The notes under the pieces: generated by a model | Told to the model about the DNA's origin: nothing | Databases searched by the model: none | What the model saw: the letters and a program-made list of their open reading frames with translations, nothing else | Shown: positions 1-64,000 of the stretch, piece by piece | Numbering within the stretch: position 1 is the first letter of the stretch | How the letters are laid out: every line of letters begins with the position of its first letter | Assembly: GCF_014083985.1 (NCBI RefSeq) | Contig: NZ_CP046907.1 | Location: forward strand, 1,778,001-1,842,000 | From: Streptomyces sp. SCUT-3 | Lineage (GTDB): Bacteria; Actinomycetota; Actinomycetes; Streptomycetales; Streptomycetaceae | Direction of reading: 5' to 3' | DNA: 64,000 bases | Made by a program: the position numbers and the translations under genes

Positions 1-744
1 GCCGGGCGGGGGCGCGAGGTGGTCTTCGAGGGCGTGGCCTTCGAGTACCGCCCGGGGGTGCCGGTGCTGCCGGAGTTCTCCCTGCGGATCCCGGCCGGGC
101 AGACGGTCGCGGTGGTGGGGGCGACGGGCGCCGGCAAGTCGACGCTGGCGAAGCTGCTGGCCCGGTTCTACGACCCGTCGGCGGGCCGGGTGCTGCTGGA
201 CGGGGTGGACCTGCGGGAGTTGGCGTCCCCTCAGCTGCGCAGCGGCGTGGTGATGGTGACCCAGGAGTCGTTCCTGTTCTCGGGGACGGTGGCGGAGAAC
301 ATCGCGGTGGGCCGCCCCGACGCCACGCGGGAGCAGGTGGAGGCGGCGGCGCGGGCGATCGGGGCGCACGAGTTCGTCGCGTCGCTGCCGGAGGGCTACG
401 ACACGGACGTGCGCAAGCGCGGCGGGCGGATCTCGGCCGGGCAGCGGCAGTTGGTGGCGTTCGCCCGGGCCCTGCTGGCGGACCCGTCGGTGCTGGTCCT
501 GGACGAGGCGACCTCCTCGCTGGACGTGCCGGGCGAGCAGGCGGTGCAGCGGGCGATGCACACGGCGCTGCGCGGGCGGACCGCCGTGATCGTCGCGCAC
601 CGGCTGTCGACGGTGGAGATCGCCGACCGGGTGCTGGTGATGGAGGCCGGACGGATCGTCGAGGACGGGACGCCGGCCGAACTCATCGGCGGCACCGGCA
701 GGTTCGCCGGCCTGCACCGGGCATGGCGGGACAGTCTGGTGTGA
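1..744 (+). CDS. ABC transporter, C-terminal ATPase domain (5' truncated by window)
   Basis: Nucleotide-binding domain of an ABC exporter; the frame is open from base 1, so the N-terminal part, probably a fused six-helix membrane domain, lies outside the window. Visible in order: Walker [11 protein letters not shown]-loop (VTQES), a signature motif in the variant form ISAGQ, Walker [11 protein letters not shown] and the switch His in VAHRLST. The arrangement [11 protein letters not shown]...[11 protein letters not shown] is typical of multidrug/lipid exporters that hydrolyse ATP at the cytoplasmic face to drive export. A GTG at 19 is an internal codon, not a convincing start. The substrate cannot be told from this part. 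Stop TGA at 742-744; the next gene begins about 245 bases downstream, so they are probably separate transcripts. Confidence 0.9.
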
Positions 745-988
745 ACCGGGACGTCCGGGCGTTCGCTGTCCGGACGGCGGGAGTTTCTTAACGGACGCTT
801 TACAGAACTCCGCACTTTCAATGGGTGACAAGTACACGTCACAAGTGGCACGCTCTCCCCCGTCCGTCGCACACCGGTTCCCCTTTCGGTCGCACGGACG
901 ACTGCGCTCCGCCCGGTCGGCCACCGTCGCCCGGTTCCCCACCCGGCCGCCCCCACCACGCGGCCGAAGCGCACGAGGAGACCCCACC

Positions 989-3004
989 GTGTCCCGTCCC
1001 GCCCACAGACGTGCCGCCACCGGCGCCCTGCTCGCCGCCTCCGCCCTCCTGGCGGCCGGCCTGCAGGTCACCGCCGCCCAGGCCACCCCCACCGCCCCCG
1101 CCGCCGCGAAGCCCAAGGCCGACGCCGGCGCGATGCCCGTCAAGCTCTCGGCCGCCGAGCGCGGCTCCCTGCTGGCCACCGCCGCGGACCGCGCCGACGC
1201 CACCGCCGACCGCCTGGGCCTCGGCTCCCAGGAGGAGCTGCGGGTCGTCGACGTCGTCAAGGACGCCGACGGCAGCGTGCACACCCGCTACAACCGCACC
1301 TTCGCGGGCCTCCCCGTGCTCGGCGGCGACCTGGTGGTCCACCAGAAGCCCTCCGGCGCGCACGAGGGCGTCACCAAGGCGGTCAAGGCCGACGTCAAGG
1401 TCTCCTCCACCGAGGCGAAGGTCACCGCCAAGGCCGCCAAGGCCAAGGCCGTCGAGGCCGCCGAGGCCGAGAAGGCCGACGACCCGGCCGCCAAGAGCGC
1501 CCGCAAGGTGGTCTGGGCCGCCGACGGCAGGCCCACCCTGGCCTGGGAGACGGTGGTCACCGGCCTGCAGCACGACGGGACCCCCAGCGAGCTGCACGTC
1601 ATCACCGACGCGAAGACCGGCAAGGAGCTGTACAGCTACGAGGCTGTCCACACCGGCACCGGCACCGGCCAGTACAACGGCAGCGTCACCATCGGCACCA
1701 CGCTGTCGGGCAGCACCTACCAGCTGAACGACACCACCCGCGGCGGCCACAAGACCTACGACCTCAACGGCGGGTCCTCCGGCACCGGCACCCTGTTCAC
1801 CGACGCCGACGACGTGTGGGGCAACGGCCTGCCGAGCAACCGGCAGACCGCCGGCGTGGACGCCCACTACGGCGCGCAGGCCACCTGGGACTACTACAAG
1901 AACGTCCACGGCCGCAACGGCATCCGCAACGACGGCAAGGCCGCCTACAGCCGGGTCCACTACGGCAACGCCTACGTCAACGCCTTCTGGTCCGACTCCT
2001 GCTTCTGCATGACCTACGGCGACGGCTCGGGCAACACCAAGCCGCTGACCTCGCTCGACGTGGCCGCCCACGAGATGACCCACGGCGTCACCTCCAACAC
2101 CGCCAACCTGACCTACAGCGGCGAGTCCGGCGGCCTCAACGAGGCGACCTCCGACATCTTCGCGGCCGCGGTGGAGTTCCGCTCCTCCAGCGCCGCCGAC
2201 CCGGGCGACTACATGGTCGGCGAGAAGATCGACATCAACGGCAACGGCACCCCGCTGCGCTACATGGACAAGCCCTCCAAGGACGGCTCGTCCAAGGACT
2301 ACTGGTACTCCGGCCTCGGCTCGGTCGACGTGCACTACTCGTCCGGCCCGGCCAACCACTTCTTCTACCTGCTCTCCGAGGGCAGCGGCGCCAAGACCAT
2401 CAACGGCGTGAGCTACAACAGCCCGACCTACGACGGCCTGCCCGTCACCGGCATAGGCCGGGCCAACGCCGAGAAGATCTGGTACAAGGCCCTGACCACG
2501 TACATGACCTCCAGCACCAACTACGCCGGCGCCCGCACCGCCACCCTGAGCGCCGCCGCCGACCTGTTCGGCTCGGGCAGCGCCACCTACAACGCGGTCG
2601 CCGACGCCTGGGCCGCGGTCAACGTCGGCGCCCGCTCCGGCGGTGGCGGCGGCGGTGGCGGCACCTCCTTCACCAACGGCACCGACATGGCCATCCCGGA
2701 CGCCGGCTCCGCGATCGAGTCCCCGATCACCGTCACCGGCGTGACCGGCAACGCCCCCAGCACGCTGAAGGTGAACGTGCAGATCACGCACACCTACATC
2801 GGCGACGTGAAGATCGACCTGGTGGCCCCCGACGGCAGCGTCTACGCCCTCAAGGCCGCGAGCTACGACTCGACGGACAACCTGGACACCACCTACACCG
2901 TCAACGCCTCCTCCGAGGTCGCCAACGGCACCTGGAAGCTGCGGGTGCAGGACATGTACCGCTCCGACACCGGCACGCTGACCAACTGGGGCCTCACCTT
3001 CTGA
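989..3004 (+). CDS. Secreted M4-family (thermolysin-like) metalloprotease with C-terminal P-domain
   Basis: 671 residues from GTG 989, chosen because GGAG sits 8 bases upstream and the product then opens with a signal peptide (Arg-rich start, hydrophobic stretch to about residue 30, AQA cleavage site). An ATG at 821 would put about 56 low-complexity residues before the signal. Order: signal; FTP/PepSY-type propeptide (about 45-200); M4 catalytic domain with zinc motif HEMTH at 361-365 and downstream GGLNEATSD supplying the third ligand; an eight-glycine linker near 550; and a proprotein-convertase P-domain (about 560-671) ending in NWGLTF. Zinc endopeptidase made as a self-cleaved zymogen and exported. 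Divergent from nothing; ends facing glgP. The P-domain probably aids stability or substrate binding (inference). Confidence 0.93.
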   Translation: MSRPAHRRAATGALLAASALLAAGLQVTAAQATPTAPAAAKPKADAGAMPVKLSAAERGSLLATAADRADATADRLGLGSQEELRVVDVVKDADGSVHTRYNRTFAGLPVLGGDLVVHQKPSGAHEGVTKAVKADVKVSSTEAKVTAKAAKAKAVEAAEAEKADDPAAKSARKVVWAADGRPTLAWETVVTGLQHDGTPSELHVITDAKTGKELYSYEAVHTGTGTGQYNGSVTIGTTLSGSTYQLNDTTRGGHKTYDLNGGSSGTGTLFTDADDVWGNGLPSNRQTAGVDAHYGAQATWDYYKNVHGRNGIRNDGKAAYSRVHYGNAYVNAFWSDSCFCMTYGDGSGNTKPLTSLDVAAHEMTHGVTSNTANLTYSGESGGLNEATSDIFAAAVEFRSSSAADPGDYMVGEKIDINGNGTPLRYMDKPSKDGSSKDYWYSGLGSVDVHYSSGPANHFFYLLSEGSGAKTINGVSYNSPTYDGLPVTGIGRANAEKIWYKALTTYMTSSTNYAGARTATLSAAADLFGSGSATYNAVADAWAAVNVGARSGGGGGGGGTSFTNGTDMAIPDAGSAIESPITVTGVTGNAPSTLKVNVQITHTYIGDVKIDLVAPDGSVYALKAASYDSTDNLDTTYTVNASSEVANGTWKLRVQDMYRSDTGTLTNWGLTF

Positions 3005-3106
3005 CGGGTCCCCGCAGGTCCTGACGGGCCGTCCGCCGAGGGACCCCGGCGCACGGAACCCGGAACACGGACCCCGGAGCACACGCACGGAGCACACCCG
3101 GGCACA

Positions 3107-3150
3107 CGGGCGGGGCCCGGCGGCCGTCACAGGCCGCCGGGCCCCGCCCG
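3107..3150. terminator. Bidirectional hairpin between the M4 protease and glgP
   Basis: Perfect 19-bp GC-rich stem (3107-3125 with 3132-3150) and a 6-base loop GTCACA, lying between convergent genes. No T-run follows, as is usual in actinomycetes. Confidence 0.75.
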
Positions 3151-3164
3151 CGCGTGCGGCCGCG

Positions 3165-5846
3165 TCAGCGCAGCAGGCCGCCGGCCGGTTCCCCGGCCCG
3201 GCCCCCGCCCCCTCCCCCGTCCGGGACCGCGATCAGCCCGAGCTCGGTCCCGGAGGCGAGGAGCCGGTGGGCGGGCAGGATCCGCACCGTGTAGCCGAAC
3301 GGGCCGGTGCGGTCCAGCTGCAGGGGGCCCTCGAAGATCCAGCGGCCCTCCAGGTCGGGACCGCCCACCGGCTTGAGCGCGACCGCGGTGCCGCCGGTGA
3401 TCCGGTCCGCCTCGTCCACCCGGCCGGAGACCGCCTGCACCTCGACGTCCGCCGGGTCCAGGCCGCCGAGCGCCACCTGCACCCGCAGCGACAGCGTCGC
3501 CCCCAGCTCCGCCGTGCCGGAGAGCGAACCGGCCTCGACGTGGTCGACCGCCACCTTCGGCCAGGCCGCCCGCACCCGGGCCTTCCAGCGCGCCAGCTCC
3601 GCGGCCGGGCGCGCCCCCCGGGCCGTCATCGTGCGGTGCGCCCGGGCCGCCGGGGCGTAGAGCCGCTCCACGTAGTCGCGGACCATCCGCCCGGCCAGGA
3701 CCTTCGGGCCCAGCGTGGTCAGGGTGTGCCGGACCATCTCGATCCACCGGCGGGGCAGGCCGGAGGAGCCCCGGTCGTAGAAGCGGGGGGCGACCTGGCC
3801 GGAGAGCAGGTCGTACAGGGCCGCGGCCTCGATCGCGTCGCGGCGGTCGGTGTCGCCCTCGGCGGTGCAGCCGTCGGCGGTGGGGATCGCCCAGCCGTTG
3901 TCGCCGTCGAACCACTCGTCCCACCAGCCGTCCAGCACCGACAGGTTGAGGCCGCCGTTGAGCGCGGACTTCATCCCGGAGGTGCCGCACGCCTCCAGCG
4001 GGCGCAGCGGGTTGTTCAGCCACACGTCGCACCCGGGGTACAGGTGCTGGGCCATGGCCATGTCGTAGTCGGGCAGGAAGACGATCCGGTGCCGCACCTT
4101 CGGGTCGTCGGCGAACCGCACCAGCTCCTGGACCAGGCGCTTGCCCGCGTCGTCGGCCGGGTGCGCCTTGCCGGCCACCACGATCTGGACCGGCCGCTCC
4201 GGGTGGAGCAGCAGTTCGGTGAGGCGGGCGCGGTCGCGCAGCATCAGGGTGAGCCGCTTGTAGGAGGGGACGCGCCGGGCGAAGCCGACGGTGAGCACGT
4301 CGGGGTCGAGGACGTCGTCGACCCAGCCGAGTTCGGCGTCGGCGGCGCCGCGCTGGCGCCACGAGGCGCGGACCCTGCGCCGCACCTCGTGCACCAGCTG
4401 CTCGCGCAGGGTGCGGCGCAGCTCCCAGATCACGCCGTCGGGGACGCCCGCGACCGGGTCCCAGTGCTCGGCGGCGCCCACCGCCATGGCGTCCTCGGCG
4501 CGCTGCATCCCGATCTGCCGGGCTCCCAGGCGCAGCACCTCGGGGGCGACCCAGGTGGGGGCGTGGACGCCGTTGGTGATGGAGGTGATGGGCACCTCCT
4601 CGGGGTCGAAGCCCGGCCACAGTCCGGCGAACATGGTGCGGCTGACCGAACCGTGCAGGGTGCTGACGCCGTTGGCGCGCTGGGCCAGGCGCAGGCCCAT
4701 GACGGCCATGTTGAACACCCGCGGGTCGCCGCCGGGGTAGTCCTCGGCGCCCAGGCGCAGGACCCGTTCCACCTCGACGCCGTCCAGTTCGCCGTCGGCG
4801 GCGAAGTGGCGGGCGACCAGGTCGCGGTCGAAGCGGTCGATGCCGGCGGGGACGGGGGTGTGGGTGGTGAACACGGTGCCGGCCCGCACCGCCTCCAGGG
4901 CGGCGTCGAAGTCCGTGCCCTCCCCGGCGGTGACCATCTCCCGGATGCGCTCCAGGCCGAGGAAGCCGGCGTGGCCCTCGTTGGTGTGGAAGACCTCGGG
5001 CTCGGGGTGGCCGGCCAGCCGCTGGTGGAGGCGGACCGCGCGCACGCCGCCGATGCCCAGCAGCATCTCCTGCAGGAGGCGGTGCTCGCTGCCGCCTCCG
5101 TAGAGGCGGTCGGTGACGCCGCGTTCGGCGGCGCCGTTCTCCTCGACGTCGGAGTCGAGCAGGAGCAGCGGGACCCTGCCCACCTGCGCCTTCCACACGC
5201 GGGCCCGCAGCATCCGGCCGCCGGGCAGGGCGAGGAAGACCAGGGCGGGCGCCCCGGACTCCTCGCGCAGGAGGGTCAGCGGCAGCTCGTTGGGGTCGAG
5301 CACCGGGTAGTGCTCCTGCTGCCAGCCCTCGCGCGAGAGCGACTGGCGGAAGTAGCCGTGCCGGTAGAGCAGCCCGACGCCGACGACGGGCACACCCAGG
5401 TCGCTGGCGGACTTGAGGTGGTCGCCGGCCAGGATGCCCAGGCCGCCGGAGTACTGGGGGAGGGCGGCGGTGATGCCGAACTCCGGTGAGAAGTAGGCGA
5501 TGGCGGCGGGCAGCGCGTCCTTGCCGCCGGGCAGGGGGGCGTGGGCGGGGGAGCCCTGGTACCACCGCGGGTTGGCCAGGTAGTCGCGCAGGTCCTCCAC
5601 GGCGGCGTCGAGGCGGCGCAGGAACCTGCGGTCCGCCGCCAGCACCGCGAGCCGCTCGGCGGAGACCGTGCCGAGCAGCCGCACCGGGTCGCCCCCGGCG
5701 GCCCGCCAGCCCGCCGGGTCGACGGTGTGGAAGAGTTCGCGGGTCTCCGGGTGCCAGGCCCAGCGCAGGTTCTGGGCGAGTTCTCCGAGTGGCTGCAGGG
5801 CTTCCGGCAGCACCGTACGCACAGTGAAACGACGAATTGCCTTCAC
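3165..5846 (-). CDS. glgP: Alpha-glucan (glycogen) phosphorylase
   Basis: 893 residues, start ATG 5846. Releases glucose-1-phosphate from the non-reducing ends of alpha-1,4-glucan with pyridoxal phosphate. It is of the actinobacterial/archaeal type: N-terminal domain opening MKAIRRFTVRTVLPEAL, then the phosphorylase fold. The PLP-lysine region reads EACGTSGMKSALNGGLN with Lys about 626. Other family marks are VFTTHTPVPAG, FHTNEGHAGF and SITNGVHAPTW. The C-terminal 20 residues are Gly/Arg-rich and probably disordered. It is transcribed away from glgE; the 635-base gap presumably carries both promoters. It supplies the degradative arm beside the GlgE synthetic arm. Some annotations name this family maltodextrin phosphorylase; chain-length preference cannot be read from sequence. 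Confidence 0.94.
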   Translation of the reverse strand: MKAIRRFTVRTVLPEALQPLGELAQNLRWAWHPETRELFHTVDPAGWRAAGGDPVRLLGTVSAERLAVLAADRRFLRRLDAAVEDLRDYLANPRWYQGSPAHAPLPGGKDALPAAIAYFSPEFGITAALPQYSGGLGILAGDHLKSASDLGVPVVGVGLLYRHGYFRQSLSREGWQQEHYPVLDPNELPLTLLREESGAPALVFLALPGGRMLRARVWKAQVGRVPLLLLDSDVEENGAAERGVTDRLYGGGSEHRLLQEMLLGIGGVRAVRLHQRLAGHPEPEVFHTNEGHAGFLGLERIREMVTAGEGTDFDAALEAVRAGTVFTTHTPVPAGIDRFDRDLVARHFAADGELDGVEVERVLRLGAEDYPGGDPRVFNMAVMGLRLAQRANGVSTLHGSVSRTMFAGLWPGFDPEEVPITSITNGVHAPTWVAPEVLRLGARQIGMQRAEDAMAVGAAEHWDPVAGVPDGVIWELRRTLREQLVHEVRRRVRASWRQRGAADAELGWVDDVLDPDVLTVGFARRVPSYKRLTLMLRDRARLTELLLHPERPVQIVVAGKAHPADDAGKRLVQELVRFADDPKVRHRIVFLPDYDMAMAQHLYPGCDVWLNNPLRPLEACGTSGMKSALNGGLNLSVLDGWWDEWFDGDNGWAIPTADGCTAEGDTDRRDAIEAAALYDLLSGQVAPRFYDRGSSGLPRRWIEMVRHTLTTLGPKVLAGRMVRDYVERLYAPAARAHRTMTARGARPAAELARWKARVRAAWPKVAVDHVEAGSLSGTAELGATLSLRVQVALGGLDPADVEVQAVSGRVDEADRITGGTAVALKPVGGPDLEGRWIFEGPLQLDRTGPFGYTVRILPAHRLLASGTELGLIAVPDGGGGGGRAGEPAGGLLR

Positions 5847-6481
5847 CCCTCGACCGTAGCCGCGAACGGGCCGCGGGCCGGGCGGGTATCCCGGAAGTCC
5901 CGTGCCAAACCCGGATGGGTGCAGTCGTATTCACCCGTGTGCACGCACAAGGGGCGCGTGCGCCGCACGGGGACGGGTTCCGGTTCCCCCGGCGTGCCTC
6001 CGCGCGCCCCGGCGCGGTCGGCTGCACCTGCTCCGCGCCCGCGGGCCCGGCGCACGCGGCGGGGTCACGACACGCCACCCGTCCGGACGTTTCATCACAT
6101 TCGTAGTATCGACCACTCGGGTGACGGCGATTCGCCGACGGGGAGGCCCGAAGAGTGCCGCCGGCGGCCCGCGGGGCCCTGGCTCCCCGGACCTGCGCTC
6201 CGGTACGGGCTGCGCAACCCCGGACGGTGATGCGAGTATCGCTCTTGGTAGTCCTCCGGCGATTCGGCTCACGAGGCGGTACGCCTTGGCACGTTATGCC
6301 CTTTTTCTACCGGTACGCTACGTTCGCCCGCCGTCGGCCGTCGACGCGGGAAGCACACCCGTAACCGGTCGACGGGTTGGCGGGCGGCGTACCCCGGGCA
6401 GGCTCAACGGAGCACACGTTGCGGACCCTGTCTCACCCCCCACGCCCTCGATCCCCGATGCGGACGCGGACAGGAGCGGTC
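5847..6481. other. Long divergent intergenic region glgP/glgE
   Basis: 635 bases with no convincing gene: frames here lack start/RBS pairs and recognisable products. The stretch 6085-6110 and the stretch around 6290-6330 are locally AT-richer than the rest; TAGTAT at 6104-6109 could be a -10 box but I see no good -35. Must hold promoters for glgP (minus) and glgE (plus). Confidence 0.5.
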
Positions 6482-8616
6482 ATGCCAGCAGGAACCGACG
6501 CCACGGAGCGCAGCGCCCGACGCGCGCCCGCCAGGAAACGCACCGCCTCCCCGGCCTCCCGGCCACCGGGGCAGGACACCGTCGGCCGGATCCCCGTCCT
6601 GGACGTCCGTCCCCTCGTGGAGTGCGGGCGGCTCCCGGCCCGCGCCGTGGTGGGCGAGACCTTCACGGTCACCGCCACGGTCTTCCGCGAGGGGCACGAC
6701 GCCGTCTCGGCCAACGTGGTCCTGCGCGACCCCAGGGGCAGGCCGGGGCCGTGGACCCCGATGCGCGAACTCGCCCCGGGCACCGACCGGTGGGGCGCCG
6801 AGGTGACGCCCACCCGCGAGGGCCGCTGGACCTACGCCGTCGAGGCGTGGAGCGACCCGGTGGCGACCTGGCGGCACACCGCCGGCATCAAGGTGCCCGC
6901 CGGGATCGACGTCGAACTCGTGCTGGCCGAGGGCGCCGAGATCCACGAGCGGGCGGCCGCCGGGGTGCCCAAGAAGCACGGGCGGGCCGCCGTCCTGGAC
7001 GCCGTCGACGCGCTGCGCGACACCGGGCGCCCGCCGTCCGCCCGCCTGGCCGCGGCCCTCGCCCCCCAGGTGGACGAGGCCCTGGCCCGCCACCCGCTGC
7101 GCGAACTGGTCAGCTCCTCGGCGCCGCTCCCCCTGCGGGTGGAGCGCAGGCGCGCCCTGTTCGGCTCGTGGTACGAGATGTTCCCCCGCTCCGAGGGCGC
7201 GGTCGTGGACCCGACGGGGCAGCACCCCCCGGTCAGCGGCACCCTGCGCACCGCCGCCGAACGGCTGCCCGCAGTCGCCGCCATGGGCTTCGACGTGGTC
7301 TACCTGCCGCCGATCCACCCGGTGGGCCGGACGTTCCGCAAGGGCCCCAACAACTCGCTGTCCGCGGGCCCCCACGACGTCGGCTCCCCCTGGGCGATCG
7401 GCTCCCCCGACGGCGGGCACGACGCGGTCGCCCCGGAGCTGGGCACGATCGAGGACTTCGACCGCTTCGTGGCGCGGGCCGCCGAACTGCGCCTGGAGGT
7501 GGCGCTGGACTTCGCCCTGCAGTGCTCCCCCGACCACCCCTGGGTCACCGAGCACCCCGAGTGGTTCCACCGGCGCCCCGACGGGTCGATCGCCCACGCG
7601 GAGAACCCGCCCAAGAAGTACCAGGACATCTACCCGATCGACTTCGACCGGGACATGGACGGGCTGGTGAAGGAGACCTGCCGCGTCCTGCGCTTCTGGA
7701 TGGGCCACGGGGTGCGGATCTTCCGCGTGGACAACCCGCACACCAAGCCGGTGGTGTTCTGGCAGAGGGTCATCGCGGACGTCAACGGCACCGACCCGGA
7801 CGTGATCTTCCTGGCCGAGGCCTTCACCCGGCCGGCCATGATGCACACCCTGGCGAAGATCGGCTTCCAGCAGTCCTACACCTACTTCACCTGGCGCAAC
7901 ACCAAGGACGAGCTGACCGAGTACCTCACCGAGCTGTCGGGCGAGGCCGCGGGCTGGATGCGGCCCAACCTCTTCGTCAACACCCCCGACATCCTGCACG
8001 CCTACCTCCAGCACGGGGGCCGCCCCGCGTTCGAGGCCCGCGCGGTGCTCGCCGCGACGCTGTCGCCGACCTGGGGCGTCTACGCCGGCTTCGAACTGTG
8101 CGAGAACACCCCCGTGCGCGAGGGCAGCGAGGAGTACCTGGACTCGGAGAAGTACCAGCTGCGCCCGCGCGACTGGGCCGCCGCCGAGGCGTCGGGGAAC
8201 TCCCTCGCCCCGCTGATCACGCGGCTGAACCGGCTGCGCCGCCGCCATCCGGCGCTGCAGGAGCTGCGCAACCTGCGGTTCCACCACGCCGACAACGACG
8301 CGGTGATCGTCTACTCCAAACGCAGCCGGATCCCCGACCCCGACGGGGAGGGGACCGCCTCCGGCACCGGGACCGACACCGTCGTGGTGGTCGTGAACCT
8401 CGATCCGCACCACACCCACGAAGCCACTGTCTCGTTGAACCTCGCGGAACTCGGCCCGGCGCCCGAACAGGGAAGGGCCGGCGGCTCCTTCGCCGTGCGT
8501 GACGAACTCACCGGCGAGACCTACCACTGGGGCCGCCAGAACTACGTACGGCTCGGGCCCGGCCGCTCCCACGTCCTGTCCCTGCGGCCGTCCTCACCCA
8601 TCGGAGGGTCACCCAA

Positions 8617-8620
<4 letters not shown>
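6482..8620 (+). CDS. glgE: Alpha-1,4-glucan:maltose-1-phosphate maltosyltransferase
   Basis: 712 residues. ATG 6482 is chosen because AGGAG lies 5 bases upstream; an in-frame start at 6377 has no such site. GlgE (GH13_3) adds maltose from maltose-1-phosphate to growing alpha-1,4-glucan. After a basic, poorly conserved leader of about 45 residues the conserved start [12 protein letters not shown] appears. Predicted catalytic nucleophile Asp417 (in FRVDNP) and acid Glu446 (in LAEAFTRP) are 29 residues apart, the same spacing as Asp394/Glu423 of the Streptomyces enzyme. N-terminal beta-sandwich, (beta/alpha)8 barrel, C-terminal domain. Stop overlaps the TTG start of treS (TTGA), so translation is probably coupled. 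Confidence 0.95.
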
Positions 8621-10326
<1,706 letters not shown>

Positions 10327-10736
10327 GAGCCCCCGCCGTCCCCCGCCGTCCCCCGCCGGCCGCGGCCCCCTCCGCCGCCGGCCCCCGCCGCACCCGCTCG
10401 TCCCGCCGCCGGGACCGCGGAGACCGGCCGCCTGCCCGGAACCGAACCGGTTTCTGACGGTCCGTCCCGGGCAGGCTACCCCTTGCCGGACGGCCCCGAC
10501 CGCACCGCGCGAACCCCGCGGACCCGGCCGCCCGCACTCCACGCCCGCCCCGCCCGGCCGTTCGCGCCGGAGCGTCCCCGCCGGTGCGGACACCCCGTCC
10601 GCCCCCGCGTGCTTTACGCCAGTTGCACCACCTGGACGGCCGAACCTCGTCCGACACGAAGCCCCGTTGCCGGACAGCCGCCGCCGCAATCCGGGAGGCT
10701 CGCCCTGCGCGATCGGCTCCCCGGGGAAAGGACGTC
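10327..10736. other. Intergenic region treS/mak
   Basis: 410 bases without a supported gene. It opens with a C-rich run in which GTCCCCCGCC recurs at 10-base spacing (about 10331-10358). An 8-bp palindrome AACCGGTT lies near 10446. CTGACG and TACCCC near 10455-10485 are about 17 bases apart and could be a weak promoter for mak; low confidence. Confidence 0.4.
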
Positions 10737-12239
10737 ATGTCGGACACTTCCTGGACCCTTCACGTCCCGGCCGCTCCGCACCTGTCCGCCGGTACGACGA
10801 TGAACGCGCTGGCCCCCCTCCTGCACGACTGGCTGCCACGGCAGCGCTGGTTCGCCGGCAAGGGGCACCGGATCACCGGGTTCTCCCTGCGCTCGGGGAC
10901 CGAGCTGCTACCCGTGGGCGGCACCGGCCGCACCCCCGGACTGCTCCACCTGCTGGTCGAGGTCGAGCAGGCCGCGGCCGCCCAGCACTCCGGCGACCGG
11001 CCGCCGCCCCGGCACAGCGACTGCTACCAGCTGCTGCTGGGACTGACCGGCGTCCTGGCGCCGCACCTGGCCCACGCCCGGATCGGCCGGCCCGAGAGCG
11101 GGCCGCTGGAGGGGCTGACGGTCTACGAGGCCATGCACGACCCCCGCCTGGCGGGCCTGCTGCTGGAACGGCTGCGGGCGCCCGGCTCCCTGGGCGGGCT
11201 GCGGTTCCGCCGTTCCGCGGGCTCGGCCGTGCCCGCGGGACTGACCCCGCGGTTCAGCACCGCCGAGCAGTCGAACACCTCGATCGTCTACGGGGACTCC
11301 TGCATCCTCAAGCTGTTCCGCCGGATCAGCCCGGGCCGCAACCCCGACCTGGAGCTGACGCTCGCCCTCGCCCGGCAGGGCTGCTCGCGCGTGCCCGCGC
11401 CCACCGCCTGGTTCGAGACCGTCCGCCCCCGGGGCGACCGGGGCGAGCCGACCACCCTGGGCGTGCTGCAGCACTACCTGCCCGGCGCCCTGGACGGCTG
11501 GGACTGGGGGCTGGCCGCCGTCGACACCGTGCTGGGCGACCGCAGGGACCGTTCCGGCGACGAGGCGTTCACCGCAGAGTCGTTCCTGCTGGGCCGGGCC
11601 ACCGCCGAGGTGCACAGCGCCCTGGCCCGCGCCCTGCCCGGCGCCGTGCTGCACCGGCCGCAGCTGGAGGCGCTGGCCGCGGGCATGGCCGAGCGCCTGG
11701 ACGCGGCGGCCGCGGCCGTCCCCGCGCTGGTGCACCACCGCGCCGGGCTGCGCACGGCCTTCGCCGACCTGGCCGACCTCGGCAGACGAGGGCGGGCGGT
11801 GACCGCCCAGCGCATCCACGGCGACCTGCACCTGGGCCAGACCCTGCGCACCGAGGACGGCTGGAAGCTGATCGACTTCGAGGGCGAGCCCGCCCGCCCG
11901 CTGGCCGAGCGGCGCATGCCGCAGCCGGCAGTGCGCGACGTGGCGGCCATGCTGCGCTCCTTCGACTACGCGGCCCGCTGGTCCGAGATGACCGCCGAAC
12001 GGCCCCCCGATCCCGGTGCGTGCGCGCGGGCGGCCCGGTGGGCCGAGGTCAACCGGGCCGCCTTCTGCGCGGGCTACGCCGAGGCCGGCGACCACGACCC
12101 GCGCGACGAACACGTGCTGATGCGCGCCTTCGAGACCGACAAGGCCGTCTACGAGGTGCTGTACGAGGCCCGGAACCGGCCGTCGTGGCTGCCGATCCCC
12201 CTGGCCGCCTGCGCGCGGCTGGCCGCCGCCCGCAGGTGA
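10737..12239 (+). CDS. mak: Maltokinase (Pep2-like)
   Basis: 500 residues from ATG 10737, placed by the purine-rich AAAGGA just upstream; in-frame starts further upstream (10584) would add low-complexity sequence. Phosphorylates maltose with ATP to maltose-1-phosphate, the GlgE donor. The N-terminal cap carries the maltokinase signature QRWFAGKG. The aminoglycoside-phosphotransferase-like core shows the catalytic loop [10 protein letters not shown] and the metal-binding LIDFEGEP. A short insertion with RGDRGEP occurs in the N-lobe region. It stands between treS and glgB on the same strand; the 94-base gap to glgB has a separate strong RBS. Confidence 0.93.
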
Positions 12240-12333
12240 CCGCGGGCCGGGCGCCGGCGGCGGCCGCCCCGCCCACCGTTCCCACCGGACCCGCAGCCGC
12301 CCGGCTGCGGCCCCCCACAAGGAGGACCCGACC

Positions 12334-14697
12334 GTGACCCCGCGCTCCCCGTCCCGCCACACCGCAGGCGCCAAGGCCACCCGGACGGTCCGGCCGCCCC
12401 AGGCGTTCCTCCCCCAGCGCACCCCGGCCGAGGGGCCGCCGCCCGGGGCCGCCGCCGGGCCGGACGCGCTCGCCCCCGCCCCGGTGGACGAGGGGGAGCT
12501 GCGGCGGGTCCTGGAGGGGACCCACCACGACCCCCACTCCTTCCTGGGCGTGCACCCGGCGCCCGGCGGGCTGCTCGCCGTGCGGGTGCTGCGCCCGTTC
12601 GCCGAGCGGGTCGAGGTCACCGCGGGCGGGACGCGGGCCGTGCTCACCCACCACGGCGACGGGCTGTTCACCGGCCTGCTGCCGGCCGGCGCCCCGCCCT
12701 CCTCCCGCCTGACGGTCACCTACGGGGGGACCGCCCACGAGACCGGCGACCCGTACCGCTTCCTGCCCACCCTCGGCGAGCTCGACCTGCACCTGATCCG
12801 CGAGGGCCGGCACGAGGAGCTGTGGAAGGCCCTGGGCTCGCGGGTGACGAGCGAGACCGCTCCCGGCGAGGACGCCCCCGTCACCGGCACCCGGTTCACC
12901 GTCTGGGCGCCCAACGCCCGCGGGGTCCGCCTGGTGGGCGAGTTCAACCACTGGGACGGCACCGCCCACCCCATGCGGTCCCTGGGCGCCTCCGGGGTGT
13001 GGGAGCTGTTCGTCCCCGGGCTGGGCGAGGGGACGCTGTACAAGTACGAGATCACCGGCCCCGACGGGCACCGCAGGACCAAGGCCGACCCGATGGCGCG
13101 GGCCGCCGAGGCGCCCCCGGCGACCGCCTCGGTGGTGACCGTCTCCCGCCACGAGTGGGGCGACGAGGAGTGGATGCGCGCCCGCGGCGCGCGCCCCGTC
13201 CACGAGGCGCCGTTCTCCGTCTACGAGCTGCACCCGGCCTCCTGGCGGCCCGGGCTGACCTGGCGCGACCTGGCCGAGCAGCTGCCCGCCTACGTCAAGG
13301 ACCTCGGCTTCACCCACGTGGAGCTGATGGGGGTGGCCCAGCACCCCTTCGACGGCTCGTGGGGCTACCAGGTCACCTCCTACTACGCCCCCGACTCCCG
13401 CCTCGGCGGCCCGGACGACTTCCGGTACCTGGTCGACTCCCTGCACCGGGCCGGCATCGGCGTGATCATGGACTGGGTGCCGGCCCACTTCCCCAAGGAC
13501 GACTGGGCGCTGGCGCGGTTCGACGGCACCACACTGTACGAGTACGCGGACCCGGCCAAGGCCGAGCACCCCGACTGGGGCACCCTCGTCTTCGACTACG
13601 GCCGCACCGAGGTGCGCAACTTCCTCGTCGCCAACGCCGTGTACTGGTGCGAGGAGTTCCACGTCGACGGGCTGCGGGTGGACGCGGTGGCGTCGATGCT
13701 CTACCTGGACTACTCGCGCGAGTACGGCCAGTGGTCCCCCAACCGCGACGGCGGGCGGGAGAACCTGGAGGCGGTCGCCTTCCTGCAGGAGATGAACGCC
13801 ACCGTCTACCGCCGCTGCCCCGGGGTGGTGACGATCGCCGAGGAGTCCACCGCCTGGGACGGCGTCACCCGGGCCACCCACCACATCGGCCCGGGCGGCT
13901 TCGGCGGCCTGGGCTTCGGGCTGAAGTGGAACATGGGGTGGATGCACGACTCGCTCGGCTACGTCTCCCACGAGCCGGTGCACCGCAAGTACCACCACCA
14001 CGAGATGACGTTCTCCATGGTCTACGCCTACTCGGAGAACTACGTGCTGCCGATCTCGCACGACGAGGTCGTGCACGGCAAGGGCGCTCTGGTGGCCAAG
14101 ATGCCCGGCGACTGGTGGCAGCGGCGCGCCAACCACCGCGCCTACCTGGGCTTCATGTGGGCCCACCCGGGCAAGCAGCTGCTGTTCATGGGGCAGGAGT
14201 TCGCCCAGGGCGGCGAGTGGTCGCACCGCGACGGCCCGGAGTGGTACCTGACCGACGACGCGCACTTCGCCGCCGGGGACCACCGGGGGGTGCGCGACCT
14301 GGTGCGCGAGCTCAACCGGGTCTACGCCGCCACGCCGGCGCTGTGGGAGCGGGACACCTCCCCGGAGGGCTTCTCCTGGATCGACGGGGACGCCGCCGAG
14401 GACAACGTCTTCTCGTTCCTGCGGTACGACGCCTCCGGCGACCCTCTGGTGTGCGTCAGCAACTTCTCGCCCGTGGTGCGCGAGGACTACGTCGTCGGGC
14501 TTCCCGGACTGCCCGGGGCGCCCGGCGGGGGCGGGGCCTGGCGCGAGGTGCTCAACACCGACGACACCGCCTACGGCGGCAGCGGCGTGGGCAACCCCGG
14601 CACGGTCGCGGCCGAGCCGCTCGGCGCGCACGGCAGGCCGACCCGCGTCCGGCTGACCCTGCCGCCGCTGGCCACCCTCTGGCTGCGCCCGGCCTGA
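12334..14697 (+). CDS. glgB: 1,4-alpha-glucan branching enzyme
   Basis: 787 residues from GTG 12334, with AAGGAGG at 12319-12325. Cuts alpha-1,4 chains and re-attaches them through alpha-1,6 bonds, completing the GlgE-made glucan. Order: about 45 disordered residues; N1 domain ([16 protein letters not shown]); CBM48 ([20 protein letters not shown]); GH13_9 barrel with nucleophile Asp450 ([17 protein letters not shown]) and acid Glu503 (IAEESTAW); HDEV in [13 protein letters not shown]-terminal all-beta domain. Length is slightly above the usual ~730 because of the leader. Last gene of the plus-strand glg block; followed at once by 29-bp repeats and a strong hairpin. Confidence 0.96.
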
Positions 14698-14698
14698 G

Positions 14699-14785
14699 GC
14701 CGGGAGCCGGACGCCGGGTGCCCGGATGCCGGGAGCCGGACGCCGGGTGCCCGGATGCCGGGAGCCGGATGCCGGGTGCCCGGGC
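14699..14785. repeat. Three tandem 29-bp repeats directly after glgB
   Basis: Units at 14699-14727, 14728-14756 and 14757-14785. The first two are identical; the third has an A-C-G to A-T-G change and a different last base. Each unit contains CCGGG inverted segments and could fold alone. They begin one base after the glgB stop. Confidence 0.9.
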
Positions 14786-14793
14786 GCACGGCC

Positions 14794-14833
14794 GCCGGGG
14801 CCGGACCGGGAGGCAGCCCGGTCCGGCCCCGGC
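14794..14833. terminator. Bidirectional terminator glgB/dctA
   Basis: Perfect 17-bp inverted repeat (14794-14810 with 14817-14833) around a 6-base loop AGGCAG, between convergent genes. Confidence 0.8.
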
Positions 14834-14869
14834 GTCGGGGCGGTGGAGGTGGCGGAGCCGGTCAGCCGG

Positions 14870-16303
14870 TCAGCCGGCCACTCCGGCGGTCTCCGGGCGT
14901 CCGGCCCGGCCCGCGGCCTCCTCGCCGCCGGGGGCGGCGGGGGCGTCGTCACCGGGGGCGCCGTGGTCGTCCACCAGCGTGCGCTCGTCGAAGGGCAGCT
15001 CGCCCGCGAAGACCCGGCGGGCCTGCTCGCGGTCGAACTCCTTGGTCCAGGTGCCGATCAGCACGGTGGCCACCGCGTTGCCCGCGAAGTTGGTCAGGGC
15101 GCGCGCCTCGGACATGAAGCGGTCGATGCCGACGATCAGGCCGACGCCGTCGACCAGTTCGGGGCGGTGCGACTGCAGGCCGCCGGCCAGGGTGGCCAGG
15201 CCCGCGCCGGTCACGCCGGCCGCGCCCTTGGAGGCGATGATCATGAAGACCAGCAGGGAGACCTGCTCGCCGACGCTCAGCGGGTCGCCCATCGCCTCGG
15301 CGACGAACAGCGAGGCCATGGTCAGGTAGATCGCGGTGCCGTCCAGGTTGAACGAGTAGCCGGTGGGCACGGTGATGCCGACGACCGGGCGGGAGACGCC
15401 CACGTGCTCCATCTTGGCGATCAGCCGCGGCAGCGCCGACTCCGAGGAGGAGGTGGACAGGATCAGCAGGAACTCGCGGCCCAGGTACTTCAGCAGGGAG
15501 AAGATGTTCACCCCGGTGAAGACCTTGAGGATCGCGCCGAGCACGACGAAGACGAAGACGGCGCAGGTCACGTAGAAGCCGAGCATGATCACCGCGAGGC
15601 TCTTCAGCGCGTCCAGGCCGGTCTCGCCGACGACCGCCGCGATGGCCCCGAAGGCGCCGACCGGGGCCACCCACATGATCATCGCCAGGACGCGGAAGAC
15701 CAGCTTCTGGATGTGCCCGATGCCGCGCAGCACCGGCTCCCCGGCCCTGCCCATGGCCTGGAGGGCGAAGCCGACCAGCAGCGCCACCAGCAGGGTCTGC
15801 AGCACCTCGCCCTCGGTGAAGGCGGAGACCAGGGTCTTCGGGATGACGCCCAGCAGGAAGTCCACGGTGGTCTCGCCGCCCTCGGCGACCTGGGACTGCC
15901 CGGCGTCCTTGACCGCCTCGGTCAGCCGCAGGCCCGAGCCGGGGTGGAGCACGTTGCCGACGACCAGGCCGATGGCCAGGGCCACGGTGGACATCAGCAT
16001 GAAGTAGCCGAGCGCCAGGCCGCCGACCGCACCGACCTTGGCGGCCTTGCGGACCGACCCGACGCCGAGCACGATCGTGCAGAAGATGATCGGCGAGATC
16101 ATCATCTTGATCAGGTTGACGAAGCCGGTGCCCAGCGGCTTGAGCTCCACGGCGACGCCGGGCGCGGCGAAGCCGACCACGATGCCGAGCACCACGGCGG
16201 CGATGACCGCGACGTACAGGTAGTGGGTGCGGTCCTTGCGGCGCACGGGCACCGCCTCCTCCGCACCGGGCCCGGTGGCCGCCCTGGTGTCCTTCACCGA
16301 CAC
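14870..16303 (-). CDS. dctA: Dicarboxylate/amino acid:cation symporter (DctA type)
   Basis: 477 residues from GTG 16303, preceded on the minus strand by AAGGAG with 7-base spacing. A longer upstream frame runs antisense to the kinase and is not credible. Member of the glutamate/dicarboxylate-proton symporter family: about eight helices plus re-entrant loops, with conserved SPIIFCTIVLGVG, the serine-rich hairpin STSSSESALPRL and the substrate motif NLDGTAIYLT. The C-terminal 50 residues are polar and low-complexity. Divergent from a CitA/DctS-type kinase-regulator pair, which suggests uptake of C4-dicarboxylates induced by that system; substrate and regulation are inferred from context. Confidence 0.92.
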   Translation of the reverse strand: MSVKDTRAATGPGAEEAVPVRRKDRTHYLYVAVIAAVVLGIVVGFAAPGVAVELKPLGTGFVNLIKMMISPIIFCTIVLGVGSVRKAAKVGAVGGLALGYFMLMSTVALAIGLVVGNVLHPGSGLRLTEAVKDAGQSQVAEGGETTVDFLLGVIPKTLVSAFTEGEVLQTLLVALLVGFALQAMGRAGEPVLRGIGHIQKLVFRVLAMIMWVAPVGAFGAIAAVVGETGLDALKSLAVIMLGFYVTCAVFVFVVLGAILKVFTGVNIFSLLKYLGREFLLILSTSSSESALPRLIAKMEHVGVSRPVVGITVPTGYSFNLDGTAIYLTMASLFVAEAMGDPLSVGEQVSLLVFMIIASKGAAGVTGAGLATLAGGLQSHRPELVDGVGLIVGIDRFMSEARALTNFAGNAVATVLIGTWTKEFDREQARRVFAGELPFDERTLVDDHGAPGDDAPAAPGGEEAAGRAGRPETAGVAG

Positions 16304-16375
16304 GTTTGCTCTCCTTCTGTCCGACGCCGTCCCTGCGTCCCCCGGAGTTCGGCTGCGGTGACTATGCGCGCCGGA

Positions 16376-16391
16376 GGTGACGCCGGTCACC
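16376..16391. promoter_or_regulatory. Candidate operator in the dctA/kinase divergent region
   Basis: GGTGAC-GCCG-GTCACC: 6-bp perfect arms, 4-base spacer, in the middle of the 156-base divergent spacer. Plausible site for the neighbouring response regulator; not proven. Confidence 0.4.
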
Positions 16392-16446
16392 GTTGTGTTC
16401 ATTGCGTGCGCGGCATCCGCGCGGCACGGATCCGGACCGCCGGGTG

Positions 16447-16452
16447 CAGACT
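16447..16452 (+). promoter_or_regulatory. Possible -10 box (CAGACT) for the sensor kinase
   Basis: Hexamer ends 7 bases before the ATG, the spacing expected for a leaderless transcript; no clear -35 seen. Confidence 0.35.
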
Positions 16453-16459
16453 GGGGGCC

Positions 16460-18204
16460 ATGCCGCACCTCCTGTCCCGGTTCCTCCGCGTCCGGCTGCG
16501 CCCGCGCAGCCTGGCGGGCCAGCTGTTCGCGATGCAGGTCGTGGTGGTGGCCGCGGTGCTCGCCGGGTGCTCGGTCCTCGCCTGGCTGGACGCCCTCTCC
16601 CAGGCGGAGGAGACCGCGCAGGGCCAGGTGACGGCCGTCGCGGAGTCCATGGCCGCCTCCCCCACCGTCCGCGCGGCCGTGTCCGCCGACGACCCCACCG
16701 CCGTCCTGCAGCCCTACGCCGAGCAGGTGCGGCGCGCCACCTCGGTGACCTTCGTCACGGTGATGGCCCCGGACGGCACCCGGTACACCCACCCGAACCC
16801 GGAGGAGATCGGCGGGCGGTTCGTCGGCCACACCGCTCCCGCGTTGGCGGGGCGCACCTTCACCGAGACCTACACCGGCACCCTGGGCCCCTCGGTCCGG
16901 GCGGTCGCCCCGGTGCGGGACGGCGGCCGGATCACCGCCCTGGTCAGCTCCGGCATAGCGGTGGAGACGATCAGCGCCCGGGTCAGCCGCCGGGTCGTGG
17001 TGCTGGTCGCGGTGGCGGCCGGCGCGCTGGCCGCGGGCGGCACCGCGACCTACGTCGTCAACGCCCGGCTGCGCCGCCACACCCGCGGCATGGGCGCCGC
17101 CGAGCTGGGCCGGATGTACGACTACCACCAGGCGACGCTGCACGCGGTGCGCGAGGGACTGGTCCTGCTCGACGCGGACCGCCGGGTGGCGCTGTGCAAC
17201 GACGCCGGCCGGGAGCTGCTGGGACTGCGCGAGTCCCCCCAGGGGCGCGGCGCGGCGGAGCTGGACCTCCCCGAGTCGCTGACCGGGGCCCTGCTGGCGG
17301 ACGAGCCGCGGGTGGACGAGGTGCACCTGACCGCCGAGCGGGTGGTGGTGGTCAACACCGCCCCCGTCCGGTCGCCGTCGCGCACCGGCACGGTGGTCAC
17401 CCTGCGCGACCACACCGAGCTGCAGGCGCTGGCCGGGGAGCTGGACTCGGTGCGCGGCTTCAGCGAGGCCCTGCGCGCACAGGCCCACGAGGCGGCGAAC
17501 CGGCTGCACACCGTGGTCTCGCTGATCGAGCTGGGCCGTGCGGACGAGGCCGTGGAGTTCGCCACCGCCGAGCTGCGGCTGGCCCAGGAACTGACCGACC
17601 AGGTGGTCCAGTCGGTCGCCGAACCGGTGCTGGCCGCGCTGCTGCTCGGCAAGGCGGCGGAGGCGAACGAGCGCGGCGTCGAACTGGTGGTGACCGGGGA
17701 CAGCCGGATCGACGACGGGGTGATCCCGCCGGCGCTGGGCGCGCGGGACCTGGTGACCGTCCTGGGCAACCTGGTCGACAACGCGGTGGACGCGGCGATC
17801 GAGGGCACCGACCGGGGGCGGGGGCGCCCGCGGGTGACGGTGACCGCGCGCACCGGGGACGGCGAGCTGCTGGTGCGGGTCGCGGACACCGGCCGCGGGG
17901 TGGACCCGGACGAGATCGGGGAGGTCTTCCGGCGCGGCTGGTCGACCAAGGGGCCCGGTGCCGGCGGCGGCGGGCGGGACGGCTCCGGTTACGGTTCCGG
18001 CGACGGTTCCGGCGACGGCTCCGGGGGGCCGGGCCGGGTGCACGGCCGCGGCCTGGGGCTGGCCCTGGTGGCCCAGGCCGCGCGCCGCAACGGCGGGACG
18101 GTGACCGTGGGACGGGAGGTCGGCGCGGTGTTCACCGTCCGCATCCCCTGGAGCCCTCCTCCGGCCGCCCGGCCGGCACCGCGGCCGAGGGGGGCGGCGC
18201 GTGA
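16460..18204 (+). CDS. CitA/DctS-like sensor histidine kinase, with apparent 1-base break at its 3' end
   Basis: Membrane kinase beside dctA, likely sensing extracellular dicarboxylate. From ATG 16460: helix about 18-40; extracytoplasmic sensor about 45-175; second helix about 177-200; cytoplasmic PAS-like domain (GLVLLDADRRVALCNDAGRE); His343 in QAHEAANRLH; HATPase with NLVDNAVDAA, DTGRGV and GLGLALV boxes. A Gly/Ser-rich repeat (GSGYGSGDGSGDGSGG) sits in the ATP-lid region. The frame has no stop where the domain ends: it stays open to 20140, across the whole regulator gene. One extra base in the G6 run at 18189-18194 would bring in the TGA at 18202-18204 and give the usual GTGA overlap. I give that end; the strict frame ends at 20140. 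Confidence 0.8.
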
Positions 18205-18881
18205 TCGAGGTGCTGGTCGTCGAGGACGACCTCCTGGCCGCGGACGCCCACCGCGCGTACGTGGAGCGGGTGCCGGGCTTCACGGTGGTCGGCACCGTCC
18301 ACTCGGGGGGCGACGCGCTGCGGTTCGTGAGCCGGCACGGGCCGGTGGACCTGGTCCTGCTCGACCTGTACCTGCCCGACGGCCACGGGCTGCAGGTGGT
18401 GCGCAACCTGCGCGCGGCCGGCCACACCGCGGACGTGATCGCGGTGACCTCGGCCCGCGACCTGGCCGTGGTCCGCCGGGCGGTGTCGCTGGGCGTCGTG
18501 CAGTACCTGCTCAAGCCCTTCGCCTTCCCCGCCCTGCGGGACCGGCTGGAGCGCTACGCGCGCTTCCGCGACACCCTGCACGGGGGCGAGGCGGCGGGCC
18601 AGGACGAGGTGGACCGGGCGCTGTCCGCGCTGCGCACCCCGGGCGCTCCGGTGCTGCCGAAGGGGCTGAGCGCGCAGACGCTGACCGCCGTGCGGGACGC
18701 GCTGCGCTCGGCGCCGGAGGGCCTGTCGGCCGGGGAGGCGGGAGCGGCCGTGGGCGTCTCGCGGATCACCGCCCGCCGGTACCTGGAGCACCTGGTGGAG
18801 ACCGGCCGGGCGGTGCGCAGCCCCCAGTACGGCCAGGTCGGCCGCCCCGAGCTGTGCTACCGCTGGTCGGGGGCCGGATAG
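18201..18881 (+). CDS. CitB/DctR-family response regulator
   Basis: 226 residues, GTG 18201. Receiver domain: acidic pair Asp9/Asp10, phospho-acceptor Asp55 (LLDLYLPDG), Thr83, Lys105 (LLKPFAF). A linker of about 20 residues leads to a C-terminal helix-turn-helix (SAGEAGAAVGVSRITARRYLEHL), the layout of DcuR/CitB/MalR regulators. Its start overlaps the expected end of the kinase gene, so the pair is co-transcribed. Likely activates the divergent dctA when phosphorylated (from family and position). Ends facing pfkA with a 65-base GC-rich spacer. Confidence 0.92.
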   Translation: MIEVLVVEDDLLAADAHRAYVERVPGFTVVGTVHSGGDALRFVSRHGPVDLVLLDLYLPDGHGLQVVRNLRAAGHTADVIAVTSARDLAVVRRAVSLGVVQYLLKPFAFPALRDRLERYARFRDTLHGGEAAGQDEVDRALSALRTPGAPVLPKGLSAQTLTAVRDALRSAPEGLSAGEAGAAVGVSRITARRYLEHLVETGRAVRSPQYGQVGRPELCYRWSGAG

Positions 18882-18946
18882 GCCCGCGGGCGGGCCGGCA
18901 GTCGGCCCAGGGGCCCGGGGGACGGGCCGGGCCGGCGTCGGGCCGG

Positions 18947-19972
18947 TCAGAAGACGGACTCGGCCTCGGCCATGCGGTCCTCGGGGACGTGCTTGAGCTC
19001 GGCGACGGCGTCGGCGAGCGGGGCGAGGACGATGTCGGTGCCGCGCAGCGCGGTCATGTGGCCGAAGGCCCCCTTGTGGACCGCCTCCACCGCGTGCCAG
19101 CCGAACCGGGTGGCCAGCACGCGGTCGTAGGCGGTGGGGGTGCCGCCGCGCTGGACGTGGCCGAGGATGACGGTGCGGGCCTCCTTGCCCAGCCGCCTCT
19201 CCAGCTCGACGGCGAGCCGGTTGCCGATGCCGGTGAACCGCTCGTGGCCGTACTGGTCGATCTCCCCGTGCTCGAAGGGCATGGTGCCCTCGGCCGGGGA
19301 GGCGCCCTCGGCGACGACCACGACGGCGAACTTCTTGCCGCGGGCGAAGCGCTCGCGCACCATCGCGCAGACGTCCTCGGGGTCGAAGGGCCGTTCGGGG
19401 ACGAGGATGCCGTGGGCGCCGCCGGCCATGCCGGACTCCAGGGCGATCCACCCGGCGTGGCGGCCCATCACCTCGACCACCATGACGCGCTGGTGGGACT
19501 CGGCGGTGGTCTTGAGGCGATCGATGGCCTCGGTGGCCACGCCGACGGCGGTGTCGAAGCCGAAGGTGCGGTCGGTGGCCGAGATGTCGTTGTCGATGGT
19601 CTTGGGCACGCCCACCACCGGCATGCCCGCGTCGGAGAGCATCCGGGCGGCGGTCAGGGTGCCCTCGCCGCCGATGGGGATCAGGGCGTCGAGCTCGTAG
19701 GTGCGGCGCAGCTGCTCGCAGTCCTCGGCGGCGGCGCGCAACCGGGCGCGCTCGAGGCGCGCGGAGCCGAGGATGGTGCCGCCGCGGGCGAGGATGCCGC
19801 TGACGGAGTTGAGGTCCAGGGGCCGGTAGCGGCCCTCCAGCAGTCCCTTGAAGCCGTCCTCGAAGCCGATGATCTCGTCGTGGTGCTCGGTGATGCCCCG
19901 GTGCACCACCGAGCGAATGACAGCGTTGAGGCCGGGGCAGTCGCCGCCCGCGGTGAGGATTCCGATGCGCAT
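18947..19972 (-). CDS. pfkA: 6-phosphofructokinase (ATP-type by key residues)
   Basis: 341 residues from ATG 19972, with AGGAGAG upstream; longer frames read into the next gene. Phosphorylates fructose-6-phosphate, the committing step of glycolysis. Family marks: GGDCPGLNAVIR, IGGEGTL, PKTIDNDI, MGRHAGWIAL. Gly104 with Lys124 is the combination known from the Streptomyces ATP-dependent enzyme; pyrophosphate-dependent relatives carry Asp104, so ATP use is favoured (inference). It lies 49 bases after the D-LDH-like gene on the same strand and may share its transcript, although its own RBS is good. Confidence 0.95.
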   Translation of the reverse strand: MRIGILTAGGDCPGLNAVIRSVVHRGITEHHDEIIGFEDGFKGLLEGRYRPLDLNSVSGILARGGTILGSARLERARLRAAAEDCEQLRRTYELDALIPIGGEGTLTAARMLSDAGMPVVGVPKTIDNDISATDRTFGFDTAVGVATEAIDRLKTTAESHQRVMVVEVMGRHAGWIALESGMAGGAHGILVPERPFDPEDVCAMVRERFARGKKFAVVVVAEGASPAEGTMPFEHGEIDQYGHERFTGIGNRLAVELERRLGKEARTVILGHVQRGGTPTAYDRVLATRFGWHAVEAVHKGAFGHMTALRGTDIVLAPLADAVAELKHVPEDRMAEAESVF

Positions 19973-20021
19973 GGTGGTGTCTCTCTCCTGGGAGGGCTGT
20001 GCGGGTCGTGGGGCCCGGAGG

Positions 20022-21041
20022 CTACCGGGAGGGCGGCCGGCCGGCGGGGACGAGCACGTTCTCGCCGGCGCGGCCCGCGAGCCAGTCCCGGACGTTGCCC
20101 GCCGTGGCGCCGACGATCTGGCCGACCGCGTCCCGCGTGAAGTAGGCCTGGTGGGAGGTGACCAGCACATGGGAGAACGTCATCAGCCGGGCCAGGGTGT
20201 CGTCGGTCATCACTTCGAGGGACTTGTCGAGGAAGAACAGCCCCGCCTCCTCCTCGTAGACGTCCAGGGCGACGCCGCGGAGCCGGCCGCGGCGCAGGGT
20301 CTCCACCAGGGCGGCGGAGTCGATCAGGCCGCCGCGTCCGGTGTTGACGAGGACGGCGTCGTCCTTCATCAGCGCCAGGGCGCGCGCGTCGACCAGGTGG
20401 TGGGTGGCGGGCACCAGGGGCACGTGGAGGCTGACGACGTCGGCCTTGGAGAAGAAGGTCTCCCGGTCGGTGTACTTCATGCCCAGCGCGGTGCAGGCGG
20501 GGTTCTCGGCGACGTCCCAGCCGAGCAGGCGGCAGCCGAAGCCGTGGGCGATCCGGGCGAAGCACTCGCCGATCTTCCCGGTGCCGGCCACTCCGACGGT
20601 GAGGCCGTGCAGGTCACGCCCCATCAGTCCGTCGAGGCGGAAGTCGAAGTCGCGGGTGCGGTGCACGGCCCGCACCACGCGGCGCTCGACCGCCAGGGCC
20701 AGGGCCCAGGCGAACTCGGCGACGGAGTGGGGCGAGTAGCGGGAGACCCGGGCCACGGTCAGGCCGAGTTCCTCGGCGGCGTCGAGGTCGATGTTGTTGT
20801 GGCCGGTGGAGCGCTGGGCGACCATCCTGGTGCCGCCGCGGGCGAGGACGGCGAGGACGCCCGCGTCCAGGACGGAGTTGACGCTGGAGCTGACGACCTC
20901 GTAGCCGGCCGCCAGGGGGGCGGTGTCGTGGTCGAGGGCGGCGGCCAGGCAGCGCACGGAGGGGCCGCCGGGGACGGCGTCGAAGGCCGCCTCCAGCAGG
21001 GGCCGCTCGTCGGTCTGCACTCCGAATGCCAGGATTTCCAC
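20022..21041 (-). CDS. D-2-hydroxyacid dehydrogenase, D-lactate dehydrogenase type
   Basis: 339 residues from GTG 21041, with GGAGAG 4 bases upstream; a frame extending to 21134 adds only Arg/Pro-rich sequence and lacks an RBS. NAD-dependent, cytoplasmic. The first 100 residues and the C-terminus make the substrate domain; the Rossmann domain begins GVAGTGKIGE. Catalytic set: Arg in VNTGRGGLID, Glu in LDVYEEE, His in VTSHQAYFT. The NSVLDAG and GHNNIDLDAA stretches are those of fermentative LdhA-like D-LDH. Divergent from pta-ackA and followed by pfkA, which points to pyruvate overflow to D-lactate. Other 2-hydroxyacids cannot be excluded. Confidence 0.88.
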   Translation of the reverse strand: MEILAFGVQTDERPLLEAAFDAVPGGPSVRCLAAALDHDTAPLAAGYEVVSSSVNSVLDAGVLAVLARGGTRMVAQRSTGHNNIDLDAAEELGLTVARVSRYSPHSVAEFAWALALAVERRVVRAVHRTRDFDFRLDGLMGRDLHGLTVGVAGTGKIGECFARIAHGFGCRLLGWDVAENPACTALGMKYTDRETFFSKADVVSLHVPLVPATHHLVDARALALMKDDAVLVNTGRGGLIDSAALVETLRRGRLRGVALDVYEEEAGLFFLDKSLEVMTDDTLARLMTFSHVLVTSHQAYFTRDAVGQIVGATAGNVRDWLAGRAGENVLVPAGRPPSR

Positions 21042-21223
21042 AGGTCTCTCCGGTCCGCTCGGGTCCCGCTCCCGGCGGCCCTGTCGGGTTCGCTCCGGCG
21101 GGCGCGACGGAACAATCCTTACCGGTATTGTCAAGAGATAATCGCACCCTCCTTGGTGGATCTTTTGCTGTCAAACCGGGACACCGAATCCGGTCGGCGC
21201 GGAAGACGGAACGGAGACCACGC
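21042..21223. promoter_or_regulatory. Divergent promoter region D-LDH/pta
   Basis: AT-richer stretch 21108-21180 between divergent genes. Holds a dyad ACAAT-N10-ATTGT (21112-21131). It does not match the Rex consensus that might be expected for fermentation genes. Confidence 0.4.
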
Positions 21224-23347
21224 GTGGCGCGCAGTGTGTATGTGACGGGCACGGAGCGGGGCGACGGCCGCCAGGTCGTCGAGCTGGGGGTGATGGAGAT
21301 CCTGACCCGGCAGGTGGACCGGGTGGGCCTGTTCCGCCCCCTCTTCCACGGGACGGACGGCCGGCGCGAACCGGACCACGTCGTCGACCTGCTGCGCTCG
21401 CGCTACCGGCTCTCCCAGCCGCCCGGGCGGATCTACGGCATGTCCTACGAGGAGGCCGCCGCCCTCCAGGCCGAGGCGGGCCTGGACGAGCTGGTCGCCC
21501 GCCTGGTGGAGCGGTTCCGCGCCACCGGGCGGGAGTACGAGGCGGTGCTCGTCCTCGGCACCGACTTCGCCGACACCAACCTCCCCTCCGAGCTGGCCTT
21601 CAACGCCCGCCTGGCGAACGAGCTCGGCGCCCCGGTGCTGCCGGTGGTCGGCGGCAGCCGCGAGAGCGCCGCGGCGGTGGCCGACGAGGTGCTCAACGCC
21701 CACCACGCCTACGCCTCCCTGGGCTGCGACGTGCTGGCGATGGTCGCCAACCGGGTCGCGCCGGACGAGCGCGACGCGGTCCTGGAGCGGCTGCGCACCC
21801 GCCTGCCCGTGTCCGTCCACGTCCTGCCCGAGGACTCCTCCCTGGCCGCGCCCACCGTCGCCCAGGTGGTCGAGGCGGTCGGCGGCGAGGTGCTGCTCGG
21901 CGACGCGGCCGGGCTGGACAGGGACGTGCGCGAGATCGTCTTCGGCGGGGCCATGCTGCCCACCTTCCTCAAGGCCCTGACCGAGGGCTGCCTGGTGGTG
22001 ACCCCCGGGGACCGCTCGGACCTGGTCGTCGGCGCCCTCGCCGCGCACGCCGCCGGCTCACCGCCGATAGCCGGCGTGCTGCTGACCCTGGGCGAGCGGC
22101 CCGGACCCGACGTCCTGGCCCTGGCCGCCCGGCTGGCCCCCGGCACTCCCCTGGTCTCCGTCTCCGCCAACAGCTACCTGACGGTCACCCAGCTGTCCTC
22201 GCTGGAGGGGAGGCTGACCGCGGACACCCCGCGCAAGGCGGAGACCGCGCTGGGCCTGTTCGAGCTGTACGTGGACACCGCGGAACTGGCCGACCGGATG
22301 TCGGTGGCTCGCTCCGCCCGGGTCACCCCGATGATGTTCGAGCGCGAACTGCTGGAGCGCGCCCGCGCGGACCGGCGCACCGTCGTCCTGCCCGAGGGCA
22401 CCGAGGAGCGCATTCTGCGCGCCGCCGAACTGCTGCTGCGCCGCAACGTCTGCGACCTGGTCCTGCTCGGCGGCGAGGACGCCGTCCGCAAGCGGGTCGC
22501 CGAGCTGGGGGTGGACCTGGGGCTGGACTCCGCCCCGGACGGCCGGGCCCGCGCGGTGGTGGTCGACCCGCGGACCTCGCCGCTGCGGGAGCGGTTCGCA
22601 CAGTTGTACGCGAAACTGCGCGCCCACCGGGGCGTGACCGTCGAGGCCGCCCGCGACACGGTGGCCGAGGTGAACTGCTTCGGCACCCTGATGGTCCGGG
22701 AGGACCTGGCCGACGGCATGGTCTCGGGCGCCGCGCACTCCACCGCGGACACCGTCCGCCCGGCGTTCGAGGTCATCAGGACCGCCCCCGGGGCGGCGAT
22801 CGTCTCCTCGGTGTTCTTCATGTGCCTGGCCGACCAGGTCCTGGTCTACGGCGACTGCGCGGTCAACCCCGACCCGGACGCCGAGCAGCTGGCCGACATC
22901 GCCGTGCAGTCCGCCGCCACCGCCGCCCGCTTCGGGGTGGAGCCGCGGGTGGCGATGCTGTCGTACTCCACCGGCACCTCCGGTTCGGGGGTGGACGTGG
23001 ACAAGGTCCGCAAGGCCACGGAGCTGGTCCGCGAGCGCCGCCCCGACCTGCTGGTCGAGGGGCCGATCCAGTACGACGCGGCGGTCTCCGCGGAGGTGGC
23101 CGCGGCCAAGCTGCCCGGCTCCCGGGTGGCCGGGCGGGCCACCGTGCTGGTCTTCCCCGACCTGAACACCGGCAACAACACCTACAAGGCCGTGCAGCGC
23201 TCGGCCGGGGCGGTCGCGGTCGGCCCGGTGCTGCAGGGCCTGCGCAAGCCGGTCAACGACCTCTCCCGCGGGGCGCTCGTGCAGGACATCGTGAACACCG
23301 TCGCCATCACCGCCGTCCAGGCGCAGGACTCGGAGCGGAACGGGTGA
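21224..23347 (+). CDS. pta: Phosphate acetyltransferase, long form
   Basis: 707 residues from GTG 21224, with GGAG 7 bases upstream. Interconverts acetyl-CoA and acetyl phosphate. Three parts: an N-terminal BioD-like P-loop-fold domain (SVYVTGTERGDGRQVVELG, where the ATP-binding loop is not conserved), a middle DRTGG domain (about 200-330), and the C-terminal catalytic PTA/PTB domain (from RVTPMMFERELLERAR on, with VLPEGTEERILRAAE and DLNTGNNTYKAVQRSA). The N-terminal domains regulate the E. coli homologue. The 3' end lies within a 15-bp tandem repeat and overlaps possible ackA start codons. Confidence 0.95.
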   Translation: MARSVYVTGTERGDGRQVVELGVMEILTRQVDRVGLFRPLFHGTDGRREPDHVVDLLRSRYRLSQPPGRIYGMSYEEAAALQAEAGLDELVARLVERFRATGREYEAVLVLGTDFADTNLPSELAFNARLANELGAPVLPVVGGSRESAAAVADEVLNAHHAYASLGCDVLAMVANRVAPDERDAVLERLRTRLPVSVHVLPEDSSLAAPTVAQVVEAVGGEVLLGDAAGLDRDVREIVFGGAMLPTFLKALTEGCLVVTPGDRSDLVVGALAAHAAGSPPIAGVLLTLGERPGPDVLALAARLAPGTPLVSVSANSYLTVTQLSSLEGRLTADTPRKAETALGLFELYVDTAELADRMSVARSARVTPMMFERELLERARADRRTVVLPEGTEERILRAAELLLRRNVCDLVLLGGEDAVRKRVAELGVDLGLDSAPDGRARAVVVDPRTSPLRERFAQLYAKLRAHRGVTVEAARDTVAEVNCFGTLMVREDLADGMVSGAAHSTADTVRPAFEVIRTAPGAAIVSSVFFMCLADQVLVYGDCAVNPDPDAEQLADIAVQSAATAARFGVEPRVAMLSYSTGTSGSGVDVDKVRKATELVRERRPDLLVEGPIQYDAAVSAEVAAAKLPGSRVAGRATVLVFPDLNTGNNTYKAVQRSAGAVAVGPVLQGLRKPVNDLSRGALVQDIVNTVAITAVQAQDSERNG

Positions 23348-23410
23348 ACGCGGAACGGGTGAACGCGGGGCGGGCGGGCGCGGGGCGGGCGGGCGCGGGA
23401 CGGGCGGGCG
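23336..23410 (+). repeat. Five tandem 15-bp units across the pta stop/ackA start
   Basis: Units at 23336, 23351, 23366, 23381 and 23396. The first two are identical, the third and fourth are identical, and the fifth differs by one base. The first contains the pta TGA within GTGA; the second repeats the same GTGA. In the ackA frame they read as pentapeptides of the NAERV/NAGRA/GAGRA type. Confidence 0.9.
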
Positions 23411-23496
23411 CGCCGGCGGATCCGGGGGTGAGCCCCGCCGCGGACCGGGCAGGCGAGCGTACGACCGAGGTGGACCGGACGGCCGAGGACGGCACA

Positions 23497-24720
23497 GTGA
23501 CTGCGACCCCAACGGCGGGCACCCGCGTGCTCGTCCTCAACTCCGGCTCCTCGTCGGTGAAGTACCAGCTGATCGACATGGCCGACGGCTCCCGGGCGGC
23601 AGCCGGGCTGGTGGAGCGGATCGGCGAGCGGACCGGCCGGGTGGTGCACAACCCGCCCGCCGGCGGCGGCCCCCGGCGTATCACCGAGGGGCCCGTGGCC
23701 GACCACGCGGCGGCCCTGCGCGCGGCGGCCGGGGAGCTGGAGCGCGACGGCCTGGGCCTGGACTCCCCGGAACTGGCCGCCGTGGGGCACCGGGTGGTGC
23801 ACGGCGGCACCCGCTTCACCGGGCCGACCCTGATCACCGACGAGGTCCTCGCGGCGATCGGGGAGCTGGTGCCGCTGGCCCCGCTGCACAACCCGGCCAA
23901 CATCGCCGGCATCGAGGTGGCCCGCGCACTGCGCCCGGACCTGCCCCAGGTGGCGGTCTTCGACACCGCCTTCCACACCACGCTCCCCGAGTACGCGGCC
24001 CGCTACGCGATCGACCGGGCCGTCGCCGACCGGTACGGGATCCGGCGCTACGGCTTCCACGGCACCTCGCACGCCTACGTCTCCCGGGCCGCGGCCGAGC
24101 TGCTGGGCCGCCCCGTGGAGGAGACCAACACCGTCGTGCTGCACCTGGGCAACGGCGCCAGCGCCTCGGCGGTGGCCGGCGGGGTGTGCGTGGAGACCTC
24201 GATGGGGCTGACCCCGCTGGAGGGCCTGGTGATGGGCACCCGCTCCGGCGACGTGGACCCCGCGGTGGTCCTCCACCTCGCCCGGGCCGGCGGGATGGAC
24301 GCCGACGGGATCGACGACCTGCTCAACCGGCGCAGCGGCCTGGTGGGCCTGTGCGGCGACAACGACATGCGGGAGATCGGCCGCCGCATCGGCGAGGGGG
24401 ACGAGGCCGCTCGGTTGGCGTTCGACGTCTACGTGCACCGGCTGCGCAAGTACGTCGGCGCCTACTGCGCGGTGCTCGGCCGGGTGGACGCGGTGGTCTT
24501 CACCGCCGGCGTGGGGGAGAACTCGCCGGCGGTGCGCGAGGCCGCGCTGCGCGGCCTGGACGCGTTCGGCATCGAGGTCGACCCCCTGCTCAACTCCGTG
24601 CGCGCGAAGGCCGCCCGGCTGGTCTCGACGCCGTCCAGCAGGACCGCGGTGGCCGTGGTCCCCACCGACGAGGAACTGGAGATCGCCCGCCAGACGTACG
24701 CGCTCGCCGGCCCCCGGTAG
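23497..24720 (+). CDS. ackA: Acetate kinase
   Basis: 407 residues from GTG 23497, chosen because GAGGA lies 7 bases upstream and the family core (RVLVLNSGSSSVKYQL) starts 10 residues on. In-frame GTGs at 23344 (overlapping the pta stop) and 23359 would add a repetitive Arg/Gly/Ala leader and remain possible. Makes acetate and ATP from acetyl phosphate. Landmarks: HRVVHGG, FDTAFHTTLPE, GFHGTSHAYV, HLGNGASASAV, TAGVGENS. ASKHA fold, cytoplasmic. With pta it forms the acetate overflow pathway; pyk follows from its own promoter. Confidence 0.93.
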   Translation: MTATPTAGTRVLVLNSGSSSVKYQLIDMADGSRAAAGLVERIGERTGRVVHNPPAGGGPRRITEGPVADHAAALRAAAGELERDGLGLDSPELAAVGHRVVHGGTRFTGPTLITDEVLAAIGELVPLAPLHNPANIAGIEVARALRPDLPQVAVFDTAFHTTLPEYAARYAIDRAVADRYGIRRYGFHGTSHAYVSRAAAELLGRPVEETNTVVLHLGNGASASAVAGGVCVETSMGLTPLEGLVMGTRSGDVDPAVVLHLARAGGMDADGIDDLLNRRSGLVGLCGDNDMREIGRRIGEGDEAARLAFDVYVHRLRKYVGAYCAVLGRVDAVVFTAGVGENSPAVREAALRGLDAFGIEVDPLLNSVRAKAARLVSTPSSRTAVAVVPTDEELEIARQTYALAGPR

Positions 24721-24815
24721 GGCCGGCTGCACGGGCCGCGCCACGGGCGCGCCCCGCCGGAGACAACCGCCACAAGTTACCCGTCAGAAAATTCCGCAGC
24801 GGAACAAACCCTCGA

Positions 24816-24821
24816 TAGGAT
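24816..24821 (+). promoter_or_regulatory. -10 box TAGGAT for pyk, leaderless arrangement
   Basis: A good actinobacterial -10 hexamer ending 7 bases before the pyk ATG; no Shine-Dalgarno between, so transcription probably starts at the start codon. -35 is weak. Confidence 0.6.
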
Positions 24822-24828
24822 CCTCCCC

Positions 24829-26253
24829 ATGCGCCGAGCCAAAATCGTCTGCACCCTGGGCCCCGCCGTCGACTCCTACGATCAGCTCAAGGCACTGATC
24901 GAGGCCGGCATGGACGTGGCCCGCTTCAACATGAGCCACGGCTCGCAGCCCGAGCACGAGAAGCGCTACCGCAAGGTGCGCCGCGCCTCGGAGGAGACCG
25001 GCCGCGCCGTCGGCGTGCTGGCCGACCTCCAGGGCCCGAAGATCCGCCTGGGCCGGTTCGCCGAGGGGCCGGTGACGGTCGAGGCGGGCGACACCTTCAC
25101 CATCACCACCGAGGACGTCCCCGGCGACCAGGAGACCTGCAGCACCACCTACAAGGGGCTGCCCGGCGACGTGAAGCCGGGCGACCCGGTCCTGGTCAAC
25201 GACGGCGCGGTGGCCCTGGAGGTCGTCGAGGTCGACGGGCCGCGGGTGCGCACCCGGGTCGTCGAGGGCGGCGTGCTGTCCAACAACAAGGGCATCAACC
25301 TGCCCGGCGCGGCCGTCAACGTCCCCGCCCTGTCCGAGAAGGACAAGGAGGACCTGCGCTTCGCCCTGCGCATGGGCGTCGACATGGTCGCCCTGTCCTT
25401 CGTGCGCAACGCCGCGGACGTCGACGACGTGCACGCGGTCATGGACGAGGTCGGCATCCGCAGGCCGGTCATCGCCAAGATCGAGAAGCCGCAGGCCGTG
25501 GAGGCGATGGAGGAGATCGTCCTCGCCTTCGACGGCGTCATGGTGGCCCGCGGCGACCTGGCCGTGGAGTACCCGCTGGAGCGGGTGCCGCTGGTGCAGA
25601 AGAAGCTGATCACGCTGTGCCGCCGCAACGCCAAGCCGGTGATCGTGGCGACCCAGATGATGGAGTCGATGATCAGCTCCTCGCGCCCGACCCGCGCCGA
25701 GGCCTCCGACGTGGCCAACGCCATCCTGGACGGCACCGACGCGGTGATGCTCTCGGCCGAGTCCTCGGTCGGCAAGTACCCGATCGAGACGGTCCGCACG
25801 ATGTCCCGCATCGTCGAGGCCGCCGAGGAGGAGCTGCTCTCCCTCGGCCTGCAGCCGCTCAACCCGGGCCGCAAGCCGCGCACCCAGGGCGGCTCGGTGG
25901 CCCGCGCCGCCGCCGAGCTCGGCGACTTCCTGAACGCGAAGGCGCTGGTGGCCTTCACCGTCTCCGGCGACACCGCGCGGCGGCTGTGCCGCTACCGCTC
26001 CCCCATCCCCGTGCTGGCCTTCACCACCGACGCCGCCACCCGCGCGCAGCTGGCCCTGAGCTGGGGCGTCGAGGCGTTCGTGGCGCCCTTCGTGAAGGAC
26101 ACCGACGCGATGGTCGCGCAGGTCGACCACGACCTGACGCGGCTGGGCCGGTTCGACGAGGGCGACACCGTGATCGTCACGGCCGGCTCCCCGCCCGGCA
26201 CCCCCGGCTCCACCAACATGGTCCAGGTGCACCACCTGGGCACCCTGCGGTAG
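24829..26253 (+). CDS. pyk: Pyruvate kinase
   Basis: 474 residues, ATG 24829, beginning MRRAKIVCTLGPA as the family does. Converts phosphoenolpyruvate and ADP to pyruvate and ATP. A-domain barrel with metal/substrate motifs (NMSHGS, MVARGDLAVE, PVIVATQMMESMI), the B-domain lid about residues 70-165, and the C-terminal allosteric domain (about 350-474). Follows pta-ackA after about 110 bases with a separate leaderless-type promoter, giving a glycolysis/overflow cluster with pfkA. A strong hairpin follows the stop. Confidence 0.97.
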   Translation: MRRAKIVCTLGPAVDSYDQLKALIEAGMDVARFNMSHGSQPEHEKRYRKVRRASEETGRAVGVLADLQGPKIRLGRFAEGPVTVEAGDTFTITTEDVPGDQETCSTTYKGLPGDVKPGDPVLVNDGAVALEVVEVDGPRVRTRVVEGGVLSNNKGINLPGAAVNVPALSEKDKEDLRFALRMGVDMVALSFVRNAADVDDVHAVMDEVGIRRPVIAKIEKPQAVEAMEEIVLAFDGVMVARGDLAVEYPLERVPLVQKKLITLCRRNAKPVIVATQMMESMISSSRPTRAEASDVANAILDGTDAVMLSAESSVGKYPIETVRTMSRIVEAAEEELLSLGLQPLNPGRKPRTQGGSVARAAAELGDFLNAKALVAFTVSGDTARRLCRYRSPIPVLAFTTDAATRAQLALSWGVEAFVAPFVKDTDAMVAQVDHDLTRLGRFDEGDTVIVTAGSPPGTPGSTNMVQVHHLGTLR

Positions 26254-26283
26254 CGCCCCGCGGCGGCCGGCCGCGCACACGAA

Positions 26284-26327
26284 GGCGCCGGGCGCCGGGA
26301 CCCCTCGGGGTTCCGGCGCCCGGCGCC
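26284..26327. terminator. Bidirectional terminator after pyk
   Basis: Perfect 15-bp stem (26284-26298 with 26313-26327) followed by GTTT, between convergent genes. Confidence 0.85.
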
Positions 26328-26349
26328 GTTTCGCGGCTCCCGGACGGGC

Positions 26350-27642
26350 TCAGTCGTTGTACAGGCGCATTCCGGGGATCTTCAGCGTGCCGCCGAACTG
26401 GCCGGCCTGCACGACCGTCACCTTGGTGAAGAACGCCTCGGGGACGTTGAGCGGGGGCGGGCTCTCGGGGCTGAAGGTGACCGGGATCAGCCCGAAGAGG
26501 TTGCCCTTGAGCGACTCGGTGTACATGGTCACCGTGCCGTTGCGGATCTCCGAGGTCGAACCCTTGCGTGCCTGGACGTGGTAGGTGACGCCGCCGCCGC
26601 CGTCGACCAGCTGGTGCAGGTCGCGGATGTCGACGCCGCTCGCGGTGAACTTCAGGACGTCCTTGACGGTCCCGTTCGCCGTCCTGACCTTCACGATCCC
26701 CTTGTAGTCCAGACCGTGCAGGGCCAGCAGGCTGGTCTCCAGGGTCCAGGGGCGGTCCGGCAGGAGGGTGGGGGTCTTCTCGTACTCGGCGTCGGCCAGG
26801 GCCTCGGCGTCGTAGGTGGGGCAGGGGTAGGGCTGCTTGCCGTCGGCCTGCTCCGGCTCCGTCGCGTCCGCGGACTCCGCGGGCCCGGCGGACTCCGCGG
26901 GCTCCACGGGTTCGGCGGACGCGGCGTCCTCGGCGGCCTGCCGCGCGGCGTCGCCCGCGGTGTCCGCGGCGTCCTTCGCCGCGTCCCCGGCCTTCTCCGC
27001 AGCGTCGCCGGCCGGGTCACCGGTGCCCTCCTGCGGGGCGGTGGCGCTCGGCGAGGGAGAGGCCGCGGCCTCCTCCCCGGCGGGCTCCTGCGGCTCGTCG
27101 CCCTTCGGGCCGCCCTCGAAGAAGTCCTTGATCGGGTCGATGATCGGGTCGAGCAGCCCGGTGCGCCCGTCCTCCTCGGCGGCCGCCTCCTGCTGCTGCG
27201 CGTCCTCCTGCGCGGGGGCGGTCGGCGAGGCGGTCGGGGCCGGGGCCTCTCCCGCTCCCCCACCGCCCGTACTCGCGCCGGGCCGCGGTGCCGTCCCGCC
27301 GCCCGACGGCTCCTGCGCGGCCGGCGCCGAGGCTCCGGCAGAGGGGGCCGCGGGGGCCGGGGTGGCCGACTGCGTCTCCTCCTCCTCCGGCGGCCGGTCG
27401 GGCTGGGTCACGCACGGGCCCGGCGCGAAGGGGTTCTCCGGCAGCTCGTCCGCCTGGGCGAGCTTGGGGGTCAGCCCCATGCCCATCAGAACCGCGGTGG
27501 GCATGGCCGCGAGTGCGATCGCCCTGCCCGTCGGGACCTGCAGGCGGGTCAGCAACGACTTCCTGGGGGCCGCGTGCCGCGGCCCCGGCCCGGTGGCGCG
27601 GGCCCGGCCGTCCGGCGCCGCTTGCGCCTCGTCACCCCGCAC
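26350..27642 (-). CDS. Exported Ala/Pro/Glu-rich protein with conserved C-terminal domain; function unknown
   Basis: 430 residues, GTG 27642, with GGGAGG 5 bases upstream. Not recognised as a characterised family. Seen: a basic N-terminus of about 35 residues, one hydrophobic stretch (IALAAMPTAVLMGMGL, about 41-56) with a possible AQA cleavage site; a disordered Pro/Ala/Gly/Glu linker to about residue 270, including an AAKDAADTAGDAA-type amphipathic stretch; then a folded C-terminal domain (about 275-430) with DRPWTLETSLLALHG and ending GGTLKIPGMRLYND. That last stretch resembles the end of the nearby DUF6230 protein (AGTFKLSGLNMKVL). It overlaps the DUF6114 gene by 11 bases, so the two are coupled. 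Probably cell-surface. Confidence 0.75.
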   Translation of the reverse strand: MRGDEAQAAPDGRARATGPGPRHAAPRKSLLTRLQVPTGRAIALAAMPTAVLMGMGLTPKLAQADELPENPFAPGPCVTQPDRPPEEEETQSATPAPAAPSAGASAPAAQEPSGGGTAPRPGASTGGGGAGEAPAPTASPTAPAQEDAQQQEAAAEEDGRTGLLDPIIDPIKDFFEGGPKGDEPQEPAGEEAAASPSPSATAPQEGTGDPAGDAAEKAGDAAKDAADTAGDAARQAAEDAASAEPVEPAESAGPAESADATEPEQADGKQPYPCPTYDAEALADAEYEKTPTLLPDRPWTLETSLLALHGLDYKGIVKVRTANGTVKDVLKFTASGVDIRDLHQLVDGGGGVTYHVQARKGSTSEIRNGTVTMYTESLKGNLFGLIPVTFSPESPPPLNVPEAFFTKVTVVQAGQFGGTLKIPGMRLYND

Positions 27643-28162
27643 GGTGCCTCCCGTTCGTAGACTCGTCGTCCGCCCCGGGGCCTGCCGCGGCCTTCTGGAG
27701 CGTGAATCCTGCGCTGTCGTTCGGTGTGCTCTCGTCGTGCTCCGCGGGGGCGTCGGCCTCCGCGGCCGGTCGGGGCGGGACCCAGGACAGGGCCAGGGCG
27801 CCGCCGAGCAGGGCCAGCAGGAACCCGATCACGAAGCCGCCGATGTTGGAGACCACCAGGGAGACCAGGGCCAGGAGGATCGCGGCGACCCCGGAGAAGG
27901 TGCGCACCAGGGGCTGGAACCACATGGTCAGGCCCAGCACCACCAGCAGGACGCCGATGATCAGGGAGCCGGCCCCGGCGGTGGTGGCCATCCGGATGCT
28001 CAACTGGCCGAGGGTGAGGTTGGCGTAGGGGAAGTACGCGATCGGCAGCCCCCCGAGAAGGGTCAGCAGCCCCGCCCAGAACGGGCGCTGCCACCGCCAC
28101 GTCCGGAAGGAACGGCGCCAGCTGCCGAGGCGGTCACTCAGTTCTTGCGACTCGGCACTCAT
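27632..28162 (-). CDS. DUF6114-type integral membrane protein
   Basis: 176 residues from ATG 28162 (GGGAG about 10 bases upstream); a frame up to 28207 lacks support. Four hydrophobic helices: PFWAGLLTLLGGLPIAYF, then AGSLIIGVLLVVLGLTMWF, FSGVAAILLALVSLVVSNI and GGFVIGFLLALLGGALALSW; a polar C-terminal tail of about 40 residues. The pattern and its place next to a DUF6230 gene match the actinobacterial DUF6114 family, recognised from memory. No known activity. Its stop overlaps the start of the exported protein gene. A 13-bp hairpin separates it from DUF6230 upstream, so expression may be attenuated. Confidence 0.8.
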   Translation of the reverse strand: MSAESQELSDRLGSWRRSFRTWRWQRPFWAGLLTLLGGLPIAYFPYANLTLGQLSIRMATTAGAGSLIIGVLLVVLGLTMWFQPLVRTFSGVAAILLALVSLVVSNIGGFVIGFLLALLGGALALSWVPPRPAAEADAPAEHDESTPNDSAGFTLQKAAAGPGADDESTNGRHRAG

Positions 28163-28231
28163 GGAAATGCATCTCCCTGGGACTGTCGATCGGTCGAACC
28201 GGGACATGGCCTGTCCGGTCGCTGAGGGGGT

Positions 28232-28273
28232 GCGGCGCGGGCGGAGGCACCCAGGGCTCCCCGCCCGCGCCGC
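28232..28273 (-). terminator. Hairpin between DUF6230 and DUF6114 genes
   Basis: 13-bp perfect stem (28232-28244 with 28261-28273), 16-base loop, just after the DUF6230 stop. May cut transcription so that DUF6230 is made in excess of the downstream genes (inference). Confidence 0.6.
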
Positions 28274-28281
28274 TCAGTGCA

Positions 28282-28899
28282 TCAGTAGCACTCGTGCTTG
28301 CCCTTGAGGACCTTCATGTTCAGGCCCGAGAGCTTGAAGGTTCCCGCGGTGGTCGCCCACGCGGTCTGCTTCACATCGGTCAGCACGACGCTCTCCGCCT
28401 GCTGGGAGAACGACCCCGGCAGGGCGGCGTCGCCCTTCTTGACACCCGGGCCCTTGGTGGTGGACCCGACGGCCGTGCCGATGTCGATGTTGGTGAACGT
28501 GGCATCGGCGGACAGGGTGTCCAGGTCGATGTAGAGGTTCTTGGCCTCGACCGGGTCCTTCCCGCCACCCGCGCCCAGGTTCAGCGACACGTCGCCGAAG
28601 CCGGGAACGGGGAGCACCACGGACTGGCACAGGTTCTTGATCGTGGCGCTGTCGAACGCCGAGACCGCGACCGGCACCTTCTCGCCGTTGTGCTTGGTGT
28701 CCAGCGCGCCGTACTGGACGAAACCGTTTCCGTCCAGACGCTCCGCGGCGACCTTGAACTGCTGCCCGGAGACGCTGAACGAGGCCGCGAGCGCGCCCTG
28801 TCCGAGCGCCACACCGATCGCGGCGGTCGCCGCGACGCTGGGCACCATGACGACTGCGAACCGCTTCCACTTGGTGCGGCCACGAGCCATAGACTCCAT
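28282..28899 (-). CDS. DUF6230-family secreted protein
   Basis: 205 residues from ATG 28899, with an excellent AAGGAGG 6 bases upstream; the in-frame ATG at 28890 is too far. N-terminus MARGRTKWKRFAVVMVPSVA is a signal peptide/anchor (hydrophobic about 15-38, cleavage near LAAS). The mature part of about 165 residues is beta-rich with alternating polar/apolar strands (FSVSGQQFKVAAERLDGNGF, YIDLDTLSADATFTNIDIG) and has one internal Cys and one near the C-terminus (KGKHECY). The family has been labelled cholesterol esterase in old annotations without a visible lipase motif. Its very strong RBS suggests abundance. First gene of the cassette with DUF6114. Confidence 0.82.
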   Translation of the reverse strand: MESMARGRTKWKRFAVVMVPSVAATAAIGVALGQGALAASFSVSGQQFKVAAERLDGNGFVQYGALDTKHNGEKVPVAVSAFDSATIKNLCQSVVLPVPGFGDVSLNLGAGGGKDPVEAKNLYIDLDTLSADATFTNIDIGTAVGSTTKGPGVKKGDAALPGSFSQQAESVVLTDVKQTAWATTAGTFKLSGLNMKVLKGKHECY

Positions 28900-29261
28900 G
28901 ACTTTCCTCCTTCTCGGACGTACATCTCCGGTGGAGGCCCGTTGCGGGCCGCGAATCCACCTGGGATGGGAGAAGAGCTACGTCCTCGGGAAGGAGATGC
29001 GCCCAGGCCGGCCGGAACTGGTGGACACCAGCGCAGGACCGGCGACAACGGCGATCACCCCCGAGCGACAACCACTGGCCACGCTCTCGCGCAACCTGCT
29101 GGACAGGCTCCGCCGGTGGCGGAGACCCCCCTGTCCGGACGGCACCGCGGTGCCGTCCGCCCGGTGGGGACCCGTCCCCTTCGCACCGGCCGGATGCCGG
29201 GCTGCGGGACGGACCGAGCTTGGCCGATCGTGGTCCATCGGGGGCTGCCGCACAAGTGGTT

Positions 29262-29279
29262 CGTTACCAGCGGGTAACG
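29262..29279. promoter_or_regulatory. Candidate operator CGTTACC-N4-GGTAACG
   Basis: Perfect 7-bp arms with a 4-base spacer, about 360 bases before the DUF6230 start. A typical size for a TetR/MarR-type dimer site; regulator unknown. Confidence 0.4.
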
Positions 29280-29409
29280 ACTGTGTGGGCGCAGGTGTTT
29301 CCGGAAAGTGACGATCGCCACCCTGAGTGACCGGCGGCCATCGGGCGAAAACGTGACAGGAAGCCGCAAAGACCCCCGGGGCCCGGAGGTCGACTTACCG
29401 CAAGTAATA

Positions 29410-29448
29410 GCCGCCGTGCTTCATCAAGATTTGGTAAAGTACGGCGGC
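29410..29448 (-). terminator. Possible terminator of the thioredoxin-TPR gene
   Basis: 8-bp GCCGCCGT/ACGGCGGC stem with a 23-base loop, followed on the minus strand by T-rich TATTACTTG. Confidence 0.4.
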
Positions 29449-29473
29449 GAAACGTTAAAACTCGATACGCCCG

Positions 29474-30424
29474 CTAGAAGAGCACCCTCGCCAGCGCCGT
29501 ACGGGCCGCGACGACCCGCGGGTCGTCGGCCCCGATCACCTCGAAGAGCTCCAGCAGCCGCACCCGCACCGCGTCCCGGTCCTCGCCGACGGTGCGGCGG
29601 ACGGTGTCGACCAAGCGGGAGAAGGCGTCCTCCACGTGGCCGCCGACCATGTCCAGGTCTGCCGCGGCGATCTGCGCCCGCGGGTCCGACGGCTTCTCCG
29701 CCGCCTCCCTGCGCACCGCCTGCGCGTCCAGTCCCTGCACCCGCTGCAGGAGTTCGGCCTGCGCCAGGCCGAGCTTGGCCTCGGCGTCGCCGGGCCGGTC
29801 GGAGAGGACGTTGCGGTAGGCCTGGATCGCGCCGCCCAGGTCGCCGCGGTCGAGCGCGTCGTGCGCGGCCGCCAGCACCGGGTCCTGCGGGGCCTCGGGG
29901 GCCGCCGCGGCCCCCTCGCCCGGCTCGACGGGGGCGCCCACGATCCCGAACTGCGTCTCGGCCACCTCGATCAGCTGGTCGAGCACCTGCCGGATCTGGG
30001 CCTCCGGGGAGGCGCCCTGGAACAGCGGCACCAACTGGCCGCCGACCACCGCCATCACCGCGGGGATGCCCTGGATGCCGAACTGCTGGGCCAGCATCTG
30101 GTTGGCGTCGACGTCGACCTTGGCCAGCACGAAACGGCCGGCGTACTCGGCGGCCAGCCGCTCCAGGACCGGGCCGAGCTGCTTGCAGGGCCCGCACCAC
30201 TCGGCCCAGAAGTCGATCACGACCGGGACCTCGGCCGAGCGCTGGAGGACGTCGGCCTCGAACCCGGCCTCGGTGACGTCGAACACGAGCCGGGCGCCGG
30301 CCGCGGCGTCCCGGGAACCCGGGCCCGCCTGCGGGCGGGCCTCCGCCTTCTGCCTGGCCTCGCTGGCCGCCTTCACCGCGGCGAGGTCGACCACGCCGCT
30401 CATGGACATGTTCCGTGGCTGCAT
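29474..30424 (-). CDS. Thioredoxin-like protein with C-terminal TPR repeats (YbbN/CnoX-like)
   Basis: 316 residues from ATG 30424 (GGAGG about 9 bases upstream); the open frame continues to 31171 but there runs antisense to tetR. N-terminal 45 residues polar. Thioredoxin fold about 46-155 with the redox motif Cys77-Gly-Pro-Cys80 (FWAEWCGPCKQLGP) and cis-Pro in GIQGIPAVM. The C-terminal half has tetratricopeptide-like helices (AAHDALDRGDLGGAIQAYRN). Homologues are co-chaperones that protect proteins from oxidation and hand them to chaperones; cytoplasmic. Faces tetR across a 275-base spacer holding a 25-bp palindromic operator. Confidence 0.9.
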   Translation of the reverse strand: MQPRNMSMSGVVDLAAVKAASEARQKAEARPQAGPGSRDAAAGARLVFDVTEAGFEADVLQRSAEVPVVIDFWAEWCGPCKQLGPVLERLAAEYAGRFVLAKVDVDANQMLAQQFGIQGIPAVMAVVGGQLVPLFQGASPEAQIRQVLDQLIEVAETQFGIVGAPVEPGEGAAAAPEAPQDPVLAAAHDALDRGDLGGAIQAYRNVLSDRPGDAEAKLGLAQAELLQRVQGLDAQAVRREAAEKPSDPRAQIAAADLDMVGGHVEDAFSRLVDTVRRTVGEDRDAVRVRLLELFEVIGADDPRVVAARTALARVLF

Positions 30425-30536
30425 GGCGCCAATCCTCCCCCCTCGGCCGGGCATGTGTGAAACCGGCTGCCGGTCCGGCGCGCTCCGGCGGCCTCGTGCG
30501 GCGCGGGGTCCCCACCTCGCGCCAGTGGCTGTCGCT

Positions 30537-30561
30537 CTTACGCTACGGGTCGTAGCGTAAG
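30537..30561. promoter_or_regulatory. 25-bp palindromic operator upstream of tetR
   Basis: CTTACGCTAC and its exact complement flank a 5-base centre. Size and position between tetR and a divergent gene suggest autoregulation by the TetR protein. Confidence 0.6.
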
Positions 30562-30699
30562 TGCCGGGGAGCCGGGCGGGCAAGGGCGCCCGGGGGCGGG
30601 GACGGTGATCCGCCTCACCCCGCGCCGCGGGGGCCCGGCGGGCACCCCCGGGGGTATCGTCCTTGCCTCTCCTCCCCCGCGAGCACTCCAGGAGCGTCC

Positions 30700-31509
30700 A
30701 TGGCCACCTTCGGCAACGCCAGGCGGACCGGCCGGCCGCGCAGCGCCGAGGCCGACGCCGCCATCCTCGCCGCCACCCGCACGGCCCTGGTCGAACTGGG
30801 CTGGGGGCGGCTGACGATGGGGGACGTGGCGGCCCGGGCCGGCGTCGCCAAGACGACCCTGTACCGGCGCTGGTCGTCCAAGAGCGAACTGGTCGTGGAC
30901 GCGGTGGCCGTGCTCTTCGACGAACTGCGGCTGACCGACCGCGGGAGCCTGCGGGCCGACGTGGAGGACATGGTGCGGCAGATCGGCGAACTGCTCGATC
31001 GGCCGGAGACCAAGACGGCGCTGATGGCGGTGATGGCCGAGTCGGCCCGCGACCCGGCGCTGCGGCTGCGGATCCGCGACGCCATCGTCGGCCGGCAGCG
31101 GCACCTGGTCGTCCAGGGGCGCCGGCGGGCCCAGGAGCGGGGGGAGCTCCCCCCGGACGCGCCCGGGGCACAAAACTGCGCGGACCGCGCGGACTGCCCG
31201 GGGAGTGCGGGGAACGCGGAGAGTGCGGGGAACGCGGAGGGCCCGGGGGGCGCGGAGGCCGCGGGCTGCGCGGGCTGCGGCGGGGCCGGCGGGGAGGGGC
31301 CGGGCCCGGGGGCCCGCGCGGCGGCCCGCAGCACGGACCTGGTCTTCGACGTGATCGCCGGGGCGGTGGTCAACCGCACCCTGGTCAGCGCCGAGCCGGT
31401 GGACGAGGCGTGGGCCCGCGCCTTCACCACCCTGCTGCTCGGCGGGATGGCGGAGGCCGACCGGCAGATCCGGGAGCAGGAAGGGGCCGGCAACGCCCCG
31501 CGCGCCTGA
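30700..31509 (+). CDS. TetR-family transcriptional regulator with Cys-containing low-complexity insert
   Basis: 269 residues, ATG 30700, AGGAG 5 bases upstream. N-terminal HTH about 18-65 (LTMGDVAARAGVAKTTLYRRWSSKSELV). The ligand-binding part follows, but after residue 155 there is an inserted Gly/Ala/Glu-rich stretch of about 50 residues containing four cysteines (QNCADRADC ... AAGCAGCGG) before the last two helices (FDVIAGAVVNRTLV). The insert is encoded partly by an 18-bp direct repeat, so it probably arose by slippage. Longer than usual (about 200 residues) by this amount. Likely controls itself and perhaps the divergent thioredoxin gene. Its last codons form one arm of a terminator hairpin. 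Confidence 0.88.
   Translation: MATFGNARRTGRPRSAEADAAILAATRTALVELGWGRLTMGDVAARAGVAKTTLYRRWSSKSELVVDAVAVLFDELRLTDRGSLRADVEDMVRQIGELLDRPETKTALMAVMAESARDPALRLRIRDAIVGRQRHLVVQGRRRAQERGELPPDAPGAQNCADRADCPGSAGNAESAGNAEGPGGAEAAGCAGCGGAGGEGPGPGARAAARSTDLVFDVIAGAVVNRTLVSAEPVDEAWARAFTTLLLGGMAEADRQIREQEGAGNAPRA
31203..31238 (+). repeat. Two 18-bp direct repeats inside tetR
   Basis: Units 31203-31220 and 31221-31238 are identical (six codons each), encoding SAGNAE-type hexapeptides of the low-complexity insert. Confidence 0.85.
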
Positions 31510-31530
31510 CCTCGCGCGGGGCGTTGCCGG
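31487..31530. terminator. Terminator hairpin spanning the tetR stop codon
   Basis: 18-bp perfect stem (31487-31504 with 31513-31530); the 8-base loop contains the TGA. Serves tetR and convergent icmA. Confidence 0.75.
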
Positions 31531-31581
31531 AGAGCGCCGCCGGGGGGCGCCGCCGGCCGGGGCCGTGCGGGCCCGGCGGGT

Positions 31582-33282
31582 TCAGAACCGGGCGGGCTCG
31601 GTGTAGCCGCCCCACTCCTCGCGCAGGACGCCGCAGATCTCGCCGAGGGTGGCCTCGGCGCGGACCGCGTCCAGCATCGCCGGGATCATGTTCTCCCCGC
31701 CGCGGGCGGCATCCAGCATCCGGCCCAGGGCGGCGTCGACCGCGGCGTCGTCGCGGGCGGCGCGGCGGTCGGCGAGGACGCGCACCTGCTCCTTCTCCAC
31801 CTCGTGGCTGACCCGCAGGATCTCCAGGTCGCCGGTGACCGAGCCGTGGTGGCAGTTGACGCCGACGACCCTCTTCTCGCCCTTCTCCAGCGCCTGCTGG
31901 TAGCGGAAGGCGGCCTCGGCGATCTCGCCGGTGAAGTAGCCGTCCTCGATGCCGCGCAGGATCCCGGAGGTCATCGGGCCGACGGCGTGGTTGCCGTCGG
32001 GGACCGCGCGGGCGCCCAGTTCCTTGATCCGGTCGAAGATCGCCTCGGCCTCGGCCTCGATGCGGTCGGTCAGCGCCTCGACGTACCAGGAGCCGCCCAG
32101 CGGGTCGGCCACGGAGGTGACCCCGATCTCCTCCATCAGCACCTGCTGGGTGCGCAGGGCGATCTCGGCGGCCTGCTCCGAGGGCAGCGCCAGGGTCTCG
32201 TCGAGGGCGTTGGTGTGCAGGGAGTTGGTGCCGCCGAGCACCGCGGCCAGGGCCTCCACCGCGGTGCGCACCACGTTGTTGTAGGGCTGCTGGGCGGTGA
32301 GCGAGACGCCGGCGGTCTGGGTGTGGAAGCGCAGCCACTGGGCCTTGTCGGTCTTCGCGCCGTAGACGTCCCGCAGCCAGCGGGCCCAGATCCGGCGGGC
32401 GGCGCGGAACTTGGCGATCTCCTCGAAGAAGTCGAGGTGCGCGTCGAAGAAGAAGGACAGGCCCGGGGCGAAGGTGTCGACGTCCAGGCCGCGGGAGAGG
32501 CCGAGCTCGACGTAGCCGAAGCCGTCGGCGAGGGTGTAGGCGAGCTCCTGCGCGGCCGTGGAGCCGGCCTCGCGGATGTGGTAGCCGGAGACCGACAGCG
32601 GCTTGTAGGCGGGGATGCCCTTCGCGCAGTACTCCATCAGGTCGCCGATGAGGCGCAGGTGCGGCTCGGGCGCGAAGAGCCACTCCTTCTGCGCGATGTA
32701 CTCCTTGAAGATGTCGGTCTGCAGGGTGCCGTTGAGCACCGACGGGTCGACGCCCTGCCGTTCCGCGGCCACCAGGTACATGCAGAAGACCGGCACCGCG
32801 GGCCCGGAGATCGTCATGGAGGTGGTGACCTCGCCGAGCGGGATGCCCCGGAAGAGGACCTCCATGTCGGCGGCGGAGTCGATCGCCACTCCGCAGTGGC
32901 CGACCTCCCCCAGGGAGCGCGGGTCGTCGGAGTCGCGGCCCATCAGGGTGGGCATGTCGAAGGCGACGGACAGGCCGCCGCCGCCGGCGTCCAGGATCAT
33001 CCGGTAGCGCTCGTTGGTCTGCTCGGCGTTGCCGAACCCGGCGAACTGGCGGATGGTCCAGGTGCGCCCGCGGTAGCCGGTCGGGTGCAGTCCCCGGGTG
33101 AAGGGGTACTCGCCGGGCCAGCCGATGCGCTCGAAGCCGGGGCGGGTCTCCCCGGGGGCCGGGCCGTAGACCGGCTCGACCGGGTTCCCGGACAGGGTGG
33201 TGAAGTCCGCGTCGCGCTTGCGGGCGGAGTCGTATCGGGCCTGCCAGCGGCGGCGGCCTTCTTCAACGGCGTCGACGTCCAT
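31582..33282 (-). CDS. icmA: Isobutyryl-CoA mutase, large (catalytic) subunit
   Basis: 566 residues from ATG 33282, the same length as Streptomyces IcmA. B12-dependent radical isomerisation of isobutyryl-CoA and n-butyryl-CoA. The mutase barrel is present ([34 protein letters not shown]) but the C-terminal cobalamin domain is absent, so a separate small subunit (IcmB), not in this window, is needed. Substrate residues: Phe80 and Gln198, as in IcmA; methylmalonyl-CoA mutases have Tyr and Arg there. No clear RBS; two GGACGTCC palindromes lie just upstream, overlapping the likely promoter. MeaB, epimerase and PduO adenosyltransferase in the window serve B12 mutases. Convergent with tetR. Confidence 0.93.
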
Positions 33283-33292
33283 ACGACGAAAG

Positions 33293-33330
33293 TACTTGGA
33301 CGTCCGAGCAATTACTAGGACGTCCAAGTA
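33293..33330. promoter_or_regulatory. Double palindromic operator at icmA
   Basis: Two copies of CTNGGACGTCCNAG (33295-33308 and 33315-33328), centres 20 bp apart; together they form a 13-bp perfect inverted repeat (TACTTGGACGTCC and complement) around 12 bases. Begins 11 bases before the icmA ATG. Confidence 0.7.
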
Positions 33331-33387
33331 TTTTTTGCCGTGCGACTCGGAAAAGCCCCCCGGACGGGTGCCGCCGCAGGAGTGGCG

Positions 33388-33717
33388 TCAGGCCCGGACC
33401 GGCTCCGGGGCCGGCTCCACCAGCGGCTCGACCTGGCGGGAGATCTTCCGCTCGACCACCACGCCGAGGACCGGGATCGTGCCGGCCAGCAGCACGCCGA
33501 CGATCTTCCCGAAGCCCCACTTCGCCTTGGAGCCGAGGTCGAAGGCGAAGACCACGTAGAGGATGTAGAGGAGGCCGTGGAGCTGGGAGACCGCGAAGGT
33601 GACGTCCTCGCCCGTGCCGAAGCCGTACTTGAAGACCATGCAGGTGCACAGCACCAGCAGCATCACGGCAGTGACGTACGCCATGACCCGGTAGCGGGTC
33701 AGCACACTCTGCTTCAT
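33388..33717 (-). CDS. DUF3817 membrane protein
   Basis: 109 residues, ATG 33717. Three or four hydrophobic segments: VMAYVTAVMLLVLCTCMVF, LHGLLYILYVVFAFDLG and IVGVLLAGTIPVLGVVVE. The layout with an early charged Tyr/Arg segment, HGxLYxLY and a closing FxxERK-like stretch fits the actinobacterial DUF3817 family. Function unknown. TACCCT at 7 bases before the ATG and no Shine-Dalgarno suggest a leaderless mRNA. A second family member lies at 34763-35134. Upstream on the same strand is a MarR gene, 78 bases away. Confidence 0.85.
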   Translation of the reverse strand: MKQSVLTRYRVMAYVTAVMLLVLCTCMVFKYGFGTGEDVTFAVSQLHGLLYILYVVFAFDLGSKAKWGFGKIVGVLLAGTIPVLGVVVERKISRQVEPLVEPAPEPVRA

Positions 33718-33724
33718 GCGTTTG

Positions 33725-33730
33725 AGGGTA
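33725..33730 (-). promoter_or_regulatory. -10 box TACCCT for the DUF3817 gene
   Basis: Hexamer ends 7 bases before ATG 33717; leaderless arrangement. Confidence 0.45.
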
Positions 33731-33795
33731 ACCGGGCGGCCCTGCGTCCCCGACGGCGCCCCCGACCCCCGCTTTGCCGTGCCTTTACCCCGCCC

Positions 33796-34305
33796 TTACT
33801 TCTCCTCGAAGTCCCCGGCGGCCAGCCGCAGCGGCCTCAGCATGGCGAAGATCTCCGCGCACTCCTCGTCGTCGTACGCGCCCAGGCCGAAATCCATGGC
33901 CATCAGGTCGCGGGTCGCGCCCTCCACGACCTCCCGGCCCCGCGCGGTGATCGAGGCCAGGGTGCCGCGGCCGTCGTTGGGGTTGGGGCGCTTGTCCACG
34001 AAGCCGGAGCGCACCAGCCGGTCGACGGTGTTGGTCACCGAGGTGGGGTGGACCATCAGCCGCTCCCCGATCTTGGACATGGGGAGCTCGCCGGCCTTGC
34101 TGAAGGTCAGCAGCACCAGCGCCTCGTAGCGGGCGAAGGTGAGCCCGTAGGGCTTGACCACCGCGTCGACCTGGGACAGCAGGATCTGGTGGGCCCGCAT
34201 GATCGAGGTGATGGCGGCCATCGCCGGCACGGCGCCCCACCGCTGCCGCCACAGCTCGTCGGCGCGCGCGATGGGGTCGAACGGAAGACTGAGGGACTTC
34301 GGCAC
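33796..34305 (-). CDS. MarR-family transcriptional regulator
   Basis: 169 residues from GTG 34305; the open frame upstream to 34770 runs through a non-coding spacer and into other genes. Winged HTH: helices LTFARYEALVLLTFSKAGEL, then MSKIGERLMVHPTSVTNTVDRLVRSGF and the wing VDKRPNPNDGRGTLASIT; dimerisation helices at both ends. The acidic C-terminus (FEEK) is short. No Shine-Dalgarno; a CCTATAGG element lies 9 bases before the start. Transcribed toward the DUF3817 gene. The ligand is unknown; homologues are common next to B12-mutase and DUF3817 genes in actinomycetes (recollection, not checked). Confidence 0.88.
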   Translation of the reverse strand: MPKSLSLPFDPIARADELWRQRWGAVPAMAAITSIMRAHQILLSQVDAVVKPYGLTFARYEALVLLTFSKAGELPMSKIGERLMVHPTSVTNTVDRLVRSGFVDKRPNPNDGRGTLASITARGREVVEGATRDLMAMDFGLGAYDDEECAEIFAMLRPLRLAAGDFEEK

Positions 34306-34314
34306 GCCAGGAAG

Positions 34315-34322
34315 CCTATAGG
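34315..34322 (-). promoter_or_regulatory. Possible -10 (TATAGG) of the MarR gene
   Basis: CCTATAGG, itself a palindrome, 9 bases before GTG 34305; near-leaderless spacing and potential regulator contact. Confidence 0.4.
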
Positions 34323-34448
34323 TCCGCCGTTCGGGGGAGTTCCCTGTCTCACTGTGCGGCCCTGCGCGGCCCTGTGCGGGCCCCGCGGCAGGCCGGACGG
34401 GCGGCGCGGGTCCCGCGGCCGCCCGGGCGGCCGCGGGACCCGCGGGGG

Positions 34449-34766
34449 CTAGGACGCCGCAGGCGTCCCGGGGCCGTCCGCCAGCCGGCGCTCGACGGCG
34501 GCGACCTTGGAGGTGAGGCCGTCGGTGACGCCGGGGCGGACGTCGGCCTTGAGGACCAGGCTCACCCGGGGCGCGCGGGCCTCGACCGCGGCGACGGCGC
34601 GGCGGACCACGTCCATCACCTCGTCCCACTCCCCCTCGACACAGGTGAACATCGCGTCGGTGCGGTTCGGCAGGCCGGACTCGCGGACCACGCGGACGGC
34701 GTCGGCGACGTACTCCCCCACGTCCTCGCCGACGCCCAGCGGGGTGACCGAGAAGGCGACGATCAC
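34449..34766 (-). CDS. MTH1187-type thiamine-binding-family protein
   Basis: 105 residues from GTG 34766, which overlaps the stop of the upstream DUF3817 gene (GTGA). Small alpha/beta ferredoxin-like protein: [40 protein letters not shown] and [15 protein letters not shown] match the MTH1187/YkoF-like family, whose members form tetramers and bind thiamine or small ligands. No membrane segment; cytoplasmic. Coupling to a DUF3817 membrane protein is a hint of joint function but nothing shows transport. Followed by a GC-rich spacer to the MarR promoter. Confidence 0.82.
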
Positions 34767-35134
34767 GCACCCACCGCCTGCTCGTCCCGGTCGCCCGGCG
34801 CGTCCTGCGCCTTGCGCCCGTGGGCGGCGGCGACCCACCGCTCCTCCTCCGCCTTGAGCAGGCGCTCCGCGTAGAAGCCGGCGAAGGGGATCACCGAGAG
34901 CACGAAGTACAGCACCGGGCGGCCCAGGGACCACTTGGTGCGGTTCCAGGCGTCCAGCAGGAAGAGGCAGAAGAGCACGAACAGGAAGCCGTGCACGGCA
35001 CCCAGCACGGGGACCGCGTTGAAGTCGGTGGTGCGCTTGAGCACCGAGGCGGCCAGCAGCACGACGAAGGACACCGCCTCGACGAAGGAGACGAGGCGGA
35101 ATCGGCGTACGGCGGAGGCGGTCTTCACGTCCAC
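34763..35134 (-). CDS. DUF3817 membrane protein (second copy)
   Basis: 123 residues from GTG 35134 (GAGGAA upstream). Hydrophobic segments: [37 protein letters not shown] and [20 protein letters not shown]. Shares with the 33388-33717 product the pattern HG-F-F followed by [12 protein letters not shown] and a C-terminal ER(L/K) after the last helix, so the two are paralogues. Polar C-terminal tail of about 30 residues. Translationally coupled to the thiamine-binding-type gene. Function unknown. Confidence 0.84.
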
Positions 35135-35263
35135 GGGCGGGGTTCCTCTGGTGGGCGGGGCACGGGCACGGGGCGCCGGGGCTTGTGAAGGCGTGCACAA
35201 GCTCGGCGGGTCCCATTATCGCCACAGCCGACCCGGCACCCGTCCGCGGGGCCCCCGGAGGGG

Positions 35264-35269
35264 TAGCGT
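35264..35269 (+). promoter_or_regulatory. -10 box TAGCGT for the AIM24 operon
   Basis: Ends 6 bases before GTG 35276, no Shine-Dalgarno; leaderless arrangement. Confidence 0.5.
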
Positions 35270-35275
35270 CGGGCC

Positions 35276-35914
35276 GTGGCTCAGTTTCGACTCCAAGGGA
35301 CCAAGGTGCTCGCGGTCGACATGGCCGGCGACGCCGTGAAGGCCAGGAACGGCTCGATGGTCGCCTACGACGGCCGGATGTCGTTCAAGAAGATGACGGG
35401 CGGCGGTGAGGGCCTGCGCGGGATGGTGACGCGCAGGATCACCGGGGAGCAGATGGAGGTGATGGAGGTCGCCGGGCACGGCACGTGCTGGTTCGCCGAC
35501 CGGGCGAGCGAGGTCAACCTGGTGCGGCTGAACGGGGAGAAGCTGTTCGTCGAGGCGAGCAACCTGTTGTGCGCGGAGGCCTCGCTGCGCACGGGCACGT
35601 CGTTCACCGGGCTGCGCGGCGCGAGCCAGGGCAACGGCCTGTTCACCACCACGGTCGAGGGGCACGGCCGGGCGGCCCTGCTCTCCGACGGGCCGGCCGT
35701 GGTGCTGCGGGTCTCGCACGGCATGCCGCTCCAGGTCGACCCCGGGGCGTACGTCGCGCACACCGGCGACCTGCGGCAGCAGTTCCAGACCGGGATCAGC
35801 TGGCGGACCGCGGTCGGGGAGGGCTCGGGCGAGTCCTTCCAGATCCGCTTCGAGGGCGAGGGCCTGGTGTACGTCCAGCCCAGCGAGCGCAACACGATCG
35901 GGGGGCAGCTGTAG
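35276..35914 (+). CDS. AIM24-family protein (1 of 3)
   Basis: 212 residues, GTG 35276. Beta-rich AIM24/TRAP-like jelly-roll: [24 protein letters not shown] at the start and [21 protein letters not shown] near the end, with the repeated central piece [32 protein letters not shown]. Cytoplasmic, no signal. First of three adjacent family members on one strand, the second starting 3 bases after this stop. The mitochondrial namesake affects inner-membrane organisation, but bacterial function is not established. Probably leaderless. Confidence 0.88.
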
Positions 35915-35916
35915 GC

Positions 35917-36567
35917 ATGGGTTTCCACCGGATCAACTCAAAGATGGTCGAGGCCCGGGTGCGGCCCGGCGAGCGGCTGTTCAGCCAGCGCGGGGCGATG
36001 CTCGCCTACCGCGGCGCGGTGTCGTTCACCCCGAACGTCCAGGGCGGGAGCGGCGGCATCGGCTCGATGATCGGCCGGCGGATCGCCGGCGAGGCGGCGC
36101 CGCTGATGAGCGTCGAGGGCTCGGGCTCGGTGATGTTCGGCCACGGCGGGCACGAGGTGCACGTGGTCGACCTGGCCGGGGACACCCTCTACGTCGAGGC
36201 GGACCGGCTGCTGGCCTTCGAGGGGACGCTGCGGCAGGGGACGATGTTCATGGGCTCCCAGGGCGGGGTCATGGGCATGGTCCGCGGGCAGGTCACCGGC
36301 CAGGGGCTGTTCACCACCACCCTGGCCGGGCACGGCTCGGTGGCGGTCATGGCGCACGGCGGGGTCTTCGAGCTCCCCGTCTCCCCGGACCGGCCGGTGC
36401 ACGTGGACCCGCAGGCCTACGTCGCCCACCGCGGGGAGCTGCGCAACAAGCTGTCCGCGGCGCTGGGCTGGCGGGACATGGTGGGACGGGGGTCGGGCGA
36501 GGCGTTCCAGCTGGAGCTGTCCGGCCACGGCACGGTGTACGTGCAGGCGAGCGAGGAGAAGCTGTGA
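35917..36567 (+). CDS. AIM24-family protein (2 of 3)
   Basis: 216 residues, ATG 35917, 2 bases after the previous stop codon. Same fold as its neighbour: EARVRPGERLFSQRGAMLAY, GSVMFGHGGHEVHVVDLAGD, LYVEADRLLAFEGTLRQG and a C-terminal GSGEAFQLELSGHGTVYVQA. A Gly/Met-rich loop (GSQGGVMGMVRG) lies in the middle. The stop overlaps the GTG of the third gene. Likely a paralogue by tandem duplication; members may assemble with one another (inference). Confidence 0.87.
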   Translation: MGFHRINSKMVEARVRPGERLFSQRGAMLAYRGAVSFTPNVQGGSGGIGSMIGRRIAGEAAPLMSVEGSGSVMFGHGGHEVHVVDLAGDTLYVEADRLLAFEGTLRQGTMFMGSQGGVMGMVRGQVTGQGLFTTTLAGHGSVAVMAHGGVFELPVSPDRPVHVDPQAYVAHRGELRNKLSAALGWRDMVGRGSGEAFQLELSGHGTVYVQASEEKL

Positions 36568-37337
36568 ACCACTTCCAGGGCCCCGCGGGCGGCGGGCCGG
36601 TCGTCCACGACGCGCACTCCCTGCCGGTGGACGACAACGTCAACCCCTACGCGTTCAGCGTCGACCTCAAGGGCGAGTGGTTCCTGCAGAAGGGGAAGAT
36701 GATCGCCTACTACGGGCGGATCGACTTCCAGGGGCTGGGGGCCGGGCCGCTGGACCGGCTGGTGGCCGCGAACTTCCACTCGCCGCTGCACACCTCGGAC
36801 TGGGTGGTGGCCTCGGGGCAGGGCCGGATGGTGCTCGCCGACCGCGCCTTCGACGTCAACTCCTACGACCTGACGGACGGCAACCTCACCATTCGCTCCG
36901 GCAATCTCCTCGCCTTCCAGCCGGGACTGGCGCTCAAGCAGTCGATCGTCCCCGGCTTCCTCACGCTGCTCGGCACGGGCAAGTTCATCGCCTCCTCGAA
37001 CGGCCCGGTGCACTTCGTGGAGCCGCCGCTGCGGGTGGACCCGCAGGCGCTGGTGGGGTGGGCGGACTGCCCCTCCCCCTGCCACCACTACGACCACGGC
37101 TACCTGCGCGGCGTCATGGGCGGGATCAGGCAGCTGACCGGCCTGGGAGGGGTCTCGGGCGAGGAGCACCAGTACGAGTTCGCCGGGGCGGGGACCGTGC
37201 TGCTGCAGTCCAGCGAGACGGTCGTGCCGGTGGTGGACGGGCCTTCGGGCGCGGGGCAGCAGGCGGCGGCGCACGGCCCGGCGGGCATGCAGCTGCCGGG
37301 GCAACTGGGGGACCTGCAGCGCCGTTTCGGACTGTGA
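36564..37337 (+). CDS. AIM24-family protein (3 of 3)
   Basis: 257 residues, GTG 36564, GTGA overlap with the second gene. It is the most divergent of the three: core VDLKGEWFLQKGKMIAYYGR, VLADRAFDVNSYDLTDGNLT, FLTLLGTGKFIASS, then a CPSPCHHYDHGY insertion that could bind a metal, and a Gly/Ala/Gln-rich C-terminal tail of about 40 residues. Ends shortly before a 15-bp hairpin, the end of the operon. Confidence 0.87.
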   Translation: MNHFQGPAGGGPVVHDAHSLPVDDNVNPYAFSVDLKGEWFLQKGKMIAYYGRIDFQGLGAGPLDRLVAANFHSPLHTSDWVVASGQGRMVLADRAFDVNSYDLTDGNLTIRSGNLLAFQPGLALKQSIVPGFLTLLGTGKFIASSNGPVHFVEPPLRVDPQALVGWADCPSPCHHYDHGYLRGVMGGIRQLTGLGGVSGEEHQYEFAGAGTVLLQSSETVVPVVDGPSGAGQQAAAHGPAGMQLPGQLGDLQRRFGL

Positions 37338-37402
37338 GCGCACGGCTCCGCAGTGTGATTCCGAACACGTGAGTCGATTTTCCGGTGTGTGCATATGCAA
37401 AA

Positions 37403-37439
37403 GGTCGGCCTGCTCCGCAAGAATCGGAGCAGGCCGACC
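37403..37439. terminator. Terminator of the AIM24 operon
   Basis: 15-bp perfect stem (37403-37417 with 37425-37439), 7-base loop CAAGAAT, flanked 5' by AAAA. Confidence 0.75.
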
Positions 37440-37477
37440 CGGCTGCCATGATTGATTCGTTTTTCAACTTCTTTAGG

Positions 37478-37483
37478 TAGAAT
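37478..37483 (+). promoter_or_regulatory. -10 box TAGAAT for the MarR gene
   Basis: Near-consensus hexamer 6 bases before ATG 37490, in an AT-rich stretch; TTGATT at 37452-37457 is a possible -35 (spacing 20). TCAA ... TTGA around it is an imperfect dyad that could be an autoregulatory site. Confidence 0.6.
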
Positions 37484-37489
37484 TGACAC

Positions 37490-37954
37490 ATGGACACCCC
37501 CTGGCTCACCGAGGACGAACAGCGCCTGTGGCGCACGCACCTGGAGGTCAGCAGGCTCCTGACCCACCAGATGGAACGCGACCTCCAGCCCTTCGGGCTG
37601 ACCATGAACGACTACGAGATCCTGGTCAACCTCTCGGAGTCCGAGGACCACCGGATGCGGATGAGCGACCTGGCCCGCTCCACCCTGCAGTCCAAGAGCC
37701 GCCTGTCCCACCAGATCACCCGGATGGAGAACGCCGGGCTGGTCCGCCGCGAGAGCTGCGAGTCCGACCGCCGCGGCCTGTTCGCCGTGCTCACCGAGCA
37801 CGGCTGGGAGACGATGCGCAAGGTCGCCCCGCACCACGTGGAGTCCGCGCGCGAGCACTTCATCGACCGCATGGACGCCGACGGGCGGGCGACCCTGCAA
37901 ACCGTCCTGGCCCCGGTCCGCGACCACCTGCGCAGCCTGCGCGAACGCCCGTAG
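37490..37954 (+). CDS. MarR-family transcriptional regulator
   Basis: 154 residues, ATG 37490. Winged HTH: LTMNDYEILVNLSESEDHRM, then MSDLARSTLQSKSRLSHQITRMENAGLV with wing RRESCESDRRGLFAVLTEHG. It begins WLTEDEQRLWRTHLEVSRLL, typical of the actinobacterial SlyA/MarR subgroup. One Cys in the wing (RESCESD) is also seen in redox-responsive relatives. Probably leaderless. Convergent with meaB; no obvious target gene other than itself. Confidence 0.9.
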   Translation: MDTPWLTEDEQRLWRTHLEVSRLLTHQMERDLQPFGLTMNDYEILVNLSESEDHRMRMSDLARSTLQSKSRLSHQITRMENAGLVRRESCESDRRGLFAVLTEHGWETMRKVAPHHVESAREHFIDRMDADGRATLQTVLAPVRDHLRSLRERP

Positions 37955-38029
37955 GGGCCCGCCCGCAGCGGGCCGGGGCCCGGGCCGGGGCCGCACACCC
38001 CTGCGGCCCGGGCGTCCCCGGCTCGTGGA

Positions 38030-38054
38030 CGGCGCCCCTGCACGGGGGGCGCCG
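38030..38054. terminator. Hairpin between the MarR gene and meaB
   Basis: 9-bp CGGCGCCCC stem (38030-38038 with 38046-38054), 7-base loop, between convergent genes. Confidence 0.5.
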
Positions 38055-38062
38055 CCCGTCGT

Positions 38063-39022
38063 TCAGCCCGCGGTCGTCAGGCCCTCGACCAGCTCGTCGG
38101 CCGCACGGTAGGGGTCGAGCTCGCCGGCGACGATGCGCCCGGCCAGCGCGTCCAGGCGGCGGTCGCCGTGCAGGTCCCCGATCCGCTCGCGCAGCGCGGT
38201 GACCGCGATGGCCTCCACCTCCAGTGCGGCCCTGCGGCGGCGGCGCTCGGCCAGCACGCCGTGCTCCTCCATCCAGGCCCGGTGCTTCTCCAGAGCCTCG
38301 ACGACCTCGTCGACGCCCTCGCCGCGCGCCGCGACCGTCTTGACGATCGGCGGCCGCCAGTCGCCGGGCTGCCGGGCCTCGCCGAGGCCGAGCATGTGGT
38401 TGAGTTCCCGGGCGGTGGCGTCCGCCCCGTCCCGGTCGGCCTTGTTGACCACGAAGACGTCGCCGATCTCCAGGATCCCGGCCTTGGCCGCCTGGATGCC
38501 GTCGCCCATGCCGGGCGCCAGCAGCACGACGCTGGTGTCGGCCTGGGCGGCGATCTCCACCTCGGACTGGCCCACGCCGACGGTCTCGACCAGGATCACC
38601 TCGCACCCGGCCGCGTCCATCACCCGCACCGCCTGGGGGGCGGCCCAGGACAGGCCGCCCAGGTGGCCGCGGGTGGCCATGGAGCGGATGTAGACGTCCG
38701 GGTCGGAGGTGTGCTCCTGCATGCGCACCCGGTCGCCCAGCAGCGCCCCGCCGGAGAACGGCGAGGACGGGTCGACGGCCAGGACGCCGACCCGCTTGCC
38801 CAGCTTGCGGTAGGCGGTCACCAGCGCGGAGGTGGAGGTGGACTTGCCCACGCCGGGCGAGCCGGTCAGGCCCACCACGTAGGCGCCTCCCGTCAGGGGG
38901 GCGAGCGCGGCCATCACCTCGCGCAGTTGCGGCGACGCCCCCTCCACCAGCGAGATCAGCCGGGCGACGGCACGCGGCCGCCCCTGCCGTGCCTGCTCCA
39001 CCAGGGTGGGGACGTCCGCCAT
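38063..39022 (-). CDS. meaB: Methylmalonyl-CoA mutase-associated GTPase MeaB
   Basis: 319 residues, ATG 39022. G3E-type P-loop chaperone that protects B12 acyl-CoA mutases and gates delivery of adenosylcobalamin. Walker A GSPGVGKST at about 54-62, switch regions VDPSSPFSGGALLGDRVRM and TVGVGQSE, and base-specificity NKADRDG. The N-terminal helices and C-terminal dimerisation segment are complete. Lies 60 bases after the thiolase gene on the same strand, so they are probably co-transcribed. Clients may include IcmA, encoded 5 kb away, and a methylmalonyl-CoA mutase elsewhere. Confidence 0.95.
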   Translation of the reverse strand: MADVPTLVEQARQGRPRAVARLISLVEGASPQLREVMAALAPLTGGAYVVGLTGSPGVGKSTSTSALVTAYRKLGKRVGVLAVDPSSPFSGGALLGDRVRMQEHTSDPDVYIRSMATRGHLGGLSWAAPQAVRVMDAAGCEVILVETVGVGQSEVEIAAQADTSVVLLAPGMGDGIQAAKAGILEIGDVFVVNKADRDGADATARELNHMLGLGEARQPGDWRPPIVKTVAARGEGVDEVVEALEKHRAWMEEHGVLAERRRRRAALEVEAIAVTALRERIGDLHGDRRLDALAGRIVAGELDPYRAADELVEGLTTAG

Positions 39023-39082
39023 GGGTGTTCCGTACCTCTCTCGTACCGGTTCGCTAATGTCCGCTGGGCCGACCGGGAACGG

Positions 39083-40294
39083 TCACTTGCCGGGAACGGT
39101 GATGATCAGGGCGTCGCCCTGGCCGCCGCCGCCGCACAGGGCGGCCGCACCGGTGCCGCCGCCGCGGCGCTTGAGCTCCAGCGCCAGGTGCAGCACGACG
39201 CGGGCGCCGGACATGCCGATCGGGTGGCCCAGCGCGATGGCGCCGCCGTTGACGTTGACCTTCTCCATCGGCACGCCGAGGTCCTTGACGGACTGCACGG
39301 CCACCGCGGCGAACGCCTCGTTGATCTCGACCAGGTCGAGGTCGTCGACGGTCAGGCCCTGCTTGCCCAGGGCGTGGCGGATGGCGTTGGACGGCTGCGA
39401 CTGCAGGGAGTTGTCCGGGCCGGCCACGTTGCCGTGGGCGCCGATCTCGGCGATCCACTCCAGGCCCAGCTCCTCGGCCTTGGCCTTGCTCATCACGACC
39501 ACCGCGGCGGCGCCGTCGGAGATCTGCGAGGAGGTGCCGGCGGTGATCGTGCCGTCCTTGGCGAAGGCCGGGCGCAGCCTGCCCAGGGACTCCACGGTGG
39601 TCTCGCCGCGGATGCCCTCGTCCTGGGAGAAGACGACCGGCTCGCCCTTGCGCTGCGGGATCTCCACGGGGGTGATCTCCGCGTCGAACACGCCGTTCTT
39701 CTGGGCGGCGGCGGCCAGCTGGTGGGAGCGGGCGGCGACCTCGTCCTGCTCGGCGCGCCCGATGCCCAGGCGGGTGTTGTGCTTCTCGGTGGACTCGCCC
39801 ATCGCGATGTTCTCGAAGGCGTCGGTGAGGCCGTCGTGCGCCATGGCGTCGAGCATCTGGATCGCGCCGTACTTGTAGCCCTCGCGGGACTTCGGCAGCA
39901 GGTGCGGGGCGTTGGTCATCGACTCCTGGCCGCCGGCCACGATCACGTCGAACTCGCCGGCGCGGATGAGCTGGTCGGCCAGGGCGATGGCGTCGAGGCC
40001 GGAGAGGCAGACCTTGTTGACGGTCAGCGCCGGGACGTTCATCGGGATGCCGGCCTTGACCGCGGCCTGGCGGGCGGGGATCTGGCCGGCACCGGCCTGG
40101 AGGACCTGGCCCATGATGACGTACTGGACCTGGTCGCCGCCGATGCCGGCCCGGTCCAGTGCCGCCTTGATCGCGATGCCGCCGAGGTCCGCACCGGAGA
40201 AGCTGCGCAGCGAGCCCAGCAGCCTCCCCATGGGGGTGCGGGCGCCCGCGACGATGACGGAGGTCGTTCCCTGCGCTGCAGTGGTACCGGTCAT
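39083..40294 (-). CDS. Acetyl-CoA acetyltransferase (thiolase)
   Basis: 403 residues from ATG 40294 (AAGGGG about 10 bases upstream); the frame to 41029 includes antisense of the epimerase. Condenses two acetyl-CoA or cleaves acetoacetyl-CoA. Active-site Cys96 in [11 protein letters not shown], the NEAFA box, [10 protein letters not shown] with the catalytic His, and the second Cys in ALCGGGGQG. Divergent from methylmalonyl-CoA epimerase and followed by meaB, the same order as in Streptomyces coelicolor (recollection). With the 3-hydroxybutyryl-CoA dehydrogenase at 55 kb it could build C4 acyl-CoA for IcmA. Confidence 0.95.
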
Positions 40295-40474
40295 GCTGCG
40301 GCCCCTTCGCGGGTGGTCGAACTGAGGGTTTCCGCCCAATGTACTGAGGGCGGTGCTCCCGGTCACCGGGACGGCGGTGTGATCGCGAGCACGTTGCGTC
40401 ACGGCGTGTGACAGCCGTCGCACCTGCGCCGTTGCGCCTTCCCCCACAACCCGTGGATGAGGTCCACTTGTTCC

Positions 40475-40903
40475 ATGCTGACTCGTATCGACCACATCGG
40501 AATCGCCTGCTTCGACCTCGACAAGACGGTCGAGTTCTACCGCTCCACCTACGGCTTCGAGGTCTTCCACTCGGAGGTCAACGAGGAACAGGGCGTGCGC
40601 GAGGCCATGCTCAAGATCAATGAGACCTCGGACGGCGGCGCCTCCTACCTGCAGCTGCTGGAGCCGACCCGCGAGGACTCCACGGTGGCCAAGTGGCTGG
40701 CCAAGAACGGCGAGGGCGTGCACCACATCGCCTTCGGCACCGCCGACGTCGACGGCGACGCCGCGGACATCCGCGGCAAGGGCGTGCGGGTGCTCTACGA
40801 CGAGCCGCGCACCGGCTCCATGGGCTCGCGGATCACCTTCCTGCACCCCAAGGACTGCGGCGGAGTCCTCACCGAACTGGTCACCTCCGCGAAGGAGCAC
40901 TGA
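40475..40903 (+). CDS. mce: Methylmalonyl-CoA epimerase
   Basis: 142 residues from ATG 40475, which gives the conserved start [11 protein letters not shown]; an in-frame start at 40457 adds six residues. Interconverts (R)- and (S)-methylmalonyl-CoA. Vicinal-oxygen-chelate fold in two halves; metal ligands His7, His in GVHHIAFG and the C-terminal Glu in GVLTELV. Weak Shine-Dalgarno. Supplies the stereoisomer needed by the B12 mutase and by propionyl-CoA metabolism. It is followed by the scy gene after about 290 bases. Confidence 0.95.
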
Positions 40904-41195
40904 CCGGTAACCTGCGCGAAGCCCCATCTGATCCCTCCTGCACATCCGTTGGGCCCGGTAGAGTGCAGATTCGGCGCGGCGGGAGGGTGCAGTCGTCGGT
41001 GGCGTGCGAGCCGGACTCACGGCCCGCACCCGCCCTCGGATCTGTCACCATTTCCCGGGGAGGCGGTATCGACCCGGGAGCTCACCCGGACGGCGGTTCC
41101 CACAACCGCCGCCGCCCGGTGCAAGGGCAGGCGCCCGAGGCGGGACGGAACGGCGCCGGCCGAGGATGCGAGCAGGAGACGGATGGGACCGCGCA

Positions 41196-44100
41196 GTGCG
41201 TGGCTACGACCGCTACGAGGCTGAGGACCACCTCTCTCAGTTCGAGGCCGAGATGGAGCGGCTGCGGACCGAGCGGGAAAAGGCGATCGACCACGCCGAC
41301 GACCTCGGTTACCAGGTCGAGGTGCTGCGCGCCAAGCTCCACGAGGCGCGCCGCGCCCTGGACCGGCCGCGCGGTTACGAGAACATCAGCCACCAGGCCG
41401 AGCAGCTGCTGCGCAACGCCCAAGTCCAGGCCGACCAGTTGCGGGCCGACGCCGAGCGCGAGGTGCGCGAGGCGCGCGCCTCCACCCAGCGGATGCTCCA
41501 GGAGACCGCCGAGCGGCAGGCCCAGCTGGAGGCCGAGTGGCACGCCGAGGCCGTGGCCCGGCGCCGCCGCCTCGACGAGGAGCTCGCCGAGCGCCGCGCC
41601 ACCGTCGAGGCCCACGTCAACGAGAACGTCGCCTGGGCCGAGCAGCTGCGCTCCCGCGCCGAGAGCCAGGCACGCCGCCTGATGGACGAGGCGCGGGCCG
41701 AGTCCGAGGCCGCGCTGGAGGCCGCCCGCACCGAGGCCCGGCGGATCGCCGAGCAGGCCCGCGAGCGGATGGCCGCGGACGGCGAGGCCGCCCGCGCCGA
41801 GGCGGAGGCGCTGCTGCGCCGCGCCCGCACCGACGCCGAGCGGCTGCTGGCCGCCGCGTCCGCCCAGGCCGAGGAGGCCACCGGCGAGGCCGAGCGGCTG
41901 CGCACCTCCACCCGCAGCGAGTCCGAGGAGGCCCGCCGGGAGAGCGCGGAGCAGACCCGCCGGGCCGAGCGGATGGCCCTGGAGGCCGAGACCGCGCTGC
42001 GCGAGGCCCGCGCCGAGGCGGAGCGGCTGCGGGAGGAGGCCGAGGCCGCCGCGACGAAGCGCCTGGCCGGCGCCGAGACCGACGTCGAGCAGCGGATGCG
42101 CACCGCCCGCACCGAGATCGCCCGCCTGGTCAACCAGGCCACCGAGGACGCGGAGACGGCCAAGGCCGAGGCGGAGCAGATCCGCGCCGAGGCCCGCGCC
42201 GAGGCCGAGCGCCTGGTCGCCGAGGCCGAGGAGAAGGCCCGCACCGCCGCGTCCGAGGACGCCGCGGCCCAGCTGGCCAAGGCCGCCCGCACCGCGGAGG
42301 AGGTGCTGACCAAGGCGTCCGAGGACGCCAGGGCCACCACCCGCGCCGCCGCCGAGGAGGCCGAGCGGATCCGGGCGGAGGCCGCCGCCGAGGCCGCGCG
42401 GCTGCGCGGGGAGGCGGAGAGCGCCGCCGAGCAGCTCAAGGGCGCCGCCCAGGACGACACCAAGGAGTACCGGGCCCGCGCCGTCGAGCTGCAGGAGGAG
42501 GCCCGCCGGCTGCGCGGCGAGGCAGAGCAGCTGCGCGCCGAGGCCGTCGCCGAGGGCGAGCGGATCCGCGCCGAGGCGCGCCGGGAGGCCGTCGCGCAGA
42601 TCGAGGAGGCCGCCGGCAGCGCGGAGGAGCTCCTCACCAAGGCCAAGACGGACGCCGCCGAGCTGCGCGAGAAGGCCACCGGGGACAGCGAGCGGGTGCG
42701 CACCGAGGCCATCGAGCGCGCCTCCGCGCTGCGCCGGCAGGCCGAGGAGGCGGTGGAGCGCGCCCGCGCCGAGGCGGAGAAGCTTCGCACCGAGGCGGAG
42801 CAGCAGGCCCTGGAGACGGCCGGCGAGGCCGAGCGGGCCGCGCAGGAGCTGCGCACGGCCGCCGAGGCCGCCGCGGAGCGCGCCCGCGCGCAGTCGCTGG
42901 CGGAGGCGGAGCGGCGGCGCGAGGAGGCCGACGCGCGGCTGGCGGAGGCGGAGCGTGCCGTGCGCGAGGCGGACGCCGACGCCGAGCGGCTGCGCACCGA
43001 GGCCGCGGAGGAGGCCGAGCGGCTGCGCGCCGAGGCCGCCGAACGGGCACGGGCCCTGACGGAGCAGGCCGAGGCCGAGGCGGCGCGGCTGCGCGACGAG
43101 GCGGCCTCCGACGCCGCCGGGAGCCGGGCCGAGGGCGAGGCCGTCGCGGTGCGGCTGCGCACCGAGGCCGCGGCCGAGGCGGAGCAGCTGCGCGAGGAGG
43201 CCAGGACCGCGGCCGACCGGCTGCGCGCCGAGGCCCAGGCGGCCCGCGAGCGGGCCGAGGCCGAGGCCGCCGAGGCCCTGGCCGCGGCCCGGGAGGAGGC
43301 GGCGCGCCGCAGGCGCGAGGCGGAGAAGCTGCTGGCCGACGCCCGCGGGGAGGCCGAGAACGAGCGGACGGCCGCCCACCGGGAGAGCGAGGAGCTGCTG
43401 GCCGCCGCCCGCAAGCGGGTGGAGGAGGCCGGCGCGGAGGCCGACCGGTTGATCGCCGAGGCCGAGCGGCGGTCGGCCGAGCTGGTCGCCGCCGCGGAGC
43501 AGACCGCCCAGTCGGTGCGCGACGCGGTCGCCGGGCTGCACGAGCAGGCCGAGGAGGAGATCGCCGGGCTGCGTTCCGCGGCCGACCACGCGGCGCAGCG
43601 CACCCGCGCCGAGGCCCAGGAGGAGGCGGACCGGCTGCGCGCGGACGCGCACGCCGAGCGGGAGCGCGCCGCAGAGGACGCGGACCGGCTGCGCCGCGAG
43701 GCGCAGGAGGCGGCCGAGCAGGCCGGCGCCCTGGCGGAGCGCACCGTCGCCGAGGCCGTCGCCGAGGCGGACCGGCTGCGCGAGGAGGCCCGCGAGGAGT
43801 CCGGCCGCAGGCGCGCCGAGGCCGCCGAGCAGGCCGACCGGCTCGTCGCCGAGGCCGTCGCCGAGGCGGACCGGCTGCGCGGGGAGGCGGCCGAGGTCCT
43901 GGCCGGTGCCGAGCGGGACGCGCAGAGCACCCGGCAGGAGGCCGACGCGCTGCGCGACGAGGCCCGCGAGGAGGCCAACCGCAAGCGCACCGAAGCCGCC
44001 GAACAGGCCGACCGCCTCGTCACCGAGGCCCGCTCCGAGGCCGAGAAACTCCTGACGAAGGCCCGCGAGGAAGCGGACGAGCACGTCGCCGCCGCCGAGC

Positions 44101-45569
44101 GGGACGCGCAGAACACCCGGCAGGAGGCCGACGCACTGCGCGACGAGGCCCGCGAGGAGGCCAACCGCAAGCGCACCGAAGCCGCCGAACAGGCCGACCG
44201 CCTCGTCACCGAGGCCCGCTCCGAGGCCGAGAAACTCCTGACGAAGGCCCGCGAGGAAGCGGACGAGCACATCGCCGCCGCCGAGCGGGACGCGCAGAGC
44301 ACCCGGCAGGAGGCCGACACGCTGCGCGACGAGGCCCGCGAGGAGGCCAACCGCAAGCGCACCGAGGCCGCCGAACAGGCCGACCGCCTCGTCACCGAGG
44401 CCCGCTCCGAGGCCGAGAAACTCCTGACGAAGGCCCGCGAGGAAGCGGACGAGCGCGTCGCCAAGGCCGGGCGGCAGGCGGAGCGCCTGGTCATCGAGGC
44501 CAACACCGAGGCCGACCGCATCCGCGCCGAGGCGGACAACCTGGTCGGCGAGGCCGTCGCCGAGGCCGACCGGCTGCGCGAGGAGTCGACCGCGGAGGCG
44601 GAGCGCCTGCACGCGGACGCCGTCTCCGAGTCGGGCCGCCTGCGGGCGGAGGCCGCCGCGGTACTGGCGCAGGCCCGGCGGGACGCCGAGGCGGAGCGCG
44701 AGGAGAGCGCCCGGGCCGCCGCCGAGGCCGCGGCCGAGGCGGAGCGGGTCCGCGACGAGGCCCGCGAGGAGGCCAACCGCAGGCGCACCGAGGCCGCCGA
44801 ACAGGCCGACCGCCTCGTCACCGAGGCGCAGTCCGAGGCGGTCAGGACCGCCGCGGCCGCCGAGGAGCAGGCCGACACCATGGTCGGTGCCGCGCGCACC
44901 GAGGCCGAGCGGATCGTCGCCGAGGCCACCGCGGAGGGCAACGGTGTGGTCGAGCGGGCGCGTACCGACGCCGACACCATGCTGGCCGAGGCCCGGCGCG
45001 ACTCCACCGCGATCCGCGAGCGGGCGGAGGAGCTGCGCCGCCGTGCGGAGTCCGAGGTGGAGGAGCTCCACGAGCGTGCCCGCAAGGAGGCCGCGGAGGC
45101 GATGAAGTCGGCCGGCGAGCGGGTCGACAAGCTGGTCGCCGCGGCCGCCGAGCAGTTGGAGGAGGCCCGGGCCAAGGCGTCCGAGCTGACCTCGAACGCG
45201 GCGAGCGAGGCCGGCAAGGTCCGCATCGCGGCGGTGAAGCGGGCCGAGGCTCTGCTGAAGGAGGCGGAGCAGAAGAAGGCCGATTCCGAGCGCGAGGCGG
45301 AGCGGCTGGTGGCCGAGGCGAAGGCCGAGGCCGAGCGCATGATCGACGGGGGAAGGCGTGAGCTGGACCAACTGGTGCAGCGCCGCAGGGACATCAACGC
45401 GGAGATCTCCCGCGTGCAGGACGTCCTGGAGGCGCTGGAGTCGTTCCAGGCCCCGTCCGCCGGAAACGGCAAGAAGGGGACGGAACGTCAGGAAACCGTC
45501 AAGGCGGGCACCGGTGCGGGCAGCACACGTTCGAACGGCAAGCGTTCTGACGACGCGCCACTCGATTGA
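41196..45569 (+). CDS. scy: Scy-like giant coiled-coil polarity scaffold
   Basis: 1457 residues from GTG 41196 (GGGA 7 bases upstream), which yields the expected start VRGYDRYEAEDHLSQFEAEM; ATG 41166 and 41004 are alternatives. Scy organises the hyphal tip with DivIVA and FilP. The N-terminal 60 residues resemble the DivIVA-type start; then about 1300 residues of nearly unbroken Ala/Glu/Arg coiled coil with hendecad/heptad spacing (AEAERLRxEA-type units), and a C-terminal QLVQRRRDINAEISRVQDVLEAL followed by a polar tail. Residues 906-1091 are three near-identical 62-residue repeats. Slightly longer than the Streptomyces protein (about 1326). Immediately upstream of filP, as in Streptomyces. 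Confidence 0.92.
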   Translation: MRGYDRYEAEDHLSQFEAEMERLRTEREKAIDHADDLGYQVEVLRAKLHEARRALDRPRGYENISHQAEQLLRNAQVQADQLRADAEREVREARASTQRMLQETAERQAQLEAEWHAEAVARRRRLDEELAERRATVEAHVNENVAWAEQLRSRAESQARRLMDEARAESEAALEAARTEARRIAEQARERMAADGEAARAEAEALLRRARTDAERLLAAASAQAEEATGEAERLRTSTRSESEEARRESAEQTRRAERMALEAETALREARAEAERLREEAEAAATKRLAGAETDVEQRMRTARTEIARLVNQATEDAETAKAEAEQIRAEARAEAERLVAEAEEKARTAASEDAAAQLAKAARTAEEVLTKASEDARATTRAAAEEAERIRAEAAAEAARLRGEAESAAEQLKGAAQDDTKEYRARAVELQEEARRLRGEAEQLRAEAVAEGERIRAEARREAVAQIEEAAGSAEELLTKAKTDAAELREKATGDSERVRTEAIERASALRRQAEEAVERARAEAEKLRTEAEQQALETAGEAERAAQELRTAAEAAAERARAQSLAEAERRREEADARLAEAERAVREADADAERLRTEAAEEAERLRAEAAERARALTEQAEAEAARLRDEAASDAAGSRAEGEAVAVRLRTEAAAEAEQLREEARTAADRLRAEAQAARERAEAEAAEALAAAREEAARRRREAEKLLADARGEAENERTAAHRESEELLAAARKRVEEAGAEADRLIAEAERRSAELVAAAEQTAQSVRDAVAGLHEQAEEEIAGLRSAADHAAQRTRAEAQEEADRLRADAHAERERAAEDADRLRREAQEAAEQAGALAERTVAEAVAEADRLREEAREESGRRRAEAAEQADRLVAEAVAEADRLRGEAAEVLAGAERDAQSTRQEADALRDEAREEANRKRTEAAEQADRLVTEARSEAEKLLTKAREEADEHVAAAERDAQNTRQEADALRDEAREEANRKRTEAAEQADRLVTEARSEAEKLLTKAREEADEHIAAAERDAQSTRQEADTLRDEAREEANRKRTEAAEQADRLVTEARSEAEKLLTKAREEADERVAKAGRQAERLVIEANTEADRIRAEADNLVGEAVAEADRLREESTAEAERLHADAVSESGRLRAEAAAVLAQARRDAEAEREESARAAAEAAAEAERVRDEAREEANRRRTEAAEQADRLVTEAQSEAVRTAAAAEEQADTMVGAARTEAERIVAEATAEGNGVVERARTDADTMLAEARRDSTAIRERAEELRRRAESEVEELHERARKEAAEAMKSAGERVDKLVAAAAEQLEEARAKASELTSNAASEAGKVRIAAVKRAEALLKEAEQKKADSEREAERLVAEAKAEAERMIDGGRRELDQLVQRRRDINAEISRVQDVLEALESFQAPSAGNGKKGTERQETVKAGTGAGSTRSNGKRSDDAPLD
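43911..44468 (+). repeat. Three tandem 186-bp repeats in scy
   Basis: Copies at 43911-44096, 44097-44282 and 44283-44468. DNA is nearly identical; protein copies differ at a handful of positions (S/N, A/T, HV/HI/RV). Each codes for 62 residues. A degenerate relative follows near 44742-44860. Confidence 0.93.
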
Positions 45570-45625
45570 GGGGACAATTACCGGATTGACAACGCATTGA
45601 CTCGATGACACGCCGGTAAGACCCC

Positions 45626-45631
45626 TAGGAT
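45626..45631 (+). promoter_or_regulatory. -10 box TAGGAT upstream of filP
   Basis: Good -10 hexamer 40 bases before filP, in an AT-richer stretch; TTGACA (45584) and TTGACT (45597) lie upstream at non-ideal distance. Suggests filP has its own promoter. Confidence 0.5.
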
Positions 45632-45671
45632 TTCCACTATCACCTCACCGGTCTCTTTCGACAGGAACCCC

Positions 45672-46607
45672 ATGAGCGACACCTCATCCCCCTTCGGCTT
45701 CGAGCTAGTGCGGCGTGGGTACGACCGCACGCAGGTGGACGACCGCATCACCAAGCTCGTTGCCGACCGCGACAGTGCTCTGGCCAGGATCACCGCGCTC
45801 GAGAAGCGAATTGAGGAGCTCCACCTCGAGACCCAGAACGTCCAGACCCAGGTGAACGACGCGGAGCCGTCGTACGCCGGTCTCGGGGCCCGGGTCGAGA
45901 AGATCCTCCGGCTCGCCGAGGAGGAGGCGAAGGACCTCCGGGAGGAGGCCCGCCGCGCGGCCGAGCAGCACCGCGAGCTGGCCGAGAGCGCCGCCGCGCA
46001 GGTGCGCGCCGACGCCGAGGCGTTCGCCACCGAGCGCAAGGCCAAGGCCGAGGACGAGGGCGTCCGGATCGTCGAGAAGGCCAAGGGCGAGGCGTCGCAG
46101 CTGCGCGCCGAGGCCACCAAGGACGCGCAGAACAAGCGCGAGGAGGCGGACGCCCTCTTCGAGGAGACCCGCGCCAAGGCGGCCCAGGCCGCGGCCGACT
46201 TCGAGACCAACCTGGCCAAGCGCCGCGAGCAGTCCGAGCGCGACCTGGCCTCCCGCCAGGCCAAGGCCGAGAAGCGCCTCGCCGAGATCGAGCACCGCGC
46301 CGAGCAGCTGCGCCTGGAGGCCGAGAAGCTGCGCACCGACGCCGAGCGCCGCGCCCGCCAGACGGTGGAGACCGCCCAGCGCCAGGCCGAGGACATCGTG
46401 GCCGACGCCAACGCCAAGGCCGACCGGATCCGTTCGGAGTCCGAGCGCGAGCTGGCCGCCCTGACCAACCGCCGCGACAGCATCAACGCCCAGCTGACCA
46501 ACGTCCGCGAGATGCTGGCCACGCTGACCGGCGCCGCGGTGGCCGCCACCGGCACCCCGGACGACGAGGGCACCTCCCGCGGCGTCCCGGCCCAGCAGAG
46601 CCGCTGA
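45672..46607 (+). CDS. filP: FilP-like intermediate-filament-type cytoskeletal protein
   Basis: 311 residues, ATG 45672, AGGAA 4 bases upstream. N-terminus SPFGFELVRRGYDRTQVDDRI is a DivIVA-like domain; about residues 25-270 are coiled coil (AEEEAKDLREEARRAAEQHR and similar), ending in LAALTNRRDSINAQLTNVRE, the same end motif as Scy; a disordered tail follows. FilP forms filament networks near hyphal tips and gives rigidity; older annotations call it cellulose-binding protein. Pairs with scy in the same order as in Streptomyces. A 15-bp terminator follows. Confidence 0.93.
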   Translation: MSDTSSPFGFELVRRGYDRTQVDDRITKLVADRDSALARITALEKRIEELHLETQNVQTQVNDAEPSYAGLGARVEKILRLAEEEAKDLREEARRAAEQHRELAESAAAQVRADAEAFATERKAKAEDEGVRIVEKAKGEASQLRAEATKDAQNKREEADALFEETRAKAAQAAADFETNLAKRREQSERDLASRQAKAEKRLAEIEHRAEQLRLEAEKLRTDAERRARQTVETAQRQAEDIVADANAKADRIRSESERELAALTNRRDSINAQLTNVREMLATLTGAAVAATGTPDDEGTSRGVPAQQSR

Positions 46608-46685
46608 GCCGGCCCCGCGGGGCCGCACCGGCCCCGCGGGATCCCGCAGGGACGCACCGCGGGACGCGCTCCCGGCGCACCGCAC

Positions 46686-46719
46686 CGGATCCCCCCGCCC
46701 TCCCGGGCGGGGGGATCCG
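46686..46719. terminator. Terminator after filP
   Basis: 15-bp perfect stem (46686-46700 with 46705-46719), 4-base loop TCCC. Confidence 0.8.
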
Positions 46720-46796
46720 CCGTCTCCGGGCCCCGGCCCGCCGGGTTGTTACCGATTCGTCGACCCGGCGAGGTAGGCGGCGGGCGGCCGGGCGCA

Positions 46797-46802
46797 TAGC
46801 GT
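46797..46802 (+). promoter_or_regulatory. -10 box TAGCGT for the ABC pair
   Basis: Ends 7 bases before ATG 46810; leaderless-type spacing, as for the AIM24 operon. Confidence 0.45.
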
Positions 46803-46809
46803 GGAGCAC

Positions 46810-47817
46810 ATGATCGAACTGGAGGGCCTGACCAAGCGCTACGGCGACAAGCTGGCCGTCGACAACCTGACGTTCTCGGTGCGCCCGGGCGTCGTCACGG
46901 GCTTCCTCGGGCCCAACGGCGCCGGGAAGTCCACCACGATGCGCATGATGCTGGACCTGGACCGGCCCACCGCCGGCTCGGTGCGGATAGACGGCAAGCA
47001 CTACCGGCAGCTGGACGAGCCGCTGAAGCACATCGGCGCGCTCCTGGACGCGAAGGCCGTGCACGGCGGCCGCACCGCCCACAACCACCTGCTCTGCCTG
47101 GCGCAGAGCAACCGCATCCCCCGCGCCAGGGTCGACGAGGTCCTGGAGACCGTCGGCCTCACCGCGGTGGCGAAGAAGCGTTCCGGGGGCTTCTCCCTCG
47201 GCATGGGGCAGCGCCTCGGCATCGCGGCGGCGCTGCTCGGCGACCCGCGGATCCTGATGTTCGACGAGCCGGTCAACGGCCTCGACCCCGAGGGCATCCA
47301 CTGGATCCGCAACCTGATGAAGGACCTCGCGGCCCAGGGGCGGACGGTGTTCGTCTCCAGCCACCTGATGAGCGAGATGGCGCTGACCGCCGACCACCTC
47401 ATCGTCATCGGCCGCGGCAAGCTGCTCGCGGACACCTCGATGGCCGACTTCATCGCCGTCAACTCCCGCTCCTTCGTGCGGATCCGCACCCCCGAGCCCG
47501 AGCGGCTGCGCGACGCCCTGGCGAAGGCGGGGGCCTCCGCGCCCGCGACCGCCGCCGACGGCGCCCTCGAGGTCGAGGACCTCCCGGCGGAGCGGATCGG
47601 CGAACTCGCGGCCGAGCACGGGCTCGTGCTGCACGAGCTCAGCCCGCAGCGCGCCTCCCTGGAGGAGGCGTTCATGCGGATGACGGCCGCCTCGGTGGAG
47701 TACCAGGCCGGGGCCCCCGTGCCGGGCGCGGTGCCCGTTCCGGGCGCGGTGCCCGGCGGGGCGGTTCAGCAGTGGGGCGGCTCGTGGGAGCAGCGCAAGC
47801 AGGGAAAGGAGTCCTGA
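46810..47817 (+). CDS. ABC transporter ATP-binding protein
   Basis: 335 residues from ATG 46810; GTG 46801 would add three residues. ABC-2-type ATPase: Walker A GPNGAGKST, variant signature FSLGMGQRLG, Walker B ILMFDEPVNGLDPEG and switch His in SSHLMSE. The C-terminal 35 residues hold an imperfect PVPGAVP repeat and Gln/Trp. Drives the membrane protein encoded two bases downstream. Such pairs export antibiotics, lipids or peptides; this one has no substrate clue. Probably leaderless. Confidence 0.93.
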   Translation: MIELEGLTKRYGDKLAVDNLTFSVRPGVVTGFLGPNGAGKSTTMRMMLDLDRPTAGSVRIDGKHYRQLDEPLKHIGALLDAKAVHGGRTAHNHLLCLAQSNRIPRARVDEVLETVGLTAVAKKRSGGFSLGMGQRLGIAAALLGDPRILMFDEPVNGLDPEGIHWIRNLMKDLAAQGRTVFVSSHLMSEMALTADHLIVIGRGKLLADTSMADFIAVNSRSFVRIRTPEPERLRDALAKAGASAPATAADGALEVEDLPAERIGELAAEHGLVLHELSPQRASLEEAFMRMTAASVEYQAGAPVPGAVPVPGAVPGGAVQQWGGSWEQRKQGKES

Positions 47818-47819
47818 CC

Positions 47820-48587
47820 ATGGCGTCAGCCACAGCGGTACTGCAGTCGGAGTGGACCAAGGTCAGGTCGGTGCGGTCGACGGTGTGGACGCTGGTCACC
47901 GCGTTCGCCGTCACCGTCGCCGTGGGCGGTGGCATCTCCGCCCTGGTCACCGCGACCTGGGGGGACGCGCCGCCGGCCGACCGGGCGATGTTCGACGCGG
48001 CGCAGACCAGCTTCTCCGGGATGTTCCTCGGCCAGCTGGCCCTGATCGTCTTCGGCGTCCTGGTGATCGGCGGGGAGTACAGCACCGGGATGATCCGCTC
48101 CTCGCTGGCCGCGGTGCCGCAGCGGGGCGTGCTGCTCGCCGCCAAGGTCGCCGTGGCGACGGCGCTGGCCCTGGTGACCGGGATGGTGACCAGCTTCACG
48201 GCGTTCTTCGTGGGCCAGGCGTTCCTGGGGCAGCGGGCCACCACCCTGGCCGAGGAGGGCGTGCTGCGCGCGGTGTTCGGCGCCGGGCTGTACATGACCC
48301 TGATCACGATGTTCGCCATGGGGGTGACGGCGATGCTGCGCAGCCCGATGCTCTCGCTCGGCATCCTGATGCCGTTCTTCTTCCTGGTCTCCAGCATCCT
48401 CGCCGCGGTTCCCAAGGCGAAGGAGGTGGCGCAGTACTTCCCCGACCAGGCCGGCGCGCGCATCATGCAGGCCGTGCCCATGGGCGACGCCCCGTACGGC
48501 CCGTGGGGCGGGCTGGGGATCATGGCGCTGTGGGTGGTGGCCGCGCTGGCGGGCGGCTACCTGGTGCTGAAGAAGCGCGACGCCTGA
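47820..48587 (+). CDS. ABC-2-type transporter permease
   Basis: 255 residues from ATG 47820 with AAAGGAGT upstream; begins MASATAVLQSEWTKVRSVRS, the ABC-2 permease hallmark. About six hydrophobic helices: VWTLVTAFAVTVAVGGGI, LGQLALIVFGVLVIGGEYS, AVATALALVTGMVTSFTAFF, LYMTLITMFAMGVTAML, LGILMPFFFLVSSILAAV and LGIMALWVVAALAGGYLVL. GEYSTGMIRSSLAAVP is the conserved cytoplasmic motif. Works with the ATPase just upstream. Confidence 0.92.
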   Translation: MASATAVLQSEWTKVRSVRSTVWTLVTAFAVTVAVGGGISALVTATWGDAPPADRAMFDAAQTSFSGMFLGQLALIVFGVLVIGGEYSTGMIRSSLAAVPQRGVLLAAKVAVATALALVTGMVTSFTAFFVGQAFLGQRATTLAEEGVLRAVFGAGLYMTLITMFAMGVTAMLRSPMLSLGILMPFFFLVSSILAAVPKAKEVAQYFPDQAGARIMQAVPMGDAPYGPWGGLGIMALWVVAALAGGYLVLKKRDA

Positions 48588-48638
48588 GGGCGTCCGCCCC
48601 CTCACCGGCCTCCCCCCGGCCCGCCGGGGCCCCGTCCC

Positions 48639-48953
48639 TCAGTGGCGGGGGGCGTTCCGCGACCGCTGCAGCTTCGCGCTGCGGCGGTCGCGCGCGTTCC
48701 AGCAGGATCCGTGCCAGTGCCGGCGGTCGTCCACTCCCCCGTACTCGGGCCAGGCCACCACGTGCCCCGTGCCCGGGGGGATCTCCTGGTCGCAGCCGGG
48801 GCACCGGTAGTACTTCCCGGCGGAGCCGGACACCTGACGGACCGTCCACTCCTCGCCGCGCCAGTCCACGGTGCGCTCGTGGCCGAAGACCGGGCCGCCC
48901 GGGCGCTCGGCGGGGAGAGCGCCCGGCCTGGGGCGGTTTCTGCGCGGCGACAC
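48639..48953 (-). CDS. Small zinc-ribbon-like protein, function unknown
   Basis: 104 residues from GTG 48953 (GAGG 6 bases upstream); the frame could run to 48998. Conserved middle YYRCPGCDQEIPPGTGHVVA followed by RRHWHGSCW: a Cys-x2-Cys plus His/His/Cys set able to bind zinc (treble-clef type). The ends are basic. Streptomyces homologues at this locus carry the label ATP/GTP-binding protein, but no nucleotide-binding motif is visible here. Convergent with the ABC permease, divergent from the flavin oxidoreductase. Confidence 0.78.
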   Translation of the reverse strand: MSPRRNRPRPGALPAERPGGPVFGHERTVDWRGEEWTVRQVSGSAGKYYRCPGCDQEIPPGTGHVVAWPEYGGVDDRRHWHGSCWNARDRRSAKLQRSRNAPRH

Positions 48954-49144
48954 GGCACACCTCACATCGCACGGATCACACGGATCGTTGTCGGGCAACC
49001 GCGCCCAAGCCTACGCCGATGCCGCCCGCACACCCCGAAACGATCATGATTATCCGAGAATCGCCCTGCCGGGCCGTGCCTTTGGCACGTGTCAGGCGTT
49101 ATCGCCTTCGAGGGAAACCGGATCGGGCGGAGGGGGAAAGGACC

Positions 49145-50173
49145 ATGCGCGTCGGAGCGTTCGTGCTCGCGGCCCAGTTCCCGGGACAGGGACAGGCGGA
49201 GGCGCTGCACCGCGCGGTGCGCTCCGCCGAGACCGCGGAGGAGGCCGGGCTCGACGACGTGTGGCTCGCCGAGCACCACTTCGTGCCCTACGGCACGTGC
49301 CCGTCGGCGGTGACACTGGCCGCGCTGCTGCTCGGCCGCACCCGGCGGATCGGGATCGGCACGGCGGTCAGCGTGCTGCCCAACGCCCACCCGGTGGCCC
49401 TCGGCGAACAGGCGGCCCTGCTGCACCTGCTGTCCGGCGGCCGCTTCTCCCTCGGCGTCGGCCGCGGCGGGCCGTGGGTGGACCTGGAGGTCTTCGGCGG
49501 CGGCCTCGAGGCGTACGAGAGGGGCTTCCCCGAGTCGCTGGACCTGCTGCTGCGCTGGCTCCGGCAGCCGCGGGTGGCCGCCGACGGGGAGCGCTACCGC
49601 TTCCGCGAGGTCGCCGTGGTGCCGCGGCCCGGGGAGCTGCCGGACGGCCCGGCGTCCCCGCCCGTGGTCGTCGCCTGCACCTCGCCGGACAGTGTGCGGC
49701 TGGCCGCCCGCCGGAGACTGCCCATGCTCCTGGGGATGCACTGCGGCGACGCGGAGAAGGCCGAGATGGTCCGCCTCTACCGGCGGGAGGCGCTGGCCGC
49801 CGGCGCCACCCCCGAGCAGGTGCGCGCGGCCGGGCACGTCTCGGTGGGCGTGGCGCAGGTGGCCGACCGCGCCGAGGAGGCCCGCGAGACCCTGCTCAAG
49901 GCGATGCCGGGCTGGTTCGAACTGGGCCTGGGCGCCCACACCACCGTGGACGGGCGGGCCCGTTCCATGCGCGACCCGCACGCGTACACCTCGCTGCTGT
50001 GCGACCTGCACCCGGTGGGCCCGCCGCGGCTGTGCGCCGACCGGATCGCCGCCACCGCCGAGGCCACCGGGATCACCAGGTTCGCCTTCCTGACCGAGGG
50101 CTCGGGCGACCTGGCGGCCACCGAGCACAACCTGGCGCGCCTGGGCGGCGAGGTGCTCCCGCTGCTGCGCTGA
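49145..50173 (+). CDS. LLM-class flavin-dependent oxidoreductase
   Basis: 342 residues from ATG 49145 (AAAGG close upstream). Luciferase-like TIM barrel: [78 protein letters not shown] or F420 could be the cofactor; the AEHHF motif is seen in both groups. Cytoplasmic monooxygenase or reductase with unknown substrate. Single gene, convergent with an SCO5389-family gene. Confidence 0.88.
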
Positions 50174-50194
50174 CGCCTCCCGCGGGCGCGCGCC

Positions 50195-50236
50195 GCGACG
50201 GGTGCCCGCGGCACGCGACGCGACGGGTGCCCGCGG
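50195..50236. repeat. Two 17-bp direct repeats at 25-bp spacing
   Basis: GCGACGGGTGCCCGCGG at 50195-50211 and 50220-50236, just after the oxidoreductase stop. Confidence 0.8.
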
Positions 50237-50242
50237 GAAGAA

Positions 50243-50283
50243 CGGGCGGTGCGCAGGGGGCTCCGCCTCCCGCACACCGCCCG
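50243..50283. terminator. Hairpin between convergent genes
   Basis: 9-bp CGGGCGGTG stem (50243-50251 with 50275-50283) with additional inner G/C pairing. Confidence 0.5.
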
Positions 50284-50290
50284 CGGCGGT

Positions 50291-50683
50291 TCAGCAGTCC
50301 CGCAGCAGCGGCGACTGGTTGAGCAGCTGGCCCCGCACCGAGGTGAAGCGCGCGTGCGCCTGGTCGGCCTCCTCCCCGAGCGGGAAGACGGCCACGCGGT
50401 GGCAGTTCTGGAAGGCCAGGCGAACCCCGAAGTGCCGCTGGAGCGCTCCGCGTATCGCGTCGCTCGCCAGGGCCCGGAGCAGCTGCCCGCGCGCCTGCTC
50501 GTCCGGCGGGGGGACCTGGTTGTCGGCGAACGGACCCCCGTCCGCGCCCAGTCGGTCCACCAGAGAACTGATCATCTCCCAGGCATACGGCAGGGAGGTC
50601 CGGACGCAGTCGACGAATTCCGCTTCGTCGACCTCGCCTCGCTCGGCCTTTTCGAGGAGGGCCGGTGAGACGTCGAGCGACAT
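50291..50683 (-). CDS. SCO5389-family protein
   Basis: 130 residues from ATG 50683 (GAGGAG 7 bases upstream); the frame to 50782 has no [40 protein letters not shown] is the well-conserved start of a small actinobacterial family with no known function. Helical; a Pro-rich loop ([12 protein letters not shown]) in the middle; Cys near the end (LLRDC). Conserved next to nucS in Streptomyces (recollection). Cytoplasmic. Confidence 0.83.
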
Positions 50684-50884
50684 GAGGTACTCCTCTCGCG
50701 GCCCCCTCTTCAGGGAGGGCCTGCACGGACACATGAGGAAGACCGCAGCAACGCACACGCCGCACAACGGCTTCCCGTTCAACCGTAGAGCCCGGATCCG
50801 TCACGCACCAGGCACATACGAGCACAACCAGCCATCACCGGCGACCGGTTCAACCGTGAATCGCCCGCGGAGCCCCGCGTGGAC

Positions 50885-50890
50885 TAGCCT
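50885..50890 (+). promoter_or_regulatory. -10 box TAGCCT for nucS
   Basis: Ends 7 bases before GTG 50898; no Shine-Dalgarno, so a leaderless transcript is likely. Confidence 0.55.
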
Positions 50891-50897
50891 GCCGACC

Positions 50898-51557
50898 GTG
50901 CGTCTCGTCATTGCCCGCTGCTCCGTCGACTACGCAGGCCGGCTCACCGCCCACCTGCCGTCGGCCCCGCGGCTCATCCTGGTCAAAGCAGACGGCTCGG
51001 TGTCCATCCACGCCGACGACCGTGCCTACAAGCCCCTCAACTGGATGTCTCCGCCCTGCACGCTCAAGGCGGAGGAGGACGTCTGGACGGTGGTCAACAA
51101 GGCCGGTGAGAAGCTGATCATCACCATGGAGGAGGTGATCCACGACTCCTCCCACGAACTGGGGGTCGACCCCGGGCTCATCAAGGACGGCGTCGAGGCC
51201 CACCTCCAGGAGCTGCTCGCCGACCGCATGGAGGTCCTGGGCGAGGGCTGGACCCTGATCCGGCGTGAGTACCCCACGGCCATCGGCCCGGTGGACATCC
51301 TGTGCCGGGACGCCGACGGCGGCACGGTCGCCGTCGAGATCAAGCGCCGCGGCGAGATCGACGGCGTCGAGCAGCTCACCCGCTACCTCGAACTGCTCAA
51401 CCGCGACCCCCTGCTGGCCCCGGTGAAGGGCGTCTTCGCCGCCCAGGAGATCAAGCCCCAGGCCCGGGTGCTGGCCACCGACCGCGGCATCGGCTGCGTG
51501 ACCCTCGACTACGACGCGATGCGCGGCATCGAGGACGACAAGCTCCGCCTGTTCTGA
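50898..51557 (+). CDS. nucS: Endonuclease NucS (non-canonical mismatch repair)
   Basis: 219 residues from GTG 50898, giving the family start [20 protein letters not shown]. Cuts both strands at mismatches (notably G-T) in the MutS-free repair pathway of actinobacteria. N-terminal DNA-binding/dimerisation half to about residue 110; C-terminal RecB-like nuclease with Asp133 (PVDILCRD), Glu147 and Lys149 (VAVEIKRR). The C-terminus DDKLRLF fits a beta-clamp-binding peptide. Convergent with the STAND-like ATPase, separated by a 62-base perfect hairpin. Confidence 0.95.
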
Positions 51558-51583
51558 CACCGGCACCGGTCCCGCGCGGCACG

Positions 51584-51645
51584 CGGGAACGGGAACGGGC
51601 CGGCCGACCCCGCGTGCGGGGTCGGCCGGCCCGTTCCCGTTCCCG
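51584..51645. terminator. 62-base perfect inverted repeat between nucS and the ATPase gene
   Basis: 30-base arms (51584-51613 and 51616-51645) with a 2-base centre; in RNA the loop would open to at least 4. It ends one base before the stop codon of the convergent gene. Confidence 0.85.
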
Positions 51646-54408
51646 TCAGGCCGGCGTCGTGCTGCTCGTGCCGCCCCCGGCGCTCGGGTACGCCACGCTC
51701 TCGCCGCCCTCGGCGGGGGCGCTCGCCGAGTTCGTGGTGCCGCCCTCGGTGGTGCCGGTGTCACCGGTTCCGGCGTCGGCTCCCCCGGAGGGTTCCCCGG
51801 TGGAGCTGGGCTCCGCGGACGGGCTTCCGCTCGTCCCGTCCGAGGCACCCGTGTCACCGGTGCCCCCGCTTCCGCCCGTGGTGCCGCCCGTGCTCCCGCC
51901 ACCGCCCGTGGTGCCGCCGCCCGTGGTGCCTCCGGAGGACGAACTCCCCCCGGGCGAGGGGCTCGTGGATTTGGCGGGTGTGCTCTTGCCCGGCGTGGGG
52001 CTCTCCGACTCCTTCTCCTCCTCCTCGGAGGCGCTGGCGCTGGGGTCGGCGGTGCCGCTGGGCCCGGTGCCCGAGGGGGCGGGGCCGGACGGTCCGACCG
52101 GCCCGGCAGGCTGCTGCCCGGGCGGCCCGTCCTGCGTCCGCTCCTCCTGCTCGGCGGACTCGTCGGGGGCGACGTTCATCGGGGTGTTGTCCTGCGGGCC
52201 CTCCGCCGCCGTGCTGCCGAGGGTGACGACGGTCCCCAGCACCGCGACCAGCAGCGCCCCGGCGCACGCCGCGACGACGTTGCGGCGCGGCCCGGCCTGC
52301 AGCAGTCCCCGCACACCGCCCGGCGCCCGGCCCGCGACCGGTGCCGGTGCCGGTGCCTGTGCCGCGGACGCTCCCGCGGGCCTGCGGGACGCGGTCGCGG
52401 ACGCCGGCGGCCTCCCCTTCGCGGCGCGGGCGGCCAGGGCGGGCAGCACGGTCGTGACGGCCGCGGCCGACTCGTCCGCGGCGCTCCCGGCACCGGCACC
52501 GGTTCCGGCACCGGTGCCGCCGAGCGTGTCGGCCTCCCCCGTGACGTCCACGACCAGCGCCAGCGTGCGGCGGCCGACCAGCACGCCCGTCCGGTCCGCG
52601 AGGGCGCCGCGCAGGCCGATCGACGCCTCCAGTTCGCTGCGCGCCCGGTCCGGGTTGCCGGTGCACAGCGCCAGCACGCCCAACTCGTGGTGGAAGTAGG
52701 CCTCCTCGGCGACGTCGCCGGTCAGCCGGGCGGCCTCCTGGCCGATCCGCAGGGTCCGCTCCCAGGCGGTCCAGTGCAGTGCCGCCGCGAAGACCGGGGC
52801 CGCTGTGCGGGCCAGCAGTACGGCGGCGCTGGGGTGCCCGGTGTCGCGTGCGGCCGCCATGGCGGCGAGCACCGCGTCCGCCTCCTGGGCGACCCGGTGC
52901 GTGGTGACCGAGGGGTGGCCCGCCCACCAGGCGTAGTGGCGGGCCGCGGTGAGCGCCTGCTCCGCCGGGCCGTCGCCCGCCGCGGCGAGCAGCTGGGGGC
53001 GCACGCCGGCCGCGAGCCGGTAGCGGGAGGCCGCGGCGGTGAGCAGGCCGCAGTCGAGGAGCTCGCCCAGCGCCGTGTCTGCGTGGGTGTCCCCCACCAG
53101 GGCCGGCAGGTGGGCCGGATCGGGGCACTCGCCGTCCAGCACCACCGCGAACCGCAGGGTCTCCCGGGCCGAGGCGCTCAGGCGGGAGGCGAACAGCCGG
53201 GCCGGTGCGGCGCTCTCGGCCAGGGACGGCAGCGGGGGCCGGCCCGCCGCGGGGGCGTGCTCCGCACCCGCGGAGCCGGAGCCCCACACGTCCGTCTCAC
53301 CGTCGTCCCCGCGGCCGCCGGAGGAGGGGCCGGACGCGGGGCCGTCCGGTGCCGTCCCGGCCTCGTCGCGCTGCGCCAGGAGCTCGGCGGCCTGGACGAA
53401 GCGCAGGGGCAGGCCCTCGGACTCGAACCACAGGTCGGCCGCCCAGGCCGCCTCGTCGTCCTCCAGGGACCGGCCGCACCGCTGGGCGAGCATCTCCAGG
53501 CACGCGGACCGGCTCAGGCCGGCCAGGGGGACCTCCTCGACCCCGGATCCGGCCGCGGGCTCGGGCACGTCGGGCAGCGCGGAGAGGAGGAAGGCGCACT
53601 CGGGCGCGCCGGCGAGCAGTTCCTCCAGCTGCGCCCCGCCGAACTCGAGGTCGTCGACCACCACGATCGCGCCGATGCCGCGGACCAGGTCCGCCAGCGC
53701 GTCGGGGGCGGGGCGGTAGCCGTCGGTGCGGTGGACGGCCGCGCACAGTTCCTGCAGCAGGTCGGCCGGGCCGCGGTGGCGGCCGTGGAGGCGGACGACG
53801 CCGTCGGGAGCGAATCGTTCCTCCTCGCACTCCTCCGCCACGGCGTCCAGCAGTGCGGTGCGGCCCGAGCCGGAGGGGCCGGTGAGCCGGACCGAGCGGC
53901 CGCGGGCGAGCAGGCGGACCAGCCGCTCCTGCTCGTCGTCGCGCTCGACGAGGTCCGTCCTGCCGCGCGTCAGACTTCCCGGCGGCGGCACCGGCCGCGC
54001 CGCGGCGGCGACGGCCTCGCGCTCCTCGGCGGTGCGCTTCGGGGGCACCGGGGGCTTCTGGTCGAGCGGGCGGGCCCGGACCTCGCTGCCATCGACCGGA
54101 TTGACCGTCAGGAGGTAGTCGCCGGCGATCAGTTCGGTGATTCCGCGCCCCTGGACCGGTGTCCCGGCGGGGCCGTCCGCGCCGAGGGCGGGAAGGGACT
54201 GGCGGGGGGCCGCGGGCGGCCTCGCCCCGCCGCCGGACGCACCGGATCCCGGCACCCCGGACCCCTGCGCCCCTGTTCCCGACGCCCCCGGGCCGGACCG
54301 CTTCGGACCGGCCGTTCCGGTCCCCGTCGGGTCGGGCGCGTCCGCGTCGCGGCGCGGCGTCCCGCCGTCGTCGGGAAGGTAATCGGGTCCCCCGGTGTGC
54401 GGGTCCAT
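51646..54408 (-). CDS. STAND-like ATPase with membrane helix and long Ser/Thr/Gly-rich C-terminus
   Basis: 920 residues, ATG 54408. Order: disordered Gly/Pro leader (1-90); a short conserved segment ITELIAGDYLLTVNPVDGSE; P-loop domain with GPSGSGRT at 177-184 and Walker B AIVVVDDLEF; winged-helix/TPR-like region (about 380-600) with HYAWWAGHPSVTTHR and AYFHHELGVLALCTGNPDRA; one transmembrane helix near residue 695 (VVAACAGALLVAVLGTVVTL); then about 200 residues rich in Gly, Ser, Thr, Pro and Glu, predicted outside the cell. The P-loop has Arg where Lys is usual. An orthologue sits beside nucS in Streptomyces (recollection). Function unknown; signalling across the membrane is a guess. Confidence 0.83.
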   Translation of the reverse strand: MDPHTGGPDYLPDDGGTPRRDADAPDPTGTGTAGPKRSGPGASGTGAQGSGVPGSGASGGGARPPAAPRQSLPALGADGPAGTPVQGRGITELIAGDYLLTVNPVDGSEVRARPLDQKPPVPPKRTAEEREAVAAAARPVPPPGSLTRGRTDLVERDDEQERLVRLLARGRSVRLTGPSGSGRTALLDAVAEECEEERFAPDGVVRLHGRHRGPADLLQELCAAVHRTDGYRPAPDALADLVRGIGAIVVVDDLEFGGAQLEELLAGAPECAFLLSALPDVPEPAAGSGVEEVPLAGLSRSACLEMLAQRCGRSLEDDEAAWAADLWFESEGLPLRFVQAAELLAQRDEAGTAPDGPASGPSSGGRGDDGETDVWGSGSAGAEHAPAAGRPPLPSLAESAAPARLFASRLSASARETLRFAVVLDGECPDPAHLPALVGDTHADTALGELLDCGLLTAAASRYRLAAGVRPQLLAAAGDGPAEQALTAARHYAWWAGHPSVTTHRVAQEADAVLAAMAAARDTGHPSAAVLLARTAAPVFAAALHWTAWERTLRIGQEAARLTGDVAEEAYFHHELGVLALCTGNPDRARSELEASIGLRGALADRTGVLVGRRTLALVVDVTGEADTLGGTGAGTGAGAGSAADESAAAVTTVLPALAARAAKGRPPASATASRRPAGASAAQAPAPAPVAGRAPGGVRGLLQAGPRRNVVAACAGALLVAVLGTVVTLGSTAAEGPQDNTPMNVAPDESAEQEERTQDGPPGQQPAGPVGPSGPAPSGTGPSGTADPSASASEEEEKESESPTPGKSTPAKSTSPSPGGSSSSGGTTGGGTTGGGGSTGGTTGGSGGTGDTGASDGTSGSPSAEPSSTGEPSGGADAGTGDTGTTEGGTTNSASAPAEGGESVAYPSAGGGTSSTTPA

Positions 54409-54550
54409 GCTCTCCAGCCCCTCGGTGCCAGCCCCGGTTGCGTCGGCGGTCCGCGAGGGGGACGCGCCGGAACCCGAACCCTAGTGCCTCCCGGCATATT
54501 TCAGTAGCGCAGGGTGAGCATGCTCCCGACAGGTCCGTACCGGACCGGTA

Positions 54551-54892
54551 TCAGCCCCGGCTACCGATCTGCTCCCCCGGCCAGGCGTCTGCGGCGATGC
54601 CGCCCTCGATGGCCAGGATCCGGTGCAGCCGCGTCGCCACGAGGAGCCTCTGCAGCTGCACCGGGACGCCCCGGAGGACGAGCCGGCGTCCGGCCCGGCC
54701 CGCCCTCCGGTGCGCACCCATGATCACGCCGAGGCCCGTGGCGTCCCACGAGGCCAGCTCGGTCAGGTCCAGCACCAGGTCGCCCTCGCCGGAGTCGACG
54801 GCACGGTGCAGCACCGTGCGGGCGTCCGCCGCGCTCCGGACGTCGAGGCGCCCCCCGACGGCGAGCCGGTGGTGGTCGCCCCTGATCCGCAT
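54551..54892 (-). CDS. STAS-domain protein (anti-sigma factor antagonist type)
   Basis: 113 residues from ATG 54892 (GGGGAG about 5 bases upstream); in-frame ATGs at 54931 and 54973 are possible. Single STAS domain: RLAVGGRLDVRSAADARTVL, LVLDLTELASWDATGLGVIM, RLVLRGVPVQLQRLL. The phospho-acceptor position, Ser in SpoIIAA (DSSGLG), is Thr here (DATGLG). Such proteins release sigma factors by binding their anti-sigma kinases; no kinase or sigma gene is adjacent, so the partner is elsewhere. Upstream of the convergent-spaced ATPase gene by 142 bases. Confidence 0.88.
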   Translation of the reverse strand: MRIRGDHHRLAVGGRLDVRSAADARTVLHRAVDSGEGDLVLDLTELASWDATGLGVIMGAHRRAGRAGRRLVLRGVPVQLQRLLVATRLHRILAIEGGIAADAWPGEQIGSRG

Positions 54893-55008
54893 GAACACTC
54901 CCCGACTTTTCGACGAACGGTCTCTTCCCATCTGACCGCCCATCGCGTGCGCTGGATGCCGTCCGTGAGCCAATCGATACCGAATTCACTCACCTGGGTG
55001 AGGACTTC

Positions 55009-55857
55009 TCAGTAGCTGTAGAAGCCCTTGCCGCTCTTGCGGCCGATGTCGCCCGCGTCGACCATGCGGCGCATGATCTCCGGCGGGGCGAACTTCTCGT
55101 CCTGGCACTCGGTGTAGATGTTGCCGGTGGCGTGCAGCAGGATGTCGACGCCGGTCAGGTCCGCCGTGGCCAGCGGGCCCATGGCGTGGCCGAAGCCCAG
55201 GCGGCAGGCGGTGTCGATGTCCTCCGCGCTGGCCACGCCGGACTCGTAGAGCTTGGTGGCCTCGACGACCAGCGCCGAGATCAGGCGGGTGGTGACGAAG
55301 CCGGCCACGTCGCGGTTGACGACGATGCAGGTCTTGCCGACGCCCTCGGCGAACTCCTTGGCCGCGGCCAGGGTCTCGTCGCTGGTCTTGTAGCCGCGCA
55401 CCAGCTCGACCAGCTGCATCATCGGCACCGGCGAGAAGAAGTGCACGCCGACGACGCTCTCCGGGCGGCCGGTGACCGCGGCGATCTTGGTGATCGGGAT
55501 GGCGGAGGTGTTGGAGGCGAGCACCGCGCCGTCCTTGGCGATGCGGTCCAGCGAGCGGAAGATCTCCTGCTTGACCTCGATCTTCTCGAAGACCGCCTCG
55601 ACGACGACGTCAGCGTCGGCGACCGCGTCCATGTCGGTCGTGGTGGTGATGCGGCCCAGCGCGGCCTCGGCGTCGGCCGCCTCCAGCTTCCCCTTGGAGA
55701 CGAACCTGTCGTACGACGCCCTGATGCCGTCGGTGGCGCGGGTCAGCGCCTCGTCGGTGACGTCGCGCAGCACGACCTCGTGACCGGCCTGCGCCGAGAC
55801 CTGCGCGATGCCGGACCCCATGAGCCCTGCCCCGATGACGGCGAGCTTCTTCGCCAC
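55009..55857 (-). CDS. 3-hydroxybutyryl-CoA dehydrogenase
   Basis: 282 residues, GTG 55857 (GAGGGA 7 bases upstream). NAD(P)-dependent conversion of 3-hydroxybutyryl-CoA and acetoacetyl-CoA. Rossmann start KLAVIGAGLMGSGIAQ; catalytic His in VVGVHFFSPVPMMQLVE; Asn in VNRDVAGFVTTRL; C-terminal domain with GFGHAMGPLATADLTGVD and closing DIGRKSGKGFYSY. Complete single-function enzyme (282 residues is the usual size). With the thiolase at 39-40 kb it can build or degrade C4 units for the butyryl/isobutyryl-CoA mutase. Divergent from the PduO gene. Confidence 0.95.
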   Translation of the reverse strand: MAKKLAVIGAGLMGSGIAQVSAQAGHEVVLRDVTDEALTRATDGIRASYDRFVSKGKLEAADAEAALGRITTTTDMDAVADADVVVEAVFEKIEVKQEIFRSLDRIAKDGAVLASNTSAIPITKIAAVTGRPESVVGVHFFSPVPMMQLVELVRGYKTSDETLAAAKEFAEGVGKTCIVVNRDVAGFVTTRLISALVVEATKLYESGVASAEDIDTACRLGFGHAMGPLATADLTGVDILLHATGNIYTECQDEKFAPPEIMRRMVDAGDIGRKSGKGFYSY

Positions 55858-56013
55858 TGCGTGTCCCTCTTCTCGTTCGTGCGCCGGTGGTCCTGGGACC
55901 TTAACGCCCGTTCACGTTACCGGGCAGCAGTAAGAGGCGGACATCACGGTTCCCGGCCGCGGCTGTGACCGGGGGCACCCTTCCCTCCCCCGGGCGGACG
56001 GCCCCGGCGGCGC

Positions 56014-56019
56014 TACTCT
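56014..56019 (+). promoter_or_regulatory. -10 box TACTCT for the PduO-type gene
   Basis: Ends 6 bases before ATG 56026, no Shine-Dalgarno; leaderless arrangement. Confidence 0.5.
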
Positions 56020-56025
56020 TCGCCC

Positions 56026-56598
56026 ATGGTCAACCTCACGCGCATCTACACCCGGACCGGGGACGACGGCACCACGGCCCTCGGCGACATGAGCCGCACG
56101 GCGAAGACGGACTCGCGGATCAGCGCGTACGCCGACGCCAACGAGGCCAACGCGGTGATCGGCACCGCCATCGCCCTGGGCAACCTGCCCGAGCCGGTGG
56201 TCGCCGTCCTCACCCGGGTCCAGAACGACCTGTTCGACGTGGGCGCCGACCTGGCCACCCCGGTGGTGGAGAACCCCGAGTACCCGCCGCTGCGGGTCCA
56301 GCAGAGCTACGTCGACAAGCTGGAGGCGGACTGCGACGCCTTCCTCGCGGACCTGGAGAAGCTGCGCAGCTTCATCCTCCCCGGAGGGACGCCCGGCGCC
56401 GCCCTGCTGCACCAGGCGTGCACGGTGGTGCGGCGTGCCGAGCGCTCCACGTGGGCGGCCCTGGCCGAGCACGGCGAAACGATGAACGCCCTGACCGCCA
56501 CCTACCTCAACCGGCTCTCGGACCTGCTGTTCATCCTCGCCCGCACCGCCAACAAGGAGCGCGGCGACATCCTGTGGGTCCCCGGCGAGAACCGCTGA
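56026..56598 (+). CDS. Cob(I)alamin adenosyltransferase, PduO type
   Basis: 190 residues, ATG 56026. Transfers the adenosyl group of ATP to cob(I)alamin/cobyrinic acid diamide to make coenzyme B12. Family marks: IYTRTGDDGTTALGDMSR (ATP-binding N-terminus), FILPGGTPGAALLHQACTVVRRAER and YLNRLSDLLFILAR. Five-helix bundle, trimer in the family. It provides the cofactor for IcmA-type mutases and so fits the acyl-CoA genes in the window. Leaderless-type promoter; no B12 riboswitch seen upstream. Confidence 0.95.
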   Translation: MVNLTRIYTRTGDDGTTALGDMSRTAKTDSRISAYADANEANAVIGTAIALGNLPEPVVAVLTRVQNDLFDVGADLATPVVENPEYPPLRVQQSYVDKLEADCDAFLADLEKLRSFILPGGTPGAALLHQACTVVRRAERSTWAALAEHGETMNALTATYLNRLSDLLFILARTANKERGDILWVPGENR

Positions 56599-56646
56599 CC
56601 CCGGCCCGGTGCCGGCCGGGCCGGTCCCCCGCCGACAGCCCGCGCC

Positions 56647-56675
56647 GGGCCCGGTGCCCCTCCGGCACCGGGCCC
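56647..56675. terminator. Hairpin after the PduO-type gene
   Basis: 12-bp GGGCCCGGTGCC stem (56647-56658 with 56664-56675), 5-base loop, between convergent genes. Confidence 0.7.
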
Positions 56676-56707
56676 GCGCCGTCGGCCCGCCGGGCCCGGC
56701 CCGGCGG

Positions 56708-57277
56708 TCACCGGGAGGCCGTCTCCTTCTCCTCCGCCCGCGCCCGCGGCTCCGCCTTCGGCCACACCGTGTAGCTCAGGGCGACGACCACCGCGATCCC
56801 GCACACCCACAGCATCCGAGCCTGCCACTCCCCCAGGACCGCGGTGCGCCCCGGGTCCCCCACCCACCACACCGTCACCTGCAGCAGGGCCGCGGCCACC
56901 GCCGCGCCGGCCAGCGTGCGGCCGCACATCGCCCACTCGTGCCGCGCCCGCGCCGCGCCGTACTTCGGCGGCCCGGCCGGTTTCGGCCCGCCCCCCAGGC
57001 GGTGGGCGGCGTGCCCGTCCGCCCAGCGGACCAGGTAGTGCCCGTAGGACACCGAGAAGCCGAGGTAGACGGCGGCCAGTCCGTGCTGCCAGTCGGCCGC
57101 GGCGCCCGCCCGCAGGTCGGCCGCGGTCGCGGCGAGCAGCACCAGGTCCACCACCGGCACGCAGGCCAGCAGCACCGCGCCGGTGCGGCGCAGGCCCAGC
57201 AGGTACCGGGCGCCCAGTCCGGCCGCCAGGACCGCCCAGAAGGCGACCTCGCAGGCGACGATCACGGTGACGATCAC
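56708..57277 (-). CDS. Integral membrane protein, function unknown
   Basis: 189 residues from GTG 57277 (AAGGAG 7 bases upstream). Five to six hydrophobic segments: VIVTVIVACEVAFWAVLAAG, TGAVLLACVPVVDLVLLAAT, HGLAAVYLGFSVSYGHYLV, TLAGAAVAAALLQVTVWWVG and MLWVCGIAVVVALSYTVW; polar loop with HRLGGGPKPAGPPKYG; charged C-terminal tail. Similar small membrane proteins are common in actinomycetes without a role. Divergent from the sensor kinase, about 195 bases between. Confidence 0.75.
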   Translation of the reverse strand: MIVTVIVACEVAFWAVLAAGLGARYLLGLRRTGAVLLACVPVVDLVLLAATAADLRAGAAADWQHGLAAVYLGFSVSYGHYLVRWADGHAAHRLGGGPKPAGPPKYGAARARHEWAMCGRTLAGAAVAAALLQVTVWWVGDPGRTAVLGEWQARMLWVCGIAVVVALSYTVWPKAEPRARAEEKETASR

Positions 57278-57471
57278 TGTCGGCTCCTTCCGCGGCTCCC
57301 GCCGGGGTCCCCGTCCGTCCCCCGCGGTCCCCTCCAGCCTTCCGGCCGCACGGGCCGTCCGCGTCGTCGCCGCCGGTGATCCGCGGCTGCATCCTTCGAT
57401 GTACCCGCGGGCCTCCGGGGCGGGCCGCGGGAGGGAGGCGCGGGCCGCCGGGCACCGTGTTTGATGGTGCT

Positions 57472-58743
57472 GTGCCGGTACCCCGCCCCCTCTCCGCCCG
57501 CCCCGCCGCGCCGCCGCACCGCCTGCGGCCGCACCGCGACGACGTGCTGATCGCCGCGGCCGGCCTGCTCGGCGGGCTGGTGATGTGGTCGCTGGACCTC
57601 TACACCGTCGGCCCCCCGCGCGAGGACCCCGGATGGCGGCCCCTCGTGCCGCTGGTCGTGATGACCGCCGCGGAACTGCTGCGCCGCACCGCCCAGCCGT
57701 GGGCACTGCTGCCCGCCACCGCCGCGCTCGTCGCCGACCAACTGTCCGGCTCCCTGCTGCCCACCGTCCTGATGTTCACCGACGTCGTCTACGCGGCGGT
57801 GCTCTACGGGAGCCGCCGCACGGCGCGCCGGGTCCCGCAGGCGGGCATGCTGGTGACGGTGGCGAGCACCGCGGTCTCCTTCGCGGTGTGGCAGCAGGCG
57901 GAGGCCCTGGTCGTCGGCGTGCTCTGCGGGCTCCTCACGGTCGGCCCCGCCTGGACCGGCGTCCTCATCCGGGACCACCGCGACGCGGCCGCCGCGGAGC
58001 GGCTGCGCGCGGAGCAGACCGCGCTGCTGGCGGAGATGGACCGGCGTCAGGCCGTGGGCGCCGAACGGGCCCGGATGGCCCGCGAGCTCCACGACGTGGT
58101 GGCCAACCACCTCTCCGCGATCGCCATCCACTCCACCGCCGCGCTCTCCCTGTACGGGAGCGGCGGGGAGGACGGGGACCCGGCCCGTTCGTCGCTGGAG
58201 ACCATCCGGGGGAGCAGTGTCCAAGGTCTGGCCGAAATGCGCCGCCTCATCGGGCTGCTGAGGGACTCCGAAGGGGACCGGGAGCCCTCGGCCGCGCCCA
58301 CCCTGGCGGGTCTGGACGCCCTGGTGGAGCAGGCGCGTTCGGCCGGGGCCGCCGACGGTCTGGAGTTCCGTCTGCACAACGGGGCGCCGGACGACGGCGA
58401 CGTCCCGGCGCCGGTGGCCCTGGCCGCCTACCGGATCGTCCAGGAGTCCCTCACCAACGCCCTCAAGCACGCGGCCCCCGGCCCCGTGGAGGTCCGTGTG
58501 GAACCGCAGGACGGCTCCCTGGCGGTCACCGTGCGCAGTGCCTTCCGCCCCGACCCCGGGGCGCGGGCCCCGGGCGCCGGGGCCGGCCTGGTCGGCATGC
58601 GCGAACGCGCCGTGCTGCTGGGCGGGGTGTTCGGGGCCGGACCCCTGCCCGGACCCCTGCCCGGCGCCCGCACGGACGGCACCGGCACGGGCACCTGGCA
58701 GGTCCGCGCAGTCCTGCCGCTGACGAACGAGGAGGCACCGTGA
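57472..58743 (+). CDS. NarL-type sensor histidine kinase
   Basis: 423 residues from GTG 57472; GTG 57457 is an alternative. N-terminal basic segment, then about five membrane helices (VLIAAAGLLGGLVMWSL to about residue 165) with almost no extracellular domain, a coiled linker, HisKA_3 domain with His207 in RMARELHDVVANHL, and an HATPase domain with IVQESLTNALKHA and the G-box LVGMRERA. Lacks a long DTGxG loop, as in many short actinobacterial kinases. Overlaps its regulator by GTGA. Signal unknown. Confidence 0.92.
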   Translation: MPVPRPLSARPAAPPHRLRPHRDDVLIAAAGLLGGLVMWSLDLYTVGPPREDPGWRPLVPLVVMTAAELLRRTAQPWALLPATAALVADQLSGSLLPTVLMFTDVVYAAVLYGSRRTARRVPQAGMLVTVASTAVSFAVWQQAEALVVGVLCGLLTVGPAWTGVLIRDHRDAAAAERLRAEQTALLAEMDRRQAVGAERARMARELHDVVANHLSAIAIHSTAALSLYGSGGEDGDPARSSLETIRGSSVQGLAEMRRLIGLLRDSEGDREPSAAPTLAGLDALVEQARSAGAADGLEFRLHNGAPDDGDVPAPVALAAYRIVQESLTNALKHAAPGPVEVRVEPQDGSLAVTVRSAFRPDPGARAPGAGAGLVGMRERAVLLGGVFGAGPLPGPLPGARTDGTGTGTWQVRAVLPLTNEEAP

Positions 58744-59444
58744 CACATCGGCCGGGCCACGGGCCCGCAGCCCCCGCCCCGGAGCGCCCGGTGCGGGTGC
58801 TCGTCGCCGAGGACCAGGCCGCGGTCCGCGCCGGCCTGGTACTGATCCTGGGCTCCGCGCCGGACGTCGAGGTGGCCGGGGAGGCCGCCGACGGCGTCGA
58901 GGCCGTGCGGCTGGCCCGCGAACTGCGGCCGGACGTGGTGCTGATGGACGTGCAGATGCCCCGGCTGGACGGGGTCTCGGCGACCCGGCGGATCGTCGGG
59001 GACGGCCTCGCGGACGTGCTGGTGCTGACCACCTTCGACCTCGACGAGTACGTCTTCGGCGCGCTGCGCGCCGGGGCCGCCGGGTTCCTGCTCAAGGACA
59101 CCGACGCCCGCGCCCTGGTCGAGGGGGTGCGGCTGGTGGCGCGCGGGGAGGGGATGATCGCTCCCGCGGTGACCCGCAGGCTGATCAGCGCCTTCGCCCG
59201 GCCTGCGGGCAGGCGCGCGGAGCCGGCCGACCCGCGGGTGCTCGACGGCCTGACCCGCCGCGAGCGGGAGGTCCTGGCCTGCGTGGGCGAGGGGATGTCC
59301 AACGCGGAGATCGCCTCGCACCTGGGGATGGCGGAGGCGACGACGAAGACCCATGTGAGCCGGATGCTGGGGAAACTCGGGCTGCGCAGCAGGGTGCAGG
59401 CCGCGGTGCTGGCCCAGGAGCTGGGCCTCGGCGGGCCGGGCTGA
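58740..59444 (+). CDS. NarL/LuxR-family response regulator
   Basis: 234 residues, GTG 58740 (GGAGG 4 bases upstream) overlapping the kinase stop. A 17-residue Pro-rich leader precedes the receiver: Asp25, phospho-acceptor Asp70 (VLMDVQMPRLDG), Thr in VLTTFD and Lys in FLLKD. C-terminal LuxR HTH: LTRREREVLACVGEGMSNAE, IASHLGMAEATTKTHVSRM. The target is unknown; no adjacent transporter on the same strand. Confidence 0.94.
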   Translation: MTHRPGHGPAAPAPERPVRVLVAEDQAAVRAGLVLILGSAPDVEVAGEAADGVEAVRLARELRPDVVLMDVQMPRLDGVSATRRIVGDGLADVLVLTTFDLDEYVFGALRAGAAGFLLKDTDARALVEGVRLVARGEGMIAPAVTRRLISAFARPAGRRAEPADPRVLDGLTRREREVLACVGEGMSNAEIASHLGMAEATTKTHVSRMLGKLGLRSRVQAAVLAQELGLGGPG

Positions 59445-59599
59445 GCGGTGCCGGACCGAGCGGCGCCGGACGGGCCGGGAGGTGCGGGCCGGGGGCCGGA
59501 GGAAGCCGGGGCACGAGGGCGCGAAGGCACGGGGGCCGGGCCGCCGGGCGCCGGGGCGTCAGGGGCCGGGGAACGGAAGAACCGGCCGGTGCGTGGGCG

Positions 59600-60070
59600 T
59601 CAGGCGACGTTCACGCGCTGGCCGGGGGGCGCGGCCTCGAGCCAGGCGAGGAAACCCGTCAGGGCGTCGTCGCTCATGGCGAGCTCGAGTCCTTCGCCGC
59701 GGTGGGTGCAGGCGAGGACCACCGAGTCGTCGAGGAGCGCGAGCTCCTCCTCGCCCATCGGGGTGCGGCGGTGCAGAACCCCGATCTCGGCGCGTTCCAG
59801 CACGTGGCGGGGGCGCAGGGCGTAGGAGAAGACGCGGAACCACTCGATGCGGTCGCTGCTGTAGCGGGCCACACCGTACACCCAGCCCTTGCCTCCGCCC
59901 TCGGCCGCCGTACCGGCGGCAGTCGGGCCGGCGGACACCGGGTGGAGCCGCAGGCTGCAGTCGAAGGTGCCGCCGGAGCGCTGGATGACCCTGCGCCGCA
60001 GGCCGAAGGCGACCAGCGCCAGGACCAGGACCGCAATGCAGCAGGCGACCACGACGAGAGCGAGGATCAC
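59600..60070 (-). CDS. DUF2550 membrane-anchored protein
   Basis: 156 residues from GTG 60070, which puts GAGGAG 9 bases upstream; GTG 60079 would sit directly against that site. One N-terminal helix (ILALVVVACCIAVLVLALVAFG), then a cytoplasmic PH-like domain: RSGGTFDCSLRLHPV, GWVYGVARYSSDRIEWFRVF and LAMSDDALTGFLAWLEAAPP. DUF2550 genes directly follow atpC in most actinobacteria, which suggests a link with ATP synthase or the envelope, but no function is known. A hairpin separates it from atpC. Confidence 0.88.
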   Translation of the reverse strand: MILALVVVACCIAVLVLALVAFGLRRRVIQRSGGTFDCSLRLHPVSAGPTAAGTAAEGGGKGWVYGVARYSSDRIEWFRVFSYALRPRHVLERAEIGVLHRRTPMGEEELALLDDSVVLACTHRGEGLELAMSDDALTGFLAWLEAAPPGQRVNVA

Positions 60071-60130
60071 GCTGACCACCTCCTCGCTTCGACGGTTAGG
60101 AAACTCTACCGCTCATCACGGGTCCGGCGA

Positions 60131-60159
60131 GCGGGCCGCCGCCCGACGGGGCGGCCCGC
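60131..60159 (-). terminator. Hairpin after atpC
   Basis: 10-bp GCGGGCCGCC stem (60131-60140 with 60150-60159), 9-base loop, just downstream of the atpC stop and before DUF2550. Confidence 0.6.
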
Positions 60160-60172
60160 CTGCCGGAAGTGC

Positions 60173-60550
60173 TCACCGGTGTACGCCGGCGACCGCACGC
60201 AGACGGATCTCCGCGCGCCGCTCGGCGGCGGCGTCGGCCTCCGCCTTGGCGCGCTCCAGGGCACGCTCGGCGCGGCCGACGTCGATCTCGTCCGCGAGCT
60301 CGGCGATCTCCGCGAGGACGGAGAGCTTGTTGTCGGCGAACGAGATGAAACCGCCGTGGACGGCGGCGACGACGGTTGCGCCGTCGGAGGTGCGGACGGT
60401 CACCGGGCCGGACTCCAGCACGCCGAGGAGCGGCTGGTGCCCCGGCATGATGCCGATGTCACCCGACGGCGTACGTGCGACGACCAGGGTCGCCTCGCCG
60501 GACCAGACGTTGCGGTCGGCCGCGACGAGCTCGACGTGCAGCTCGGCCAA
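60173..60550 (-). CDS. atpC: ATP synthase F1 subunit epsilon
   Basis: 125 residues from TTG 60550, chosen for GAGGAG 6 bases upstream and the family start (L/M)AELHVELVAADRNVW; no ATG or GTG gives a better fit. Central-stalk subunit that couples and inhibits F1. N-terminal beta-barrel (GDIGIMPGHQPLLGVLESGP, GGFISFADNKLSVLAE) and C-terminal helical hairpin (RAERALERAKAEADAAAERR). Last gene of the atp operon, about 130 bases after atpD. Confidence 0.95.
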   Translation of the reverse strand: MAELHVELVAADRNVWSGEATLVVARTPSGDIGIMPGHQPLLGVLESGPVTVRTSDGATVVAAVHGGFISFADNKLSVLAEIAELADEIDVGRAERALERAKAEADAAAERRAEIRLRAVAGVHR

Positions 60551-60683
60551 GATGGCTCCTCGGGTCTGCCGCCCGCCTGGTGCGGCGGGCGTCGTGTCAA
60601 AGAATAACGGGGGCGGGAGGGGGGCGGCGAACACCGCCCCCCTCCCCGGCCGGGGCCGGTGACCGGCAGGTCACCGGACCGGC

Positions 60684-63052
<2,369 letters not shown>

Positions 63053-63056
63053 AAGC

Positions 63057-64000
63057 TCAGACCTCGCCCAGGAGCTTGCCGTCCGCGGTCTCGAACTGCC
63101 GCTTGAAGTCGGCCACCGCGGCCGTGAGCGCCTCGACGGTCTCGTCCGGCAGCTTGCCGGTCTCGACGATGCCGTTGAGGAGGTCCTTCTTCTCGCGGCG
63201 CAGGTGGTCCAGCAGCTCCTTCTCGAAGCGGCGGATGTCCTCGACCGGGACGTCGTCCAGCTTGCCGGTGGTGCCGGCCCAGATGGAGACGACCTGCTCC
63301 TCGATCGGGAACGGCGCGTACTGGCCCTGCTTGAGCAGCTCGACCATGCGCTTGCCGCGCTCCAGCTGCTGCTTGGAGGCCGCGTCCAGGTCGGAGCCGA
63401 AGGCGGCGAACGCCTCGAGCTCGCGGTACTGGGCCAGGTCCACGCGCAGACGGCCGGAGACCTGCTTCATGGCCTTGATCTGCGCGGAACCGCCGACGCG
63501 GGAGACCGAGATGCCGACGTTCAGGGCCGGGCGCTGGCCGGCGTTGAACAGGTCGGACTCCAGGAAGCACTGGCCGTCGGTGATGGAGATGACGTTGGTC
63601 GGGATGAACGCCGAGACGTCGTTGCCCTTGGTCTCGACGATCGGCAGGCCGGTCATCGAGCCGGCGCCCATGTCGTCGGAGAGCTTGGCGCAGCGCTCCA
63701 GCAGGCGGGAGTGCAGGTAGAAGACGTCGCCCGGGTAGGCCTCGCGGCCCGGCGGACGGCGCAGCAGGAGGGACACGGCGCGGTAGGCGTCGGCCTGCTT
63801 GGTCAGGTCGTCGAAGACGATCAGGACGTGCTTGCCCTCGTACATCCACTGCTGGCCGATGGCCGAACCGGTGTAGGGGGCGATGTACTTGAAGCCCGCC
63901 GGGTCGGACGCCGGGGCGGCGACGATGGTGGTGTACTCCAGGGCGCCGGCCTCCTCCAGCGCACCGCGCACGGACGCGATGGTGGAGCCCTTCTGGCCGA
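63057..64000 (-). CDS. atpA: ATP synthase F1 subunit alpha (N-terminal part outside window)
   Basis: The C-terminal ~314 residues of about 510-550. Non-catalytic nucleotide-binding subunit. The window edge cuts near [11 protein letters not shown], just after the P-loop region. Visible: [53 protein letters not shown]-like switch region, [20 protein letters not shown] and the C-terminal helical domain. It is first of the four atp genes seen; the operon continues beyond 64000. Confidence 0.96.

Follow-up and report, generated by a model that had tools for sequence, protein, structure and literature searches.

Genes A, B and C, situated on the minus strand at positions 26350–28899 of the analyzed window (a stretch of 64,000 nucleotides from Streptomyces sp. 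SCUT-3, NZ_CP046907.1, positions 1,778,001–1,842,000 of the forward strand), form a conserved operon, in which A encodes a secreted DUF6230 protein, B a DUF6114 membrane protein and C a protein whose C-terminal domain is identified by profile-profile comparison as a remote homolog of DUF6230. The operon is preceded, on the same strand, by a leader whose 5' part is the che1 RNA and which looks able to switch the production of A on and off, judging from its predicted bistable, riboswitch-like layout. Our favored reading, put forward tentatively and with somewhat less than even confidence, is that A-B-C encodes, as a single operon, a cell-envelope module that would handle hydrophobic substrates, with its output switched by the leader and with A handing material over to C. 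In this way DUF6230, DUF6114 and the che1 RNA, until now orphans in the databases, become one testable unit, and che1 gains a concrete mechanism to be addressed, namely which helix is formed and what triggers the change to the other.

Organization and conservation of the operon

Gene A (28282–28899) encodes a full-length member of the Pfam family DUF6230 (PF19741; E-value 3.4e-59, 199.7 bits versus the curated cut-off of 27.5, model positions 1–145 of 145), with a Sec-like signal ending at ALA|AS and a full Shine-Dalgarno sequence (AGAAGGAGG). The AlphaFold model of A (pLDDT 90.4, pTM 0.84) is all beta, with nine strands and no helix of at least 4 residues. Gene B (best start at 28162, stop at 27632) corresponds to the full length of Pfam DUF6114 (PF19609; E-value 1.1e-34, 119.6 bits versus the cut-off of 27.9, model positions 1–105 of 106) and exhibits four hydrophobic peaks. 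Gene C (26350–27642) has no match in Pfam, searched up to E 1, or in NCBIfam; the sequence analysis revealed one membrane segment (about residues 41–58, 27469–27522) preceded by a conserved GPRHAAPR motif, a low-complexity linker of about 196 residues between Cys77 and Cys274 (26824–27411) and the DUF6230-like C-terminal domain (26353–26766). These features agree with the first-pass annotation, which had described a small exported beta-rich protein with a very strong ribosome-binding site, a four-helix membrane protein and a membrane or exported protein with a linker of about 200 residues; everything that it reported of the cassette is present in the sequence, and the unit proved larger than described.

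The order A-B-C is present in 79/80 named loci, and both DUF families occur in the same 49 of the 61 genomes sampled around SCUT-3, nearly always in this order, which bears out the co-occurrence that the first-pass annotation had proposed to check. A DUF6114 gene follows within 1.5 kb downstream on the same strand for 95/100 DUF6230 matches, and 52/56 of the rows matching the C domain are situated after a DUF6114. A and B are also neighbors in the eight most distant loci found in the phylum search (L188–L195); the C domain is not detectable in some of the deep cassettes from that search. Among 72,556 plasmid records A was found in 5, every one of them a large actinomycete replicon, and B in none. 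The family DUF6114, to which no function is assigned in the literature searched, emerges as a near-constant neighbor of DUF6230, at times fused to the C protein. In agreement with the first-pass annotation, no system combining the three genes was found described in that literature, where neither DUF6114 nor SCO5421/SCO5422 was found mentioned and DUF6230 appears only in a promoter list.

As previously noted, the overlap between B and C measures exactly 11 bases, and the same offset is available in 77/80 loci. In 10/42 C-domain ORFs B and C are a single protein; such fusions retain the membrane segment of C, which becomes a fifth membrane segment, together with the sequence that follows it, and they support the idea of a dedicated membrane partner. 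Exactly two extracellular cysteines are found in 71/73 C homologs and three in 2/73 (73 of the 80 C proteins were counted, 7 without the membrane motif pattern having been left out). Since the two conserved cysteines bracket the linker, it is probably not the free, flexible tether that had been suggested. Because AxA-like sequences follow the membrane segment, C may be cleaved and released instead of anchored.

The previously observed hairpin between the first two genes is G+C-rich and lies directly 3' of the stop codon of A (28232–28273). Its position is conserved, as a stem with at least 8 G-C pairs occurs within 120 nt after the stop of A in 77/80 loci versus 5/237 windows inside gene A, and from this conservation it is plausible that A and B/C are made in different amounts. 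An Rfam match to mir-343 at 28219–28283 (22.9 bits versus the cut-off of 70) was attributed to chance on the hairpin.

Homology between A and the C-terminal domain of C

The first-pass annotation had pointed to a likeness between the C-terminal stretches of the first and third proteins, and these stretches fall in register in the profile-profile alignment. The hhalign comparison of A with the C domain yielded a P-value of 9.8e-7 and a probability of 91% (143 x 125 rows, 128/135 columns), with a score of 43.4 versus a maximum of 17.5 among 100 column shuffles. The same two domains are confidently predicted to be all-beta folds (C domain: pLDDT 93.0, pTM 0.86), and the order of their strands agrees in two independent AlphaFold models along the whole alignment, with 80% of columns in agreement at zero shift and fewer on either side. 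Both the structure prediction and the profile comparison suggested earlier therefore indicate related domains. That A and the C domain are unrelated and share a C-terminal motif by chance is highly improbable: the pairwise identity is only about 16–23% and smaller alignments gave hhalign probabilities of 27% (query-anchored) and 68% (first run), but the larger alignments, the shuffles and the strand order all argue against coincidence, as does the fact that the C-domain profile weakly detects deep-branching DUF6230 proteins at their C-termini (E 0.027–0.14). In Pfam the C domain matches nothing up to E 1 and thus falls short of the DUF6230 profile cut-off; we regard it as a remote homolog and not as a member of the family. 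It lacks the C-Q-S motif found in A. Of the two outcomes that had been named as speaking against the original reading, different folds and a missing conserved co-occurrence, neither was found.

Comparison with solved structures gave no match for the C domain in the PDB (best Foldseek E 5e-2, best Z 2.6) or for A (best Foldseek E 1.5e-2, probability 0.11; VIA best Z 3.5), which does not prove a new fold; no relative of A was found among viral models (best E 6.4e-3, TM 0.18). Ephrin receptors, considered as solved relatives of A by sequence, reached only E 0.23 and were attributed to chance, and the galectin, acetoacetate-decarboxylase-like and secretin rows of the fold comparison were not accepted as relatives of the cassette domains.

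The leader RNA

The 5' part of the leader of A (29049–29137) is a full-length member of the Rfam family che1 (RF02935; cmscan 97.3 bits versus the gathering threshold of 54.1, positions 1–91 of 91), composed of two hairpins and an invariant tail. The hairpins covary (13 pairs, 74 cells changed on both sides; 0/500 shuffles). This RNA occurs in 29/61 genomes, and in 29/29 cases it is located 222–330 nt upstream of a DUF6230 gene, on the same strand. It was not found in 20/49 genomes with both cassette families, hence the cassette works without che1 in some genomes. Neither che1 nor the conserved leader up to A had been mentioned in the first-pass annotation.

The conservation extends from che1 up to the Shine-Dalgarno sequence of A, through three blocks (the leader alignment, A6, leaves out L152, L158 and L183, which had been taken from the wrong strand, and L051, a near-copy of L049). 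Block 1 (29049–29076), the che1 tail, is near-invariant in 60 leaders; block 2 (28963–28996) is an anti-Shine-Dalgarno strand; block 3 (28906–28929) is the Shine-Dalgarno strand itself. Blocks 1 and 2 are single-copy, at the locus of A. Block 2 would be common to two alternative helices, pairing with block 1 in an 'ON' helix (94.1% of cells complementary versus 47–60% when slid) or with block 3 in an 'OFF' helix (96.7% versus 39–56%); the latter duplex beats 99–100 of 100 shuffles in 55 leaders. In unconstrained folding of the same 55 of 60 leaders (those recognized by the block pattern used), the block 1–block 2 helix was predicted in 28 and the block 2–Shine-Dalgarno helix in 23. When the helices were forced, the median openness of the Shine-Dalgarno sequence was 0.23 (ON) versus 0.00 (OFF), with ON more open in 54/58 leaders; the energies of the two states are at most 3 kcal/mol apart in 25/60 leaders only. 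The forced ON helix still leaves most of the Shine-Dalgarno sequence paired in the model, so that the direction assigned to the switch is provisional, and because blocks 1–3 hardly vary among the 60 leaders, neither long-range helix has covariation support.

The Rfam model ends with the che1 tail, which it leaves unpaired; in the leader of A a conserved complement of the tail lies downstream and would compete with the Shine-Dalgarno strand. On paper this resembles translational riboswitches, with a conserved upstream domain and two mutually exclusive helices, one of them hiding the Shine-Dalgarno sequence; riboswitches of this general kind bind a small ligand directly, and the leader of A is likened to them by its predicted layout. 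Alternatively, che1 and the leader could be a small RNA acting in trans, or an element of mRNA stability, as might be thought from the Rfam class of che1 ('Gene; sRNA') and from a report that calls its function unknown (PMC11678152). We consider this unlikely in view of the invariable DUF6230 gene following che1 on the same strand, the conservation that runs via block 2 to the Shine-Dalgarno sequence, and Table 3 of PMC8079986, where che1 is listed, from S. lividans transcript data, as cis-regulatory for the gene downstream. For S. clavuligerus a 145-residue reading frame has been reported in an intergenic region with a che1 motif (PMC11678152). We do not take the leader for a gene: the spacing between blocks shows no preferred frame (22/21/17 and 27/18/15 of 60 leaders in the three frames), and an uninterrupted reading frame spans only 32, 14 and 8 of the 60 leaders, depending on the frame.

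Possible function and alternative explanations

Gene A very probably corresponds to the gene annotated as 'cholesterol esterase' in S. coelicolor (SCO5420), because of synteny: pyk2 (SCO5423) is followed by three genes, and A occupies the position of SCO5420. The label 'uncharacterised' given to A by the first-pass annotation does not hold as far as its name is concerned, as its family is so annotated, and A lies behind the known orphan RNA che1; the original interpretation was supported on the related domains, the co-occurrence and the membrane partner, and incomplete on this name and on che1. Published work calls the family of A an enzyme, contrary to a pure binding role. A putative link to the purified S. 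lavendulae enzyme comes from the SCO5420 synteny, from the name of che1 and from N-terminal peptides given in PMC2676291. A resembles a classical esterase neither in its predicted fold nor in its conserved residues: the model lacks the alpha/beta-hydrolase fold, G-x-S-x-G is absent from the sequence, and a conserved Ser-His-acid triad of the classical cholesterol esterases was not found. The literature searched did not connect the 'cholesterol esterase' family with DUF6114, nor with any tethered relative.

In favor of hydrophobic substrates, SCO5420, called a cholesterol esterase, is up almost 37-fold on Tween (PMC7494193), and in PPM cultures of S. scabiei a protein named cholesterol esterase, which may belong to DUF6230, accounts for more of the lipid-class secretome than any other (PMC5158115). 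The Geobacillus thermoleovorans proteins P16 and P21 are, according to PMC2676291, secreted like A, of about 200 residues and alike in N- and C-terminal motifs, with N-termini resembling Streptomyces cholesterol esterase; they are induced by long-chain alkanes and found in the membrane fraction. Their similarity to our profiles is weak and comes from the published peptides only (P16-N on A, 70/2000 shuffles; P21-37 on the C domain, 45/2000), most placements being no better than chance.

In the envelope-module reading, which we prefer, A would be secreted as a small all-beta protein and would collect hydrophobic material (long-chain esters or lipids) outside the cell. At the membrane it would deliver this material to the related domain of C, or pair with that domain. 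B and C would work together as one membrane unit, as in the genomes where they are one protein, with the linker of C closed into a loop by a putative Cys77–Cys274 disulfide and the domain homologous to A facing outward. The output would be set by che1 and the helix switch hiding or exposing the Shine-Dalgarno sequence of A, the hairpin would lower the amount of B/C compared with that of A, and B would be coupled to C through their overlap of 11 bases.

Two other explanations have to be weighed against this one. A might be a genuine ester hydrolase that is secreted and has a new fold, with B and C only anchoring, protecting or helping to export it. The actinomycete 'cholesterol esterase' is reportedly an enzyme family (Nishimura & Sugiyama 1994; Xiang et al. 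2007), and the Tween induction of SCO5420 fits. The all-beta model speaks against such an enzyme, as do the missing G-x-S-x-G and the distribution of histidine, which at any alignment column occurs in at most 13/41 homologs; the best conserved serine (S90) lies in the invariant CQS motif beside a conserved cysteine, and the absence of C-Q-S from the homologous C domain would be odd for a catalytic site. We consider a hydrolase unlikely. Lower still we place a structural surface protein that assembles on the tethered relative in C into a coat or fiber, with lipid induction as a side effect of growth state. The high-level secretion signals (full Shine-Dalgarno sequence), the pair of soluble and membrane-held homologous domains, the conserved Gln residues in beta strands and the multimolecular aggregates reported for Streptomyces sterol esterases (PMC3514274) are consistent with it, but the induction of SCO5420 on Tween and of the Geobacillus proteins by alkanes speaks for substrates.

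A bolder version of the envelope module, which we regard as doubtful, would make the che1 leader an orphan riboswitch, with one copy per genome and a ligand reporting the lipid or envelope state, that controls a so far unrecognized lipid shuttle outside the cell. The shuttle, with a new beta fold, would consist of the secreted carrier A and a B-C membrane receptor bearing its own copy of the carrier domain, looped by a disulfide. If this were true, the long-standing label 'cholesterol esterase' would be wrong or secondary. That enzyme name, now questioned, has been copied through Streptomyces annotation and used in the interpretation of secretome and RNA-seq data.

Organization and conservation of the cassette

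The cassette occupies the minus strand and comprises gene A (28282–28899; DUF6230 in Pfam, 3.4e-59), gene B (27632–28162; DUF6114 in Pfam, 1.1e-34) and gene C (26350–27642), which matched no family model in Pfam or NCBIfam. It is flanked by a pyruvate kinase gene on the plus strand (24829–26253) and by a thioredoxin/TPR gene on the minus strand (29474). The first-pass annotation had named co-occurrence of the three genes as a check, and they do co-occur. In the window's own genome and 60 relatives, DUF6230 and DUF6114 were found in the same 49 of 61 genomes; 95/100 DUF6230 matches are followed on their own strand by DUF6114 at a distance of no more than 1.5 kb, DUF6230 precedes 92/95 DUF6114 matches, and 52/56 C-domain match rows (a few of them pieces of one ORF) come after DUF6114. 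The C-terminal domain of gene C (C domain) was detected in 42/61 genomes, and the loci of two of the seven cassette genomes that lacked it at the first sensitivity (L200 and L201) were positive with a wider profile. Genes A, B and C follow one another on one strand in 79 of 80 named loci, the exception (L165) beginning at a contig end; these loci were picked by the presence of the C domain and are therefore uninformative on how often it is missing. Phylum-wide, DUF6230 is present in 19 of 296 genomes, and DUF6114 comes after it in all eight distant loci taken from that search (L188–L195). The junctions between the genes are conserved as well: the 11-base B/C overlap is possible in 77/80 loci, and the hairpin 3' of A is kept in 77/80 versus 5/237 windows inside gene A, a control not matched for composition. 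It is nearly certain that A-B-C form an operon. A further conserved stretch lies just before the start of gene B (28150–28185), with CCAGGGAGCTGTTTTCCATGAG in several loci.

Protein A and the C domain

The suggestion that the two extracellular domains are related is confirmed by profile-profile comparison, which strengthens with deeper alignments: from probability 27% (P 6.9e-4) with smaller, window-anchored alignments and 68% (P 4.7e-5) in the first run to 91% (P 9.8e-7, score 43.4, 128/135 columns) with 143 and 125 rows, where the best of 100 column shuffles scored 17.5 and reversing the profile gave 16.9. Both A and the C domain have confident all-beta AlphaFold models (pLDDT 90.4 and 93.0), with the same strand state in 103/129 alignment columns and a peak at zero shift. 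Homology of the two is almost beyond doubt.

Gene B exhibits four hydrophobic peaks. Among the 42 C-domain ORFs of the fetched loci, 10 combine DUF6114 with the C domain in one open frame, with an extra hydrophobic segment between the two, and in several fusions this segment and the sequence after it (e.g. SDPLPPNPFADGPCV) correspond to the free-standing C segment (ADELPENPFAPGPCV). The positive-inside rule suggests that the C domain is extracellular. GPRHAAPR or a close form directly precedes the membrane segment in 69 of 73 analysable free C homologues, and 71 of 73 possess exactly two cysteines past it, one about a dozen residues beyond the membrane and the other 15–20 residues ahead of the folded domain; we infer a disulfide that would make a closed loop of the long linker.

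The leader of gene A

Alignment of 77 loci revealed long invariant blocks across about 300 nt upstream of A, the 5' part of which is the Rfam RNA che1 (97.3 bits). che1 occurs as a single copy in 29 of the 61 genomes (28 above the cut-off), always 222–330 nt ahead of a same-strand DUF6230 domain (29/29), and its own hairpins show strong covariation (0/500 shuffles on every measure). A search for the che1 tail (block 1) gave 28 sites, spread over 27 genomes; 27 of these sites fall within che1, and one, with 3 mismatches, lies outside it; the anti-Shine-Dalgarno strand (block 2) occurs 27 times at 0–1 mismatches, one per genome, all at this leader. Block 2 is complementary to block 1 in 94.1% of cells (47–60% in slid controls) and to block 3 (28906–28929), which contains the Shine-Dalgarno sequence of A, in 96.7% (39–56% slid). 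With hardly any variation in either helix, covariation speaks neither for nor against them. Free folding chose block1-block2 in 28 and block2-block3 in 23 of 55 leaders, in which the former duplex beats 80–100 and the latter 99 or 100 of 100 shuffles; forcing them costs a median of 2.4 and 5.35 kcal/mol, respectively, over the free minimum (60 leaders). The median open probability of GGAGG is 0.23 with block1-block2 forced and 0.00 with block2-block3 forced, the former leaving it more open in 54/58 leaders. Complementarity, folding and forced helices together make a two-state layout well supported; the direction, with block1-block2 as the 'ON' helix, is less well supported, and the chances that the leader acts as a switch are about even. 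Block 3 also holds an upstream start-like triplet, GGAG-ATGTAC, whose frame relative to A varies among leaders (33/16/10), which makes a conserved leader peptide unlikely. Passages of earlier reports list che1 as an RNA-seq validated cis element in S. lividans (PMC8079986), record the motif in S. ambofaciens (PMC8388888) and describe its function as unknown (PMC11678152); the passages that name this RNA offer no mechanism.

Possible function

The order pyk-C-B-A corresponds to that of S. coelicolor from SCO5423 (pyk2) down to SCO5420, and this synteny points to A as the SCO5420 orthologue. In one published study, SCO5423 is pyk2 and SCO5420 a cholesterol esterase almost 37-fold up on Tween (PMC7494193). 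Other studies describe proteins or genes of that name which may belong to DUF6230: C9Z6Y6 of S. scabiei, 33–39% of the lipid-class secretome (PMC5158115), a nitrogen-responsive gene of S. venezuelae (PMC3087709) and a xylose-induced protein of SirexAA-E (PMC12772271), the last two of which argue for wider roles. The Geobacillus proteins P16 and P21 are reported to be alkane-induced and membrane-associated, with N-termini similar to the S. lavendulae enzyme, and the authors of that report doubt that they are esterases (PMC2676291); their peptides match the A and C-domain profiles weakly. Neither the predicted fold nor the conserved residues of A fit a classical esterase; A may be a non-classical enzyme. 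We therefore prefer a module that handles hydrophobes to a plain hydrolase. For hydrophobic substrates the evidence is of an indirect kind, drawn from the literature, and such a module is a tentative reading of the whole cassette, with slightly less than an even chance of being right; its weakest step would be the handover of a hydrophobic substrate within the module.

Other copies and unusual architectures

The window's own genome encodes two further DUF6230 genes, both without che1. One forms a second DUF6230-DUF6114 pair adjoining a regulator-like gene (L006:5820-7011, minus strand), with no che1 or C gene within the stretch examined; the other stands alone, without DUF6114, among regulator-like genes (L007:6124-6798). 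Three loci (L075, L077 and L203) carry tandem DUF6230 pairs and, after them, a long DUF6114-C fusion (869–889-residue frames), in which the C domain is matched in two separate stretches. At L199:3267-3755, a truncated DUF6230 is joined directly to a truncated DUF6114 in one 198-residue frame, probably a decayed copy.

Follow-up and report, generated by a model that had tools for sequence, protein, structure and literature searches.

The window, by which we mean the whole stretch of 64,000 nucleotides analysed here, carries on its forward strand scy (41196–45569), the gene for the polarized growth protein Scy, a member of a family of long rod proteins that organise the growing tips of filamentous bacteria. 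Its 1457-aa frame matched the NCBIfam profile NF041483 (growth_prot_Scy) at 1660.2 bits against a cutoff of 1040, which bears out the name given to the gene in the initial annotation; a Pfam profile search returned no match for the protein. The frame opens as (GTG)RGYDRYEA, with the RGYD motif directly after the start and no preceding helix. According to the available text of PMC9858780, a start immediately before RGYD without a helix ahead is a criterion for Scy, and we infer that the GTG at 41196 is the start codon. Adjoining scy on the same strand, the list of open reading frames contains a 311-aa frame (45672–46607) that begins MSDTSSPFGFELVRRGYD and carries FGFELVRRGYD. It matched PF05103 (DivIVA) weakly, at 22.4 bits, below the cutoff of 28, and no curated FilP model matched it in the Pfam and NCBIfam profile searches. 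It is putatively assigned as FilP from its position and its motif, following the description in the accessible part of PMC9858780.

Three consecutive, near-identical copies of a 186-bp unit lie in scy at 43911–44468, corresponding to residues 906–1091 of the protein. Copy 1 (43911–44096, residues 906–967), copy 2 (44097–44282, residues 968–1029) and copy 3 (44283–44468, residues 1030–1091) are all on the forward strand and encode 62 aa each. Tandem Repeats Finder delimited the array as 43908–44462 with a period of 186, 3.0 copies, 97% matches and a score of 1034. By direct comparison there are three nucleotide differences per 186 nt between copies 1 and 2, six between copies 1 and 3 and nine between copies 2 and 3, mostly at amino-acid-changing sites. 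The copies are thus 95–98% identical to one another, whereas the nearest DNA relative of the window Scy among the genes sampled is 81% identical over the N-terminal rod. The array must therefore be much younger than the split from any sampled relative, or have been homogenised, and the recent expansion or gene conversion proposed in the initial annotation fits this well. A second locus carrying the unit was sought in the window's own genome, the one genome covered in its genus, and rejected, since all four matches to the unit fall in the scy frame. Codon usage in the array also differs from that in the rest of scy, with GAA used for 8 of 39 Glu codons (5 of 251 elsewhere) and AAA for 3 of 10 Lys codons (0 of 29 elsewhere); because this amounts to two or three GAA and one AAA per unit, the excess may reflect chance in one founder unit.

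The coiled-coil register of the array was parsed with an eleven-state model trained on Scy proteins, in which jumps are allowed anywhere; of the 5075 jumps chosen by the model, 3837 are of four states (hendecad to heptad) and 711 of eight states (equal to two heptads). In every copy, five hendecads were read after one heptad (QSTRQEA or QNTRQEA), giving 7-11-11-11-11-11 or 17 turns, and a block model agreed. Both parses thus uphold the earlier decomposition of 62 into 5 × 11 + 7, and residues 906–1091 do not resolve into plain heptads. Among fixed patterns over the same residues, 7 + 5 × 11 gave a log-likelihood of −285, compared with −302 for 7 + 6 × 11 and −321 for 7 + 4 × 11; hendecads only (−424) and heptads only (−553) were rejected. 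The hydrophobic period, taken as the Fourier peak, is 3.65 residues in the array, 3.64 in the whole rod of the window Scy and 3.635–3.65 in the 198 Scy proteins described below, and the period of the window rod agrees with the mean of about 51/14 = 3.643 residues per turn that serves as the criterion for CC51, the repeat described for Scy of S. coelicolor. AlphaFold2, run on residues 861–1136 as a single sequence and one chain, predicted helix throughout with a mean pLDDT of 94.7; the model has one four-residue break at residues 974–977, and the matching places in the other two copies are predicted to be unbroken. The model bears on the single chain and not on the dimer.

Scy genes for comparison came from 80 loci of one GTDB genome scan, from 60 regions fetched from 70 matching genomes related to the window, and from 80 regions fetched from 199 matching genomes of the large genus g10, which was taken as Streptomyces and in which 199 of 200 genomes searched had a Scy match. 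The 245 frames collected, that of the window among them, included 35 truncated at the edge of their locus (30 of these in the short loci L145–L174) and 12 identical to others, which left 198 unique full genes of 1102–1686 aa; the start motif used to find the frames missed L140–L144 and L207. One draft genome (G236) had two equally good Scy matches on contigs C145 and C847, perhaps from mixed strains or a duplicated contig. At a threshold of at least 92% identity over 120 nt, near-identical internal duplications were identified in 25 of the 198 genes (window included) and in none of 198 codon-shuffled controls, and chance arising from skewed composition was rejected on this comparison. The duplicated units in the other Scy genes measure 40, 51, 55, 80, 88, 91, 95, 102, 106, 109, 117, 178, 182, 251 and 269 aa. 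All duplications are in frame, and their lags, from 40 to 269 aa, all deviate by no more than 0.2 turn from an integral number of turns of 3.64 residues each.

Block lengths measured against a reference Scy (L005) revealed that the rod has fixed and variable parts. The N-terminal block (L005 residues 120–780) is exactly 660 aa in 168 of the 198 proteins and the C-terminal block (residues 1010–1100) exactly 90 aa in 196, while the zone between them (residues 780–1010) spans 110 to 688 aa, a six-fold range. The array of the window falls in this zone, which is 456 aa long in the window, 230 aa in the reference, and 143 and 154 aa in the window's nearest neighbours (L094 and L098) on a tree made without the zone. 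Twenty-six of the 30 proteins with another N-block length are L114–L139, fetched from relatives, and these 30 exceptions are often off phase, perhaps through poor alignment. Zone length changes readily. Among 172 genes compared, 61 pairs from close species are 93% or more identical in the DNA of the N block, and 17 of these pairs have zones of unequal length (two of the 17 involve L241, a frame that ends early); at least 77 changes of zone length are needed on the tree among 168 tips. Over its first 945 residues the Scy of L241 (genome G225) can be aligned with that of L200 with no large gap, but it ends about 148 residues early (1144 versus 1303 aa), possibly through a frameshift or sequencing error. 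No report of a variable zone or a whole-turn rule in Scy was found in the titles and abstracts retrieved from open-licence literature on Scy and on coiled-coil length, duplication and evolution.

The lengths of the zone follow whole helical turns. For all 198 genes, with 73 distinct zone lengths, the best period is 3.636 residues (R = 0.72; next 0.21), and periods of 7 and 11 gave R values of 0.124 and 0.105. When only the 168 genes whose N block is exactly 660 aa were kept, their 59 distinct zone lengths gave the same period with R = 0.84 (next 0.25), and for this set the largest R in 2000 random draws, with periods of 3.4–3.9 searched, was 0.42. The value of 3.636 is close to the 3.63 residues per turn of an undistorted helix quoted in PMC9858780, where, in the portion available, hendecads are said to give very little supercoiling.

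Individual length changes behave in the same way. Of 69 clean zone indels between nearest neighbours, 67 amount to whole turns to within 0.15 turn, and the remaining pair, of 66 and 106 aa, are off by 0.152 and 0.153; such events are not all independent, and after duplicate removal 26 of 28 are in phase. In the rest of the rod, 25 of 41 clean indels are whole turns (33 in frame and 8 out of frame). Outside the rod only 3 of 41 are, where uniform sizes of 1–60 aa would give 30%, although this control is small and shrinks to 9 events after duplicate removal. The table of clean indels excludes 714 of 865 events for unclean flanks; when every simple in-frame event was counted under looser criteria, whole turns made up 398 of 553 inside the rod and 50 of 280 outside. 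For sister tips on the tree built without the zone, all 19 non-zero zone differences (11, 22, 29, 40, 44 and 51 aa) are in phase. These results suggest that the pitch of a coiled coil can be read from indel lengths alone.

In our interpretation, the array arose when a 62-residue segment of 17 turns was recently amplified in tandem and in frame by repeat recombination, with the coiled-coil register acting as a filter, and we place the probability of this reading at about 0.8. Recombination between diverged repeats would generate in-frame tandem copies in the variable zone, selection would remove off-phase variants and keep the register, and additional copies would give the tip-organising centre a longer reach and more partner-binding sites. 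With a helix rise of 0.1485 nm per residue, one unit corresponds to about 9 nm and the two extra copies would lengthen the rod by about 18 nm relative to a one-copy state, in a zone that spans about 16–102 nm among the 198 proteins. In two-hybrid tests reported in the accessible part of PMC3718342, ParA bound each of three separate pieces of about 350 aa of the S. coelicolor Scy rod, and a longer rod may thus offer additional ParA sites.

The removal of off-phase zone variants by selection is argued mainly from indel sizes, since none of the 69 clean zone indels is 1–10 aa long, whereas all 41 outside the rod are 1–7 aa. Whole-turn lengths would, however, be automatic if recombination uses existing repeats that are already in register. 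The prevalence of amino-acid-changing sites among the differences between copies and the often off-phase lengths of the N-block exceptions also count against the main reading. A purely mutational account can be built on such automatic whole-turn lengths, in which units are gained and lost by unequal recombination, the lengths are a side effect and zone length is neutral. Repeat-mediated events would produce the differences observed between sister tips unaided, and the six-fold span of zone lengths looks as if it were little constrained. Weighed against the lack of small indels in the zone, this account seems unlikely to us, while still deserving serious attention.

Another reading places selection on a binding site instead of rod length. 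A 22-residue seed motif with the consensus RDEAREDANRKRSEAAQQADDL occurs five times in the window Scy, at residues 862, 920, 982, 1044 and 1186. The first is a diverged relative N-terminal to the array (43779–43844, forward strand), which scored 29.7 in a motif scan whose 95% limit in shuffled sequences was 22.8, and the last a further diverged copy C-terminal to it (44751–44816, forward strand; score 40.6), the same stretch that gave the fourth match of the 62-aa unit in the window's own genome. The motif at residue 862 is also present in L005, L006, L009, L089 and L091; a second copy follows at residue 949 in L005 and L006, and L009 carries the motif four times (residues 862, 949, 989 and 1029), which looks like an independent expansion at 40-residue intervals. 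The unit might have been selected for this motif, with lengthening as a side effect, and both the correlation of motif count with zone length (Spearman 0.66, 198 genes) and the binding of ParA to three separate rod fragments (PMC3718342) are consistent with that. More room yields more motifs anyway, however, the conservation of the motif (0.64 on average) does not exceed that of other rod segments (median 0.74) and gives no support to a specially conserved site, and the motif was not detected in several genes that carry duplications (e.g., L045, L116 and L137). We regard selection for the motif as quite doubtful.

The initial annotation had likened the unit to the published Scy repeat extended by one hendecad, which would make the array a regular variant of that repeat. 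The repeat is given as 51 aa forming 14 turns in the available text of PMC3718342, and a 51-residue block of one heptad and four hendecads is indeed found by the block parse at residues 841–891, just before the array (43716–43868, forward strand). In the block parse of the 198 proteins, however, heptad-to-heptad spacing comes out irregular in all Scy, and 51 is a minority value. The same parse, in which heptad placement is model-dependent and orthologues are not independent because they share ancestry, yielded 5352 intervals between heptads, with no hendecad in 1099, one in 1022, two in 615, three in 998, four (spacing 51) in 265, five (spacing 62) in 508, six in 242 and more in the rest. Duplicated units of 40, 80 and 91 aa also lie outside any series of 51 plus n hendecads. 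The description as 51 plus 11 thus receives no special support and is improbable; as zone indels in Scy follow whole helical turns, we take the 51-residue figure to express the mean pitch and regard 62 as a single case among many permitted lengths. An assembly artefact, in which the assembler would have added to a true single or double copy, is hardly credible, because the three copies can be told apart at several sites, the window's own genome is a single contig of 6,075,149 bp, and similar duplications are present in L040, L070, L116, L118 and L247, from assemblies listed as complete or as one contig, which argues against artefact as a class.

Beyond the origin of the array by recombination and register filtering, Scy may tentatively be viewed as an evolutionary length dial, in which a recombination-prone zone between the nearly fixed blocks changes in steps of whole turns of a straight alpha-helix and tunes reach and partner sites; we find this conceivable, somewhat short of even odds. 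If it is true, species could adjust the reach of the tip-organising centre and its sites for ParA or other partners without breaking the coiled coil. Coiled-coil size variants produced by recombination between in-frame intragenic repeats are familiar from the streptococcal M protein, which differs from Scy in being a surface antigen under immune pressure, whereas Scy is a cytoplasmic scaffold. Prior knowledge covers Scy, the non-canonical character of its coil and, in general terms, the concept of a rod expanded by hendecads.

Similar to the CC51 repeat of S. coelicolor Scy, as far as it is described in the available text of PMC3718342 and PMC9858780, the window protein belongs to the same family and combines hendecads and heptads at a mean period of 3.64. 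Different from that description, it contains a near-identical 62-residue, 17-turn unit in three copies, and the parse of Scy shows irregular heptad spacing and a length-variable zone. The paralogue FilP resembles Scy in its hendecad-rich rod and DivIVA-like N-terminus (PMC9858780, in the part accessible), but its length is nearly fixed, with 69 of 70 frames in 80 loci at 309–322 aa, compared with 1102–1686 aa for Scy; the one exceptional FilP frame is a 65-aa match. Rod function and register constraints are likewise shared with the coiled coils treated as length-conserved spacers in the review PMC5082667, which are reported there to vary 3.6 times less in length than other regions. Coiled-coil spacers are usually called length-conserved, yet one zone of the Scy rod spans a six-fold range of lengths and changes almost always in whole-turn steps. 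Such a series of natural lengths makes it possible to ask which of the two, rod length or the number of binding sites, determines the size of the tip, branching and the anchoring of chromosomes in Streptomyces.

Two further observations concern repeats and length variation at other positions. A second, smaller place of length variation lies at protein coordinates 1100–1190 of the reference L005, where 149 of the 198 Scy proteins are 11 aa shorter than the reference and others are longer by 7, 14, 40, 51, 62 or 73 aa, mostly whole turns. Elsewhere in the window, a 29-bp tandem repeat of 2.9 copies with 98% matches is located at 14699–14783.
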